This document shows, piece by piece, positions 1 through 57,432 of a stretch of 57,432 nucleotides of DNA. Every line of letters begins with the position of its first letter. The first letter of the stretch is position 1. Made by a program: the position numbers and the translations under genes. The notes beneath the pieces are model-generated. The model was not told where the DNA came from, searched no databases, and worked only from the letters and a program-made list of their open reading frames with translations. Source of the stretch: Rivularia sp. MS3 (GTDB lineage: Bacteria > Cyanobacteriota > Cyanobacteriia > Cyanobacteriales > Nostocaceae); NCBI GenBank assembly GCA_019192545.1, contig JAHCMI010000061.1, positions 1 through 57,432 on the forward strand, in the 5' to 3' direction.

Positions 1-90
1 ACTAACAACTAACAACTAACCACTAACAACTAACAACTAACCACTAACAACTAACCACTAACCACTAACCACTAACCACTAACCACTAAA
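1..90. repeat. Heptanucleotide short tandem repeats (STRR)
   Basis: Tandem CTAACAA and CTAACCA heptamers run from the window edge into the 3' end of the hydrolase gene, whose stop codon lies inside the array. Such heptamer repeats are typical of filamentous cyanobacteria. Confidence 0.9.
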
Positions 91-966
91 ATCTAAAATC
101 TCTTTAGCGGTAACTTGAGGCTGTTCTAAATGAGGAACATGTCCGCTATCTTTTATCCAGGTTAAGGTACTATTAGGAATTGCTCGTTGAAATTTATGAG
201 CATCCTTAGTACCTAAAATTTTATCGCTATCACCCCACAGTATCAGCGTTTGTGGCTGAATATCTTCAAGCTGATTTGCTTTAAAAGGTTGATAACCACC
301 GCTTTTAGTAAAAGCAATTAAAGCTTTATTCCAATCAGGCATTTGTAAATGCATCGCACCGCAAAATAAAGCATCTTCAGTTGCCAGTTGCTTATTTTTA
401 TAAGCTGTACGGCTGATACTTTGTCTTATCTTACGATTTTTCAAAAATTCTGTTGCGAAATAATCTAACGGTGGAAACATAATTTTACTTATGGGAGAGC
501 CACCAGTTAAACCAGCACTATCGATTAATACCAGTTTTTCCACCGCTTCGGGATAAGTCAAAGCAAAATCAATCGCTGCCGCCCCTCCCATCGAAGCACC
601 TACCAAAACCGTCGGTTGATTAATCAACTTTTTCCAAAAGCAATGCAGATGAGTTTTAATCTGATTTGGATTGAAATTCATCCCCGCCACTCTATCGGTA
701 AAACCAAAACCCAATAAATCAACAGCCCAAGTTTCATGGTGTTCTGCTAGTAAAGGCAAAAGACGACGGTATTCCAAAACCGAACTATCAAATCCATGTA
801 CCAGCAAAAACGGCTTACCACCAATACCTTGATGCACGTAAGCTGTAGCAATCGGTTGCTGGTTTAAAGGAGTTATTAGAGGTATTTGCTGTATATTTTG
901 AGCAAGAGCAATCGAAGCAGATTCTGTTAATTGCTCCACTCCACTAGGAAGAAATTTAGGAAACAT
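79..966 (-). CDS. Alpha/beta-fold hydrolase
   Basis: A 295-residue soluble hydrolase of the alpha/beta-hydrolase fold. The oxyanion HGFD motif is at residues 57-60, the nucleophile elbow GASMG puts Ser125 as catalytic serine, WGDSD (244-248) supplies the acid (probably Asp248) and SGHVPH supplies His276. Length and motif order match the esterase/C-C hydrolase/haloperoxidase-like group common in cyanobacteria. The substrate cannot be read from sequence. The gene stands alone, ending inside the heptamer repeats at the window edge. The ATG at 966 is the only good start. Family is certain, activity is not. Confidence 0.9.
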   Translation of the reverse strand: MFPKFLPSGVEQLTESASIALAQNIQQIPLITPLNQQPIATAYVHQGIGGKPFLLVHGFDSSVLEYRRLLPLLAEHHETWAVDLLGFGFTDRVAGMNFNPNQIKTHLHCFWKKLINQPTVLVGASMGGAAAIDFALTYPEAVEKLVLIDSAGLTGGSPISKIMFPPLDYFATEFLKNRKIRQSISRTAYKNKQLATEDALFCGAMHLQMPDWNKALIAFTKSGGYQPFKANQLEDIQPQTLILWGDSDKILGTKDAHKFQRAIPNSTLTWIKDSGHVPHLEQPQVTAKEILDFSG

Positions 967-1371
967 ATAACGCTACGCGAAGGTTTAAGGTCAAAGGTTA
1001 CAAATTTAAAGTTTCACTCTTCATTAATGTCCTAACCGGCATTACGTAGTGCTATAAGTCTTAGTTTACCAGCCTAAGACTCGAATTATTCAAAATTATT
1101 GGTTCCAGGCAGGGGATAAAAATAGAAGTGGAAAAGAATTTCTTTTACTTTTTCTTTACATACCTATATACCTGTAAAAACTACCTACCTCTTACGGTAT
1201 ATGCATTTGAGATGATACAAGCCTGAATTAATTATTTGTTTTTTCAATGAATTACTCAAGAATACATATATTTTTTTTTAAATAAAAAATACACTAATAC
1301 TCCGTATAAATCCTATGTATTAAATAGGAAATTTAATTCGATGAATATCTTATATTGCGGAGTTTCTAAAG
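967..1371. other. Intergenic region, divergent promoters
   Basis: A 405 bp AT-rich spacer between divergently transcribed genes. It must hold both promoters, but I see no operator or element that I can name. Confidence 0.5.
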
Positions 1372-2409
1372 ATGTTAAAAACAATTAATTGGATTGATGG
1401 TTGGAAAGGTATTGCAACGGCTTTGCTTGTTTTAGGTAATGTATTAGACTTGCATTGTGGTAGATATATTTTCTGGTTTCATATACCGTTTTTTTTGTTC
1501 GTAAGCGGATATGTGTATAGCGAACAATACGATTATTTGTCTTTCTTCAAAAAAAAGTTTTATCGTTTAATTGTTCCTTATATTTCTTTTTTAACTTTAT
1601 TTAGTCTTCCTACCGTAGTCGTATATATACAAAATTTTCTAGTAACTAAACAGCTTGATTATCTGCATCAATTAATTTTATTCGTTGTTAAACAACTGTA
1701 TGGCGGTAAAATATTAACCGATTATTTTTCTTTATTTTGGCTGATAACCTGTTTATTTTTCACCCAGCAGCTATACAACCTTATTTACACCAAAATTGGC
1801 TGCGATAAATGGTTAATGAATATAGTTATGTTAGACGCTTACAGTTTAGCAATCATTGATTATTTATTTTTTGGAGATATAATTTTTCCTTGGAGTATTG
1901 ATGCGGTGTTAATGGCACTGCCATTTTATTGGCTTGGACATATGGCATCTCAAAATACAAAGATTTTTAATTCTATAAAACTACCTACCATCGCCGCAGT
2001 TACTCTATTTACAATGTTTTTAATCGATAAACTATCTTCTATCAAATTTACCTTTGATATGAGTCACGAAATATATGGAATACCCATTATTAATTTAATC
2101 ATCGCTGCATCGGGAATCACTATTTCCTTGAAAATTGCACAGGCTATACATAAAAACAAATTATTCAACAGTATTATCGGTGAAATTGGTGCGGCATCAA
2201 TGGCAATAATTTACCTACATCAACCTATTCAAATATTCTTAAAACAAGTATCGTTTCTAAATGAAGCTATTATCCGTTTGATTGCTGCTTTATTCATTCC
2301 ATACCTAATTTATAAAATTTTTATTTACTTTCCTGTAACTAGAAAGTTTCTCTTAGGAGAATTCAAACCTTTAGCAAAAGTTAAATTAAAAAAATTCTCT
2401 AAAGTCTGA
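1372..2409 (+). CDS. Acyltransferase 3 family membrane protein
   Basis: A 345-residue polytopic inner-membrane protein with about ten hydrophobic segments. The N-terminus (WIDGWKGIATALLVLGNV, then FWFHIPFFLFVSGY) has the layout of acyltransferase family 3, where His/Arg residues near the first helices are needed for moving O-acyl groups (often acetyl) onto sugars or cell-surface polymers. The histidine in HIPFF and the following FVSGY are the clearest family marks. No glycosyltransferase or polysaccharide gene lies beside it, so the acceptor is unknown. The start is an ATG a few bases after a GGAG (1360-1363). Gene composition is very AT-rich, like its surroundings. Confidence 0.75.
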   Translation: MLKTINWIDGWKGIATALLVLGNVLDLHCGRYIFWFHIPFFLFVSGYVYSEQYDYLSFFKKKFYRLIVPYISFLTLFSLPTVVVYIQNFLVTKQLDYLHQLILFVVKQLYGGKILTDYFSLFWLITCLFFTQQLYNLIYTKIGCDKWLMNIVMLDAYSLAIIDYLFFGDIIFPWSIDAVLMALPFYWLGHMASQNTKIFNSIKLPTIAAVTLFTMFLIDKLSSIKFTFDMSHEIYGIPIINLIIAASGITISLKIAQAIHKNKLFNSIIGEIGAASMAIIYLHQPIQIFLKQVSFLNEAIIRLIAALFIPYLIYKIFIYFPVTRKFLLGEFKPLAKVKLKKFSKV

Positions 2410-2576
2410 CTTATTAACTTAATACAGTTATCGCAAAAACACCCCAAAATTATTTCGGTTTTCACCACTGCACAAATTAAAGCAAAAATATCTACACTAT
2501 ATCGAATAGCTTTTGATAGCTATATGACTATTAAACGAATATTCTATATATTTATTGATATTGAGGTGTAATTATA

Positions 2577-2852
2577 ATGTCTGAAAATACAGAAGTGTTA
2601 GCAGCAGTTGATTCTAATCAAGAGGCTATAAGTCGTCTTGAAACAGCTATCCTCGAAGCCGTTGTAGAAGCCCGTTCGACTTGCGAAACTAATGGAAGTA
2701 ATTCTACTGACTGCGCCGTTGCTTGGGATATTGTAGAAGAACTGCAAGCTGAAAAATCTCATCAAAAGCAAGCAAAACAAATCAAAAACTCATTGGATAA
2801 TTATTGCGATCGCAACCCAGATGCGTTGGAATGTAGAGTCTACGATATTTAG
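2577..2852 (+). CDS. cp12: CP12 Calvin-cycle regulatory protein
   Basis: A 91-residue CP12, the small, largely disordered cytosolic protein that links GAPDH and phosphoribulokinase into an inactive complex when oxidised (dark) and releases them when reduced (light). Both redox pairs are present: Cys36/Cys46 and Cys77/Cys86. The core AWDIVEELQAEKSH (49-62) and the C-terminal NPDALECRVYD, which enters the GAPDH active site, match the family well. It is about 15 residues longer than typical cyanobacterial CP12 because of an N-terminal extension. It is monocistronic, with AGGTG shortly before the ATG. The antisense reading frame here is a shadow. Confidence 0.93.
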   Translation: MSENTEVLAAVDSNQEAISRLETAILEAVVEARSTCETNGSNSTDCAVAWDIVEELQAEKSHQKQAKQIKNSLDNYCDRNPDALECRVYDI

Positions 2853-3449
2853 TATTTTTTAACCGCAATCTCAAATCTAGTTTAATTACTCTCTTCTAAC
2901 CCGAAGGGAGTAATTTTATATTTTTAAATCGATACTTAAATACTCTCGCTTGTCAATATCAGTATCTGCAATCTCTACTTTTAGTATTTTAAGTAACAAT
3001 CAACTTTACAATTCTTCATGAGAACATCAAATGTTTTCCCATGCTTTTTGGCAGTGTATTATGTTAATAATACAATTAACAGGTTAGTTGCTGCTTTTTA
3101 AATGATTTGATTAATGATTTTGAAGAGATTTTGGTTAATTAAATGCTAATTAAATATACTGCTTCCCTAAGCATAACAATATCACATTTTGGCGCAAACC
3201 CTTGTAATCTCGCGAGCTAATTGAGAATAGAGTCAATAAAAATGTTCATGTTAAGTTGCGTAACGGGTTTGTAACAGAATATGAATACATAAGTTTGATA
3301 GTTAGAAAATTTATTGGTAAGTTTTGCTTATATAAAGTTGATTTTTTGTTAGCGGTGTGGTTTTACAGATTAATTTGCAGCCATATGGTGATTTTGGTGA
3401 TGCATTCTAAAAGCTGAATAAATTGCTGACTTTCAACGGCGATCGCTGC

Positions 3450-3567
3450 TATAGGAATCCGTTTTGAATATTGAAAAAAATTAGGTATTTGTAGTTATGG
3501 CTTCAGGCGTGAGCGCAAATGCTGAGCCGCACGCTCTGCTAACAAAAATCTGCGGAATAATCCTATA
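3450..3567. mobile_element. MITE-like element, TATAGGAATCCG family, copy 1
   Basis: A 118-bp element bounded by TATAGGAATCCG (3450-3461) and its near complement CGGAATAATCCTATA (3553-3567). The segment next to the right end (CACGCTCTGCTAAC, then AAAAATCTGCGG) recurs next to the ends of the copies at 25672 and 42152. No coding capacity; probably a deleted non-autonomous element. Confidence 0.75.
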
Positions 3568-3586
3568 TTTAAAGTAAATAACCTGT

Positions 3587-3752
3587 AATATCAATTCCGG
3601 TTGCACCGAAACTATAAAAAAACCTTCTAAATTACTCACTTGCTGCTGAAGGTTAATTTTGTGTTAGCGGTGAAACAATTAGCATTGAATAAATTAAAAA
3701 TTTTGACTGATATCAATTTCGGTTGCACCGGAATTATAAAAAAACCCTTCTA
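3587..3752. repeat. Pair of 43-bp direct repeats with small hairpin
   Basis: Two direct copies at 3587-3629 and 3710-3752, differing at a few positions. Each holds CGGTTGCACCG, a small hairpin, followed by TATAAAAAAACC and CTTCTA. Function unknown. Confidence 0.75.
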
Positions 3753-3939
3753 GAGCGCAGAGGAAAGAAGAAGAAGAGGAAATCTATATTATACCGATAT
3801 AAACGGAAACGATATGATTTGTGATTGTAATATTTATAAGTTTTCGTGAGAAGAGATAGGTAGATAGGGAAGTAGAAAGACAAATAGAAATTTCACTTCT
3901 TAATTTGTGATTCCTAACTTTTAACTTCCCATCGCCCTA

Positions 3940-4458
3940 TTAGTAAGAACGGTATTCTTTGAAAATTTCGATTTTACTATCTTGATCGAAAGAAACTACA
4001 GCAAAAGGCTGTTTTTGATTGCCCATTTCCATTCCCGGTGTACCAGAAGGCATTCCTGGCACTGATAAACCTGTTTGCTTTGGCGATTGAGCAATAAAAT
4101 TTTTAATATCATCAGCGGGAACATGTCCTTCGATAACGTAACCATCAATAATTGCGGTGTGGCATGACTCTAACTGTTGAGGTACTTTATATTCTTGCTT
4201 GATTGCTGGCATTTCTTCGGTTTTAATATCATCTTTGATTGCGAAACCGTGTTTTTGCATGTGCTTTATCCAGTCTTCACAGCAACCGCACTCAGGGCTA
4301 CGAAAAACGGTAACTTCTTTAGCTTCCCCATACAGTGGTGCTGTTTCTTTATCCCATACGCCCTTCGCAGCTTGAGCATAATTTCCTGTAAATGGCAGCC
4401 AGTAAAAAATTCCTGCTACGATTAAAATAATTATGCTTCTGATTATATAGATAGACAT
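3940..4458 (-). CDS. DUF411 periplasmic metal-binding protein
   Basis: A 172-residue exported or membrane-anchored DUF411 protein. Residues 5-30 form a hydrophobic signal/anchor ending near AQA. The mature part has a thioredoxin-like start (VTVFRSPECGCC) with Cys57, Cys59 and Cys60, then SCHTA (Cys99-His100), GHVP (111-114) and GMPSGTPGME (135-144), all hallmarks of DUF411. The family is linked to copper handling or metal resistance because of these Cys/His/Met ligands and its frequent neighbours, but no copper gene lies next to it here. Length is normal for the exported form. The function is a family inference. Confidence 0.85.
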   Translation of the reverse strand: MSIYIIRSIIILIVAGIFYWLPFTGNYAQAAKGVWDKETAPLYGEAKEVTVFRSPECGCCEDWIKHMQKHGFAIKDDIKTEEMPAIKQEYKVPQQLESCHTAIIDGYVIEGHVPADDIKNFIAQSPKQTGLSVPGMPSGTPGMEMGNQKQPFAVVSFDQDSKIEIFKEYRSY

Positions 4459-4810
4459 TTTTCATAAACCTTTTTTAGATTTTGGATTTGGGATTGAATC
4501 AAAACTTAGAAATTAATCATTAATCTCTCTTTTTCTTGATTTTCCCTATTTTCAATTAATTTAACAGTAAAACAGGGATTAAATATTGCTTTACTGAAAA
4601 TGCGATTATAGTAATTATAGAAGCACTGATTTATTTTTTAGCAATTAAGAAAGTTGAACCGAATAAAATCTTAACCTCGCAAAACACTTTAAACTAGATA
4701 AAATTAAGCTAAATAAAATTAAGCTAGATAAACTTATCATCCATCCGCCTTTGTGGAATTTGGTTTAATGTAGTTTAAAGTTTAATCTTTAATTAAGGGG
4801 GTTATTACAC
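4459..4810. other. Divergent intergenic region with 15-bp tandem repeat
   Basis: A 352 bp spacer between divergent genes. At about 4691-4735 a 15-bp unit (TAGATAAAATTAAGC) is repeated almost three times. AAGGGGG before the GTG at 4811 is a likely ribosome binding site. Confidence 0.6.
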
Positions 4811-5236
4811 GTGCTTCGTCAAATTACACTCGTTTCTATCATCTGTTTACTGATATTGTCTGCTGCTTCATGTGCGAGCAATCAAACAAATATTTCAGAA
4901 TTACAAGCAACTCAAACCCCTTCTGGAGCAGTAAATTCTTCAGAAGTCGAAGCTACTTCCATACCTAATTCAACTAATAATAAATTACCCGTAACAGTAA
5001 AAAGTGCAGTATTATCAGATGCAGCAAAACGTGTCAGTAAACCAGTAGCTGCATTGCGAATCACTCAAGCCGAAGAGCAAAGTTGGGGAGACAGTTGCTT
5101 GGGTTTAGCTCAAACGGGTAAAGTTTGCGCTCAGGTGATAGTCCCAGGTTGGAAAGTTGTAGTTAATGATGGATTGCGCGATTTAGTTTATCGTACTGAT
5201 AATAAAGGTAAGCAAATTAAATTAGAAGATTTATAG
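4811..5236 (+). CDS. Putative lipoprotein
   Basis: A 141-residue exported protein with a GTG start. A short hydrophobic signal ends in SAASC, giving a probable lipobox cysteine at residue 21. A Ser/Thr/Asn-rich linker (about 22-60) follows, then a compact C-terminal domain (65-141) with WGDSCLGL, a second cysteine in KVCAQVIVPGW and VYRTD near the end. The two cysteines could form a disulfide. I recognise this as the kind of small domain often seen in cyanobacterial conserved hypothetical lipoproteins but know no function. Not in an operon. Confidence 0.75.
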   Translation: MLRQITLVSIICLLILSAASCASNQTNISELQATQTPSGAVNSSEVEATSIPNSTNNKLPVTVKSAVLSDAAKRVSKPVAALRITQAEEQSWGDSCLGLAQTGKVCAQVIVPGWKVVVNDGLRDLVYRTDNKGKQIKLEDL

Positions 5237-5733
5237 CAGTTACCAGTTAGCAGTTATTAATTGTTCTGTGCTTCGACTTGTGTGGGAATTACTCACCAGG
5301 TAAATTATTAAGGTCAGAAGCCCCTGGATTTATCCGTGGACAACAATTCCGATTCTTTGTTGAAGCCCCTAAATTCTATTTATGGGGGATTAATTACGTA
5401 GCTTGCGTGGCGCGAATGCGCCATATTACGAATTACGAATTACGAATTATGCTCACCTTCGCATCCCTCGGCGTTAAAAACATCTTATTCCAATGCCAAC
5501 GGATTTAAGATAATTAGATAACCTACTAACTAGGGTTTACTGAAAAAGTTTTCTTTGAAAAGGGCAGGGGGCAGGGGGCAGGGTGCAGGGGGAAAAACAA
5601 GATTGTATTTCTGACCAAGTTGACTAAAGTGCAAGGATTTTAACCTAGCAGATATTATAAGGGCAGCACTTAAAATATAAGAAAAGTCTGGAAACACTTA
5701 TAAACTAAAGCTGATAATTTGATTCCGCAAGCC
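5237..5733. other. Intergenic region with dispersed repeats
   Basis: About 500 bp without a supported gene. It holds GAAGCCCCT-type repeats (compare 37887 and 37975), a 60-bp dispersed repeat at 5397-5456 that recurs at 16345-16398 (with tandem TTACGAA), and a G-rich tandem (GGGCAGG) at about 5560-5592. A 76-codon open frame here consists of repeat DNA and is not called. Confidence 0.65.
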
Positions 5734-6096
5734 CTAACTAGACAAAGCCTGCTTGAGTTGTCCCTGCCAAACTTGTTCTTTTAAACCAACCGTTGCACGT
5801 ACAATATTAAAATTCCAATCATTTTGAATCGAATTTACTAATTTTGCCGCACCACCAAGTTCTTTGGCATCCCATCCCATAAAATTCCAACCATTGATAT
5901 TTGCACCAATCGGTATAAATTGTTTACCTTGGGGAGATATAATTTTTGTACCTTGAACCCGGAAATACTGGCTGCGAGCATTTGAAACTGTATTAAAACC
6001 TAGTAGCTCGTTTCCATTAATAAATATATTGAATATCGGTGTTAAGCATAAAGTTACAGTAAAAATAATTATCAGTAATATAGTTTTTTTCTTCAA
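5734..6096 (-). pseudogene. Truncated glycoside hydrolase family 5-like gene
   Basis: A 120-residue frame with an N-terminal membrane/signal helix (residues 4-25). What follows resembles the start of a GH5 (cellulase/mannanase) catalytic domain: FRVQGTKIISPQGKQF, IGANINGWNFMGW and WNFNIVRATVGL. GH5 enzymes need 300 or more residues, including two catalytic glutamates that are absent here. The frame stops after QALSS and I see no continuation in the next 100 bases. Most likely a decayed remnant, possibly a short expressed protein. The ATG start follows a hydrophobic-signal pattern that still looks intact. Confidence 0.55.
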
Positions 6097-6321
6097 TATG
6101 ATTAACCTGTAATATCGAAATAATTGATTTACCTGAATTATACTTTCAGTAAAACAAGTTTTATCACTATTGTTATGTTGTTTTTAACAATTTTAAAATA
6201 AATATTTTCTCGAAGCAAAAAAATACTGTACTTGCACCTGTATTTTATTTGAAATTTAGAGACGTAGCATTGCTATATGTTTATCTTTGCTACGCCTTAG
6301 TAAGCTTATGGGCAAAAGTAT

Positions 6322-6600
6322 TTACAGAATTTTGGAACCGAGAATTCCAATTAAAGCAATTAAACCCAAACCGCGCCGAAAGTAATTAACACCCCCGAAT
6401 AACTCTTCCCAAGCCCAAGTAAATATGCAGCCAAAAGCAAACAAGTCCAAACCTGTATAAAATTGGCCGCTATTAAAAACAAGTTTGAGTAAACTGGCTA
6501 CACCCCATGCAATCAAAGGTGGGTTTGGCGGTTGAGCAATCACAATATTGCCATCCCCATCGCGAAATACTCGATCAAATAATGAATTTTCCATTGTCAT
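6322..6600 (-). CDS. Hypothetical membrane protein
   Basis: A small protein of about 92 residues if the first ATG (6598-6600) is used; an upstream GTG would add five residues. It has a polar N-terminus (NSLFDRVFRDGDGNIVIAQ), then two or three hydrophobic stretches (PPLIAWGVASLLKLVF, DLFAFGCIFTWAWEELF, LGLIALIGILG) that could span the membrane. It looks like one of the small conserved cyanobacterial inner- or thylakoid-membrane proteins of unknown role. No operon partner; its neighbour is the truncated GH5-like gene. Confidence 0.6.
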   Translation of the reverse strand: MTMENSLFDRVFRDGDGNIVIAQPPNPPLIAWGVASLLKLVFNSGQFYTGLDLFAFGCIFTWAWEELFGGVNYFRRGLGLIALIGILGSKIL

Positions 6601-6615
6601 AATCAATCTACTCAC

Positions 6616-7041
6616 AATATTACTATTTATTTTTAGTCAAGCCTTTCTATATCACCAATACTAAAATAAATTTTTTCAAAAAAACTCTACTGTTAGTATG
6701 TTGTACCGCGATAAAAACGGACTTTGATACTACTTCTATTTATAGATATATATAATTTTGGCTCTTCATTAGATAATATGCTAAATCTTTAGTTGAAAAT
6801 TATAAAAAACTTGTTATGTAAGGGGTTTGGAGTATTAATTCGCATAAAAAACGTTCTACAGTTATTTTTCCCTTCTGCCCTCTGCCCTCTGCCTTTTTAC
6901 GACTATTTAATTAGCATACCAAGTGTTAAAGAACCATAATTTTTGTCTTCAAATAAATAAAGCAGTCATTATAAGATAATGGTTCGCTTTCATGAGTTAA
7001 TAATAATTAGGCACTAATCGCTAACAACTAATAACTAACAA
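6616..7041. other. Divergent intergenic region
   Basis: About 425 bp between a minus-strand gene and aroE. It contains a TCTGCCC tandem (about 6872-6895) and a short CTAACAA-type repeat directly before aroE (7010-7040). No regulatory site recognised. Confidence 0.5.
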
Positions 7042-7920
7042 ATGATTACAGGTAACACCAAACTACTAGGAGTAATCGGACATCCGGTAGAACATTCCCT
7101 ATCTCCATTAATGCATAATGCAGCCTTAGCAAAGTTAAATTTGGATTATGTTTATCTCCCCTTACCTATTGAACCCCAAAACTTAGCAAAAGCCCTCGAT
7201 GGATTTGCAGCTATTGGTGTTGTGGGGTTTAACGCAACAATTCCTCACAAACAAGCCATAATACCTCTACTATCAAAAATTGAACCTATCGCTCGGGCTG
7301 TAGGTGCAGTGAATACCGTTATTCGTCAAGATGATAAATGGATAGGTACAAATACAGATGTGGAAGGGTTTATTTCACCATTGCAATCTTTAGATAGAGA
7401 CTGGAGGCAGACTAATGCAGTGGTTTTAGGAAATGGTGGTGCAGCTAGAGCCGTTGTCGCAGGCTGCATTCAATTGGGTTGTGCATCGGTTCGTGTCGTA
7501 GGGCGCAATTTGCAAAAATTAGAAGAATTCCGCCATAGTTGGCAAAACTCCCCATTATCTCCGCTAAAAGCAAACGTACAAATTCATCAATGGGAATCAA
7601 TACCAGAAATAATTAAAGAAACTAACTTGCTAATAAACACAACCCCCATCGGAATGTATCCCAAGATAGAAAATTCTCCGATTAACGCAGATTTATTTTT
7701 ATGCCTACCGAAAGATGCAATTGTCTACGATTTAATCTATAACCCTAGTCCGACAAAATTTTTACAATACGCACGGCAAGCAGATAAAGCCGCGATCGAT
7801 GGTTTAGAAATGTTAGTTCAACAAGGTGCAGCAGCTTTAAAAATGTGGTTGCAACGGGAAACTGTTCCAGTTGATGTGATGCGTCAAACCTTGCAGCAAC
7901 AGCTTTACGAGAGAGATTAA
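7042..7920 (+). CDS. aroE: Shikimate dehydrogenase
   Basis: A 292-residue AroE, which reduces 3-dehydroshikimate to shikimate with NADPH in the aromatic amino-acid pathway. The substrate-binding SLSP is at 19-22, the catalytic lysine is Lys70 in NATIPHK, Asn91 lies in GAVNT and Asp106 in NTDVEGF. The Rossmann dinucleotide loop GNGGAAR is at 130-136, and NTTPIGM and DGLEMLVQQGA near the C-terminus complete the pattern. Length is normal. The ATG follows a heptamer-type repeat with no strong ribosome binding site. It stands alone, as shikimate genes usually do in cyanobacteria. Confidence 0.96.
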   Translation: MITGNTKLLGVIGHPVEHSLSPLMHNAALAKLNLDYVYLPLPIEPQNLAKALDGFAAIGVVGFNATIPHKQAIIPLLSKIEPIARAVGAVNTVIRQDDKWIGTNTDVEGFISPLQSLDRDWRQTNAVVLGNGGAARAVVAGCIQLGCASVRVVGRNLQKLEEFRHSWQNSPLSPLKANVQIHQWESIPEIIKETNLLINTTPIGMYPKIENSPINADLFLCLPKDAIVYDLIYNPSPTKFLQYARQADKAAIDGLEMLVQQGAAALKMWLQRETVPVDVMRQTLQQQLYERD

Positions 7921-8557
7921 AGGTTAAAGTACTTAAGTTCCTTCGTAGAAATAAAAAAAACGCATTTATATTGGAAATCTAAAATCCTTACTAGGCAAAG
8001 CTTTTAAAATATGCAACTCAAGAGTAGTAGTAAATAGAGAATCAATTTAATTAATCATCAATAACTGGTTATTGGCAATTAGTAACCGATAACTGACATT
8101 TGATAAGTCAAAACTTCAATCTTTATCAGAATTCTTAAAGCTTAACTTATTTACTTTTTACACATTTATCGTATCATTAGTTATAGCAAATAATACTTTC
8201 ATAGATTTAACTCTATGCTAATCATTAAAAAAGCATGAAGCCAACTATCTATGATTAGCTTAGATTGGTTAGCAACGTAATTTGCTGAATTATGCTCTGG
8301 TCTCAAAAGATTAAAGTAAAAAAAATCATCCGTAAGATAGTATTCTTTATTATCTAAGATGATATTTACTAATTAACGGGGTTTTTTTGGAAGTTTTGTT
8401 GCTAATTAAATAAATAACTGTCAATAATATTTTCTTTTATGTCTTGCCAAAGTTTTATGTTTGAGCAGGTTGGGAAAGTTATTGCCTAAATTGGTAAAAA
8501 GTGAATAGTTCAAACAACTGACATAATAACTACTGAGAAGAATATGGTGTTTAAAAA
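7921..8557. other. Intergenic region upstream of bicA
   Basis: A 637 bp AT-rich region with no gene found. It presumably holds the bicA promoter and leader. I could not single out a LysR-type (CcmR/CmpR) site with confidence. GAGAAG at 8536-8541 is the only purine-rich site near the ATG and lies rather far from it. Confidence 0.4.
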
Positions 8558-10273
8558 ATGCAAATAACCAATCGTATCCATTTTAGAAACCTGCGCGGTG
8601 ACATATTTGGTGGCTTAACTGCTGCGGTTATCGCTTTACCAATGGCTTTAGCTTTCGGTGTAGCTTCCGGTGCAGGTCCTGCTGCGGGACTTTACGGTGC
8701 TATTTTAGTTGGTTTTTTTGCAGCCCTTTTCGGCGGTACCCCAACATTAATTTCCGAACCTACCGGACCGATGACGGTAGTAATGACTTCGGTTATTGCT
8801 CAGATGATAGCGTCACAAGACGGAGATAGAGTAGCTGGATTAGCATTGGCTTTTACCGTAGTGGTAATGGCTGGGATAATTCAAATAGCCCTTGGTGCAT
8901 TGAAATTGGGAAGATACGTTACTTTGATGCCCTACACGGTAATTTCCGGTTTCATGTCGGGAATTGGGATAATTTTAATTATTCTGCAAACAGCACCATT
9001 TTTAGGACAAAAAAGTCCTGCGGGTGGGGTGATTGGTACGGTCACAAATATACCTAATTTAATTGCAAATATTCAACCTATTGAAACTTTTTTGGCTGTT
9101 TTAACCATCGCCATTCTAGTGTTTTCTCCTAAGCAAATAAATAAGTATATTCCCCCGCAGCTATCAGCTTTAGTTATCGGCACCGTTGTTTCTTTGATTT
9201 TCTTTGGCAATGTAGAAGGTATCCGCAGAATTGGTGAAATTAAAGCCGGTTTACCTCAATTTGTGATGCCTACAATTGAGCCAGGACTATTCCAAACCAT
9301 GCTCATCGACGCTTTGGTTTTGGGTATGTTGGGTTGTATTGATGCTTTATTAACCTCAGTAGTTGCTGATAGTTTGACTCGCACGGAACATGATTCTAAT
9401 AAAGAATTAATCGGTCAAGGTATAGGTAATATCGTTTCTGGATTATTTGGCGGTATTGCTGGTGCTGGTGCGACAATGGGAACGGTTGTTAACATTCAAA
9501 CAGGCGCTCGCACGGCGCTTTCTGGCTTAACCCGCGCCTTGATTCTATTAGTTATAGTTCTATGGGCTGCACCTTTAACTTCTGTAATTCCCCTGGCAGT
9601 ATTAGCAGCGATCGCCCTGAAAGTAGGTGTAAATATTATCGACTGGAGCTTCCTCAAGCGCGCTCATAAGGTATCTCCGAAAGCTGCATTGATTATGTAC
9701 GGTGTAATTATTCTCACCGTATTTGTTGACTTAATTGTTGCGGTTGGTGTTGGAGTATTCGTTGCTAATATCTTGACCATTGAACGTTTAAGCAATCTTC
9801 GTTCTGAAGAAGTGAAGACAGTTACCGATGCAGACGATGCGATTATCTTAAACGATGTAGAAAGAGATTTATTAGATAGAGCAAACAATCGCGTGTTGCT
9901 GTTCCAACTAGAAGGGCCGATGATATTCGGTGTTGCTAAAGCCATAGCCCGCGAACAAACCGCGATGAAAGACCATGACGTACTGATTTTGGACTTGAGC
10001 GAAGTACCACATATGGGCGTAACAAGTTCTTTAGCAGTTGAGAATGCTATTAAAGAAGCAATTGATAACAATCGTCATGTATTCATAGTTGGTGCAGCAG
10101 CTAAGATTAAGCAAAGACTACAAAAGTTAGGCATTTTGAATATGTTGCCGCCACATCACGTAGTTGAAACACGCGAGGAAGCATTAAGACAAGCTCTGAG
10201 CTTGGTAAACTATCGCAGCAATGATGTGACCAACTATCCAACCACTGGCTTTAATGAAACAGCAATGGGATAG
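8558..10273 (+). CDS. bicA: Na+-dependent bicarbonate transporter BicA (SulP family)
   Basis: A 571-residue SulP-family carrier. The opening (NRIHFRNLRGDIFGG, AAVIALPMALAFGVASGAG, GGTPTLISEPTGPMT) closely matches cyanobacterial BicA, the high-flux, low-affinity Na+/HCO3- symporter of the plasma membrane. About fourteen membrane segments fill residues 15-410. A cytoplasmic STAS domain follows (from about 430, with LFQLEGPMIFG and LDLSEVPHMGVTSS). It heads a cluster with two Na+/H+ antiporters and SbtA/SbtB, which strongly supports bicarbonate rather than sulfate as substrate. The substrate call rests on similarity and context. Confidence 0.9.
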   Translation: MQITNRIHFRNLRGDIFGGLTAAVIALPMALAFGVASGAGPAAGLYGAILVGFFAALFGGTPTLISEPTGPMTVVMTSVIAQMIASQDGDRVAGLALAFTVVVMAGIIQIALGALKLGRYVTLMPYTVISGFMSGIGIILIILQTAPFLGQKSPAGGVIGTVTNIPNLIANIQPIETFLAVLTIAILVFSPKQINKYIPPQLSALVIGTVVSLIFFGNVEGIRRIGEIKAGLPQFVMPTIEPGLFQTMLIDALVLGMLGCIDALLTSVVADSLTRTEHDSNKELIGQGIGNIVSGLFGGIAGAGATMGTVVNIQTGARTALSGLTRALILLVIVLWAAPLTSVIPLAVLAAIALKVGVNIIDWSFLKRAHKVSPKAALIMYGVIILTVFVDLIVAVGVGVFVANILTIERLSNLRSEEVKTVTDADDAIILNDVERDLLDRANNRVLLFQLEGPMIFGVAKAIAREQTAMKDHDVLILDLSEVPHMGVTSSLAVENAIKEAIDNNRHVFIVGAAAKIKQRLQKLGILNMLPPHHVVETREEALRQALSLVNYRSNDVTNYPTTGFNETAMG

Positions 10274-10738
10274 TACACCATTGTATTAATCAACTCAGAG
10301 TAAAAATGTTTGTAGTAAGGGTTGTCTTCCTTAAAGAATAAGCAAGTACAGCCCTTACTAAGAACAGAATCTGAATAAAAAAACACAGCATAAAAACGCT
10401 TTAATAGTGAGAAATAAAGCAAAATACTTTTAACATTATCTAAAATTACTTGTAGAGGCTTTATAAATTAACAACTTTGTATCATAAGCCTCAAAACGAA
10501 ATTCTTAATCCATCATCTCAAAATTGTAAGTCATAGAATTAACACAATTATGTGAGTAAAGGAGATTAATCCAAGATTATTGAAAATGAAGGATTAAGGA
10601 ATTTAAAATAATTTTAGATAGCCAGCAAGTTGCTACTACATTCTTAAAATAGCTATTTCATATTTGGTTCGCATTGATGTGTTTTAGCTTAAAATTTCAA
10701 AGACAAGAAAACTTTTACCTGGAGAATTAGTTGATACG
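10274..10738. other. Intergenic region
   Basis: A 465 bp spacer between bicA and the antiporter gene. No terminator or element that I can name, so it is unclear whether the two genes share a transcript. Confidence 0.4.
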
Positions 10739-10741
10739 TTG

Positions 10742-12115
10742 ATGAATTATCCACTTGAACAGCTGCTGCCAAGCAATTACTTATTGGCAGCAGCCGAAGC
10801 TGAAAATGCTCCTATTGTCCTTGCGGGGGTACTACTGAGTTTAATTGTAATTTATCTTGCAAGTAAATTAGGTGGCGAGTTGTCCAGAAAGCTGGACTTT
10901 CCCCCAGTTTTGGGTGAATTAGTTGGTGGTGTAGTAGTCGGTGCTTCGGCTCTAAATCTGCTAGTGTTTCCCGAAAGCGGTGCGAGTGCTTCCGACTCGT
11001 TCCTAATGACTGTTTTACAACTTTTCGATGACATCAGTCCCGAAGCAGTAACTTCAATATTTGAAAGTCAAAGCGAAGCAATTTCGATTTTGGCGGAATT
11101 GGGTGTAATTGTTTTGCTGTTTGAAATTGGTTTAGAATCCGATTTACGCGAACTGCAAAAAGTTGGTTATCAAGCTGCTGTTGTGGCGGTGGTAGGGGTA
11201 GTTGCTCCTTTCGCTGCTGGTACCGCAGGTTTGATGTTCTTGTTCAACGTTCCTACAATTCCGGCTGTTTTCGCAGGTGCGGCTTTAACTGCTACTAGTA
11301 TTGGTATTACTTCAAAAGTTTTATCGGAGTTAGGACATCTCAAATCAGCAGAGGGACAAATTATTGTCGGTGCTGCGGTAATTGATGATGTTTTAGGTAT
11401 TATTGTTTTAGCAGTAGTAGCAAGTTTGGCAAAAACTGGTGAAGTTGATATTTTCAATGTAGTTTATCTGATTGTCAGCGCTACTGTGTTCCTAGTGGGT
11501 TCGATTTTACTGGGTAAATTCTTTAACAAAGCCTTCCATTTAAGTGCAGAATTTTTTCAAACCAGAGGGAACATAGTAATTCCGGCGTTTATCCTTGCAT
11601 TGTTAATGTCTTTTCTGGCTACTGCAATTCATTTGGAAGCAATTTTGGGTGCTTTTGCTGCTGGTTTAGTTTTGGATGAAACCGATACACGTAATGAGCT
11701 AGACGAACAAGTCATTCCTATCGCAGATATACTGGTGCCGATTTTCTTCGTATCTGTAGGAGCCAGAGTTGATTTAAGCGTACTTAATCCTGTAGTGCCT
11801 GAAAATCGTCAAGGTTTAGTTCTTGCGGTGTTTTTAATCGTAGTTGCGATAATCGGTAAAATTATTACTGGTTGGGCAGTCTTCGGTAAACCGGGAATTA
11901 ACCGTTTGGCTATTGGTGTAGGAATGATTCCACGGGGTGAAGTTGGACTGGTATTTGCAGGTATTGGTGCAGCTAGCGGAGCGCTTGATAAACCCTTACA
12001 AGCAGCAATCATCATTATGGTGATTTTGACGACATTTTTAGCGCCACCTTTTCTCAGGTTTTCCTTTGGAGATGCGCCTAAAGAGGTTGTAGAAGAAGCA
12101 GATGCTGCAAGTTAA
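10742..12115 (+). CDS. CPA2 Na+/H+ antiporter, NhaS3-like
   Basis: A 457-residue cation:proton antiporter of the CPA2 family, close in length and pattern to Synechocystis NhaS3. About 12-13 membrane helices are present. Key marks are TATSIGI in helix 4 (around 184-190) and the paired aspartates Asp216-Asp217 in AAVIDDVLG, the ion-binding site of electrogenic members. A C-terminal MIPRGEVGLVFAGIGA is also typical. A TTG lies one codon upstream, but the ATG at 10742 is the likelier start. Between bicA and sbtA, its probable role is to expel the Na+ that enters with bicarbonate. The NhaS3 assignment is by resemblance. Confidence 0.82.
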   Translation: MNYPLEQLLPSNYLLAAAEAENAPIVLAGVLLSLIVIYLASKLGGELSRKLDFPPVLGELVGGVVVGASALNLLVFPESGASASDSFLMTVLQLFDDISPEAVTSIFESQSEAISILAELGVIVLLFEIGLESDLRELQKVGYQAAVVAVVGVVAPFAAGTAGLMFLFNVPTIPAVFAGAALTATSIGITSKVLSELGHLKSAEGQIIVGAAVIDDVLGIIVLAVVASLAKTGEVDIFNVVYLIVSATVFLVGSILLGKFFNKAFHLSAEFFQTRGNIVIPAFILALLMSFLATAIHLEAILGAFAAGLVLDETDTRNELDEQVIPIADILVPIFFVSVGARVDLSVLNPVVPENRQGLVLAVFLIVVAIIGKIITGWAVFGKPGINRLAIGVGMIPRGEVGLVFAGIGAASGALDKPLQAAIIIMVILTTFLAPPFLRFSFGDAPKEVVEEADAAS

Positions 12116-12314
12116 AGATTCGATAATTTTCTAATTTCAAAATAATTAAGTCACCACTAATGGTGGCTTTACCTTATCTTCCAACACACCACCTTGTGGA
12201 TTGACTCGCTGCTCGGCCCGATCGGTGGAGCTAGCCACACAGTATTCGAGACCATGCACGCAAGCTTATCTGTCATCCTGACTCCTAAGATTTTTCAAAA
12301 AAGAGGAATATAAC

Positions 12315-13517
12315 ATGGATTTTTTGTCTAATTTCTTGACGCTCTTCATAGGGAAGTTGCAGTCCCCTACCCTTGGTTTTTTAATTGGTGGTATGGTTGT
12401 TGCCGCCGTTAATAGCCGACTGCAAATTCCAGATCCGGTTTATAAGTTCATCGTCTTTATGCTGCTGATAAAAGTTGGTCTGAGCGGCGGCATTGCAATC
12501 CGCGATGGCAATATCTTGCAGATGCTGTTGCCCGCAATATTCGCCATGATAGTGGGGATACTTATCGTGTTCATCGGGCGCTACACCTTGGCTAAACTGC
12601 CGAACGTCCAAACCGTGGATGCCATTGCGACTGCGGGCTTGTTCGGAGCCGTGAGTGGCTCGACTATGGCCGCCGCCCTAACACTATTGGAATCGGAAAA
12701 GATATTTTACGAACCTTGGGCTGGCGCACTCTATCCCTTCATGGATATCCCAGCCCTAGTGACTGCGATTGTTTTGGCCAGCATTTATACCAGCAAGAAG
12801 CGCAATACCGCAGATGAGGCTCAAAGCAAGCAGAAGTATCTCACCGCCGGACAGAGCGTTACCGTAAGCGGGCAGGGTATTGCCGCAAGCGGGTATCCTA
12901 GCGAGCAGCGCTTTACCGCAAGTGAGTATCCCAGCGAGCAGCGCCCTAACGCAGGCGGATATCCTAGCAGCCAGGGCATTACCGCAAGCGGATATCCCAA
13001 GCGTGAATCTCCAAAGGTTAAGATATGGCCCATCATCAAAGAAAGCCTCCAGGGTTCTGCCCTATCAGCACTGCTTCTCGGTCTGGCTTTAGGCATTCTA
13101 ACCAAACCTGACTCTGTCTTTGAAGGCTTCTTCGAGCCAGGTTTCCGTGGTCTGCTTTCGATACTGATGCTGATAATGGGTATGGAGGCTTGGGCAAGGA
13201 TAGGCGAGCTACGTAAAGTAGGTCAGTGGTACGCGCTATATGCCTTCATCGCACCGCTATTGCATGGTTTAATAGCTTTTGGTTTCGGCTGGATTGCTCA
13301 CGTAGCTACGGGATTCAGCCCTGGTGGCGTAGTCGTTCTGGCCGTTATAGCCGCATCCAGTTCAGACATCTCAGGCCCGCCCACTTTACGAGCCGGTATC
13401 CCCTCAGCTAATCCCTCCGCCTATATCGGTGCATCGACTGCCGTCGGCACGCCGGTTGCCCTTGCTATAGGAATACCGCTGTTCATCGGACTTGCTCAAG
13501 CGCTGATGGGTAGTTGA
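12315..13517 (+). CDS. sbtA: High-affinity Na+/HCO3- symporter SbtA
   Basis: A 400-residue plasma-membrane transporter that takes up bicarbonate with Na+ at high affinity, usually under carbon limitation. Two inverted halves of five helices each (about 16-160 and 240-398) surround a cytoplasmic linker. GSTMAAALTLLE and SSSDISGPPTLRAGIPSANP are characteristic. The linker carries four 11-residue repeats (191-232) that make the protein about 25 residues longer than the 374-residue Synechocystis form. GAGG nine bases before the ATG supports the start. sbtB lies 106 bp downstream. GC content is near 50-60 percent in places, far above the neighbouring genes, suggesting transfer. Confidence 0.95.
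   Translation: MDFLSNFLTLFIGKLQSPTLGFLIGGMVVAAVNSRLQIPDPVYKFIVFMLLIKVGLSGGIAIRDGNILQMLLPAIFAMIVGILIVFIGRYTLAKLPNVQTVDAIATAGLFGAVSGSTMAAALTLLESEKIFYEPWAGALYPFMDIPALVTAIVLASIYTSKKRNTADEAQSKQKYLTAGQSVTVSGQGIAASGYPSEQRFTASEYPSEQRPNAGGYPSSQGITASGYPKRESPKVKIWPIIKESLQGSALSALLLGLALGILTKPDSVFEGFFEPGFRGLLSILMLIMGMEAWARIGELRKVGQWYALYAFIAPLLHGLIAFGFGWIAHVATGFSPGGVVVLAVIAASSSDISGPPTLRAGIPSANPSAYIGASTAVGTPVALAIGIPLFIGLAQALMGS
12885..13010 (+). repeat. 33-bp tandem repeat in sbtA linker
   Basis: Four units of 33 bp (the last truncated) encode ASGYPSEQRFT, ASEYPSEQRPN, AGGYPSSQGIT and ASGYPKRES in the cytosolic loop of SbtA. A more decayed unit (SGQGIA) may precede them. Confidence 0.9.
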
Positions 13518-13617
13518 TTTAGACGGGGTCGCTGTCTCGACGCAATAGCCCCCCGTGCTACCGTTTTACTGAGTTTCTATGTAGTTTAATAAATACACAA
13601 CACACATCGAGAGGTAA

Positions 13618-13944
<327 letters not shown>

Positions 13945-13970
13945 TTCAAAACCCAACCCATCAAACCACA

Positions 13971-14055
13971 AAAGCCGGGGCATGAGGGATACCCTTAAAA
14001 GTGTTTTCAGGAGAAGAAAGCTTTTAAAGGAACCTTTAAACCCGGCTTTTTGGTG
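13971..14055 (+). terminator. Terminator after sbtB
   Basis: AAAGCCGGG (13971-13979) pairs with CCCGGCTTT (14041-14049), followed by further T. The 61-nt loop contains a second hairpin (TTTAAAGG/CCTTTAAA, about 14021-14040). It marks the end of the sbtA-sbtB segment. Confidence 0.75.
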
Positions 14056-14234
14056 ACTGTGTTTTTTGTCTGGCTTATTGGAGATGTACTTTGGTGAATT
14101 TTATGCCAAACTAATACTGTAAAAGCGGATTAAACTGATTGGATCAGAATTTAAGATACTCTACAAAAAAATATTTTTATTTTAAAGTCGCTTTTAGCTT
14201 CACCTATTATCTATAAGCAGTAAAACCTTTACTT

Positions 14235-16328
14235 ATGGAACAAATATTACAAAGCCTGACAAAGAGTCCCTTAATTGCCTTTACGATTCTTTTACTAGTA
14301 ATTCTAGTAGTACCACCAATTTTTGAACGTTTGCGGCTTCCGGGATTAGTAGGTTTATTAGCAGCAGGAGTAGTTTTAGGTCCTGATGGTTTAGGTATCT
14401 TAAATGCAGAAACAGAAACCATGAAATTACTGTCGGACATCGGTAAAATTTACCTGATGTTCGTTGCTGGTTTAGAAATAGATTTAGAAGACTTTCGTAA
14501 AAATAAAAACCGTTCTTTGGGTTTTGGAATTGCAACTTTTTTAATTCCTTTAATCTTCGGGGCGATGGTGGGAAGATTTTTTGGTTTTGGTTGGAATCCG
14601 GCAATTTTAATTGGTTCTCTTTTAGCTTCTCATACTCTTTTAGGTTTTCCTATAGTTAACCGTTTGGGAGTTACTGGTAATCAAGCCGTTACAGTAACTA
14701 TAGGTGCAACAATTTTTACAGATATTGCCGCATTATTAGTACTTGCGGTTTGCGTTTCTATTAACGCTGGAGATTTTTCTGCTGCTAGTTTGACTCTTCA
14801 ACTATTTACTTTAGCTGCTTATTCAGCCATCGTTTTATTCGGTTTTGATTGGGCTGGTAAAGAATATTTTCGTCGCACGGGAGACGAACAAAGCAATCAA
14901 TTTTTGTTTGTACTGTTAGCAGTATTTCTAGCTTCTGTGGGAGCAGAAATTATCAATGTAGATAGAATTGTGGGAGCATTTCTAGCCGGGTTAGCGGTGA
15001 ATGATGTAGTGGGACATTCCCCGGTAGAGGAAAAAGTAGAATTTGTGGGAAGTACCTTATTTATTCCTTTTTTCTTTGTGGGAATGGGTTTATTGATAGA
15101 TTTTTCTGGTTTTATTTCCAGTCTGACGACTCAATTAACTTTAACAATCGGAATTGTAGGAGCGTTAATTCTGAGTAAATTAATTGCAGCACTTATAGCA
15201 AAAATCCTGTATGGCTACAACTGGAGCGAAGCTTTAACAATGTGGTCTTTATCTTTACCTCAAGTTGCTGCAACTTTAGCTGCTGCATTAGTCGGAAAAA
15301 CAGAGGGAATTATCACCGATGCGGTGTTTAATACAATAATTGTATTGATGTTAGTCACGGCGATTTTAGGACCGGTATTAACAGCGCAGTTTGCTCGTAA
15401 TTTAACAGTTCCGAAAGCGAGTTTACAAGAAAATACTCAAAATCAGGAAGAAGATGTAGATGATGAAGAATTTAATTTAGATACAGATAATTTCATTTAT
15501 AACAGTCTTTTTAAAGTCGTAGTACCAGTTTATAATCCTCGTACAGAAAGATATCTCATCGAAATGGGAGCATTACTGGCTCATCACGAACAAGGAATAG
15601 TAGTACCTTTATCGATTCCTAAAGCACACGTTCATATGGATGAACCACAGCTAAAAGTTTCGATCAAAAGAAGCAAAGAATTATTACAGCAGGCTTTAAA
15701 AATAAGTCAAGAATTCCAAGCTCAAGCAAAACCAGTTATTAGGATTGATGATGATATTGCTCGGGGAATTAGTCGTGCAGCTAGAGAGCAAAATGCTAAT
15801 TTAATTGTTATGGGTTGGAGTCCCACGAGCAGTTTACAAGCCCGTTTATTTGGTAATATTATTGATAATGTTTTTTGGGCAGCCCACTGTCCAATTGCGG
15901 TAATGCGATTGCTAGACGAACCGATAAACATTCATAGCATTCTCGTTCCAGTCAGAAGCATTACCCCAGAAATATTACGTGTAATCCAATTTGCTCAACT
16001 TTTCGCCGATACAAATCAAGCAGAAGTAACATTATTGCACGTCCGTCCTCGCAAGACAAAAGATGCAGAAATAGAATTATTTGAATCCGAACTTTCTTCG
16101 TATTTAAGTAATAGTAAATCACAGAAAGAAGTAGTAATTAGAACTATTCGTCACGATGATGTCGCAAAAGTCATTATCAAAGAAACTAATTCCTACGATA
16201 TGGTAATTTTACGTTCCGTTCACCGTCGTACCGCTGGAGGATTAGCAGTTAGCGACGTGAGCAATAAACTACTTTCATCAATTAATAATTGTTCGATGGT
16301 TTTATTTGGGGAACCGCATTCGGGGTGA
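14235..16328 (+). CDS. CPA2 antiporter fused to two universal stress protein domains
   Basis: A 697-residue membrane protein. Residues 1-390 form a CPA2 Na+(K+)/H+ exchanger with about 12 helices. Where NhaS3-like antiporters have two aspartates, this one has Thr162-Asp163 (IFTDIAALL), so its transport stoichiometry may differ. After an acidic linker (about 395-420, EEDVDDEEFNLD), two UspA-like domains follow (about 428-560, ending AAHCPIAVMRL, and about 566-697), which could sense nucleotides or stress. The ATG at 14235 lies 186 bp after the sbtB terminator. It closes the bicarbonate/sodium cluster, but composition matches the host genome, unlike sbtAB. The transported ion is not certain. 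Confidence 0.85.
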   Translation: MEQILQSLTKSPLIAFTILLLVILVVPPIFERLRLPGLVGLLAAGVVLGPDGLGILNAETETMKLLSDIGKIYLMFVAGLEIDLEDFRKNKNRSLGFGIATFLIPLIFGAMVGRFFGFGWNPAILIGSLLASHTLLGFPIVNRLGVTGNQAVTVTIGATIFTDIAALLVLAVCVSINAGDFSAASLTLQLFTLAAYSAIVLFGFDWAGKEYFRRTGDEQSNQFLFVLLAVFLASVGAEIINVDRIVGAFLAGLAVNDVVGHSPVEEKVEFVGSTLFIPFFFVGMGLLIDFSGFISSLTTQLTLTIGIVGALILSKLIAALIAKILYGYNWSEALTMWSLSLPQVAATLAAALVGKTEGIITDAVFNTIIVLMLVTAILGPVLTAQFARNLTVPKASLQENTQNQEEDVDDEEFNLDTDNFIYNSLFKVVVPVYNPRTERYLIEMGALLAHHEQGIVVPLSIPKAHVHMDEPQLKVSIKRSKELLQQALKISQEFQAQAKPVIRIDDDIARGISRAAREQNANLIVMGWSPTSSLQARLFGNIIDNVFWAAHCPIAVMRLLDEPINIHSILVPVRSITPEILRVIQFAQLFADTNQAEVTLLHVRPRKTKDAEIELFESELSSYLSNSKSQKEVVIRTIRHDDVAKVIIKETNSYDMVILRSVHRRTAGGLAVSDVSNKLLSSINNCSMVLFGEPHSG

Positions 16329-16793
16329 TAGTATCAGTTGTTCGCGTAGCTTGCGTGGCGTGAATGCGCCATGTTACGAATTACGAATTATACTCACCCC
16401 GAAGGTGTGGATCGTCAGTAACCAGTAACCACTTAAGAGTTTGCTAGCAGAGGCAGAAGGAAGTAGCGATCGCGCAAAAGTTGAGCAGATGCAGGGCGAT
16501 TCACGAGTTGTTATAGCCTGACAAGCAATGCATAATTTGAATAAACCTGCTCCTATTTGTAAGAAATGTCTGTTAGCTTTTTTTAACTTAATCAGGAATG
16601 GGCGCAAGTGTCACAATGCCGGTTGGTGCGTGACACAGCCTGCATGTTATTACTACGTTCAGAATTAGTCAAAGTGTCACAGCACCCTACGAGAAAAACA
16701 TGCCAGTTGCGGCCATTCCTATGGTTTAAGAAACAGGTATAACATTTTTCAGATAGTTACTGCTTAGTCAATACTTAAGTTCAACATAAATAT
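16329..16793. other. Intergenic region with two dispersed repeats
   Basis: About 465 bp without a gene. A dispersed repeat (16345-16398, shared with 5397-5456) is followed by a HIP1 octamer (16466) and an 83-bp repeat (16608-16690). Confidence 0.6.
16608..16690. repeat. 83-bp dispersed repeat GTGTCAC...CACCCTAC, copy 1
   Basis: It begins with a small hairpin (GTGTCAC with GTGACAC) and ends GTGTCACAGCACCCTAC. A full copy lies at 32031-32112 and a shorter one at 38072-38134. Confidence 0.75.
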
Positions 16794-18338
16794 ATGAACA
16801 TTAAAAAAGTTTGCGTAGTTGGGGCTGGTGTAAGCGGTTTGGTTGCAGCTAAGACTTTCCTTGAAGAAGGTTGCGAGGTTACGGTATTGGAAAAGAAGTC
16901 GGGGCTTGGAGGTGTTTGGGAAAAGTCGAGTAGTTATCCTAATGTGACAACTCAAAGCAGCCGTCACACATACTGTTTTTCAGATTATCCGATGCCTGAA
17001 GATTATCCAGAATGGCCTTCGGGGGAACAAGTACGTAAATATTTACAGTCTTATGCAGACCATTTTGGAGTCAGCGAAAGAATTACTTTTCAAGCAGAAG
17101 TTACTGATATTTATAGGAAAACGGAAGAAGCTTTGTGGGTAGTTAGTTTCAAAATTAACAATCAAGATAAAGTCGAAGAAAAAAACCAGGAATTTGATTT
17201 TGTTTTAGTATGTAATGGTACATTCAATATTCCGAAAATTCCGAAAATTCCTGGTAAAGAAGAGTTTATTGCAACAGGAGGAAATATACTACATTCGGTT
17301 GAATTTAAAGATTCTTCTTTAATTAAAGATAAGCGAGTTGTAGTTGTTGGTTTTGGTAAATCCGCTTGCGACATAGCCACATTTGCAGTTGATAATGCCA
17401 AAGAATCTACTTTAGTTTTCCGACGTGCTTTGTGGAAAATTCCCCATTTTATCTTCAATAAAATTCAATTTGAGCATATTTTATCTACACGTTTTGCAGA
17501 ACTTTGGTTGCCATCTCGTAAACCACAGGGAATTAAAAAACTACTTCATCGCGTAGGAAAACCTTTCGTATGGGCTTTTTGGCGGCTAAACGAATTAACT
17601 TTACGCAAACAGTTTAATCTTGATGGTAGCAATTTACTGCCAGCGGAATTGATGAATAAAACCCTTTCTTGCTCTGCTAATTTAGCCCCAGAAAATTTTT
17701 ATAAGTACGTTGAATCGGGAAAAATAAAGGCGAAAAAAGCGAGTATAGCTAAATTTTTATCTGGTGGTGTAGAGCTTGATTCAGGCGAACAATTGCAGGC
17801 TGATGTAGTTATTTTTGGTACTGGATTTCATCAAGATATAGCTTTTTTAGAGCAAAAGTATCGTCAATTAGTTATGGATGAAAACGGAAATTTCAAGATG
17901 TTTCGCAATCTTATTCATCCAGATATTCCAAATATGGGTTTTTTAGGCTACAATTCGAGTTTCTTTTGTCCGCTTACGTCAGAGATTGGAGCTTGGTGGT
18001 TAGCAGAATATATCAAAGAAAACCTAGTTTTACCAACACCATCTCAAATGCGTGAAGAAATGGATAAACAGTTAAGTTGGAGTATAAATAATTTACCTCG
18101 TGATTTTGCTTACGGTACCTGTGTTGCTCCTTTAAGCTTTAATTATTTAGAAAATTTAATTGAAGATATGGGTTTTAAAATTTCTGGGAAAGGTGCCAAA
18201 CCAATTCAAGGAATAATGGAAAGAATAAAGCCGTCTGCATATCAACAAATTCGTGATTCTTTACGTGCTAATCAGCCTTTATCAATAAAAAATATTTCAG
18301 TAAAAGATGAGAGATTCCAAGGTAGAAAAAACGATTAG
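16794..18338 (+). CDS. Flavin-containing monooxygenase
   Basis: A 514-residue FAD- and NAD(P)H-dependent monooxygenase of the FMO/Baeyer-Villiger-like class. The FAD-binding GAGVSG is at residues 10-15 and VLEKKSGLGGVW follows. GGNILHSVEF resembles the FMO fingerprint with a conserved His, and VVVVGFGKSACD is the second (NADPH) Rossmann motif. VIFGTGFHQD near residue 345 is the usual C-terminal ATG-like motif. Such enzymes put oxygen onto N, S or carbonyl carbons; the substrate is unknown. It is convergent with the GMC oxidoreductase gene, separated by a strong hairpin. The ATG has no clear ribosome binding site. Confidence 0.88.
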   Translation: MNIKKVCVVGAGVSGLVAAKTFLEEGCEVTVLEKKSGLGGVWEKSSSYPNVTTQSSRHTYCFSDYPMPEDYPEWPSGEQVRKYLQSYADHFGVSERITFQAEVTDIYRKTEEALWVVSFKINNQDKVEEKNQEFDFVLVCNGTFNIPKIPKIPGKEEFIATGGNILHSVEFKDSSLIKDKRVVVVGFGKSACDIATFAVDNAKESTLVFRRALWKIPHFIFNKIQFEHILSTRFAELWLPSRKPQGIKKLLHRVGKPFVWAFWRLNELTLRKQFNLDGSNLLPAELMNKTLSCSANLAPENFYKYVESGKIKAKKASIAKFLSGGVELDSGEQLQADVVIFGTGFHQDIAFLEQKYRQLVMDENGNFKMFRNLIHPDIPNMGFLGYNSSFFCPLTSEIGAWWLAEYIKENLVLPTPSQMREEMDKQLSWSINNLPRDFAYGTCVAPLSFNYLENLIEDMGFKISGKGAKPIQGIMERIKPSAYQQIRDSLRANQPLSIKNISVKDERFQGRKND

Positions 18339-18382
18339 CGATTGCTTTCATAAAATCGCTTTCCAAACGATTGATAGAGGAA

Positions 18383-18494
18383 TATAGCGTTTCCTAATCT
18401 ATTGAAGTACACCTCAAAACCTCACCCTCGATAAAGCACAGCTTTATCGAGGGTGAGGTAATTTTTGTACCTCAGTTGCTGTAGGAACGCTATA
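18383..18494. mobile_element. Inverted-repeat element TATAGCGTTTCCTA with terminator hairpin
   Basis: A 112-bp element with ends TATAGCGTTTCCTA (18383-18396) and TAGGAACGCTATA (18482-18494). Inside, a perfect 19-bp stem (18419-18437 with 18441-18459, loop ACA) is followed by TAATTTTTG. Between two convergent genes it could act as a two-way terminator. Confidence 0.8.
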
Positions 18495-18610
18495 TATAAT
18501 CCTTACTGCATTTAGGAGGGAAAATTAATTTTCCACAGCTGACTTCAAGTAAGCTGTGGGATGAATTACGATTGCATCTTAAATCTCTTAATTCCTAACT
18601 TGTCATTTTA

Positions 18611-20095
18611 TTAACCCAATCTGTCGATCAAATGTTCTCCTACCCGTAAAGCGTTCGCAATAACCGTTAAAGCGGGGCTGGTTGCAGAAATTGAGGGGAA
18701 GAAGCTGCTGTCAACGACGTAGAGATTATCTATATCATGAGTGCGGCAGTTGAGGTTGAGAACAGAAGTTCTTTTATCTTCCCCAAAACGACAAGTACCT
18801 GATTGATGTGCAACTACTTGTATCGGTGCTTCAGTGCGAGGATAAATTTTTTGTTTTCCGTCTATGGATTTGAGTATGTCAATCCAACGATAAATTAAAC
18901 GGTCGTGGGCTTCGATATTATTAGCTGTATAGTCTAAATATAATTTGTTACCCTTGACTCGAACGCAGTTTTCGGGTGACGGTAAGTCTTCGGTTTGCAA
19001 CCACCAACCGATAGAACGTTTTGCTAATTGTTTTAAGCCAAATCCCGGCATTAATTTAGCCGCAACTGATAAAATTGGTGGTGACTCAGAGAAAATCACA
19101 TCTTGAAGAATACCACCAGAATTTTGGATATGACCCATTGGGTAAGGAAAAGTTTCATCACTCCAGTAAAAATCGTTTATGTAGCGAGTTCTTTGAAAAT
19201 ATCCAGACAACGGGGTGTTACTTAGCTGTACTACTACCGTCATCAATTGCTTCATTAAATTACGTCCTACCAAATCAGAGCTATTAGCTAATCCTTTGGG
19301 ATGTTTTTCATTAACAGAACGTAATAACAATGCAGCCGAATTGATTGCGCCACAGGAAAGCACGATGATATTTCCTACAAATAAATAAGAGCGATTATCA
19401 ATATTTGCTTCTACAGCTTTAACTTCTTTTCCTGAAGCATCAGTAATTAAACGTACTACTTTCGCTTTTGTTTTCAGAGTTACATTATCGTATTTTTTAA
19501 TTGTCGGAGATATTCCCGTATCTTCGGCATCAGTTCGCCCTTGTTTACCAACTCCGATAGGCAGGTAAGCAGGATTTAAACCTTGTTTGGAAATACGAGT
19601 ACAAATATCTTCTATTTGAGGCTCGCTATCAACTGTAGAAAATGGAAAATCCTCACTACGAGATGGTTCGGTTAAATCGTTGCCGGTTTTACCGTGGACT
19701 TGATAGAGTTTTTCAGCTTCTGTATAGTAAGGTTCAAAATCTTTGTATTTAACTTCCCATTCCGGGGAACAGCCATCCTGATGTTGAACTTTCTCAAAAT
19801 CCTTTTCCCGCAATCGTTGCAATACACCACTATAAATTTTGGTATTACCACCTACAGAATAATTTGTTTGAGGAAGAAAACTATCTCCCTCTTCATACCA
19901 TTGTTCCGGCGCGTAGAAACTTTCTTTTTTAAAGACTTCTACATCAACTAACTGCGAGCTTCCTTTTGCTAAAAAATCTCCTTGTTCCAAAACAAGAATC
20001 TTCTTTCCAGTAGGTGCTAATTTACGCGCTAAAGTTCCTCCACCAGCACCAGTACCGATAATTATTACATCATAATGTTGGTCGTCAATTATCAT
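18611..20095 (-). CDS. GMC family FAD-dependent oxidoreductase
   Basis: A 494-residue flavoprotein of the glucose-methanol-choline family, which oxidises alcohols or sugars. The N-terminal FAD motif GTGAGGG (about 14-20) and VLEQGD are clear, as are the GMC signature around SVGGNTKIYSGVLQR and the C-terminal HQSGTCRFG, VVDSSFFPS and TVIANALRVGEHL. The likely catalytic histidine is that of HQSGTCRFG. No signal peptide is visible. The substrate cannot be told; there is no cytochrome or carrier gene beside it. It is transcribed towards the monooxygenase gene, and the pair may or may not work together. Confidence 0.9.
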   Translation of the reverse strand: MIIDDQHYDVIIIGTGAGGGTLARKLAPTGKKILVLEQGDFLAKGSSQLVDVEVFKKESFYAPEQWYEEGDSFLPQTNYSVGGNTKIYSGVLQRLREKDFEKVQHQDGCSPEWEVKYKDFEPYYTEAEKLYQVHGKTGNDLTEPSRSEDFPFSTVDSEPQIEDICTRISKQGLNPAYLPIGVGKQGRTDAEDTGISPTIKKYDNVTLKTKAKVVRLITDASGKEVKAVEANIDNRSYLFVGNIIVLSCGAINSAALLLRSVNEKHPKGLANSSDLVGRNLMKQLMTVVVQLSNTPLSGYFQRTRYINDFYWSDETFPYPMGHIQNSGGILQDVIFSESPPILSVAAKLMPGFGLKQLAKRSIGWWLQTEDLPSPENCVRVKGNKLYLDYTANNIEAHDRLIYRWIDILKSIDGKQKIYPRTEAPIQVVAHQSGTCRFGEDKRTSVLNLNCRTHDIDNLYVVDSSFFPSISATSPALTVIANALRVGEHLIDRLG

Positions 20096-20130
20096 AATTT
20101 ATTTGTTAGTAATTGGTAATTAAAAATAGA

Positions 20131-20296
20131 TGAGAGAAGGGAGAGGGAGAGAGGGGGAGAGAGGGAGAGAGGGGGAGAGGGGGAGAGGGGGAGAGGGAGA
20201 GAGGGGGAGAAATTAAAAATTAACTAATTACTGCTAACTGCTCACTGCTAACTGTTAACTGCTCACTGCTCACTGTTCACTGTTCACTGTTCACTG
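20131..20296. repeat. GA-rich tract and CACTGTT-type tandem repeats
   Basis: About 80 bp of GAGAGGG/GGGAGA low-complexity DNA (20131-20210), then heptamers of the CTCACTG/TTCACTG type that run into the stop of the ctaE gene. Confidence 0.85.
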
Positions 20297-20935
20297 CCAA
20301 AGGTAAAGAAGCACGAATAAAACAATCCAAATTACGTCAACAAAGTGCCAGAATAATGAAGTGGCATCTACACCATAGTGACCGTTTTTGTAATTGTCTG
20401 GAATAAAAGAACGAACTAACATATTTAGCTGCAATATCACACCCGTTAAAACGTGTAAGCCGTGGAAACCAGTTAGTAAGTAAAACATTCCACCGAATAC
20501 ACCAGATGTAAAGCCAAATTCTAAGCCGCTCCATTCAACTGCTTGTCCGTAAAGGAAGTAACTTCCCATAGCCATTGTTAACAGCCAAAAAAGGCGAAAG
20601 CGCCAAATATTATGGTTCTTTAATTCCCTTTCAGCAAAGTAGATCGTGAAGCTACTAGAAACTAGAATTACTGTATTTATCAATGGTTCTCTAACTTCTA
20701 GCCCTTCAACTCCTGGTGGTAGCCAATCGATGGTTGTTGTTTTGTAAACAATATACCCTGCAAAAAAACTTAAGAAAATAACGCTTTCCGATAACAGAAA
20801 GGCGATGAAGCCAAACATACTGTTGCCTTCTTCATCATGCTCGTGAGTCGCTACATTCCCATGATTAATTAACTCTAATTCATCGAATGTATTCTCATGT
20901 TCTAACTGTATTGTTTTGCCGTCTGTAGTACTCAT
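20291..20935 (-). CDS. ctaE: Heme-copper oxidase subunit III
   Basis: A 214-residue integral membrane protein, subunit III of a cytochrome-c/quinol oxidase. Five hydrophobic segments are visible: FGFIAFLLSESVIFLSFFAG, then TVILVSSSFTIYFAE, FRLFWLLTMAMGSYFL, FHGLHVLTGVILQL and FWHFVDVIWIVLFVLLYLW. The His/Glu-containing motifs (TGFHGLHV, WHFVDVIW) are typical of the short bacterial five-helix form. It is the last gene of the operon, 101 bp after ctaD, in which AAAGGTT heptamers (20941-20970) are repeated. It belongs with the CuA-less subunit II described below. Confidence 0.93.
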   Translation of the reverse strand: MSTTDGKTIQLEHENTFDELELINHGNVATHEHDEEGNSMFGFIAFLLSESVIFLSFFAGYIVYKTTTIDWLPPGVEGLEVREPLINTVILVSSSFTIYFAERELKNHNIWRFRLFWLLTMAMGSYFLYGQAVEWSGLEFGFTSGVFGGMFYLLTGFHGLHVLTGVILQLNMLVRSFIPDNYKNGHYGVDATSLFWHFVDVIWIVLFVLLYLWQ

Positions 20936-21036
20936 AACACTAAGGTTAAAGGTTAAAGGTTAAAGGTTAAGAGTTAGGATTTAGGAGTGAGGAGTTTTGA
21001 ATAACTAATTCTTCCCCCTCTACCCCCTCTCTCTAA

Positions 21037-22752
21037 TTAATTAAGTTCTGAAGCATTCGCGACTAAATCTTCTGGCTTAGATTTACCGTAACCGTAGGGT
21101 TCTTCTAATACAATGGGAAGTTGTTTTTCAAAGTTTTCTACGGGTGGTGGTGAGGATACTAACCATTCCAAACCAATTGCACGCCAAGGATTATCTGATG
21201 CTTTTTTACCGTCAATCCAAGAACTTATAACGTTAAGTAAAAACGGTAATGTAGACATTCCTAAGATAAATGCGCCAACACTAGCAACTACATTCCAACC
21301 TAAATATTCTGGATCGTAGGAAGCAACTCGACGGGGCATTCCTTGCAATCCTAATGGATGCATGGGGAAGAAATTTAGATTAGCACCGATGAAGGTTAAC
21401 CAAAAATGTAATTTACCTAAACCTTCGTAATACATCTTTCCAGTCATCTTAGGGAACCAGTGATAGATGGCTGCATAGATACCCATGACAACGGCACCGT
21501 AAATAACATAGTGAAAGTGCCCGACAACAAAGTAAGTATTGTTAACATGAATATCGATGGGAACCGAGGAAAGCATGATACCGGTGATACCTGCAAAGAC
21601 AAACATCACTAATCCACCCAATGCAAACAACATTGGTGTATCCAAGCGTAATTTACCTCCCCAAATTGTTCCTACCCAAGCAAATACTTTAATTCCTGTA
21701 GGTACGGAAATTAACATCGTGGAGAACATGAACAGCATCCGCATCCAGCCAGGAGTACCGCTAGCAAACATATGGTGAACCCATACCACCGCACTCAATC
21801 CAGTGATAATTAAGGATGAAACCGCAACTACTTTATAACCAAATAAGGGTTTGCGAGCATAAACGGGGAAAATCTCTGAAAATATACCAAAAATAGGCAG
21901 AATAATTACGTATACCGCAGGGTGTGAGTAAAACCAGAAAAAGTGTTGGTATAGTACCGGATTACCACCTTGTACGGGGTCGAAAAAAGCAGTACCTACA
22001 GTTAAGTCAGACAACAGCATTACCGCACCAGCAGTTAATGCAGGCAATCCAAACAACTGGATAATTTGAGCGCTTAAAACTGTCCATACATAAGCGGGCA
22101 TTTTGAAAAAGCCCATTCCTGGCGCTCTCATTCTGAAAATTGTAGTAACAATATTCACCGCACCTAAAATAGAGGAAACCCCGGATATTGCTACAGCTAA
22201 CAACCACAGAAACTGTCCGTTAACTAAGTTACCCGTAGGGTTTTGGGTACTTACCGGTGGATAAGACCACCAACCCGCTTGTGCCGAACCACCGGGAACA
22301 AAGAAACTTGCCATCAGTATGATTCCGAACAGCGGCACCATCCAAAAGGCTAAAGCGTTGAGGCGGGGAAATGCCATATCTTTAGCGCCAATCTGCAAAG
22401 GTACGAGATAGTTCGCTAAGCCTGCCAATATGGGGAAAGTCCACATAAATAGCATTAAGGTTCCGTGCATCGTAAACATTGAGTTGTAAACGGTGCGATC
22501 TACCAAATCAGACTCAGGAGTCATTAGTTCACCCCTGATGATCATGGCAAGTATGCCACCAAGCAAGAAGAATATAAAAGCTGTAACTATATATTGAATA
22601 CCAATAACTTTGTGGTCGGTACTAAAAGTAAAATAGGTCTTCCACGTTGTCGGTGGATGATGGTGTTGTGGTTGATGCTGCGGTTGGGGTTGCAGCTGAG
22701 GTTGATGTTGCTTTTGTACAACCTCAGTGTTTTTTGATTGAGTATTAGTCAT
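21037..22752 (-). CDS. ctaD: Heme-copper oxidase subunit I
   Basis: A 571-residue catalytic subunit of a respiratory terminal oxidase. Ligands visible: His96 (MHGTLM) and His414 for the low-spin heme, His412 (GHFHYV) for the high-spin heme, and His277, His326 and His327 for CuB. The helix VI motif is YSHPAVY (275-281), with Tyr281 as the cross-linked tyrosine and without the glutamate of GHPEVY. This is the A2-type pattern, in which the preceding Tyr-Ser replaces the glutamate. The N-terminus has a Gln/His-rich stretch (about 14-32). Second last in the operon, 123 bp after ctaC. Confidence 0.95.
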   Translation of the reverse strand: MTNTQSKNTEVVQKQHQPQLQPQPQHQPQHHHPPTTWKTYFTFSTDHKVIGIQYIVTAFIFFLLGGILAMIIRGELMTPESDLVDRTVYNSMFTMHGTLMLFMWTFPILAGLANYLVPLQIGAKDMAFPRLNALAFWMVPLFGIILMASFFVPGGSAQAGWWSYPPVSTQNPTGNLVNGQFLWLLAVAISGVSSILGAVNIVTTIFRMRAPGMGFFKMPAYVWTVLSAQIIQLFGLPALTAGAVMLLSDLTVGTAFFDPVQGGNPVLYQHFFWFYSHPAVYVIILPIFGIFSEIFPVYARKPLFGYKVVAVSSLIITGLSAVVWVHHMFASGTPGWMRMLFMFSTMLISVPTGIKVFAWVGTIWGGKLRLDTPMLFALGGLVMFVFAGITGIMLSSVPIDIHVNNTYFVVGHFHYVIYGAVVMGIYAAIYHWFPKMTGKMYYEGLGKLHFWLTFIGANLNFFPMHPLGLQGMPRRVASYDPEYLGWNVVASVGAFILGMSTLPFLLNVISSWIDGKKASDNPWRAIGLEWLVSSPPPVENFEKQLPIVLEEPYGYGKSKPEDLVANASELN

Positions 22753-22875
22753 TTAGATTTTAGAATTTAGATTATTGATTTTGAATTATCCGTAAACCAT
22801 TAACGAAGAACAATAAATAACTGATAAGTGATAATCTACACCCTCCGAGTGAACAACTGCTCACTGCTCACTGAT

Positions 22876-23784
22876 TTAATCGTGATAATTCACTACAGGA
22901 GGTTCTGCTGGCTTAATGGTTGCCCAATTAGTATCGATTGCATGTTCTGATTTTCTTTTGTATTCAGACATTGCTTGGTTATAGGCTGGAGAAGGTTTCT
23001 GTTTAGAAGCCTCTTTTAACCATTGGCTGTATTTTTCTGGAGATTCAACAACCACATCAGCCTGCATTGCAGCGAAATAAGTACCGCTATATTGAGAATC
23101 TCGCAGTCTATATTTACCTTCGAGAATAGGCGTAAATTCAAAGTTGATTGTTTCGTTGGGGATAACATCTTGCTTTACCCGAAATGCCGGAATATAAAAT
23201 CCGTGGATTACGTCTTCTGATTTCAGGGTTAAATAAGCTCTTTGATTTACAGGTAAATGTAATTCCGTACTGCTGATATTTTGCTCGGGATAGTTAAAAA
23301 TCCAAGCCCACTGTTTCGATATTACTTCAATTTTTTCTGAATCTTCAGGTAATTCTGAATTTGTTGAGATTGGTGCCGCGTTAGCCGATTTCATACCCAT
23401 CGATGTATGCTGATGCTCCATTGCACCTAAAATCGACATTTGGTCGTAGATTTGATAGCTATAGACTCCAATCCAAATTACTAATACAAATGGAATTGCC
23501 GTCCATACTACTTCTAATGTGATATTACCCTCTACATGCGGACCATCGCTAGTATCATACTTACCTGCACGATTAAAGATAATTGAATATATCAGCGCTC
23601 CCGTAACTCCTAGAAAAATAAATGCTCCTAAAGTTACCAGGAAGCTGAATAAATTATCAACTAATCGGGATTCAAGCGTAGCTTCAGGGGGAAGCCAAGA
23701 ATACGATAGTTGTCCTATTCCTAGACTCACAATCGCCAGGAATATTGTAGCGATCGCTAATAATATAATCTTACGTCTTGTCAT
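22876..23784 (-). CDS. ctaC: Heme-copper oxidase subunit II lacking CuA ligands
   Basis: A 302-residue subunit II. Two N-terminal membrane helices (about 5-28 and 48-70), a third hydrophobic stretch (EVVWTAIPFVLVIWIGVYS, about 91-109) and a periplasmic cupredoxin domain are present. His194 (DVIHGFYIPAF) is kept. In the loop that normally reads C-x-E-x-C-x3-H-x2-M, the residues are Asp229, Gln231, Ser233, Phe237 and Met240, so both bridging cysteines and the second histidine are gone and CuA cannot form. This is the state described for cyanobacterial alternative oxidases (ARTO), thought to take electrons from quinol rather than cytochrome c. No frameshift is needed to explain it. Confidence 0.92.
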   Translation of the reverse strand: MTRRKIILLAIATIFLAIVSLGIGQLSYSWLPPEATLESRLVDNLFSFLVTLGAFIFLGVTGALIYSIIFNRAGKYDTSDGPHVEGNITLEVVWTAIPFVLVIWIGVYSYQIYDQMSILGAMEHQHTSMGMKSANAAPISTNSELPEDSEKIEVISKQWAWIFNYPEQNISSTELHLPVNQRAYLTLKSEDVIHGFYIPAFRVKQDVIPNETINFEFTPILEGKYRLRDSQYSGTYFAAMQADVVVESPEKYSQWLKEASKQKPSPAYNQAMSEYKRKSEHAIDTNWATIKPAEPPVVNYHD

Positions 23785-23898
23785 TACTAATAATAGTTAG
23801 TAGTTAGTGGTTAGTTGTTAGTGGCTAGTTGTTAGTGGTTAGTTTTTAGCTGTTGATTACCAATAACCAATTACCCATTACCCATTACCAATTCCCAA
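23785..23898. repeat. Heptamer tandem repeats in oxidase operon
   Basis: TTAGTGG/TTAGTTG-type heptamers (23791-23846) then CCCATTA/CCAATTA repeats (23860-23895) fill the gap before ctaC. Confidence 0.85.
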
Positions 23899-24498
23899 TT
23901 ATTTCAACAAAGTATTGGGATCTTGTCCCGATTGCAATAAATTGTCTGCGGTATTGTGTATACCGAATTCACCAGCCATATGCGCTCCTAATGTTCCGTG
24001 GAGATACATCACAAACATAATGACTAACCCTACAAGTAAATAGCTCAACTGGACTTGCAAAGTCTTATCCTTACAAAATTTGAAGCGTTGAAATCCCCGC
24101 CAAACAGCCATGCCAACTATCAAAGCCAGCAGTAAAACTCCTCCCACACCATGCCAGAGCATTGTTTCCATTGCTCCCAACCCCCAAGCACTTTTGACAT
24201 CAGTTTGGGGCTTTGCCAGCATAATTTCATAAAAACCTGCTGCCACCGTGAAAAAAGTAATTATGGCTGAAGCCACAATATTGTACCAGCCAACATCAAA
24301 GAAATTAGCACGATTGACACGTATAGATAAAAATTTGAAGACTGGTTTTTCTAATGTGAAAAATACACCGGCAATATCAAAAGCGATGGCAATAATAAAT
24401 AGCCCCAATGTTAAATGCACTAAATTAGGATGAATTGGTATATGATACGGCAATCCATTCGCCCCTATTTGCATCTGATTTATAATTTCTGTATCCAC
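23899..24498 (-). CDS. DUF2231 membrane protein, oxidase-linked
   Basis: A 199-residue membrane protein with about five hydrophobic segments and several histidines at membrane edges (HIPIHPNLVHLTLGLF, MLWHGVGG, MYLHGTLGAHMAGEFGIH). I read it as DUF2231. The start is a GTG directly abutting the TAA of the upstream gene, so the two are translationally coupled; an in-frame ATG nine codons later is an alternative. It precedes oxidase subunit II by 114 bp. Paired DUF2231 genes upstream of an alternative oxidase operon suggest a role in its assembly or electron supply. That is inference from position. Confidence 0.75.
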   Translation of the reverse strand: MDTEIINQMQIGANGLPYHIPIHPNLVHLTLGLFIIAIAFDIAGVFFTLEKPVFKFLSIRVNRANFFDVGWYNIVASAIITFFTVAAGFYEIMLAKPQTDVKSAWGLGAMETMLWHGVGGVLLLALIVGMAVWRGFQRFKFCKDKTLQVQLSYLLVGLVIMFVMYLHGTLGAHMAGEFGIHNTADNLLQSGQDPNTLLK

Positions 24499-24999
24499 TT
24501 ATAAAGCCCCCTGTTTCACGGCTTCTACAACTTGACTGGTATGCAATCCATACACCCAAACCAGCTTGTCTCCCAGATAAACTTGAAAACACAGCAACAT
24601 TGTTAAAATTAATCCGATTCCTAAATAAGTTACTGGTACTCTTTTGGGATAGCGGATGCGAATTACATAGCGCCATCCTGTCATTGCAGCGATAAATCCT
24701 GAAAGGGACCAACCTATTAAAGTATGTAAATTCAGCGTTGGTTCTACCGCATCATAAGCTAATGCTAAACCAGCTTCAATTTGACCAAAAATTACTGCGA
24801 TAAAAACTGAAATTGTAGCAAAAAACATATTCCACCAACTCACTTCAAAAAGTCGAGTATTTTTAGTAAAATAGCCTACTACATCGCAGACAAAAGCAAA
24901 TAAAACCATCGCAATCACAAAGTGAACTACGATTGGATGAATTGTATCTGGATAAGGCAAATTATGCTCATTTAATTGCGGAATCAATTTTTCAAACAT
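24499..24999 (-). CDS. DUF2231 membrane protein, first gene of oxidase operon
   Basis: A 166-residue membrane protein homologous in layout to the next gene. IHPIVVHFVIAMVLFAFVCD near the N-terminus has the His-Pro-x-x-x-His pattern of DUF2231. A second hydrophobic pair (MFFATISVFIAVIFGQIEAG, LIGWSLSGFIAAMTG) and a third (YLGIGLILTMLLCFQVYLG) follow, ending with VYGLHTSQVVE. The histidines could bind heme or metal, as is suspected for this family, but this is not shown. GGAAAC lies before the ATG. It is the first gene of a five-gene run on the minus strand, so the operon promoter should lie in 25000-25200. Confidence 0.75.
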   Translation of the reverse strand: MFEKLIPQLNEHNLPYPDTIHPIVVHFVIAMVLFAFVCDVVGYFTKNTRLFEVSWWNMFFATISVFIAVIFGQIEAGLALAYDAVEPTLNLHTLIGWSLSGFIAAMTGWRYVIRIRYPKRVPVTYLGIGLILTMLLCFQVYLGDKLVWVYGLHTSQVVEAVKQGAL

Positions 25000-25428
25000 T
25001 TTGTTTCCTTTGACATATTTAGCCAGTAAATTGCTAAATCTTTCCCTTTTGTCTTAACATTTTTATGTTAGATTTCTTAACAATATTTCACTGTATTTAA
25101 CCGAACAGAATTGTCTATAACTCATTGTTGTTTCGGCTACTTTTTTATTTAAATACAGAAAAATTTAAGCATTACCAAGCGATTTTTATTTTACATAAAG
25201 AAAATATAAAGTTTGATAGATTCTTAACAATTTGCTTTTGTGTTTTTGTAGCGATTGATGCAAGTAGGCAATAGTTAATTGGTGATTAGTGGATATATAA
25301 AAATCCTATCAAGTAGGTAGTAGACGTAATTAAGGGTAAAACATTTCTTTGTAGGTTGGGTTAAGCTCCGCCCAACCCAACCGGAGCAGAAGTCTTATCA
25401 AGTCATCAAAATTAATGTGGTGAAGTAG

Positions 25429-25552
25429 TGGTCTGTCCCGTTAGTTTTGATGGGTGTATCGTAAATATAAAAAATATTTTCTTCCCCCACTCCCCCACTC
25501 TCCCCCTCTCCCCCTCCCTGCCCTTACCCGTCAATTTTAATGGGACAGACCA
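25429..25552. mobile_element. MITE-like element, TGGTYTGTCCC family, copy a
   Basis: Ends TGGTCTGTCCCGTTAG and its near complement, with TTTTGATGGG / CCCGTCAATTTT just inside. The core is CCCCCAC/CCCCTC low-complexity DNA. Length 124 bp. Confidence 0.8.
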
Positions 25553-25556
25553 GTAG

Positions 25557-25668
25557 TGGTTCGTCCTATTAATAATGACGGGTTTGTAGTTGCGCTTCAG
25601 CGCCAAATATTTGGCGCTGAAGCGCAACTACGAACAATAATTTACCTATCAAAACTAATGCAAAGGAG
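25557..25668. mobile_element. MITE-like element, TGGTYTGTCCC family, copy d, with palindrome core
   Basis: Left end TGGTTCGTCCTATTAATAAT, right end ATCAAAACTAATGCAAAGG. The core is a perfect 46-bp palindrome (25586-25631). Confidence 0.65.
25586..25631. repeat. Perfect 46-bp palindrome (REP-like)
   Basis: Two 23-bp arms (GTAGTTGCGCTTCAGCGCC...) without a loop. A second copy with 25-bp arms and a 5-nt loop is at 44282-44336. Confidence 0.9.
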
Positions 25669-25671
25669 TAC

Positions 25672-25942
25672 TATAGGATTACTCCGCAGATTTTTGTTAG
25701 CGCAGCGTGCCCAGAGGGCATAAAACACGTAGGGGAGGCAGATTGGGAGGACACTGCGTTGCGGAGGTTCCCGCAGTACGAGCAAGTGTCCGGGTGTGGA
25801 TTTTCCTCCCCCAATACTGCCGTTGTGTTGCTTGCTGCGCGCAACGCACCATCATATATACATTTCGGTGCGCTCACGGCTGAAGCCATAACACACCCTA
25901 CAAGTACTTAACTGTTTTCAATATTCCAACCGGATTCCTATA
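25672..25942. mobile_element. MITE-like element, TATAGGATT family, copy 2 (longest)
   Basis: A 271-bp element from TATAGGATTACTCCG to CGGATTCCTATA. Next to the left end is a small hairpin module (GTTAGCGCAGCGTGCCC...GGGCATA) that also occurs alone elsewhere. Homologous copies are at 3450-3567 and about 41965-42152, and a partial right end at 31945-32020. Confidence 0.8.
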
Positions 25943-26205
25943 GTTGCTTAGCAAGAACAGTACCTTTGCTAATTTACGAGGAGTTAAAAGGATTTAATCG
26001 CCCAAATTCTCGATTTCTTCCCGATTCCTTCTCTAGTTCTTCACGATGATTGCTTAATTTAATAATTAGTTTCTCGGTTAAGGAAATATAAATTTCAATT
26101 TTGAATTTCCCGTCTGCTTCTCGATTGATTTCTATATTGAATTCAACTCATCTGCCAGATAACGAGAATAAAGTAAACAAATACTTAATTTATTGGAGTA
26201 ATATC

Positions 26206-27504
26206 ATGTTCGATAAAGTTTTTGGAATAGACGATTTAGAAAGAGATATACAGCAGTTTAAGCAAGATATAGAAAATGCTAAAGCAACATATATCAGCGA
26301 GTATGCTGAATACATAAATATCACAACTGACTTTGAAAATGTAGAAAAGAAATATGATTTTCTTCAGGAAGAAACCGAGGCTCTTGCAGTAATATTTCCT
26401 GAAGAAGATGCAGGTGAAACTCTATCAAACGTCGCCAGCGGTTTTTTCTATGCGGCAACCGTTCTTGAAATCGTTGCTGTCATGGGCTACGTGATGAGAA
26501 GAGTCAATATGTGGAAGCTGACTAAAATTATGAAAACCCTCGACGATGCTGACGAGGCAATACGAGTTCTCAGCGCAGCGCCAAACAAGGCAGGAAAAGT
26601 GCTTGGCTTACAATCATTTATTCGAGCAGCGGATTCGGCTAAAGCAGCGAAAGCTGCAAAAACAGCAAAAATAGCAAAGGTAACGAAAATAGCACAAGTT
26701 TCCGCAGCAGCAGGAGCTATTCTTGGTATTGTTTCTCTTGCTTTGGACATTAGCTCAGCAGCACAGCGGAAAGAGTATCTTAAGGAACACAAACAAGAAT
26801 TAAAGGAATTTCTGGATGAGTTCAATGGTTATATTGCTGAGGCTAACGAACAGACGAAGAATGTTATCAATGCTTTTTTAACTTACTTCGAGGAATTAGA
26901 AATCGACGTTGATGGGGTATTTAATGAGAATAAAGATGGATTTTTAGATGAAAGTGGAGAAGAAAAGTTTGATGACCCTGAAAATGGTTTAGTTTCGCAA
27001 ATACGTGAAATATTAAATGGGGCTATCAAGCGGATAGGAGAGTTGAATGCAGCGATTAAATTAGCCAATAGACGCATAGACCGTTATATTAGTCAGGGAC
27101 TAGAAGGGACTAAACTGATTGAAGAAGTTGTCTTCGATACAGAGCTTCCAGAGGAATTAATTCAACGTCTCTATGTCTTTAAGTTGCGAGAGCTTGGTAA
27201 CACCGTCCAACAAGCAATAGAGCTATCTGGATTAGCAGAAGATATTGTCAGGAAAGTTTATGCTCGCGCTTTTCTAGACGATGGTAAAACTATTGAGGAT
27301 GCAGTTGAGCTATCTGGGTTAACAGAAGACCAAATTAGAAGAATTTTTGTGAGTAAGCTATTGGATGATGAACTAAATTCTGAAAATCCAGATGATGTTA
27401 TCGATGTGAAAGCTATTGCAGAAAAAGCAGGTGTTTCAGAGGAAATTGTTCGAGAAATACGCGCTCAGAAACTAGCTGCTTTCCCAGAGGACGAAGAGTC
27501 TTAA
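26206..27504 (+). CDS. Helical coiled-coil protein with two hydrophobic helices and C-terminal repeats
   Basis: I do not recognise this 432-residue protein. The ATG at 26206 (GGAG at 26195-26198, seven bases upstream) is preferred over a TTG 105 bp earlier. A coiled-coil N-terminus (1-75) is followed by a hydrophobic helix (LSNVASGFFYAATVLEIVAV), an Ala/Lys-rich stretch (KAAKAAKTAKIAK) and a second hydrophobic helix (VSAAAGAILGIVSLALDI). A charged coiled coil comes next, then the C-terminal third carries three or four helix-turn-helix-like units (SGLAEDIVRKVYARAF, SGLTEDQIRRIFVSKLL, AGVSEEIVREIRAQKL). Coiled coils around a hydrophobic hairpin recall alpha-helical pore-forming toxins, but this is only a resemblance. 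A terminator follows, then a second helical gene. Confidence 0.7.
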   Translation: MFDKVFGIDDLERDIQQFKQDIENAKATYISEYAEYINITTDFENVEKKYDFLQEETEALAVIFPEEDAGETLSNVASGFFYAATVLEIVAVMGYVMRRVNMWKLTKIMKTLDDADEAIRVLSAAPNKAGKVLGLQSFIRAADSAKAAKAAKTAKIAKVTKIAQVSAAAGAILGIVSLALDISSAAQRKEYLKEHKQELKEFLDEFNGYIAEANEQTKNVINAFLTYFEELEIDVDGVFNENKDGFLDESGEEKFDDPENGLVSQIREILNGAIKRIGELNAAIKLANRRIDRYISQGLEGTKLIEEVVFDTELPEELIQRLYVFKLRELGNTVQQAIELSGLAEDIVRKVYARAFLDDGKTIEDAVELSGLTEDQIRRIFVSKLLDDELNSENPDDVIDVKAIAEKAGVSEEIVREIRAQKLAAFPEDEES

Positions 27505-27521
27505 AAAAAGATTGTTTTACA

Positions 27522-27555
27522 CTAAAAGGCTGGACAAAACCACCCAGTCTTTTAG
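27522..27555 (+). terminator. Hairpin between the two helical-protein genes
   Basis: CTAAAAGGCTGG (27522-27533) pairs with CCAGTCTTTTAG (27544-27555), with one G-T pair. No long T-run follows, so termination may be partial. Confidence 0.55.
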
Positions 27556-27689
27556 TAGGGGCTAATTTCACCCTACCCACGGAGTTTTTGTCTGAGTCTT
27601 GATATTAAATTTAGCCAAGAAAGCTGGAATGAAGACGGGCAATTAAACCCATATTTTCAACTAAAGAGTAGTTTTTTAAGGAGTTGATT

Positions 27690-28550
27690 ATGTCGTTCTT
27701 CAAACGGACTTTTAAGAAAGCAAAGAAAGGCGTTAAAAAAGCAGTTAATAAAGTAGAAAAAGCTGTAGACGAAGGAACTAATGAAGTTAAAAAGGCTGTT
27801 GATAAAAGTGCTAGTAAAGTAGATCGAGTTGCAGAAAAAGGATTTGATAAACTAGAAAAAGGAGCTAACTTAGCTAAAGAAGGATTGGAAGAAACGGGGG
27901 ATTTCCTGCTTAATAGTTCGGATAGAGAATATTGGAATAAAGAAATTTCGCATCTGAAGAATCACTTTAATAATTTACGAGAGGAACTGAAAAATAAAGT
28001 TAATGCTTACTACGATGTCAGGATAGATTATCAAGGAAAATTTCATCAATTTATCACAATCAAGCAAGATACTATTGCCTTGGGGTTAGTATCTTTAGAT
28101 AAATTAGATTTAGATGAAGTGATGGATAATGCCGGCATTATAGTAGATTATACGAGAGAGTTCAGTGAAAGCAATAGCGAAATTGAAGAAATTGGCAGAT
28201 ATACACTTGGTTTTGTATCAGCCGGAATATCTGATATAGTGTTTGCTTCTCAGGAAGCTAAGAAAGAAGCCAAGCATCTCAATAAGCAAATTTCCCTATT
28301 AGAAGAAAATCTGAAAAAAATTAACAATAACATTGCCAATCATAAAAAAGGCATTATTTTAATTAATCAATCTCTAACAGAAATTTTGCAGTTGTATGGA
28401 GAGGATACTACCATAGATAACTTTGTATCAAAGCAATGTCAATTAATCTACAAGCAAGCAAAAGAATTAAAGGTTCACAGAACTATCATTAAGATGCAGG
28501 AAAAAAATGTAACCCAGGAAGAAATAGTTGAAGCAACTGCAAACATCTAA
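27690..28550 (+). CDS. Lys-rich helical coiled-coil protein
   Basis: Not recognised. The ATG at 27690 has AAGGAG six bases upstream, better than the TTG two codons earlier; this gives 286 residues. Residues 1-70 are Lys/Ala/Val-rich with an approximate 11-residue periodicity (KKAVNKVEKAVDEG, KKAVDKSASKVDRV), as in LEA-like or lipid-surface amphipathic helices. Long coiled coils follow, with one mildly hydrophobic stretch (YTLGFVSAGISDIVFA). The C-terminus (MQEKNVTQEEIVEATANI) resembles one unit of the C-terminal repeats of the preceding protein, suggesting the two are functionally paired. No signal peptide or enzyme motif seen. Confidence 0.65.
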   Translation: MSFFKRTFKKAKKGVKKAVNKVEKAVDEGTNEVKKAVDKSASKVDRVAEKGFDKLEKGANLAKEGLEETGDFLLNSSDREYWNKEISHLKNHFNNLREELKNKVNAYYDVRIDYQGKFHQFITIKQDTIALGLVSLDKLDLDEVMDNAGIIVDYTREFSESNSEIEEIGRYTLGFVSAGISDIVFASQEAKKEAKHLNKQISLLEENLKKINNNIANHKKGIILINQSLTEILQLYGEDTTIDNFVSKQCQLIYKQAKELKVHRTIIKMQEKNVTQEEIVEATANI

Positions 28551-28942
28551 CTTTTTTGGTAACTGTCACAGTTACCGAAGCCCTTCGAGCTTAAGTAGGA
28601 AGTAAAAAGTAAGAAAGCCTGAAACATAGTATAAAGCCTCGTCTTTTAAAGACGAATATAGCAGTTTTCGGTTCAGTGCAATACACCCAAAACCTCACCC
28701 CGTCCTCCGGGCACCCCTCTCCTTAACAAGGAGAGGGGAAGGGGGTGATGAGGTCTGAGGTCAATCTGTATTTCATCCAACTGAAAACCGCTATAAAAAC
28801 TAAATTATCATTCCGCCGAATCCTTTACTTAAAAGTTAGAGGTACTACTTCTTACTTCTTACTTACTACTTATTACTTCTAAACAAAGCCCGTCTACACG
28901 GGCTAAATCAGGCGCATTTTTATCAAGAAATGTGCCCCAAAT
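28551..28942. other. Intergenic region with miniature element
   Basis: Contains a TATAGCAGTTTTC element (28657-28795), a small hairpin (CGTCTTTTAAAGACG) just before it, and ACTTCTT/ACTTACT tandem repeats (28846-28880). No gene. Confidence 0.65.
28657..28795. mobile_element. Inverted-repeat element TATAGCRGTTTTC, copy B
   Basis: A 139-bp element from TATAGCAGTTTTCGGTT to AACTGAAAACCGCTATA (17-bp ends). The core holds nested hairpins of the CCCCTCTCCTT/AAGGAGAGGGG type. Confidence 0.85.
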
Positions 28943-29551
28943 TTAACTTTTAGCCCAACGCCACTGATAGCTATTCCATTGATAAATTCCTTGAATTTGA
29001 TACTCTGCACCATCATTGAAGCGGATAGTACAAGTTGTGTAGGTATTGCCATCAAAGATTTCTTCAATATTAATTACCGTACATAAAAACCATTGAGGTT
29101 CGCAAGCTGTACCTTCTTGTACCCATTCCCATAATCCATTGCAAACTTCGATGCGATCGCCAATTTTTAGTTTAAGATTTGTTGGGGTATCAAGTTCGTC
29201 AAAATGATGCTTTTCAACTTTGTTTAACCACTCTACACCGTAGCGATCGCGAATAAATTGCACAACACCAGAATCTATCTCTTGCAACCAATCGTTAAGC
29301 AACTGTATTTTCCAAGAACGATTTTGTTGCTCTTGTTCTTTAACAAACTCAGAAAATAGCTTTAATTCTTCATAAGTCAGTTGTTTTAAAGGATTTTCAT
29401 CGTTTGATAATGTTTTGCTTGCATTTCCATTGACTTGCTTGCTTACCGCTTGCAGCAATATATTTTTTTGCCCATCAGTGAGAGGACAGCGGGCTGCATC
29501 GCAACGATTGAAAGCCGCTTGCAGTGCTACTTCTATCTCATCTGGTGTCAT
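28943..29551 (-). CDS. Hypothetical cyanobacterial protein
   Basis: A 202-residue soluble protein of unknown function. The N-terminal part (1-35) has two cysteines (RCDAARCPLTDGQK). A helical region follows (FVKEQEQQNRSWKIQLLNDW). The C-terminal part (about 125-202) is beta-rich and aromatic (KIGDRIEVCNGLWEWVQEG, ending YQIQGIYQWNSYQWRWAKS), reminiscent of a small SH3/Tudor-like barrel. It lies upstream of the CRISPR leader on the opposite strand, and nothing links it to CRISPR function. The ATG start is clear. Fold remarks are inference from composition. Confidence 0.7.
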   Translation of the reverse strand: MTPDEIEVALQAAFNRCDAARCPLTDGQKNILLQAVSKQVNGNASKTLSNDENPLKQLTYEELKLFSEFVKEQEQQNRSWKIQLLNDWLQEIDSGVVQFIRDRYGVEWLNKVEKHHFDELDTPTNLKLKIGDRIEVCNGLWEWVQEGTACEPQWFLCTVINIEEIFDGNTYTTCTIRFNDGAEYQIQGIYQWNSYQWRWAKS

Positions 29552-29819
29552 AATTGCATTTCAAATGAGTGTCTATTCTCTTAATTATTGCAAAATTTTT
29601 CAACCTTTTAAATTATGCTTTGATACAATGTTGTGTTTAAGGGTTTGTTTTAGGAATAGTTTTTATGATTTATGGGCTACTGCATTAAAAGCTAAAAATA
29701 ATTCTCCCCTTATTCTTCCTCCTCACATTTCAGTCACAAACTATTATTTGACTGTTACTTGCCTGACAACGCCGCAAGGCATAGGGTGTTTGAAACATTG
29801 ATTAGTTTTTTGGGCCTGT

Positions 29820-30018
29820 AACGCTTACTGCATCTATGTCTGAGCCATTTTTTCACTTTTTGAGGTTTGCGCTTTCTCTCAAACTCTTTCTATAAGCCAC
29901 TTTCAGCCATTTTTTATTTTTTAGATATTGACACCCAGTCGCTGAAATAGTATTTTGGTCATAGGTTTGCACTTCTGTACCTTGAAAACCAAATATCGTA
30001 AGGCTTCTGTAGCTAGCA
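29820..30018 (+). promoter_or_regulatory. Probable CRISPR leader
   Basis: About 200 bp of AT-rich DNA next to the conserved end of the array, with T-rich stretches and CTTGAAAACCAAATA shortly before the first repeat. The degenerate repeats are at the far end, which places the leader here. Confidence 0.6.
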
Positions 30019-31908
30019 GTTGAAACTAAAATTAATCCCTATCAGGGATTGAAACTTTGAATTGCTATGTACAAAAGCAATTTCTGGAAGTTGAAACTAA
30101 AATTAATCCCTATCAGGGATTGAAACGAAGAATTAATAAAAACTTCTCTTTTTTCTTCAAAGTTGAAACTAAAATTAATCCCTATCAGGGATTGAAACAC
30201 CTGTGCCCAACTAACGCAAGAAATAAACGCTAGTTGAAACTAAAATTAATCCCTATCAGGGATTGAAACTTGCTCGAAATCGAAAATATACTCAGCAAGC
30301 GATAGTTGAAACTAAAATTAATCCCTATCAGGGATTGAAACCTCTTAAAGAGCCTAAAGCTATGCGTAAAAGTCTGTTGAAACTAAAATTAATCCCTATC
30401 AGGGATTGAAACCAAGATACTATCAACCCTGAATCTTGGGATTTACCGTTGAAACTAAAATTAATCCCTATCAGGGATTGAAACACCATTAACCTTCAAA
30501 GACCTTTTAGCTAAGGAGGTTGAAACTAAAATTAATCCCTATCAGGGATTGAAACATAAACTAAATTCTGCTTTTCTACTGGCGATTGGTTGAAACTAAA
30601 ATTAATCCCTATCAGGGATTGAAACTTATGACCTAGAGAAGATAACCCAACAGCTACCTGTTGAAACTAAAATTAATCCCTATCAGGGATTGAAACGCGA
30701 ATGAACCGCTATAGAGGCGGAATGTATGCTGTTGAAACTAAAATTAATCCCTATCAGGGATTGAAACTTCGGCTAACCCCTACGAAGAAGGTACTCAAGC
30801 GTTGAAACTAAAATTAATCCCTATCAGGGATTGAAACAAATAGGAAAAATAAAAAGAAGATGGTTTTAGCAAGTTGAAACTAAAATTAATCCCTATCAGG
30901 GATTGAAACGGATATCTTGATTGGGGAGAAACGTTAAAAGAGTGTTGAAACTAAAATTAATCCCTATCAGGGATTGAAACCTGCCAGCTGCATTACCAGC
31001 ACCCGCAGCAAGTTGAAACTAAAATTAATCCCTATCAGGGATTGAAACTTGTAAACCCTACCTCCGTAACCTCGGCTAGTTTGTTGAAACTAAAATTAAT
31101 CCCTATCAGGGATTGAAACCTTATTTATCTTAATGACTTGTTAGATGTAGCTCGTTGAAACTAAAATTAATCCCTATCAGGGATTGAAACGCCTCACTCG
31201 CATTCATCCCACACTGCCTTTCAGGTCAGGTTGAAACTAAAATTAATCCCTATCAGGGATTGAAACGTATTTAGCTTCTAAGCTTGTGACTTTACTTTTA
31301 GTTGAAACTAAAATTAATCCCTATCAGGGATTGAAACATGGAATTTATCGTGGAGACAATATTAAATGTTTGTTGAAACTAAAATTAATCCCTATCAGGG
31401 ATTGAAACGAGTGGATAAAGAAAATTTCCAATTCAAAATTACTGTTGAAACTAAAATTAATCCCTATCAGGGATTGAAACCTCTAATTCTGCTTTTCTGT
31501 GCCAAAGAAAACAATGTTGAAACTAAAATTAATCCCTATCAGGGATTGAAACGATTCTCACTACCCCCATCTGCATAAACCAATCTTGTTGAAACTAAAA
31601 TTAATCCCTATCAGGGATTGAAACAAAAAGAATTTATTCAATTACGGGAACGGCTAACGTTGAAACTAAAATTAATCCCTATCAGGGATTGAAACAATTC
31701 TTCTTCAGGGTTAATTATAAATGGAATTGTTGAAACTAAAACAAATCCCTATCAGGGATTGAAACATGCCAGCGTAGGGGATTTATCTCAACTATTCATG
31801 TTGAAACTAAAACAAATCCCTATCAGGGATTGAAACTACTAGCCAAGACGCTAGTATTATCGCCAAAACACGTTGAAACTAAAACAAGTCCCTATCAGGG
31901 ATTGAAAC
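30019..31908 (+). CRISPR. CRISPR array, 27 repeats and 26 spacers
   Basis: The 37-nt repeat starts GTTGAAACTAAAATTAAT and ends AGGGATTGAAAC, with an internal stem AATCCCT/AGGGATT. I count 27 repeats (first 30019-30055, last 31872-31908). Spacers are 31-39 nt, mostly 34 or 35. The first 24 repeats are identical. The last three change ATTAAT to ACAAAT (31729 and 31800) or ACAAGT (31872), marking the old, distal end. The ATTGAAAC 3' end is the usual crRNA 5' handle, so transcription is on the plus strand. No cas gene lies in the window, so the type (probably a I-D or III-like cyanobacterial system acting in trans) cannot be assigned. Confidence 0.98.
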
Positions 31909-32030
31909 CATTTGATACGAATTTCTTAGATAGCTGGTAAAAACGGTGCGTTAGACTAGTGTCGTAACGCACCCTACAAATACTTAATTTTTTTCGATAT
32001 TCAAACTGGATTCCGATATAAATTACGTAA

Positions 32031-32112
32031 GTGTCACAAAACTCGGGTGGTGCGTGACACTATAGGCATTATTATTAGGTTCAAAATTGGTAAAAGTGTC
32101 ACAGCACTCTAC
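32031..32112. repeat. Dispersed repeat GTGTCAC...CACTCTAC, copy 2
   Basis: An 82-bp homologue of 16608-16690 in the same orientation. Confidence 0.75.
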
Positions 32113-32364
32113 TGGTTTGTCCCATAAAAATTGATGGGTTTTCTTATCCACCCAACTGGGGTTGAAAACCTCCGCAGTCGCTACAACGGAGGGAACCTCC
32201 CTACCCTTCGGGAACATCTTCGATGAACGGGTTCGCTAGTTTGGGGGGACGGAAACCGACACCCTCAACTAGACTCACCGCAACGCGCTGCTCTCTAGTC
32301 TAATAGCTAAAGTCGCTCTTTTGACGACTGAGAAATAACTCATCAAAACTAACGGGACAAACCA
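32113..32364. mobile_element. MITE-like element, TGGTYTGTCCC family, copy b
   Basis: Ends TGGTTTGTCCCATAAAAATT (32113) and TCAAAACTAACGGGACAAA...CCA (to 32364). Its 250-bp core differs from the other copies. Confidence 0.75.
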
Positions 32365-32368
32365 CTAC

Positions 32369-32490
32369 TGGTTTGTCCTATTAAAATTGACGGGTAAGGG
32401 CAGGGAGGGGGAGAGTGGGGGAGTGGGGGAGTGGGGGAAGAAAATGTTTTTTATATTTACGATATGCCCATCAAAACTAATGGGACAGAG
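32369..32490. mobile_element. MITE-like element, TGGTYTGTCCC family, copy c
   Basis: An inverted relative of copy a (25429-25552) with the same GGGGGAGTGGGG core; begins four bases after copy b. Confidence 0.75.
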
Positions 32491-32537
32491 TACTACTACT
32501 CCACCACATTAATTTTGATGGGTTAGAAAGTCGCTCC

Positions 32538-32605
32538 GTAGGTTGGGTTAAGCGAAGCGGAACCCAACGCTGGTGTTGGGTTACACTGCGTTTCACCCAA
32601 CCTAC
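32538..32605. repeat. GTAGGTTGGGT...ACCCAACCTAC hairpin
   Basis: One of a dispersed family of inverted repeats. Others are at 25351-25380 (partial), 39783-39851 and 50206-50298. Confidence 0.8.
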
Positions 32606-32714
32606 CTTCTTTCATTGTTTTACCCCGCAAAATTAATGTGGCGGAGTACTACAAGCGAAACGTGATACTTGCTTATTCCTGTTCGTGTTTAAGCTTAAGA
32701 AAATAAGAGTGAAA

Positions 32715-32981
32715 CTACATTAATTCTTTTTCAGCTTGCAGCCAACATTCTAAAGATTTATCGTTAGGGCAACCCATTCGCTGCCAAATCTCATAAGCTT
32801 TAATACGGATTTTGTTTTCTGAAGGATGGTTGTTGATGAAGTGTTTGCAGGAATTAGTATTGATATCGTAGGGAGCTTGTGTAAAAGAAATTTTACGCCC
32901 TGGAATTTTGAGTGTAAAGCGGTAACAGTTTTGTTTTATCGGACAATTTGTTCCCGGACACAAGGTAATATCGTTAAGCAT
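32715..32981 (-). CDS. Small Cys-rich protein with DUF2934-like tail
   Basis: An 88-residue protein. The N-terminal half carries CPGTNCPIKQNC (Cys8, Cys13, Cys19) and a later cysteine in NSCKHF, a possible metal-binding cluster. The C-terminal 30 residues (IRIKAYEIWQRMGCPND, ending CWLQAEKEL) match the short DUF2934 motif, usually seen as IR.RAYELWE..G.P.G...DWL.AE. Function unknown. It is divergent from the SUI1-type gene 61 bp away. The ATG is clear. Confidence 0.7.
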   Translation of the reverse strand: MLNDITLCPGTNCPIKQNCYRFTLKIPGRKISFTQAPYDINTNSCKHFINNHPSENKIRIKAYEIWQRMGCPNDKSLECWLQAEKELM

Positions 32982-33042
32982 GTATATTTTTAGAGTTGGG
33001 TAAAGTTAAAATCGTAATTATAGAAAAAATTATCTAAACCTT

Positions 33043-33387
33043 ATGGCTGCTGCAAAACGCAAATCTTCTGATAAATCCGCTGTTTGGCGAGAATTTGGTA
33101 GTGATAATGCTGCGACTCAAAGGGCAACACCCGATTTACCTCCTGAAAAACAGGATTTGCGGGTACAGGCTACCCGTGCTGGGCGTAAAGGTAAAACTGT
33201 GACTGTAATTACAGGATTTCAAAGTAAACCGGAAACTCTGCAAGCTTTAGTAAAGCAGTTAAAAGGGCAGTGCGGTTGCGGCGGTACGGTTAAGGATAAC
33301 GAAATTGAAATTCAAGGAGAGCATAAGCAGAAAATTCTGGAAATTTTGAAGAAACAGGGATATAAAGCCAAAATCAGCGGTGGATGA
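33043..33387 (+). CDS. SUI1/eIF1-type translation factor (YciH family)
   Basis: A 114-residue protein of the SUI1 family, the bacterial counterpart of eukaryotic eIF1. A polar, disordered N-terminus (1-45) leads to the compact alpha/beta domain with RAGRKGKTVTVITGF (about 46-60), LVKQLKGQCGCGGTVKDN (about 69-86) and IEIQGEHKQKILEILKKQGY. The GCGGT loop and the conserved basic motif are the family marks. In bacteria it may influence start-codon choice, but this is little studied. The ATG is clear. Monocistronic. Confidence 0.92.
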   Translation: MAAAKRKSSDKSAVWREFGSDNAATQRATPDLPPEKQDLRVQATRAGRKGKTVTVITGFQSKPETLQALVKQLKGQCGCGGTVKDNEIEIQGEHKQKILEILKKQGYKAKISGG

Positions 33388-33482
33388 TTTCAGTTAGCAG
33401 TGAGCAGTGAGCAGCGAGCAGTTGTTTTGGGCTTTTTAAGAGGATGTAAGGATGCGTATAGTTTTTAGCTTAATTATCAGAT

Positions 33483-33550
33483 GATCCCCCCTTCCCCCCT
33501 TAAAAAGGGGGTAACGGCTCCCCCTTTTTTAAGGGGGATTTAGGGGGATC
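33483..33550. repeat. GATCCCCC...GGGGGATC nested hairpin
   Basis: Outer arms GATCCCCC (33483-33490) and GGGGGATC (33543-33550), inner arms CCCCCTT/AAGGGGG. A common type of cyanobacterial dispersed hairpin; it may also terminate the SUI1-type gene. Confidence 0.8.
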
Positions 33551-33725
33551 TTGAAAGTTTTGAGTATCATTGATAGCTTTCCGCCCATCCTCTTAGCTAC
33601 CAAAGAATATTTGAATCTCTTAATATCAAGAGTGTTTCTATAAACCTAACTATTTTATATAGAAGTGCTATGGTTAGGATATACATAAAATCATCCTACT
33701 CGTTCTAATATTAAAAGGAGATACA

Positions 33726-33884
33726 ATGGATTTAATTCGCATAATTTGTGCTATTTTTATTCCCCCTTTGGGAGTATTTTTACAGGTTGGTATTGGTGCT
33801 GATTTTTGGATTAATATCCTCTTAACTTTATTAGGATATATTCCAGGGGTTGTTCACGCAATATGGGTAATTGCGAAAAAGTAA
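33726..33884 (+). CDS. Pmp3/YqaE (UPF0057) small membrane peptide
   Basis: A 52-residue peptide with AGGAG five bases before its ATG. It reads MDLIRIICAIFIPPLGVFLQ, then a loop VGIGADFWINILLTLLGYIP and GVVHAIWVIAKK at the end. The PPLGVFLQVG and LLGYIPGVVHA motifs are the signature of the Pmp3/YqaE family, two-helix inner-membrane peptides linked to membrane potential and salt/cold stress. Length is exactly typical. It lies between the hairpin repeat and the exoprotein gene. Confidence 0.93.
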   Translation: MDLIRIICAIFIPPLGVFLQVGIGADFWINILLTLLGYIPGVVHAIWVIAKK

Positions 33885-33993
33885 TAAAGTTTTGTTTAAT
33901 CGCTAGGATTCATGACAGCAAAAAACAAATATTGATAAGAGATGGAAGGGAAAGTCAACTGTTGCTTTTTCTTCTATTTTTATATGGGGAATA

Positions 33994-36900
33994 TTAACTA
34001 TCCTCTAAATGTGAAAGTTCGGCACAAGTTTGAGGATTTCGGGTTGCTTGTTGGTTATATTTTCGTTTGTCTGCTACTAAAAATATTTCTCCTTGCTTGT
34101 TTGCTACAAACCCTGTTGCTTCCACTATGGAAGAAGATTTTTTGTTGGCAGTAGGTGCTTTAGTAATTTGTTGGCTGCGATGGGAATTAGTTCGTAAATC
34201 CGTCCATAATCTTTGCCCTCTCAGGGTTTTGAATGGGTTGCTGGGTAAACCACCTCTACCGATAACCGAAAACTGATTCTTAGATGTTGCTCTACAGCTT
34301 GTACTAATATGCTGCTCGGAATCAATTATTTGTGAGGGCAATTCAATTGAGGTTAAGTTGGTGTTGACATTAGGATTCTGAATTTTTACCGTACCATCCA
34401 CACCAAATTGAGAGCTTGCAGTAATATCGCTTAATTCAGTAACTTGATTACGAAACCGCGCTCCGATTATACCTTCTGTGGTAATTTTAATTTGTCCGCC
34501 GTTACCATTAAAGGCGTTAGCGATAATATCGCTGTTTTTTAAACTAATAATTAAACCACTATCTATATAAATATTACCTCCGTCACCAGTGCCTCCTGCT
34601 TGTGCGGAAATTAAGCTATTGTTGCGCGATAAAAGTATTTTGGAACTTCGCAATTTGATGTTGCCGCCGTTACCCGATGCTGTTTCAGCTTTTAGTTTAC
34701 TTTGATTGTTAAGTGTGATGTAATCCGCCGTTAATTCTAAGTTTCCGGCATTACCGGAGCCAAAACTACTGACGCTAATTTGAGCATTATCAATTACTTC
34801 TAAAGTTTCTGTACTGAGATTTACCGCACCTGCGAATGCTTGAGTTTGAGAAAAAGCGCCTAATTTAGAATCAGCAATCAGTACTTTTTTCGCGTCAATT
34901 TTGATGCTACCGGCATTACCAATTCCAGCGCTAGAAGCTGTAATTTCGCTGTTGTCAGTTACCGATAAAGATGAAGTAGCGATCGCTAAGTCACCTCCCA
35001 TACCTCGAGCATCAGGTTTGACTTCGGTAGAAATGCCGCCACCGTTGGTTAAATTAATATTTTGAGCCTTGATATTTAAATTGCCAGCGTTGCCGGTATT
35101 ACTAGTAAATGCAGTGATGCGGGATTGAGTAATATTTAAATTTTTTGTATTTAGTATTAGTTTACCGCCTTGTCCGCTACCTTGAGTGTTGGTAGTAATT
35201 TGACTTTTATTGTTAAGCAAAATGTCATTGGCGTTGATATTAAGTATGCCGCCATCACCAGAATTTAAAGTTGCTGCGGTAATACTGCTTTGATTATCTA
35301 ATTCAATCGAATTTGAATTTAAATCTAGTATTCCGGCATTTCCCGTACCGTTGCTGCGAATATTTAAAGAACTGTTATTATTTAATTGTAATTTTTCTAA
35401 ATGCAATATTAATTTCCCCGCGTCACCTTGATTAAAAGTCTGAGTATCGATTTTACTTTGATTATTTAAACTTAAAGAATCGGCTTTAATTTTAATTTCT
35501 CCACCATTACCGGTACCTTCAGCAAAAGAAGCAATTTCATTATCATCTCTTAACTCAAGACTTTCAGCGACGATATTAATTTTACCGGCATTGCCGCTAC
35601 TATTCGGACGTGCTACCGTACTAATTTCACTGTCTTTTTCCATAAAAATATCATTGCCGGTGATATTGATTTCCCCAGCATTTCCTGTAGCACCAACTTG
35701 ACTTTTAGCTCGGATTCCGGCTTCTTTTAAAATCGCCACTTGGTTGCTATCAATATTGATTTCTCCACCTTTACCGCTGCCATAAGTATCGCTGGCTATA
35801 CCAGAATTTTCAACTTCAAAATATTTAGCGGTAATATTAATTTTTCCCCCATTACCTTCTGCTTCAGTTGTACTACTTACCAAAGCTTCATAAAATCGAA
35901 TATTATCGCTAACAATATTCACTCCACCAGCATCACCTTTACCATAAACATCATTATTAATCGAAGCTGAATCAATCGCAAAATTGCGAGAGTTTATGTT
36001 GATAACACCACCATATCCATCATCATAACTTCTAGAACTCAAACCACTTTTACGTAACAATACATTATCGCTAAAAATATTTATTATTCCTGCTCTGCCG
36101 CTACTAAAAGTCTCGCTGCTTATACCAGCTTGCTCCAGTAAAAAGCTGTTGCCTTTAATGTGAATTTCTCCAGCATTTCCCTCTCCTTCAGAATTTGCAG
36201 CAATTCCAGCTTGACGAATTGTAATGCTATCTCCCATTAAATTGATTTTCCCACCATTACCGCGATTAAAAGTATTACTATTAATACCTACTTGCTCGAC
36301 TAAAATATTTTTTCCAGTCAGATTAATCTCTCCGGCATTTCCTTTACCTTTACTATTAGCTTCTAAACCACTTAACTTAATTTCGATATTCTCACCCTTG
36401 AAATTAATTTTTCCACCATCACCATCACCGTGATTGTTAACATTAAACCCGGAAGACTTTATTTGAATATTATCGGCAATAAAATTTATTTCTCCTCCAT
36501 TGCCTACAGTCTGAGAAACACTAGTAGCATAGCTGTTTTCATACAAAATAGAATTTGCCGTTAATGAAATTATTCCGGCATTTGCCGAGCCATTCATACT
36601 GTCATTAGTTATACCAGAGCCACTATTAAAACGAATTAGTTTAGCTTTCAAATCAATATTTCCGGCGTTACCGCTCTTAGCACTGCTAGAGATGATATTT
36701 CTATTTTGCGACACAATAGAATCAGCAGCTTCTATCAATATCGAACCTGCATTCCCTTTTGAGCTAAATCCATTGTTTAATATACCAACGTCACCATCAA
36801 ATAATATAGAGTTACCTTTGATTAAAATATTTCCGCCATTCTTATCTGCAAAATTTTGGGATATAAGTTTAGTATTATTAGTTAACGCAATATCTTCACC

Positions 36901-37719
36901 AACTATGTGAATTGAATCATCATGATTGTTATCTGATTTAATCAACGCATTTTGAAATTGAATATTGTGAAAATCTTCTACCTGCCCAAAATCAAAATCC
37001 CAACCTTCATTTACATTAGAAATACTAACAAAACCATTATCAACGCTGGCAATTTTAACATTTCCACCAAAAGTTGTAATATAACCAGTTTCAAATAAAA
37101 TATCTCCAGCAATCAACCCCAAAGTTTTACCGGAATTTACCTGTAAACCCACAGTATTATTATTGCTGTCTTTAGCTATCGAACGATTTATAATCCTACC
37201 GGAATTCGAGCCATATTGTAACCCTAAAGGCACGTTAATACTTAATATTGGAGAATTAGAAACATCAACAGCGCTAAATATTTTACCATCAGTAAACTCT
37301 AAACTCTCGGCTGTAGTACCTAAAAAAGAGCCACCTATATCAAGGAGGGCATTTTCACCAAAAATAATTCCATTGGGATTAATTAAAAATAAATTTGCAT
37401 TACCATTAGTACGAATTACACCGTTTATATTAGAAATTTCTCCCCCGGTAACGCGATTAATAATATTGCTAATATCCGTAGAATTATCAAAAAAAACTGA
37501 ACCTGCACTAGGAATAGAAAATTCTTTAAAGCTATGAAAAAGATTATTGCCTCTGCGCGAACCATTTTCTATGATGAAGTCAATACCACTAAGGTTAGAT
37601 TTCACGGTAGTTCCCAAACTATTATCTTCACTTACCTGTGCCGTTGCGGATAAACAGTAACTAAAAAATGAAAATAAAACAGTTGCGAAATAGAAAAGGG
37701 TAGATGCGGGCTTCACCAT
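33994..37719 (-). CDS. Two-partner-secretion exoprotein (filamentous hemagglutinin type)
   Basis: A 1241-residue secreted protein. A Sec signal ends at SATA-Q (about residue 27). The N-terminal TPS domain (about 30-280) contains the NxxG motifs, including FLINPNGIIFGENA, and folds as the start of a beta-helix that directs export through a TpsB barrel. From about 290 to 1080 come some 30 degenerate repeats of roughly 25 residues with GNGGEINI/GNAGKINI turns, predicting a long right-handed beta-helix. The C-terminus is polar with two cysteines (SCRATS, QTCAEL). GAGGTGA just upstream of the ATG is a strong ribosome binding site. No TpsB transporter gene is adjacent. Likely an adhesin; the ligand is unknown. 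Confidence 0.9.
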   Translation of the reverse strand: MVKPASTLFYFATVLFSFFSYCLSATAQVSEDNSLGTTVKSNLSGIDFIIENGSRRGNNLFHSFKEFSIPSAGSVFFDNSTDISNIINRVTGGEISNINGVIRTNGNANLFLINPNGIIFGENALLDIGGSFLGTTAESLEFTDGKIFSAVDVSNSPILSINVPLGLQYGSNSGRIINRSIAKDSNNNTVGLQVNSGKTLGLIAGDILFETGYITTFGGNVKIASVDNGFVSISNVNEGWDFDFGQVEDFHNIQFQNALIKSDNNHDDSIHIVGEDIALTNNTKLISQNFADKNGGNILIKGNSILFDGDVGILNNGFSSKGNAGSILIEAADSIVSQNRNIISSSAKSGNAGNIDLKAKLIRFNSGSGITNDSMNGSANAGIISLTANSILYENSYATSVSQTVGNGGEINFIADNIQIKSSGFNVNNHGDGDGGKINFKGENIEIKLSGLEANSKGKGNAGEINLTGKNILVEQVGINSNTFNRGNGGKINLMGDSITIRQAGIAANSEGEGNAGEIHIKGNSFLLEQAGISSETFSSGRAGIINIFSDNVLLRKSGLSSRSYDDGYGGVININSRNFAIDSASINNDVYGKGDAGGVNIVSDNIRFYEALVSSTTEAEGNGGKINITAKYFEVENSGIASDTYGSGKGGEINIDSNQVAILKEAGIRAKSQVGATGNAGEINITGNDIFMEKDSEISTVARPNSSGNAGKINIVAESLELRDDNEIASFAEGTGNGGEIKIKADSLSLNNQSKIDTQTFNQGDAGKLILHLEKLQLNNNSSLNIRSNGTGNAGILDLNSNSIELDNQSSITAATLNSGDGGILNINANDILLNNKSQITTNTQGSGQGGKLILNTKNLNITQSRITAFTSNTGNAGNLNIKAQNINLTNGGGISTEVKPDARGMGGDLAIATSSLSVTDNSEITASSAGIGNAGSIKIDAKKVLIADSKLGAFSQTQAFAGAVNLSTETLEVIDNAQISVSSFGSGNAGNLELTADYITLNNQSKLKAETASGNGGNIKLRSSKILLSRNNSLISAQAGGTGDGGNIYIDSGLIISLKNSDIIANAFNGNGGQIKITTEGIIGARFRNQVTELSDITASSQFGVDGTVKIQNPNVNTNLTSIELPSQIIDSEQHISTSCRATSKNQFSVIGRGGLPSNPFKTLRGQRLWTDLRTNSHRSQQITKAPTANKKSSSIVEATGFVANKQGEIFLVADKRKYNQQATRNPQTCAELSHLEDS

Positions 37720-38158
37720 TAAAAATCACCTCGGCTAGCAATCGAAGAGGTTGATATTAGGGTACCCAGATAATTATTATCAATAGCAAAATTACCAAAA
37801 TCTCTATATTTCGAGAATATTAATTCACCGAGAAAGGCAGTCGGCAGTTGGCAGTCGGCAAGGAGAGTATAAAGACTGCCGTTAAACGGGTTGGAAGCCC
37901 CTAAATTCATTTATGAAAAACACAGTTATACTTTTTTTCGAGATGCTAAGCACAAGAAAAAATATGTCCTTGTTTGAAACCCCTAAATTAATTTATGGGG
38001 TACCACTGCCGACTGCCTACTTTCCACTGCCCTTCATTTTAATCTCGACAATTATCATAAAACAAACAGAAGGTGCGTGACACGAAAACTTGATTATTAC
38101 CTCAGAAACCAAACATAGTGCCACAGCACCCTACGAACTCATTTACTTTAATTTCGGT
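37720..38158. other. Intergenic region with dispersed repeats
   Basis: About 440 bp with GGCAGTC tandem repeats (37833-37860), two GAAGCCCCTAAATT-type repeats and a shortened GTGTCAC-type repeat (38072-38134). A 63-codon frame here is not supported. Confidence 0.6.
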
Positions 38159-39697
38159 TTATCCAAACCCGCCACCACCAGGAGTTTCTATCACAAAAAT
38201 ATCTCCGGGCTTCATTTCTACCGTTGCTGTACTATCTAATTCTTCTTCGCTGCCATTTTTACGAATTACCAAATTACGTCCAACTTTCCCCGCTTCTCCA
38301 TTATTTAAACCGAAGGGAGATATCAAACGGTGAGAGCAAAGAATATTTGCTGTCATATTTTCTAAAAATTGGATGCGACGAATTACTCCATTACCACCAG
38401 AATGTTTTCCTTTACCACCGCTACCGAGACGCAAACTAAAATTTTCTAGAAGTACCGGATATCTTGATTCTAATACTTCGGGGTCAGTTAAGCGCGAATT
38501 TGTCATGTGAGTTTGTACCGCATCGGTACCGTCAAAGTCTTCACCAGCACCGGAGCCGCCGCAGATTGTTTCGTAATATTGATAGTTTTCGTTGCCAAAG
38601 GTAAAGTTATTCATGGTACCTTGAGAACCTGACATTACTCCCAAGGCTCCATACAAAGCATCGACAATGGTTTGGGAAGTTTCCACATTACCGGCAACTA
38701 CCGCCGCCGGATGTATAGGATTGAGCATACAGCCCTCGGGAATAATAATTTCTAAAGGATTGAGACAGCCAGCATTCAGAGGAATATTATCTTTAACTAA
38801 AGTACGGAAGACGTATAAAACGGCAGCTTGAGTTACAGCTTTGGGAGCATTAAAGTTACTATTTAACTGTTTGGATGTGCCGGTAAAATCTATTTTGGCG
38901 CTGCGATTTTCTTTATTGATGCTGACTTCAACTTGAATTTTCGCACCGCTATCCATTTCATAACTAAAAGCACCATCTGTTAAAACATCAATGGCTTTTC
39001 TTACCGCATCTTCGGCATTATCTTGGACAAACTGCATATAGTTTTGTACAACTTCTAAGCTATATTGCTCAACCATTTTCAGAAGTTCTTGAACTCCACG
39101 ATTGTTAGCAGCGATCGCAGCTTTGAAGTCAGCTATATTTTGGTCGGGGTTTCTAGCTGGATAAACGTGATCTGCTAGTACTTCCCTAACTGCTTGCTCT
39201 CGAAAATTTCCTGATTCAACTAAGAGAAAATTATCAAATAAAATCCCTTCTTCTTCTATAGTTTTACTATTAGGAGGCATCGAACCTGGTGTAATGCCCC
39301 CAATATCGGCTTGATGCCCGCGAGAAGCAACGTAGAAAATAGGATTATTAGCAACACCAAAAACAGGAGTAATTGCCGTTACGTCGGGAAGATGAGTTCC
39401 ACCGTTATAGGGATTATTTGATAAATAGACATTTCCCGGTTTTAAACTGTTACCCTTATCATTAATTAAGCTGCGAACGCTTTCACTCATCGAACCCAAA
39501 TGTACGGGAATATGAGGAGCATTTGCAACTAATAAACCAGTTGCGTCAAATATTGCACAGGAAAAATCCAAACGTTCTTTAATGTTTACCGAAGCTGCCG
39601 TATTTTGCAGCACAATTCCCATTTGTTCGGCAATAAATTGATAAAGATTTTTAAATATTTCTAAACGAACTGGGTCGGGTTGGTTGGTTTTATGCAT
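38159..39697 (-). CDS. Hydantoinase B/5-oxoprolinase family protein
   Basis: A 512-residue HyuB-type protein, the B component of ATP-dependent hydantoinases/5-oxoprolinases that open cyclic amide rings (for example 5-oxoproline to glutamate). The opening (DPVRLEIFKNLYQFIAEQMG, then LQNTAASVNIKERLDFSCA) is diagnostic, as are HIPVHLGSM, NNPYNGGTHLPD, ASRGHQADIGG and the C-terminal ETPGGGGFG. Length matches full HyuB. The partner HyuA gene, usually adjacent or fused, is not in this window, so it must be elsewhere. Substrate is unassigned. The ATG is clear. Confidence 0.9.
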   Translation of the reverse strand: MHKTNQPDPVRLEIFKNLYQFIAEQMGIVLQNTAASVNIKERLDFSCAIFDATGLLVANAPHIPVHLGSMSESVRSLINDKGNSLKPGNVYLSNNPYNGGTHLPDVTAITPVFGVANNPIFYVASRGHQADIGGITPGSMPPNSKTIEEEGILFDNFLLVESGNFREQAVREVLADHVYPARNPDQNIADFKAAIAANNRGVQELLKMVEQYSLEVVQNYMQFVQDNAEDAVRKAIDVLTDGAFSYEMDSGAKIQVEVSINKENRSAKIDFTGTSKQLNSNFNAPKAVTQAAVLYVFRTLVKDNIPLNAGCLNPLEIIIPEGCMLNPIHPAAVVAGNVETSQTIVDALYGALGVMSGSQGTMNNFTFGNENYQYYETICGGSGAGEDFDGTDAVQTHMTNSRLTDPEVLESRYPVLLENFSLRLGSGGKGKHSGGNGVIRRIQFLENMTANILCSHRLISPFGLNNGEAGKVGRNLVIRKNGSEEELDSTATVEMKPGDIFVIETPGGGGFG

Positions 39698-39782
39698 GGT
39701 AGATTTATTGTTAGATGAACCTCACCCCTCATTAAAGAGAGGGATGTTTAAAGAATGGGGCTTTAATAATTTGATTTAAGTT

Positions 39783-39851
39783 GTAGGTTGGGTGAAACGG
39801 AGTGTAACCCAACATCCGTGTTGGGTTACGCTAACGCTTCACCCAACCTAC
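39783..39851. repeat. GTAGGTTGGGT...ACCCAACCTAC hairpin
   Basis: A 69-bp inverted repeat of the same family as 32538-32605 and 50206-50298, between hyuB and the phosphatase gene. Confidence 0.8.
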
Positions 39852-39908
39852 GAATCAAATTTCTAATCCGATAAAATTAACGTAGTCAAATACTACGAAC
39901 ATACATAA

Positions 39909-40454
39909 CTATCTGTCTTTTTCACCAAAAATACGACAATTATCCAAAATTGCATTAAATTTTTCAATTGCTTTCTGCGGATTCTCACCTTTCATTGCAG
40001 CTGTAACTATAAATTCGTAGGGATTTCTTTTGATTCGCATAACTGTAGATATCGCTTCTTGATTGGTAAATCCCCCTTTGTAAACTAACCAAGCAGCTAA
40101 AACCTGCCCCGTGCGTCCAATTCCGGCAGAGCAGTGGACTACTGCTTTTTCATTTAGTCGATTAGCTTCTGCTAGAAATGGTAAAATGTTTTGAATTAAT
40201 ATTTGACTATCAATTAAAGTAAAATCTTCAATCGGTGCCCAACAAACTTTTTTAGAGCCGAATTCTTGTTGATATAACTCTAATAGATTAGAATATTTTT
40301 GCAATTGAGTTTGAGCAAGCAAACAACAGACGCGCTTTATACCTTGGCTTTGCATAAACTCAATCCATTGCCAAACCTTTTCATCATTATATCCGGGTCT
40401 TGCAGAACCATATACGATAGTTTCATTTTCGCTTGCCGGTGCAAATTTGTACAT
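39909..40454 (-). CDS. Dual-specificity/tyrosine phosphatase-like protein
   Basis: A 181-residue cysteine phosphatase. The P-loop HCSAGIGRTG gives the nucleophile Cys108 and Arg114 of the CX5R motif. A general acid is probably Asp78 in APIEDF, about 30 residues upstream, as usual. The N-terminal SARPGYNDEKVWQW recalls the start of small dual-specificity phosphatases. It may act on phosphoproteins, phosphoinositide-like or RNA 5' phosphate substrates; sequence alone does not decide. No kinase gene nearby. Confidence 0.88.
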   Translation of the reverse strand: MYKFAPASENETIVYGSARPGYNDEKVWQWIEFMQSQGIKRVCCLLAQTQLQKYSNLLELYQQEFGSKKVCWAPIEDFTLIDSQILIQNILPFLAEANRLNEKAVVHCSAGIGRTGQVLAAWLVYKGGFTNQEAISTVMRIKRNPYEFIVTAAMKGENPQKAIEKFNAILDNCRIFGEKDR

Positions 40455-40577
40455 ATAATAATTTAGTTTGGTTAGTATAAGAATTTATTTAGGTAAGTAA
40501 GAAGAACGATGCAATAATTGACATTTTATCAGCTTCTTAAATGCTGGTATAATTAATGCAATTTTACACCGCAATCA

Positions 40578-40931
40578 ATGACTCAATTCATAGCTTTACT
40601 ACTCTCCTTAGCTATTGAAATTCCAATTATTTTATTGCTAACTCACTATCTACAAAGATTTTCGTCTTTTGTCGAATTATTAGCAATGTCTTCTTTAGCC
40701 TGCGGTGCAACTCTTTTGACTCATCCTTTAGCATGGACGAGCAATCAAATAATTATTCATGACTTAATATTTCCTGTAAGAATAATTATCATCGAAGCCA
40801 TTGTTATTTTTATTGAAGGCTTTTTATATTCGCAAGTTTTAGACTTAGGCTGGAGGAAAGGAATATATTTATCAATGATTGCGAATATTGCTTCTTTCTG
40901 CGGCGGAATAATTATGTATAAACTTCTTTGA
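40578..40931 (+). CDS. Hypothetical four-helix membrane protein
   Basis: A 117-residue very hydrophobic protein with about four membrane helices: FIALLLSLAIEIPIILLLTH, then FVELLAMSSLACGATLLTH, VRIIIIEAIVIFIEGFLYS and GIYLSMIANIASFCGGIIMY. No known domain recognised. It ends eight bases from the end of the convergent gene at 40940. A link to that membrane protein is possible only by position. Confidence 0.7.
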   Translation: MTQFIALLLSLAIEIPIILLLTHYLQRFSSFVELLAMSSLACGATLLTHPLAWTSNQIIIHDLIFPVRIIIIEAIVIFIEGFLYSQVLDLGWRKGIYLSMIANIASFCGGIIMYKLL

Positions 40932-40939
40932 CTTAAACT

Positions 40940-41911
40940 TTAATTTAAAATAACTTTCTCTTGTGCGGGAATCGCTAAAGCTAAAAGTAAAATAGGAAAC
41001 TCTATCCAAGCATGAATTGCTGCTGCAATTGAGTATAGTTTACGGGCATCGGTAAAGGATTGAGCAAAGTAAATGAATATTAACGTGCTTAAAAATATGA
41101 CTACTTTTTCAAATACCCTTTGACGATTCCATGCTTTAAAACTATTGCTTTTGCTTTTTTCCCACTTAGGTAATACACCCAAAACTACCGCGTAGTGCAT
41201 ACATTGCAGAAATACCGCCGCCGAAAACGCATTAATTGCGATCGCGCTTTTATGTAGCTCTTGAGGTACGAATGCGCCTAGGTGAAGCTGTAAGTTGCCA
41301 GCTTGCAGGATATCAGCCGATGGTGCAACCAAATTCAAGGAAAATAAAAAATTATAGGGATATCCAGAAATAATTATTGATGGAATTATTGCAAATACAA
41401 TTAAACAAATAAATAAAGCAAATTTTCGCTCTCTACCGCCTAATCTTTCGGCAATAAAACCTACGGGAGTCAGATTGTGTAAAACAGCAAGAAGCAACAT
41501 CATCAATGTAGGTATCCAAAATACTCCAGTAGAAAGGATAATACATATTGAGATACCTAAAATTGCTAATTTCCAATCTTTCACTTTCAAAATTGGCATA
41601 ACCAGAATAACTAAGCCAATTACACAAATTAATTCTAAAGGTACGCTTATCGAAGAATTAACTATACCCAGAAGTTGTAAAATTCGTAAATTAACTATGA
41701 TTAGCAGCAGAATTACAATTCTTCTTTGTAAATCAATACTTAAACGCGGATGAAAACGAGAATTGACATAGCGCAACTCAGTCAAAACATGAGCCAGCCC
41801 AAAACTCGCTAACGTTAATGTATAAGTGGCTAAAGGAAAAGCCACCGATATAAATGCAGCAGTTAGTATTAAGAAGGTAGCTGCAATCATCGATTGTTTA
41901 GAAATTAACAT
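40940..41911 (-). CDS. Hypothetical polytopic membrane protein
   Basis: A 323-residue protein with about nine membrane helices. Histidines recur inside or at the edge of helices (FGLAHVLTELRYV, LLLAVLHNLTPVGF, FLQCMHYAVVLGVLP, AAAIHAWIEFPILL), which could bind metal. The pattern faintly recalls Brp/Blh-type carotenoid oxygenases or other membrane di-iron/heme proteins, but I cannot confirm any family. The gene is convergent with the small membrane protein at 40578. The ATG start is clear. Confidence 0.6.
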   Translation of the reverse strand: MLISKQSMIAATFLILTAAFISVAFPLATYTLTLASFGLAHVLTELRYVNSRFHPRLSIDLQRRIVILLLIIVNLRILQLLGIVNSSISVPLELICVIGLVILVMPILKVKDWKLAILGISICIILSTGVFWIPTLMMLLLAVLHNLTPVGFIAERLGGRERKFALFICLIVFAIIPSIIISGYPYNFLFSLNLVAPSADILQAGNLQLHLGAFVPQELHKSAIAINAFSAAVFLQCMHYAVVLGVLPKWEKSKSNSFKAWNRQRVFEKVVIFLSTLIFIYFAQSFTDARKLYSIAAAIHAWIEFPILLLALAIPAQEKVILN

Positions 41912-41944
41912 TAAATAACATTCAACTATCTATTCTTAAAAAAA

Positions 41945-42186
41945 TTATCATTCGGCTTTCTTAGGTATTGGTAGGGTGCGTTATGACGACAGTAAGGCCC
42001 GCACCGTAACCCTTATTAAGTGGTGCGTTGCGCTGCGCGACAACACAACGGCAGTATTGGGGGAGGAAAATCCACACCCCAATCTGCCTCCCCTACGTAT
42101 GTTATGCCCTTCGGGCACGCTTCGCTAACAAAAATCAAATAGTAATCCTATATTATTAAAAAATTATCATTCGGCTTTCTTATATT
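41945..42186. mobile_element. TATAGGATT-family element inserted at a gene end, flanked by long direct repeats
   Basis: A copy of the 25672-25942 element, in opposite orientation, occupies about 41965-42152. It ends AGTAATCCTATA and holds the CCCTTCGGG hairpin module at 42103-42130. It is bracketed by near-identical 26-bp direct repeats (TTATCATTCGGCTTTCTTA at 41945 and 42166), the second of which is the 3' end of the gene at 42167-42838. Confidence 0.75.
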
Positions 42187-42838
42187 TATTTAGTCTCCTC
42201 CAGTAAGCAGCCCCACCAATCAAAGACATGCCAAAAACTGGAACATACCAAAGGAAAGCTGTATTTTTGCTTGCAGGCAATGGCAGCTTATCTCCCTGTA
42301 AATAAGCTTTTGTTTCTGATTTATTGTTTTTATAAAAATAAGTAATTGAGCTATTATTCAAATTTAAATATCTATTATTAATTTCAGAAACTTCATAACC
42401 CATAGCAACTTTATCTATTTGATAAATGTCCTTCATTCTTTTAATAGGATTGATTCTTCTTGTCGCAGGAATTAATTTATCTTTTTTGCTTTCAAAATCT
42501 TTTAATCGCTCAAATTCTCCAATAATATCTTTCTTTAAATCAACATCAGATTTTTTCAAGGCATAAACTTCACCATAAACACGATAGCCACCCAAATTAT
42601 GACATTCATCGGACTTTAACAGCCTATTCCTAGGTGTCATTCTGGGACCATCTGATTTTTCAACCACCATAAATAAGTAGTCTGGATATTTATCAATATT
42701 AGTAATCTTGAAACAATAACTTACACGACTCATACCCGGAGTTATAACATCTGCTTTTACTAAAGATGATTCAAATAAAGTTAATAAAATTCCTAAAAAA
42801 AGTATTGAAATTAAACTCTGCTTGCGAAATAATCTCAT
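42167..42838 (-). CDS. Secreted or membrane-anchored protein, unknown
   Basis: A 223-residue exported protein. The N-terminal signal (MRLFRKQSLISILFLGILLT, cleaved near VKA-D at about 30) and a C-terminal hydrophobic helix followed by basic residues (FLWYVPVFGMSLIGGAAYWRR) suggest a sorting or anchor tail. The middle part is a mixed domain with two cysteines (SYCFKI, DECHNL) and no family I know. Its signal and tail closely match the shorter protein encoded at 43046-43276, so the two are paralogues. A miniature element sits directly behind its stop codon. Confidence 0.7.
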   Translation of the reverse strand: MRLFRKQSLISILFLGILLTLFESSLVKADVITPGMSRVSYCFKITNIDKYPDYLFMVVEKSDGPRMTPRNRLLKSDECHNLGGYRVYGEVYALKKSDVDLKKDIIGEFERLKDFESKKDKLIPATRRINPIKRMKDIYQIDKVAMGYEVSEINNRYLNLNNSSITYFYKNNKSETKAYLQGDKLPLPASKNTAFLWYVPVFGMSLIGGAAYWRRLNKYKKAE

Positions 42839-43045
42839 GCTACGATATACAATGAAGACGTATTATTTATAACTTAATAATCTTTACATTGCATAAGTAC
42901 TTAGGCAAAATAAATTGTAGATTTGTCATTGCGAATGCAGCGAAGGTGAATGCTTCGCACAGCGAACAATGAGACAAATAATTTTGCATACCGACTTAAC
43001 TATTCCTAGCCTGATAAAATTGCTCATTGGTAAAAATTATTATTA

Positions 43046-43276
43046 TTATTTCTCTTTCTCCACATTTTTAGTTTTTTTCCAAAATACAACCCCAGCAATT
43101 AAAGAAATTCCCAAAATAGGCACAACTAAAAGAAGGCTGTTATTGTTTTTTACAGATTCTATATATTCTTCTTCTGGTGGTAAAACATCTGCCCTTGCTA
43201 AAGATGGATTTAGCAAACACAGTAGTATTGCTAATCTAAATATTAAGATTAAACTCTGTTTGCGAAATAATTTCAT
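43046..43276 (-). CDS. Short paralogue of 42167-42838, core missing
   Basis: A 76-residue protein starting at the ATG MKLFRKQSLILIF (a TTG three codons upstream is less likely). It has the same signal peptide type, ending LARA-DVL, then only about 20 polar residues (PPEEEYIESVKNNNS), then the same C-terminal helix and basic tail (LLLVVPILGISLIAGVVFWKK). The whole central domain of the neighbouring paralogue is absent. Either a deletion derivative or a genuine small anchor protein. Same strand, 207 bp upstream of the longer gene. Confidence 0.65.
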   Translation of the reverse strand: MKLFRKQSLILIFRLAILLCLLNPSLARADVLPPEEEYIESVKNNNSLLLVVPILGISLIAGVVFWKKTKNVEKEK

Positions 43277-43370
43277 GGGATTCAATTAAGAAACTACATA
43301 ATATTTATAACTTCTATCTTAATCAAATTATTTGTATTTATTCGGAGCTTGTAAAAGAAGTTGAAGCGTT

Positions 43371-43403
43371 AGAAACCCGGTTTTTTAAAAAAACCGGGTT
43401 TCT
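43371..43403. repeat. Perfect 16-bp inverted repeat
   Basis: AGAAACCCGGTTTTTT, one base, then its exact complement. A common dispersed hairpin in Nostocales; here it separates the short exported-protein gene from the structured RNA region. Confidence 0.9.
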
Positions 43404-43582
43404 GCATTCTCAGCTAGGACTTAGGATTGCTATAACAAATTATTGTCCATGTAATATTTTGTGTTACACTCTGTAGTGAGGTAGCAGTAAAGCTTTGCTA
43501 TAGCTCGGGTTCAGAATGCCCGACTGGTGCGTCAAGCATTGCTTTGAACGTATACCGCGAAGTATTGAAAACTATTTCAACA

Positions 43583-43679
43583 GCATAATTAGCTCAGAGG
43601 AAGAGCGTTAGACTTGAAATCTAAAGGACGTAGGTATGTCCTAGCGGACACGCTTCGCTAACAACTCCTACATTGTGCG
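43583..43679 (+). tRNA. tRNA-like gene, anticodon TGA, T-loop interrupted by dispersed repeat
   Basis: Acceptor GCATAAT/ATTGTGC (7 bp), D-stem GCTC/GAGC, anticodon stem TTAGA/TCTAA with loop CTTGAAA (anticodon TGA at 43615-43617) and T-stem GTAGG/CCTAC. The T-loop (43635-43666) is 32 nt instead of 7 because a small repeat (TATGTCCTAGCGGACACGC...) is inserted. There is no long variable arm, although TGA would mean serine. CCA is not encoded. Possibly a pseudo-tRNA. Confidence 0.7.
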
Positions 43680-43681
43680 CC

Positions 43682-43782
43682 CAAAAGTTAGCTCAATGGC
43701 AGAGCAATAGACTCATAATCTATGATTCACAGGTATCTCCCTTCGGGAGACGCTCCGCGAACGATTCCTGTACTTTTAACCA
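43682..43782 (+). tRNA. tRNA-like gene, anticodon CAT, T-loop interrupted by dispersed repeat
   Basis: Acceptor CAAAAGT/ACTTTTA (first pair C-A mismatched), D-stem GCTC/GAGC, anticodon stem ATAGA/TCTAT with loop CTCATAA (CAT at 43714-43716), T-stem ACAGG/CCTGT and encoded CCA (43780-43782). The T-loop (43734-43766) is 33 nt, holding a different version of the small hairpin repeat (CTCCCTTCGGGAGACGC...). It follows the TGA gene after two bases. Confidence 0.7.
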
Positions 43783-44281
43783 ACAAACTAACCTGAAAAG
43801 TTAGTCAAATCCTACCCTGTCACGGTAGATAAAAAATCCGCAAAACGCTCCTAAGCTCCTTGTTGGAAACAAGGTTCCCAATGGTTGATTTATCAACACA
43901 GGGGAGCGCAATCGGAATGCTTTCCTAGAAAGCAAGCTCCGCAATGTAAGTGCCTGCAACCTTTAGTTACCTAGTAACTTTCGGAAGCTATGGTGAAGTA
44001 GCCAGAGCAATTGTCTTTTCTTTAAATTGAGTATGGGCTTCGCTGGCTGAATTCAGTTTTTCTCAGGAAATTCTGGAAAGATGAAGCGAACCTCGTATTT
44101 GAAAATTGTTCGATAATTTGAGATTACCTGCGGGTATTCTTAGGTTTAACAGCAGTTTTCTTAATCCAGTTACTGCAAAAGCTTTTGCCCGCTACGGAAG
44201 CATATCAGCACTTGCATTTGCGGAGTTTTTGATTGGATAGGGAGTAATGTCGGATTCGCTTAATCGTATGAATAAAAATAT

Positions 44282-44336
44282 GTTCGTAGTTGCGCTTCAG
44301 CGCCAAAAATCTTGGCGCTGAAGCGCAACTACGAAC
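44282..44336. repeat. REP-like palindrome, second copy
   Basis: Two 25-bp perfect arms (GTTCGTAGTTGCGCTTCAGC...) with a 5-nt loop, homologous to 25586-25631. It lies between the two structured-RNA units. Confidence 0.9.
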
Positions 44337-44457
44337 CCTGTATTATAAGTAATTATCCGAACTTTATATAATGAGTAGCAGGTAGTTAAGAATTACCAAT
44401 CCCCCATTCTCTATTCGCTATGCTAAATTTGTAGCGAGATAGTAATTAAGCCACAAA

Positions 44458-45009
44458 ACTATAGCTTGGGTTCTGGATACCCAACTGGTGCGCGAAGCAA
44501 TGCTTTGAGCGTATACCGTTAAGTACTTGAAACTATTTCAACAGCCTAATTCGCTCGGTGGTAGAGCAATCGGTGAATCGCCGATACACGTAGGTTCGAT
44601 CCCTACATTGGGCAACAATAACACCTCCGCCCTGGGTTATGGGCACCTTGTTAGGGACAAGGCTACATAAGTTTAGAGGAGACTAACAGCAACACATTGC
44701 TGTTAGTCTGCAAACTCCGTGATGTGAATGCTTGCAACCGTTGGTTACCTAGTAACTTTCGGAAGCTATGGTGAAGAAGCCAGAGCAATTACCTCTCTCT
44801 TTAACTTGAGTATGTCCTTTGGAAGGCTGCATCCAGTTTTCTTTCGGGAATCCTGGAAAGGTACTACAAACGCCATATTTGAGTACTGTTTGAAAATTTT
44901 CGGTTATCCTTGGGTACCCTGAGATGGGATAACAGTTCTCTTAATCCAGTTACCGCAGACGTTTTTGCCCGCGACGGAACCTATACGCATTTACATTTGC
45001 GGAGTTTTT
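44458..45009 (+). ncRNA. Large structured RNA with one embedded tRNA-like gene, unit 2
   Basis: About 552 nt, homologous to unit 1 on the same strand. Hairpins TGGG/CCCA (44467-44483) and CGC/GCG (44491-44511) replace CGGG/CCCG and CGT/ACG of unit 1. The 3' domain (44714-45004, 291 nt) is closed by 44714-44731 pairing with about 44987-45005 and ends in TTTTT. The block GGTTACCTAGTAACTTTCGG and TTAATCCAGTTAC are nearly identical in both units, while loops differ. Only one tRNA-like gene is embedded and the variable part is shorter (about 100 nt). Confidence 0.7.
44544..44614 (+). tRNA. tRNA-like gene with unusual anticodon loop
   Basis: Acceptor GCCTAAT/ATTGGGC, D-stem GCTC/GAGC, anticodon stem ATCGG/CCGAT and T-arm GTAGG-TTCGATC-CCTAC are all well paired. 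The 7-nt anticodon loop is TGAATCG, so position 33 is G instead of the near-universal U and the nominal anticodon is AAT. CCA is not encoded. It may be a tRNA-like domain rather than a working tRNA. Confidence 0.65.
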
Positions 45010-45283
45010 AATTTAACCTCACCCCGCGCTGTCGCGCACCCCTCTCCTTATTAAAGAGAGGGGAAAGGAAGTAGAAATCATTAATTACCTTTAACCTCTA
45101 CTATCCTTACCCCATTGCCGAATTTGTAATTTCAATGTAGTATATGTAATACATAGGACTGTTGATTGGAGAATGGTAATTCTCAGCAACCAAAACGGTA
45201 GCGCTAGAGTTTAAAGCGATTAAACCACTGTTTCTTATTACCCATTACCAATTACCCATTACCTATTACCTATTAAATTATTT

Positions 45284-46879
45284 ATGTTTCTATCAAGATT
45301 TTTTTCTCGGTTGCGACTGCCTAAATTACCAAAAATATCTATAAAAATACCTATGTGGAAAACATTTTATATTAAACCTGGTGAAATCGGAATTTTATAT
45401 AATCGTAGCGATTTCAAGAAGATTTTGACTTCTGGTACCTATGCTTATTTTGGTAGGTTTTGGCGGGTTGAAACTTTCGATTTAAAGCAGCCAGAAGCTA
45501 ATATTGAAAATTTAGAGTTGTTGTTAAGAGATAATGCGGAAGAGTTACAAGAGCATCTATTAGTAGTACGTACTGATTTCAATCAAGCTGCTTTAGTGCG
45601 AATTGGACAAAGATGGATAACCGTTTTACCAAATCAATTACGAGCATTTTGGCGCGGCTTTATTGAAGTTGAAGCCCATATGTTTAACTTAGAAGAAAGT
45701 TTAGAATTGCCCAGTCAATTCGTGCAGCAATTGCGTGGATTTAATTTCAGCGGCATCAAGAAAATTCTAGTTAAAGAATATGAAATCGGTTTATTGTACG
45801 TGCAAAATAACTTTGTTCGTCCTCTTGAACCTGGAGAATACGCATTTTGGACTATAGATAAGGAGATTTCGTATTATGCAATGAGTCGTCTGGTGCATAA
45901 TCCGCAATTTCCCCTCGAAGAAGTATTAATTGAGAGACATCCTGAGTTTGTTGCCGCTTATTGTGAAACCGTACAAACACTTGCTCAACAGGTGGCAATT
46001 GTTAGGTATCAAGGAAAGGCGATCGCTATATTACCTCCCACCAGTCGCAAGTTATTTTGGCAGGGTGTTGATGTCGAAATCGTCGATATTAGCAACAATC
46101 CTAAATTGTCACCAGCTTTAGTTACCGAATTGGTTTCTGGTTTACCCGAAACCGTAAACTTGAGTCGTAGCTGTTTGCACGTTTGCCAAGTACCCGCTCA
46201 ACACATCGGTTTGCTATACGTAAACCAAGAATTTGAAACGGAACTTGAATCGGGAATTCATGCATGGTGGGTATTTGGACGCTCTTTCCGCAGCGAAGCC
46301 ATTGATTTACGTTTACAAAATATGGAGGTTTCCGGACAAGATATTTTATCCAAAGATAAGGTACCTCTACGTTTGAATTTAAATGCTGGTTTCCGCATTT
46401 TAGATGGATTGACAGCAAGAATTGGATTGTCAGATATCATTGGTTATCTGTACAAAGAATTACAGTTTGCTTTACGTGCTGCGGTGGGTGAAAAGGATTT
46501 AGACGAATTATTAGAAGATAAAGGAGCAATCGACATCAGCATTGCAGAATATATTCGTCCCAAAGCCGCAGAATACGGAATAGAAATTGACTCGGTAGGA
46601 GTCAAAGACATCATTCTTCCCGGAGAAATCAAAACTATATTGAGCAAAGTTGTAGAAGCAGAAAAATCAGCCCAAGCCAATGTAGTACGACGCAGAGAAG
46701 AGACTGCTGCAACTCGTAGCATGTTGAATACAGCAAGAGTAATGGAAGACAACCCCGTAGCATTGAGATTGAAGGAGTTAGAAGTATTAGAAAGAATTTC
46801 CGAAAAAATTGAGAAAATTCAAGTTAACGGCAGCTTGGATAGTATTTTGACAGAATTAATTCAAATTAATCGGAGTTAG
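45284..46879 (+). CDS. SPFH/band 7 protein with three N-terminal repeats
   Basis: A 531-residue protein. Residues about 345-505 form a slipin-like SPFH/band 7 domain (DKVPLRLNLNAGFRI, LDELLEDKGAIDISIAEYI, GIEIDSVGVKDIILPGEI), with the usual coiled tail (VVEAEKSAQANVVRRREE). Before it a module is repeated three times: PGEIGILYNRSDFKKIL near 30, YEIGLLYVQNNFVRPL near 167 and QHIGLLYVNQEFETEL near 308, each followed by a G-x-Y/H-A-Y/F/W motif. There is no clear transmembrane N-terminus. Band 7 proteins form membrane scaffolds and recruit proteases; this triple-module form may use the repeats for assembly. ATG start clear, monocistronic. Confidence 0.82.
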   Translation: MFLSRFFSRLRLPKLPKISIKIPMWKTFYIKPGEIGILYNRSDFKKILTSGTYAYFGRFWRVETFDLKQPEANIENLELLLRDNAEELQEHLLVVRTDFNQAALVRIGQRWITVLPNQLRAFWRGFIEVEAHMFNLEESLELPSQFVQQLRGFNFSGIKKILVKEYEIGLLYVQNNFVRPLEPGEYAFWTIDKEISYYAMSRLVHNPQFPLEEVLIERHPEFVAAYCETVQTLAQQVAIVRYQGKAIAILPPTSRKLFWQGVDVEIVDISNNPKLSPALVTELVSGLPETVNLSRSCLHVCQVPAQHIGLLYVNQEFETELESGIHAWWVFGRSFRSEAIDLRLQNMEVSGQDILSKDKVPLRLNLNAGFRILDGLTARIGLSDIIGYLYKELQFALRAAVGEKDLDELLEDKGAIDISIAEYIRPKAAEYGIEIDSVGVKDIILPGEIKTILSKVVEAEKSAQANVVRRREETAATRSMLNTARVMEDNPVALRLKELEVLERISEKIEKIQVNGSLDSILTELIQINRS

Positions 46880-46898
46880 TTGTTAGTTGATAGAAATT

Positions 46899-46970
46899 CG
46901 TAGGTTGGGTTAGGTGCAACGAAATAATTGAATTAATAATTAGCAATAAAGTTTGCACCCTAACCCAACA
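46899..46970. repeat. 72-bp direct repeat flanking the 47162 gene, left copy
   Basis: Begins CGTAGGTTGGGTTAGGTGC and ends in CTAACCCAACA. Nearly identical to 47487-47558. Confidence 0.88.
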
Positions 46971-47161
46971 ATTTTACTTTTATATAGTAGGGAGGCAGAG
47001 CCTTGGCACGAGAGGATACGAAAACTGTATGAATCAAAATCGTAGAAATTCTATCCAACTCAACACACCAGGCAAAAGCCCAACTACAAACCCTTTCAAA
47101 TTAGTAACAATAACGTAATCCGTGAAATCAGCGAAATCCATTTAATCCGCGATAATTCATT

Positions 47162-47476
47162 ATGGGTATACCAAAAAAAGGTTCTAGAAAAATAACCGTA
47201 GATGGAGAAAATTTCATCTGGCTAATTAGAAGAAAAGCAACTTATAGCCAAACAGATTATGGTATTGGTTGTATAAATATCGCAGTCGAACATGCAGAAG
47301 AATCTGGTTCAAAATTAGTCATTTTGACAGATAAACCACATCCCAAAGATTGGGCTACAACCGAAGTTAAACCAGTTGTACCTTCAGAAGTGGTATCATG
47401 GATAAATCAAGCAATCAAAGCCGGATGGCAACCAAAAAAATCGGGGAAACCATTTGAGTTTATAGTTAATAGTTGA
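47162..47476 (+). CDS. Hypothetical small protein
   Basis: A 104-residue soluble protein of unknown function. It opens GIPKKGSRKITVDGENFIWL followed by IRRKATYSQ, a basic stretch, then LVILTDKPHPKDWATTEVKP and a C-terminal helix EVVSWINQAIKAGWQPKKSG with FEFIV at the end. I have the impression of a widespread conserved hypothetical family with no assigned role. The gene is enclosed by two 72-bp direct repeats, as if it were a unit that can be lost or gained. The ATG has no strong ribosome binding site. Confidence 0.7.
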   Translation: MGIPKKGSRKITVDGENFIWLIRRKATYSQTDYGIGCINIAVEHAEESGSKLVILTDKPHPKDWATTEVKPVVPSEVVSWINQAIKAGWQPKKSGKPFEFIVNS

Positions 47477-47486
47477 TTTTTATATT

Positions 47487-47558
47487 CGTAGGTTGGGTTA
47501 GGTGCAACGAGATAATTTAATTAATAATTAGAAATAAAGTTTGCACCGTAACCCAACA
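47487..47558. repeat. 72-bp direct repeat flanking the 47162 gene, right copy
   Basis: Second copy of 46899-46970 in the same orientation, 10 bp after the stop of the small gene. Confidence 0.88.
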
Positions 47559-47695
47559 TTTACTTTGAATATTTAACATCATGTCCGACAAATCACCCAT
47601 AATATGTCATTGCGAGCGAAGCAATGACGGTTAATTTAAACGAGTAAATAAAAGAGAAATAAGAATTATGGGTATACTTGATTTGCAGAACAACT

Positions 47696-49009
47696 TCAGG
47701 TTGTATATTCAGCATTAATTTTGACGTAATCGTAACTCAAATCACAACCCCAAGCTTTCCCCTCACCCTTACCATTACCAACACTAACTTCAATAATTAC
47801 GGGATTATCTATCCTTTGAGTTTTAAGGGTATTTCTATCAACAGTTAAATCGTTACTATTATTAGTTGCATTAACATCTTGTGGTAAAGAAGATTCTGCT
47901 GCTGTTTCTTTCAAATATGTACTTGCTGCTTTTCTATCAAACTGTTGGGGTTGTCCTTTTTCCATTAACAAAAAGTCCCCTAATTTGATTCTCAAATCAT
48001 CTTGCTCGAAGGGTACCCCCGCACGCCCAGCAGCAGCAGCAATTCTGCCCCAGTTAGCATCCCTACCAAAGATTGCAGATTTCACTAACGATGAACCAGC
48101 AATGGTTTTAGCGATTTGTAAAGCCGCTTTTTCATTTTGTGCGCCGCTAACTCGCACTTCTATCAAACAAGTTGCACCTTCCCCATCGCGAGCGATCGCC
48201 TTTGCTAAATGCTGACATACCGCAGTTAACATTGATTCCAATTTCTGGGCTTCGGCTCCCATTTCTGTAATTGCTGGAGTGCGAGATTGTCCGTTAGCTA
48301 AAGCGATTAAACTATCATTGGTACTAGTATCGCCATCAACTGTAATTGCATTAAAACTTTTGTCGGCAGCACGACTGAGCATTTTTTGCCACAACCCAGG
48401 AGAAACCGCAGCATCTGTAGTTACAAAAGCTAACATAGTTGCCATATTCGGATGTATCATTCCCGAGCCTTTGCTGATTCCCCCGATTCTTACCGGTCTA
48501 TCATGTATAGTAGTTTCTAAAGCAATGGATTTCGTCACCAAGTCTGTAGTAATTATCGCTTTCGCCGCATTATCCGAACCATTTTCCGAAAGCGATTCTA
48601 TTAACTTCGGAATACCTGCTTTGAAAGCATCCATCTTAATTCTTTGTCCAATCACTCCAGTTGAAGCCAATAAAACAGACTCTGAAGAAATATTAAGTGC
48701 TTGCCCCAACGTCATTGCACTTTCAATGGCATCCAACCAACCTTGATTTCCTGTAGAAGCGTTAGCCTGCCCCGCATTGCACAGAATAGCACGGGCAGCC
48801 GAAGCCGACATCAACCGCTGACGACAATAGTCAACACAAGCCGCCGTAACCTGCGACATCGTAAACACACCCGCAGCGATCGCTTCTACGTCTGAAACAA
48901 TCAACGCTAAGTCTGGGGCACCTGAAGGCTTTAAGCCAGCAGCAATTCCGGCTGCTTTATATCCTCTAGGTGCTGTAACACCACCAGTTATTTCCCACCA
49001 GTCACTCAT
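47696..49009 (-). CDS. argJ: Bifunctional ornithine acetyltransferase / N-acetylglutamate synthase
   Basis: A 437-residue ArgJ. It recycles the acetyl group from N-acetylornithine to glutamate in arginine synthesis and may also make N-acetylglutamate from acetyl-CoA. The autocleavage site is in GMIHPNMATMLAF, where the threonine after NMA becomes the nucleophile of the beta chain. GSPI-type bounds are replaced by the usual GGVTAPRGYKAAG at the N-terminus; CNAGQANA and DGDTSTND are conserved. An Asn/Thr-rich insert (about 372-400) lies before the C-terminal GNGKGEGKAWGCDLSYDYV. A TTG precedes the ATG by one codon. Confidence 0.95.
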   Translation of the reverse strand: MSDWWEITGGVTAPRGYKAAGIAAGLKPSGAPDLALIVSDVEAIAAGVFTMSQVTAACVDYCRQRLMSASAARAILCNAGQANASTGNQGWLDAIESAMTLGQALNISSESVLLASTGVIGQRIKMDAFKAGIPKLIESLSENGSDNAAKAIITTDLVTKSIALETTIHDRPVRIGGISKGSGMIHPNMATMLAFVTTDAAVSPGLWQKMLSRAADKSFNAITVDGDTSTNDSLIALANGQSRTPAITEMGAEAQKLESMLTAVCQHLAKAIARDGEGATCLIEVRVSGAQNEKAALQIAKTIAGSSLVKSAIFGRDANWGRIAAAAGRAGVPFEQDDLRIKLGDFLLMEKGQPQQFDRKAASTYLKETAAESSLPQDVNATNNSNDLTVDRNTLKTQRIDNPVIIEVSVGNGKGEGKAWGCDLSYDYVKINAEYTT

Positions 49010-49140
49010 CAATATCCCCTACATCTCTTTTCTAATCCCTGCAATAGTAGGGGATTATATCAATTATTAGTTAACGGTTAATGCTAACTTATTAGTTATT
49101 AATGGTAATTGGGGATTGGTAATTACCGAAAAAATACTCA

Positions 49141-49193
49141 AAAAAAAAGAGAGAGCCATTCGGCCGCTCTCCAGATCATCAGGGTGCATCTAC
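49141..49193 (-). ncRNA. Tandem small RNA gene, unit 1
   Basis: Read on the minus strand: -10 box TATACT (complement of 49201-49206), conserved 5' part AGTAGATGCACCCTGATGA, then a terminator hairpin GAGAGC/GCTCTC (49171-49166 with 49156-49151) and eight T. Predicted about 53 nt. The GGGG..CCCC hairpin just upstream (49219-49235) also recurs in each unit. Resembles the tandem NsiR1 arrays of Nostocales in organisation; identity not confirmed. Confidence 0.75.
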
Positions 49194-49315
49194 TTAACAT
49201 AGTATACCATTTTTCGTCTAGGGGTTTTAACCCCTCAGTTAAGTTTGGATTAAATTTTCGTAAACAAATTATCCTTCGCTTCACAGTATTTTTATGTAGA
49301 AGTAGAAAAAAAGCT

Positions 49316-49368
49316 AAAAAAAAAGAGAGCCACTTGGGTAGCTCTCCAGATCATCAGGGTGCATCTAC
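49316..49368 (-). ncRNA. Tandem small RNA gene, unit 2
   Basis: Same layout as unit 1: -10 TATACT (complement of 49376-49381), 5' part identical over more than 30 nt, and a terminator with a changed loop (GAGAGC...GGCTCTC) followed by nine T. Confidence 0.75.
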
Positions 49369-49465
49369 TTAACATAGTATATCATTATTGCCCAGGGGGT
49401 CACACCCCCTTACTTAGGACTTGATAAATATTTCGCGAAGAAACTGTGAGGAAATATGAAAAAAT

Positions 49466-49513
49466 AAAAAAGAGAGCCATGAATATAGCTCTCTAAACAT
49501 CAGGGTGCATCTG
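49466..49513 (-). ncRNA. Tandem small RNA gene, unit 3 (divergent)
   Basis: Most divergent unit: -10 TAAAAT (complement of 49522-49527), core AGATGCACCCTGATG kept, terminator AGAGAGC/GGCTCTCT kept, T-run shorter. Confidence 0.7.
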
Positions 49514-49685
49514 ATTATCACATTTTACCATTTGTGGCATGAGGGATAATACCCCTTTACAAAAAAAAGGTAAAAAATATTCTTCTCAAGGATAAAATGT
49601 AGAAACATAGGCAGGATTTAATTACCTGAACCAGGCTTGACTATGTTTAAAAGACTGTAGCGACCTATATCAAACCAAAACGAAC

Positions 49686-49738
49686 AAAAAAAACGGAGAG
49701 CTACTTAGCAGCTCTCCAGATCATCAGGGTGCATCTAC
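49686..49738 (-). ncRNA. Tandem small RNA gene, unit 4 (promoter-distal from argJ)
   Basis: -10 TATATT (complement of 49746-49751), the same 5' part as units 1 and 2, and a terminator stem GGAGAGCT/AGCTCTCC followed by G and eight T. Confidence 0.75.
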
Positions 49739-50205
49739 TTAACATAATATAGCACTATAGGGATGAGGGGCGTAACCCCTTTTATTTATTTTTGATAAAG
49801 TTTATATAAAGTTTATTAAGTGAATATACTAATATCAATTTTTGATACATTATGTTTGCGTCTTAATACGCAGTAGATTGACAATAAATATGCAATTATG
49901 AAACTTAAGACTATATTGAATCAATTTTTTGTTACATCAGCAATAAAACTGAAAATATAGCGCTTTTTTAGTCTGGGGATTATTTTTAGAAAATTGTAGG
50001 TGATGTTGCTAGTACTCCTTTTCATTAAAATTGACGGGTGAAGGCAGGCAGGGGGAGCAGGGGAGCAGGGGGAGAAAAGTTTTCTTACACATTCACTCGG
50101 GGTTGCAAACCCCGAGCTAATAGCTAAAGTCCGCCTCTATAGGACTAAAATTTAAGTGGTCAAAACTAATGAAATGAACTACTAATAGGGGTTAGAAGTC
50201 GCTAC

Positions 50206-50298
50206 GTAGGTTGGGTGAAGCGTTAGCGAAACGTGTCCGATAGGACATAGCGCAACCCAACATCCAAGTTGGGTTACACTGCGTTTCACCCAACCTAC
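50206..50298. repeat. GTAGGTTGGGT...ACCCAACCTAC hairpin with inserted small repeat
   Basis: Same family as 32538-32605 and 39783-39851 but longer, because the left arm is interrupted at 50221-50250 by GTTAGCGAAACGTGTCCGAT and AGGACATAG, the reverse of the module in the 43583 tRNA-like gene. Confidence 0.8.
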
Positions 50299-50489
50299 CT
50301 TCTTTCATTGTTTTACCACTCATAACTTATGTGGTGGAGTACTAATAGTCTTTCCCGTTAATCTTGATGGGCATATCGTAAATATAAAAAATATTTTTTA
50401 TTCACCCATTAAAATAAAGGAAATTCAATCGGAAAAACAACGGTTATTAGTGCATTAGATGTATTAAAATCGCATTTACTTACAGAAAA

Positions 50490-50677
50490 TATAGCGGTTT
50501 TCACTTGGGTGCAATACAAACAAAATTGATAGAATTCGGACGGGCAGGGATGCCCCGTTAACCGCACCTTACGGTGAACACCGGCAAGGGTGCGGCTCAG
50601 TTTGGGGTAAGAACATCTTCCCCCCAACTTCTCTCCATCCCACAAGAATGTATTCTACTCAACCGAAAACCGCTATA
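50490..50677. mobile_element. Inverted-repeat element TATAGCGGTTTTC, copy C
   Basis: A 188-bp element from TATAGCGGTTTTC to GAAAACCGCTATA, related to copy B (28657-28795), with an unrelated core. Confidence 0.82.
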
Positions 50678-50711
50678 GTCATTCATCTAACACACCCGAC
50701 TTTAGAAGTTT

Positions 50712-52196
50712 TTATTCAACTAAAGCTTTGAGCTTTTTGTCTACAAGTTGATTGGTTAATTTTGGATCGGCACGCTTTCCAGTTTTCTTAAGAACTTGTC
50801 CGACAAAGAAACCTTTAACGTTAGTTTTACCGCTACGATATTTTTCAACTTCTTTGGGGTTTCCGGCTATAGCTTCATCGATGAGAGGTTCGAGTACTGC
50901 TGGATCTGTAATTAATTTTTCACCAGCAAAAACATCTTTAGGAGCTTTACCTTCAAGTAAGTCTGGTAGTTTCTCCTTAGCTTTAGCATTGCTTATCTCG
51001 CCCTTATCAATCAGCTTCACAACTTCAGCTAAATTGCTTGGAGTTAAGTTAATTTCAGAAATATTGAGTTTTTGTTTGTTGAGATAGCCAGCGATATCAC
51101 CCATAACCCAGTTGGCGGCAGTTTTGGCATTTGCTCCCTGATTTACAGCAGTTTCAAAATATTCTGCCGTAGCCCGCTCTTCGGTTAAAACTCTGGCATC
51201 GTATGCAGAAAGTCCCAACTCGGTTTCATAATGATGGCGTTTTTTGGCAGGTAAATCTGGTAATTCGCCTTCCCACTTATTTAATTGTTCTTCACTTACT
51301 TCAATGGGAGCCAAATCAGGCTCGGGAAAATAACGGTAGTCGGAAGAGCCTTCCTTAACTCGCATACTAATAGTACGTTGAGAACCTTCTTCCCAAAGGC
51401 GAGTTTCTTGAATTATTTCTTCACCGGATTCAACAGCTTCGATTTGACGTTCAATTTCGTATTCAATTGCCTTTTGAATAGCGCTGAACGAGTTCATATT
51501 CTTAATTTCAACTTTTGTGCCAAATTCCTTTTGTCCCACGGGGCGCACGGAAATGTTGACATCGCAACGTAACGAACCTTCTTGCATGTTACCGTCGCTG
51601 ACACCGAGATAGCGGACAATTCGGCGTAACTCTTGGGCATATTCGGCGGCTTCTTGCCCGGAGCGTAAATCTGGTTCCGAAACGATTTCTACCAAAGGTA
51701 CTCCAGCCCGGTTGTAGTCTACCAAAGAATAGCTCGAACCAGAAAGGCGATCGCTACCGGCGTGAACCAATTTTCCTGCATCTTCTTCCATATGCAAGCG
51801 AGTAATACCAATCTTTTTACGAGAGGCATTACCATCCTTATCAACTAACTCAATTTCTATATAGCCATGTTCGGCAATCGGTAAATCGTATTGAGAAATT
51901 TGGTAATTTTTGGGTAAGTCGGGATAAAAATACTGCTTGCGGTCAAATTTGCTGTATTTTGCAATTTGGCAGTTGAGAGCTAAACCTGCTTTTACAGCAT
52001 ATTCTAATACTTTTTCATTGAGAACCGGCAAAACTCCAGGTAAACCCATGCAAATTGGGTCGATATTAGTATTAGGATCGGCACCAAATTCTGTGGAGCT
52101 ATCGGAGAAAATTTTTGTTTTAGTAGCGAGTTGACAATGGGTTTCCAAACCGATAATCGCTTCGTAATCAGTTTTTACAGTTGTAGCAGCAGTCAT
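50712..52196 (-). CDS. gatB: Asp/Glu-tRNA amidotransferase subunit B
   Basis: A 494-residue GatB, the tRNA-binding and kinase subunit of GatCAB, which converts Glu-tRNA(Gln), and Asp-tRNA(Asn) in some organisms, to the amidated forms. Typical blocks are visible: YEAIIGLETHCQLATKTKIF, LPGVLPVLN, KFDRKQYFYPDLPKNYQISQ (with DLPKNYQISQYDLP), RLHMEEDAGK, DYNRAGVPLVEIVSEPD and RCDVNISVRP. The C-terminal YqeY-like domain (about 350-494) includes GKTNVKGFFVGQVLKKTGKRADP. Length is full. gatA and gatC are not adjacent, as is common in cyanobacteria. Confidence 0.97.
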   Translation of the reverse strand: MTAATTVKTDYEAIIGLETHCQLATKTKIFSDSSTEFGADPNTNIDPICMGLPGVLPVLNEKVLEYAVKAGLALNCQIAKYSKFDRKQYFYPDLPKNYQISQYDLPIAEHGYIEIELVDKDGNASRKKIGITRLHMEEDAGKLVHAGSDRLSGSSYSLVDYNRAGVPLVEIVSEPDLRSGQEAAEYAQELRRIVRYLGVSDGNMQEGSLRCDVNISVRPVGQKEFGTKVEIKNMNSFSAIQKAIEYEIERQIEAVESGEEIIQETRLWEEGSQRTISMRVKEGSSDYRYFPEPDLAPIEVSEEQLNKWEGELPDLPAKKRHHYETELGLSAYDARVLTEERATAEYFETAVNQGANAKTAANWVMGDIAGYLNKQKLNISEINLTPSNLAEVVKLIDKGEISNAKAKEKLPDLLEGKAPKDVFAGEKLITDPAVLEPLIDEAIAGNPKEVEKYRSGKTNVKGFFVGQVLKKTGKRADPKLTNQLVDKKLKALVE

Positions 52197-52757
52197 AAAA
52201 GTTCAATATTCCAGCGGTTTTATTGCAATCAATAGGTATTGTAGCTGTTTCAAGTCAATAACTGATGGATGTTTACGCTCTTTATGATGGAGAAAATTCC
52301 GTCCACCGAGTCCAAAAATTTCTTAAATTTGCATCCCGTACAGTATTGAGTGCATATTCTTATGGGATAGATATTTTAGTCAAACTATATTAATAGTGAG
52401 TGAGTGTACCAGTGGCTTTATTCCCGGTTTCTTCGAGCTTCATTATTTATAGTCTTGGTTGAGTAATCTAATTGAAATTATCTTTACACCTTGAAACACC
52501 TACAGGCATCAATTTTATGCCAATTATTAGCATTTTTATTTTTAAAAAGTAACCATCCTAGTAATTATACTCTTTAATTTTGAAACAATGCACTTTAGGT
52601 AGATGCACGAACAAATTGATAAATGCTATCAAAAATATGTATACTTTCCGTGTGAAAAAAATACGGAAAACAATATTGAGAATATCGCTGTATTTTAAAT
52701 TGTAGTTAATTACAGCATAGTGTGAAAACTATTAATGCAAACGGCTGAAAAATAAGA
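52197..52757. other. Divergent intergenic region
   Basis: About 560 bp between gatB and the ion-channel gene, AT-rich. No repeat element or regulatory site recognised; it must hold both promoters. Confidence 0.45.
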
Positions 52758-53825
52758 ATGTCAATTTTATTAATTATCTTAGGTATAGGGATATTAAGCT
52801 ATACGGCTTTTGACGTATTAGTAACTACCTTAACTGTAGGAGGAGGAGGTCCAATTACAAGTAGAATTTCTAGCGGAATATGGTGGCTAGCATTGCAAAT
52901 TCATCACAGAAAATCTAATCACCGTTTGTTATCAATTACAGGTTTAGTATTATTAAGCGGCATCGCTTTAGTTTGGTATCTTTTAACTTGGGTAGGCTGG
53001 ACACTTCTATTTTGTGCAGAAAATTCTGCCGTCGTTAATGCATCTTCTAAAATTCCGGCAGATACTTGGGAAAGAATTTATTATGTAGGTTATACAATAT
53101 CTACGTTAGGAATTGGAGACTTTCAAGCTCAAGGAAGAATTTGGGAAATAGCCACGGCAATTTCCTCAGCGAGTGGTTTTTTCTTAGTAACTTTAAGTAT
53201 TGCTTACCTATTACCAATTGTTTCAGCAGCTTCAGAAAAACGCGCTTTTGCTATTTATATTGCTTCATTAGGAGGAACGGCAGACGAAATTTTAATTAGA
53301 GCTTGGAACGGTCATGATTTTGGCGATTTATCTTCACATTTAAGTTCATTAACTCCAACTTTAACTCAGCAAGGAGAAAAACATTTAGCCTATCCAGTTT
53401 TACATTATTTTCATAGTGTAGAAAGAGCTAGGTCTTTAGCTTTAAGTTTGGTTGCATTAGATGAAGCTTTAACTTTATTACAGTATGGCATTCCTCAGAA
53501 ATATCAACCAGAACCAGCAGTTTTAGGTTCTGTTAGAAGGGCTAGTGCGGCTTTTTTAAAAACGTTAAAATCAGCTTATTTAGAACCAGCAAACTACAAT
53601 CCACAGCTTCCTTCTTTAGAATTGCTGCGAAATAAAGGTATTCCTACAGTTAGCGATGAAGAATTTTGGGAAAATACTAAGATTATTACTAAACGTCGAA
53701 GATTGCTATTAGCATTAGCCGAAAATGATGGCTGGACTTGGGATTCTATTTGTTCTAGTTTAACTACTAATCGAGCTAGTAGTTTAGATGATGAAACAAT
53801 GATTGATGAAGTGAGATTGCATTAA
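52758..53825 (+). CDS. Two-helix potassium channel-like protein
   Basis: A 355-residue membrane protein. Hydrophobic helices at about 2-25 and 62-85, then the pore helix and filter YTISTLGIGDF (about 112-122) and a last helix (about 130-157, AISSASGFFLVTLSIAYLLP). TLGIGDF is a variant of the K+ filter TVGYGDF, so potassium is the likely but not certain ion. The C-terminal 195 residues are cytosolic and helical without an RCK domain that I recognise. The DUF421 gene starts 22 bp after the stop, so the two are probably co-transcribed. Confidence 0.8.
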   Translation: MSILLIILGIGILSYTAFDVLVTTLTVGGGGPITSRISSGIWWLALQIHHRKSNHRLLSITGLVLLSGIALVWYLLTWVGWTLLFCAENSAVVNASSKIPADTWERIYYVGYTISTLGIGDFQAQGRIWEIATAISSASGFFLVTLSIAYLLPIVSAASEKRAFAIYIASLGGTADEILIRAWNGHDFGDLSSHLSSLTPTLTQQGEKHLAYPVLHYFHSVERARSLALSLVALDEALTLLQYGIPQKYQPEPAVLGSVRRASAAFLKTLKSAYLEPANYNPQLPSLELLRNKGIPTVSDEEFWENTKIITKRRRLLLALAENDGWTWDSICSSLTTNRASSLDDETMIDEVRLH

Positions 53826-53847
53826 TTAGGTTAAAGGTTAAAATCTG

Positions 53848-54420
53848 ATGTTTGAGGGAATTGGAAGTGGGGTTAATTATGCTTTAGGATTGGACGCTAA
53901 GGAAGTAAATTTATGGCAGATGGGGTTAAGGGCTGCGGTAGTTTATATCGCTGGATGGATTATGGTTAGAATTGCCGGTGATAGACGTTTTATTGGTAAA
54001 CATGCTGCTTTTGATGTTGTATTAAGTATTATTTTTGGTTCTACCTTAAGCCGTACTATTAATGGTTCTGCACCTTTTTTTCCTACTATTGGAGCCGGGT
54101 TTGTTCTGGTAGGAATGCATTGGTTATTCGGAGGAATTTCCTTTCATTTTCCCGTTTTAGAAAGATTAATTAAAGGTTCATCTCGGGTGTTAGTTAGAGA
54201 TGGTAAAATTAACTATAAAAATATGCATAAAAGTCATATCAGCGAGAAAGATTTAGAGTCTTCACTACGCTCTCAAGCCAAGCTTACCGAAGTTTCACAA
54301 GTAGAAATTGCCCGATTAGAAAGTAGCGGTGATATTAGCGTTTTACCTAAAGAAAAGATTCCCCATATTATTGATGTACGTGTAGAAGAAGGAGTTAAAA
54401 CTATTAAAATAGAATTGTAG
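53848..54420 (+). CDS. DUF421/YetF-family membrane protein
   Basis: A 190-residue protein of the YetF type. Three N-terminal membrane helices (MGLRAAVVYIAGWIMVRIAG, FDVVLSIIFGSTLSR, PTIGAGFVLVGMHWLFGGIS) precede a cytosolic domain with LIKGSSRVLVRDGKINYKNM, then HISEKDLESSLRSQ and VEIARLESSGDISVLPKE, all characteristic. The family's function is unknown, although YetF has links to spore or membrane stress in Bacillus. It lies 22 bp after the channel gene on the same strand. Confidence 0.88.
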   Translation: MFEGIGSGVNYALGLDAKEVNLWQMGLRAAVVYIAGWIMVRIAGDRRFIGKHAAFDVVLSIIFGSTLSRTINGSAPFFPTIGAGFVLVGMHWLFGGISFHFPVLERLIKGSSRVLVRDGKINYKNMHKSHISEKDLESSLRSQAKLTEVSQVEIARLESSGDISVLPKEKIPHIIDVRVEEGVKTIKIEL

Positions 54421-54439
54421 GGGAGGCAAAATGTAGTGT

Positions 54440-54552
54440 CTTACTGGTTCCCAGTCTCGGGCTGAGAACCCATAACTTGAGGCTCTGCCTCAACTACAAC
54501 ACGAGGCAGAGCCTCGAAACTTGTATTCCTAGCCGCAGACTAGGAACAAGAA
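54440..54552. repeat. Nested hairpin repeat with GAGGCAGAGCCTC
   Basis: Outer arms GGTTCCCAGTCTCGGGCT and AGCCGCAGACTAGGAACAAG are loosely complementary; inside, GAGGCTCTGCCTC and GAGGCAGAGCCTC form a hairpin. Confidence 0.65.
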
Positions 54553-54570
54553 TAGAAAAATTAATTTTTA

Positions 54571-54872
54571 CCGTCACGCACCACAGATATTACAATAATT
54601 CATACTTTTATTATCTCAACATGATGGTGCGTTAGATGATGTCATAAATTTTTCGTCTTAGCAGATAGATTGTCGTGCATCTAACACACCCTACAAAATT
54701 TAAATACAATTACCTCACGCACCACAGATATTATAATAATTCATACTTTTATTATCTCAACATTATAGTGCGTTAGATGATGTCATAAATTTTTCGTCTT
54801 AGCAGAGAGATTGTCGTGCATTTAACACACCCTACAAAATTTAAATACACTTACCTCACGCACCATAGATAT
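54571..54872. repeat. 141-bp tandem repeat, 2.1 copies
   Basis: Units begin TCACGCACCACAGATATTA at 54574 and 54715, with a third partial start at 54856. Each unit contains GTGCGTTAGATGATGTC and an opposed GTGCATCTAACACACCCTAC, i.e. an inverted repeat. The copies are about 95 percent identical by eye. Confidence 0.88.
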
Positions 54873-54885
54873 TGGAAATAGTAAG

Positions 54886-56946
<2,061 letters not shown>

Positions 56947-57049
56947 CTAATTTTGAAAGGATACTCAATTCAACAATATTGATTTAATATAAAAAGCTTT
57001 TAGTGCATTTGTACTAAAAAACTGAATATATGTCAAGCAGTTTGTGATA

Positions 57050-57136
57050 TTACGTATTCTTGTATTTTTCTGATTCTGGTGTTACCGGATTTGAAAGGAT
57101 TAGTAGTTTATTTCCAGCGATTTTGATAAGTTGCAT
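57050..57136 (-). CDS. Possible 28-residue peptide
   Basis: A short frame (MQLIKIAGNKLLILSNPVTP, then ESEKYKNT) with AGAGGA six bases before its ATG, upstream of ligA on the same strand. The ribosome binding site is better than expected by chance, but no homologue or composition signal supports it. Could equally be noise. Confidence 0.25.
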   Translation of the reverse strand: MQLIKIAGNKLLILSNPVTPESEKYKNT

Positions 57137-57324
57137 TTTAGTCCTCTTAAGAAGACTTTTGTTATTAGCCGGAGAGCAGCGCGTTGCGGGGGTGAGTCTA
57201 GTTGTAGCAAATGGCGTTCCGTTGTAGCGACTGCGGAGGAATGTAATTCCCTGGTGAGTTATGGTAAAACTCGTCAACTTGAATACAATCGAATACTAAG
57301 TAGGTCGACGTTGAAAATTGTAAT

Positions 57325-57360
57325 TAGGGCAAGGCAGTCGGCAGTCGGCAGTCGGCAGTG
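57325..57360. repeat. GGCAGTC tandem heptamers
   Basis: Several consecutive GGCAGTC heptamers near the window end, of the same kind as 37833-37860. Confidence 0.8.
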
Positions 57361-57432
57361 GGAATAAGGGTTTAAGGCCAGCCCTTTCAACGCGAACATA
57401 TGAACTACTTAAGTAAAGACTGAAACCCGCTC

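What the first reader, a model, noticed from the sequence alone, without database searches (positions are those of the whole stretch)
43497..45009. Two paralogous large structured RNAs that embed tRNA-like genes
Two units on one strand share 5' hairpins, an embedded tRNA-like segment, a variable region and a 3' domain of 289 and 291 nt that ends in a T-run. Base changes between the units keep pairing: CGGG/CCCG becomes TGGG/CCCA, CGT/ACG becomes CGC/GCG, and within the long-range closing helix AGTGC/GCACT becomes AATGC/GCATT. Loops vary freely and no reading frame is shared. This is what a selected RNA looks like. GOLLD and ROOL RNAs are known as very large ornate bacterial RNAs often near tRNAs, so this may be a cyanobacterial relative or a new class.
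Basis: partly seen in the sequence, partly recalled or inferred. Interest (0 to 1): 0.92.

Follow-up and report, generated by a model that had tools for sequence, protein, structure and literature searches.

The report
Stress-linked large RNA with tRNA mimics
Many filamentous cyanobacteria carry genes for a large folded RNA with built-in tRNA look-alikes, next to the gene of a ring-forming protein that is switched on when protein synthesis fails; the RNA matches no catalogued RNA family and may be part of a new kind of stress machine.

Summary
The two units (about 43460-44234 and 44419-45013) belong to an RNA family found in 67 cyanobacterial loci and confirmed nowhere else. Each unit has a conserved 5' domain, usually one to three tRNA cloverleafs, and a ~300-nt 3' domain closed by a long helix. 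Compensatory change is strong: 41 of 62 pairs, 0 of 500 shuffles as high. No GOLLD or ROOL match was found, nor phage or plasmid kin.

The cloverleafs keep the tRNA core while anticodon and discriminator drift, so they look like tRNA mimics rather than decoding tRNAs.

A slipin (SPFH) gene follows in 61 of 68 loci, 64 counting pieces cut by the stretch end. RNA and slipin co-occur across genomes. An exact site for TrcR, the published translational-stress repressor, lies between them in 52 of 60 gaps; Anabaena's YdeI-slipin pair is a reported TrcR target (PMC10272220).

Best reading: a new RNA-slipin ribonucleoprotein of the translational-stress response. Transcription, RNA-slipin binding and the decoy or repair role are inferred, not shown.

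The parts
43460..43470 (+). unit 1: conserved upstream block, probably an extended -10 element of the RNA's promoter
   Evidence: T(A/G)TG(C/T)TA lies 35-36 nt before the end point of the upstream stretch (5' domain start) in 62 of 74 units; promoter role inferred
43492..43578 (+). unit 1: conserved 5' domain, two hairpins
   Evidence: profile match; consensus structure with compensatory changes in 30 sequences
43583..43679 (+). unit 1: first tRNA-like segment, T-loop carries a ~30-nt insert
   Evidence: Rfam tRNA 28.9 bits for 43583-43640; end read from sequence; insert
43682..43779 (+). unit 1: second tRNA-like segment, T-loop insert at 43734-43763
   Evidence: Rfam tRNA 46.5 bits; insert is a dispersed repeat, 12 copies with up to 3 mismatches in the genome
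43932..44234 (+). unit 1: 3' domain with long closing helix and T-run
   Evidence: model R1, 274 bits (the model includes this sequence)
44419..44429 (+). unit 2: conserved upstream block
44453..44539 (+). unit 2: conserved 5' domain
   Evidence: profile match
44544..44614 (+). unit 2: tRNA-like segment, anticodon AAT
   Evidence: ARAGORN, Rfam tRNA 47.3 bits
44710..45013 (+). unit 2: 3' domain
   Evidence: model R1, 288 bits (the model includes this sequence)
45136..45143 (+). TrcR-like octamer TGTAGTAT between the RNA and the slipin gene
   Evidence: 52 of 60 homologous gaps carry it, but two matches in the window alone are no more than chance
45284..46879 (+). slipin: SPFH/Band_7 protein of 531 aa with five small N-terminal beta repeats
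   Evidence: Pfam PF01145 E=3e-28; model; linkage

Best explanation
The units are two paralogous genes of a large structured noncoding RNA (495-757 nt in 85 measured units) of the cyanobacterial order to which this genome belongs. Shown by sequence: a fixed architecture (5' domain, cloverleafs, ~300-nt 3' domain closed by a long helix), structure kept by compensatory change, and near-constant linkage to one slipin gene with a TrcR site between them. Inferred as most likely: under translational stress the cell derepresses the slipin (with the tRNA array and RtcB, as reported in Anabaena); the RNA binds the slipin assembly through its conserved domains and forms a ribonucleoprotein; its cloverleafs act as generic tRNA mimics that engage tRNA-directed factors, for example as decoys or holding sites for anticodon-cleaving nucleases and for the RtcB repair pathway. 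My estimates: new RNA family ~0.95; functional partnership with the slipin in the stress response ~0.7; decoy or repair role ~0.25.
For: Family and structure. Cloverleafs in place: profiles of the two segments each hit 85 of 85 units. Not decoding: first segments show 17 anticodons plus 6 unreadable loops in 59 copies, second segments 13 anticodons in 57, and anticodon and discriminator change about as often as free loop positions. Linkage: slipin downstream on the same strand in 61 of 68 loci, plus edge-cut pieces in 3 more. Co-occurrence: 28 of 33 slipin-positive relatives have the RNA; in 292 genomes the 10 with a near-full-length slipin are all RNA-positive in the separate, Fisher p=1e-17. 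Regulation: TrcR octamer in 52 of 60 RNA-to-gene gaps, shuffle mean 0.8, starting 6 nt after the RNA end in 32 of 48; Anabaena alr0739-alr0740 rise 72- and 42-fold without TrcR and are among genes induced by an antibiotic (PMC10272220).
Against: No transcript data seen. No evidence of RNA-slipin contact. Upstream of the RNA the TrcR octamer is absent (0 of 72); only the other half-site is enriched (17 of 72), so control of the RNA itself by TrcR is unproven. G016 keeps an intact slipin without the RNA; L088 and L114 have the RNA and >3 kb downstream without a slipin. I did not compare the Anabaena 7120 sequence; the link rests on the same gene pair. The standard promoter/terminator scan found nothing above shuffles. 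Thirteen RTs found beside units are unexplained by this reading.
Confidence: 0.6

Rival explanations
1. Cis-acting leader: the RNA is a very long leader or attenuator that senses tRNA or ribosome state and controls the slipin operon.
For: Almost always directly upstream of the slipin on the same strand, median 179 nt; the closing helix and T-run could terminate transcription.
Against: A TrcR site, which overlaps or adjoins -10 boxes in Anabaena (PMC10272220), follows the RNA in 52 of 60 gaps, pointing to a separate promoter; other genes (YdeI in 7 loci; an L-PSP protein in L126) can lie between; tandem copies occur; a leader needs no 300-nt conserved domain.
Confidence: 0.15
2. Very divergent member of the GOLLD/ROOL group of phage-borne ornate RNAs, domesticated in cyanobacteria.
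For: Similar size class, conserved 3' region, tRNAs in the linker (PMC12286853).
Against: No Rfam match; no phage, plasmid or viral-contig homologue. I had no GOLLD sequence for a direct profile comparison.
Confidence: 0.07
3. Retron-type RNA: the 3' domain, closed by a long helix, is the template RNA of a type XIII retron reverse transcriptase.
For: 11 of 68 loci carry a related RT beside or between units; the one scanned matches PADLOC RT_XIII at 3e-149; the annotated ORF starts ~10-20 nt after the unit in several; 13 unit-side RTs fall into three groups.
Against: 57 of 68 loci lack it; 15 of 28 RNA-plus-slipin relatives have no such RT at E<=1e-40; RTs standing elsewhere, including the own genome's, have no unit beside them; the internal sequence is conserved as RNA rather than variable like a typical msd (recalled).
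Confidence: 0.07
4. Ordinary tRNA genes with conserved flanks: the tRNAs are cut out and used in translation under stress.
For: tRNA core conserved; CCA at or near the end of 112 of 141 segments; a normally silent tRNA array is in the same regulon in Anabaena (PMC10272220).
Against: Similar bodies with many anticodons, including CTA and unreadable loops; free discriminator base; T-loop inserts in 5 segments of 4 units; large conserved flanks.
Confidence: 0.1

Closest known systems
GOLLD RNA (Rfam RF02032) and ROOL RNA
   Same: Large ornate bacterial RNA; in GOLLD a conserved 3' region and tRNAs sometimes in the linker (PMC12286853); a pseudo-tRNA inside GOLLD in a Mycobacterium (PMC6582537 passages).
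   Different: No sequence or model match; chromosomal, no phage link; has a dedicated protein gene; 3' domain ~300 nt against ~410 nt in GOLLD env-38.
OLE RNA with its membrane protein OapA (recalled; not tested)
   Same: Large structured RNA genetically tied to a membrane-type protein.
   Different: Unrelated protein family; no OLE match in Rfam scans; OLE has no tandem tRNA mimics (recalled).
YrlA / Y RNAs of Ro60-RtcB RNA-repair operons
   Same: tRNA-like domain in a noncoding RNA within an RNA-repair or stress context (PMC7790460, two passages).
   Different: Only sub-threshold YrlA matches over the tandem tRNAs of L020 and L034 (28.8 and 24.2 bits, gathering 69); partner is a slipin; no Ro protein was looked for.
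Vault particle: major vault protein and vault RNA
TrcR translational-stress regulon of Anabaena (trn tRNA array, rtcB, alr0739-alr0740)
   Same: Same YdeI-slipin pair in 6 loci, and TrcR octamers at the slipin.
   Different: The RNA is not mentioned in the parts I saw; the authors say their transcriptome analysis left out long noncoding RNAs.
Type XIII retron RT
   Same: A related RT sits beside units in 11 of 68 loci.
   Different: Absent from most loci and from many RNA-bearing genomes.

Membership tests
GOLLD (RF02032) | Match to the Rfam covariance model | tested here: not met
   own genome best 13.5 bits elsewhere, cut-off 150
GOLLD (RF02032) | Carried by phages or prophages | tested here: not met
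   no match in 50,697 phage records; the one viral-contig pattern hit failed the model
GOLLD (RF02032) | Homo-oligomeric RNA cage | not testable with these tools
   needs cryo-EM
ROOL | Match to the Rfam covariance model | tested here: not met
   no ROOL match in scans of all 4227 Rfam families; that ROOL is among them is recalled
YrlA / Y RNA | Match to the Rfam YrlA model | tested here: not met
   at most 28.8 bits, gathering 69
YrlA / Y RNA | Ro60 homologue encoded nearby | not tested
   recurrent neighbours are slipin, RT, YdeI and others; no dedicated Ro search
Retron (type XIII) | RT gene next to the RNA | tested here: not met
   11 of 68 loci only; none at the window units
Retron (type XIII) | msDNA made from the RNA | not testable with these tools
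   needs experiment
Functional tRNA gene | Cloverleaf with conserved tRNA core | tested here: met
Functional tRNA gene | Anticodon and identity elements constrained | tested here: not met
SPFH/slipin (partner protein) | SPFH domain by sequence and fold | tested here: met
Major vault protein | MVP-type repeats followed by an SPFH-like shoulder | tested here: inconclusive
   whole model yes, with poor superposition; repeats alone weak, and behind an unrelated kinase match
TrcR regulon | Exact TrcR octamer before the slipin/YdeI gene | tested here: met
   52 of 60 gaps, shuffle mean 0.8
TrcR regulon | Exact TrcR octamer in the RNA's own upstream region | tested here: not met
   0 of 72; other half-site TGTATTAC in 17 of 72, shuffle mean 0.6

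The most novel reading that the evidence does not exclude
A vault-like ribonucleoprotein of bacteria: a slipin built of small beta repeats and an SPFH domain forms a dome or cage that carries a large dedicated RNA, whose tandem tRNA mimics soak up or hold tRNA-damaging and tRNA-repairing factors during translational stress.
Probability: 0.15. Interest if true: 0.97.

Novelty: categorically new. Interest (0 to 1): 0.86.

Why it matters
It is a large structured RNA family absent from Rfam 15 that comes with a linked protein gene and a known stress regulator at that gene. That makes an open question directly testable: what large ornate RNAs with embedded tRNAs are for. It would give a function to a slipin that turns up in a translational-stress regulon, and it hints at a bacterial RNA-plus-SPFH particle that could be compared with vaults. 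Relatives are culturable, so transcript, pull-down and deletion tests are ordinary work.

Tried and rejected
GOLLD/ROOL: no match with Rfam models. Viral or plasmid origin: no match; the one viral-contig pattern hit, L056, gave 6.8 bits with the model. Homologues outside Cyanobacteria: 4 of 71 pattern stretches (L080 Saprospiraceae, L083 Bacillota, L105 Treponema, L112 Clostridiales) had no model match at E<=0.001 and are taken as chance. Retron identity: considered, then demoted, because most loci and many genomes lack the RT. Pairing between the 5' and 3' domains (ACTGG with CCAGT): nearly invariant, so no support; a mutual-information scan gave no coherent inter-domain helix and was noisy at gapped columns. 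Promoter/terminator scan: 2 and 2 sites against 4.3 and 1.9 in shuffles, none on the + strand. TrcR octamer at the own genome's RtcB genes: none around the first; around the second one match ~540 nt before the start codon inside another frame, plus a near-match to the operator ~165 nt before the start. Octamer near the own standalone RT: none. MVP: left inconclusive; with the repeats alone the best Foldseek row was an unrelated kinase (E=2e-5, prob 0.44).

Literature: no description of this RNA or of a type XIII retron RNA turned up in paper searches; these were listings, and I read only the passages or sections named in the report. PMC12548924 was searched for terms without a hit. The 2017 paper on 224 structured RNAs and the GOLLD/Mycobacterium paper are not held. 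A prior description is therefore not excluded.

Rows dropped: one search used E<=1e-20, which leaves out five weak matches (21-22.5 bits, opposite strand) and others; one search has duplicate loci, removed (86 distinct, one with no measurable length); one search used full-length 3' domains only (87 rows).

Full report
WHAT IS THERE. The two units lie on the + strand of a 9.19-Mb cyanobacterial genome. Their nearest rows in the 3'-domain tree are from genome G006 and Calothrix parasitica NIES-267. The 3' domains are 77% identical and occur only twice in the genome. Unit 1 has two tRNA-like segments and unit 2 one. Both segments of unit 1 are interrupted in the T-loop by a ~30-nt insert; the second insert has 12 copies with up to 3 mismatches in the genome and none for the reversed control.

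A FAMILY. Of 100 related genomes, the own one included, 18 had a match to the 3' domain by DNA similarity, some short. A sequence-only alignment of 21 units gave a consensus of 62 pairs, 28 with double compensatory changes, and a covariance model. A pattern from the most conserved part found 71 stretches among 84,980 species genomes. The model confirmed all 67 cyanobacterial stretches (two of them from one assembly) and none of the 4 others. They come from Nostocaceae, Calotrichaceae, Scytonemataceae, Hapalosiphonaceae, Microcoleaceae, Oscillatoriaceae, Hydrococcaceae, Chroococcaceae and others (names). On 99 sequences 94.5% of cells pair and 41 of 62 pairs show double changes, against 24.5 in shuffles, 0 of 500 as high. 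Sliding the partners by one to three columns lowers pairing to 34-45% (this alignment was fitted to the model). A 5' domain of ~87 nt lies upstream on the same strand within 600 nt of 92 of 103 3'-domain hits, duplicates and cut-off hits included. It has two hairpins with compensatory changes. A block T(A/G)TG(C/T)TA lies at a near-fixed distance before it, 35-36 nt by my count, in 62 of 74 units.

THE tRNA-LIKE PARTS. In 86 distinct units ARAGORN calls no tRNA in 8, one in 22, two in 49 and three in 7, all sense. Profiles of the first and second segment hit 85 of 85 measurable units. Their place in the unit is nearly fixed, and the tRNA core (D-loop GG, T-loop) is conserved. CCA lies at or near the end of 112 of 141 segments. 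First segments show 17 anticodons plus 6 unreadable loops in 59 copies, second segments 13 anticodons in 57; CAT is commonest. Anticodon and discriminator differ between close relatives about as often as the freest loop positions, so I see drift rather than proven diversification. Five segments in four units have a T-loop insert. I infer that the cloverleaf, not decoding, is under selection; processed tRNAs are not excluded.

PARTNER GENE. In 61 of 68 loci a ~523-aa slipin follows on the same strand, median 179 nt away. Of the other seven, L061, L116 and L117 hold edge-cut pieces of it, L081 and L108 have 348 and 0 nt left downstream, and only L088 and L114 have room and no slipin. In 100 relatives 33 have a slipin match, some of them fragments. 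The RNA was found in 28 of these 33: then upstream of the slipin in five further genomes at 176-209 bits and in two at 106 and 44 bits. The five without RNA are G016 (slipin intact), G019, G091 and G009 (broken or partial slipin) and G081 (a 40-42% match). G057 has part of the RNA and a 44-aa slipin piece. A less biased test uses two separate searches. Of 292 phylum-wide genomes the 10 with a near-full-length slipin are all RNA-positive; G343 has a slipin fragment and no RNA hit; G197 has a degenerate RNA and a 37-aa slipin piece. Fisher p = 1e-17 with fragments counted as absent. Two further RNA-positive genomes, G400 and G435, are not among the matches, but their loci do contain the slipin. 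Neither search is exhaustive: one search scored four candidates per genome.

REGULATION. In Anabaena sp. PCC 7120 alr0739 and alr0740 are a YdeI and a slipin homologue (PMC9938897, one passage). Their transcripts rise 72- and 42-fold when TrcR is deleted, TrcR shifts the promoter fragments tested except that of all5040, and both genes are among those raised by an antibiotic in an earlier study (PMC10272220, passages and section 8). Seven loci here have a YdeI/OmdA gene just after the RNA, six of them followed by the slipin. The exact TrcR octamer is in 52 of 60 gaps between RNA and gene, shuffle mean 0.8, and starts 6 nt after the RNA end in 32 of 48. In this window it lies 122 nt after the RNA, and single matches of this kind are expected by chance. 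Upstream of the RNA the octamer is absent (0 of 72) while TGTATTAC, the other half of the trcR operator, occurs in 17 of 72 against 0.6, so TrcR control of the RNA is only suggested. The authors state that their transcriptome analysis did not include long noncoding RNAs. G016 keeps a TrcR-like site without the RNA.

REVERSE TRANSCRIPTASE. Eleven of 68 loci have a RT beside or between units; the one scanned is best matched by PADLOC RT_XIII. The 13 unit-side RTs, two of them from relatives, fall into three groups among 24 others; one group also holds the RT of G091, whose broken slipin lies nearby. Of 28 RNA-plus-slipin relatives 15 have no such RT at E<=1e-40. The own genome has one, not beside a unit. 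In the main Nostoc group of the tree, units after the RT branch outside those before it. Its role here is open.

MECHANISM, MARKED. Shown by sequence: RNA family, integral cloverleafs, slipin linkage, TrcR sites at the slipin. From the literature: induction of the slipin pair under translational stress in Anabaena. Inferred: the RNA is expressed, binds the slipin and works in the same response. Speculative: cloverleafs as decoys or holding sites for tRNA-targeting nucleases and repair enzymes; [quoted passage not shown]

VERDICT. Observation confirmed; new structured RNA family supported; GOLLD/ROOL kinship unsupported. I rate it categorically new because it met none of the model tests for known RNA families and has its own partner gene; the literature searched is incomplete, so this carries that caveat.

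Noticed in passing
window 30019-31908: CRISPR array of about 27 direct repeats (Rfam CRISPR-DR5).
   Followed up: no
window 44282-44336: Perfect 25-bp inverted repeat with a 5-nt spacer between the two RNA units, perhaps a small mobile repeat.
   Followed up: no
window 42167-42838 and 43046-43285, - strand: Two neighbouring ORFs with similar starts and similar C-terminal segments; start regions 88% identical over 40 nt: tandem paralogues, unit-upstream neighbours.
   Followed up: no
window 43734-43763 and the T-loops of L070, L087 and L101 units: A dispersed ~30-nt hairpin repeat has entered the same site, the T-loop of the tRNA-like segments, more than once.
   Followed up: partly
L031 2028-2104 (and about 2 kb between the 5' and 3' domains of L078): A group II intron end lies next to the tRNA-like segments in L031; L078 has ~2 kb between its domains, so mobile elements seem to enter the RNA gene.
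   Followed up: no
G000:C91:74560-75567 (L129, L130): A standalone relative of the type XIII retron RT in the own genome, without a unit, slipin or TrcR octamer beside it.
   Followed up: partly
L187 4750-4780 (genome G016): RNA absent while a TrcR-like site and an intact slipin remain: a natural case of RNA loss.
   Followed up: partly
L126 1563-2135: An L-PSP family protein between unit and slipin; an L-PSP gene, all0767, is also in the published TrcR list.
   Followed up: no
15 loci, e.g. L091 1982-2560: A ~192-aa protein without a Pfam match recurs upstream of the RNA on the same strand.
   Followed up: no
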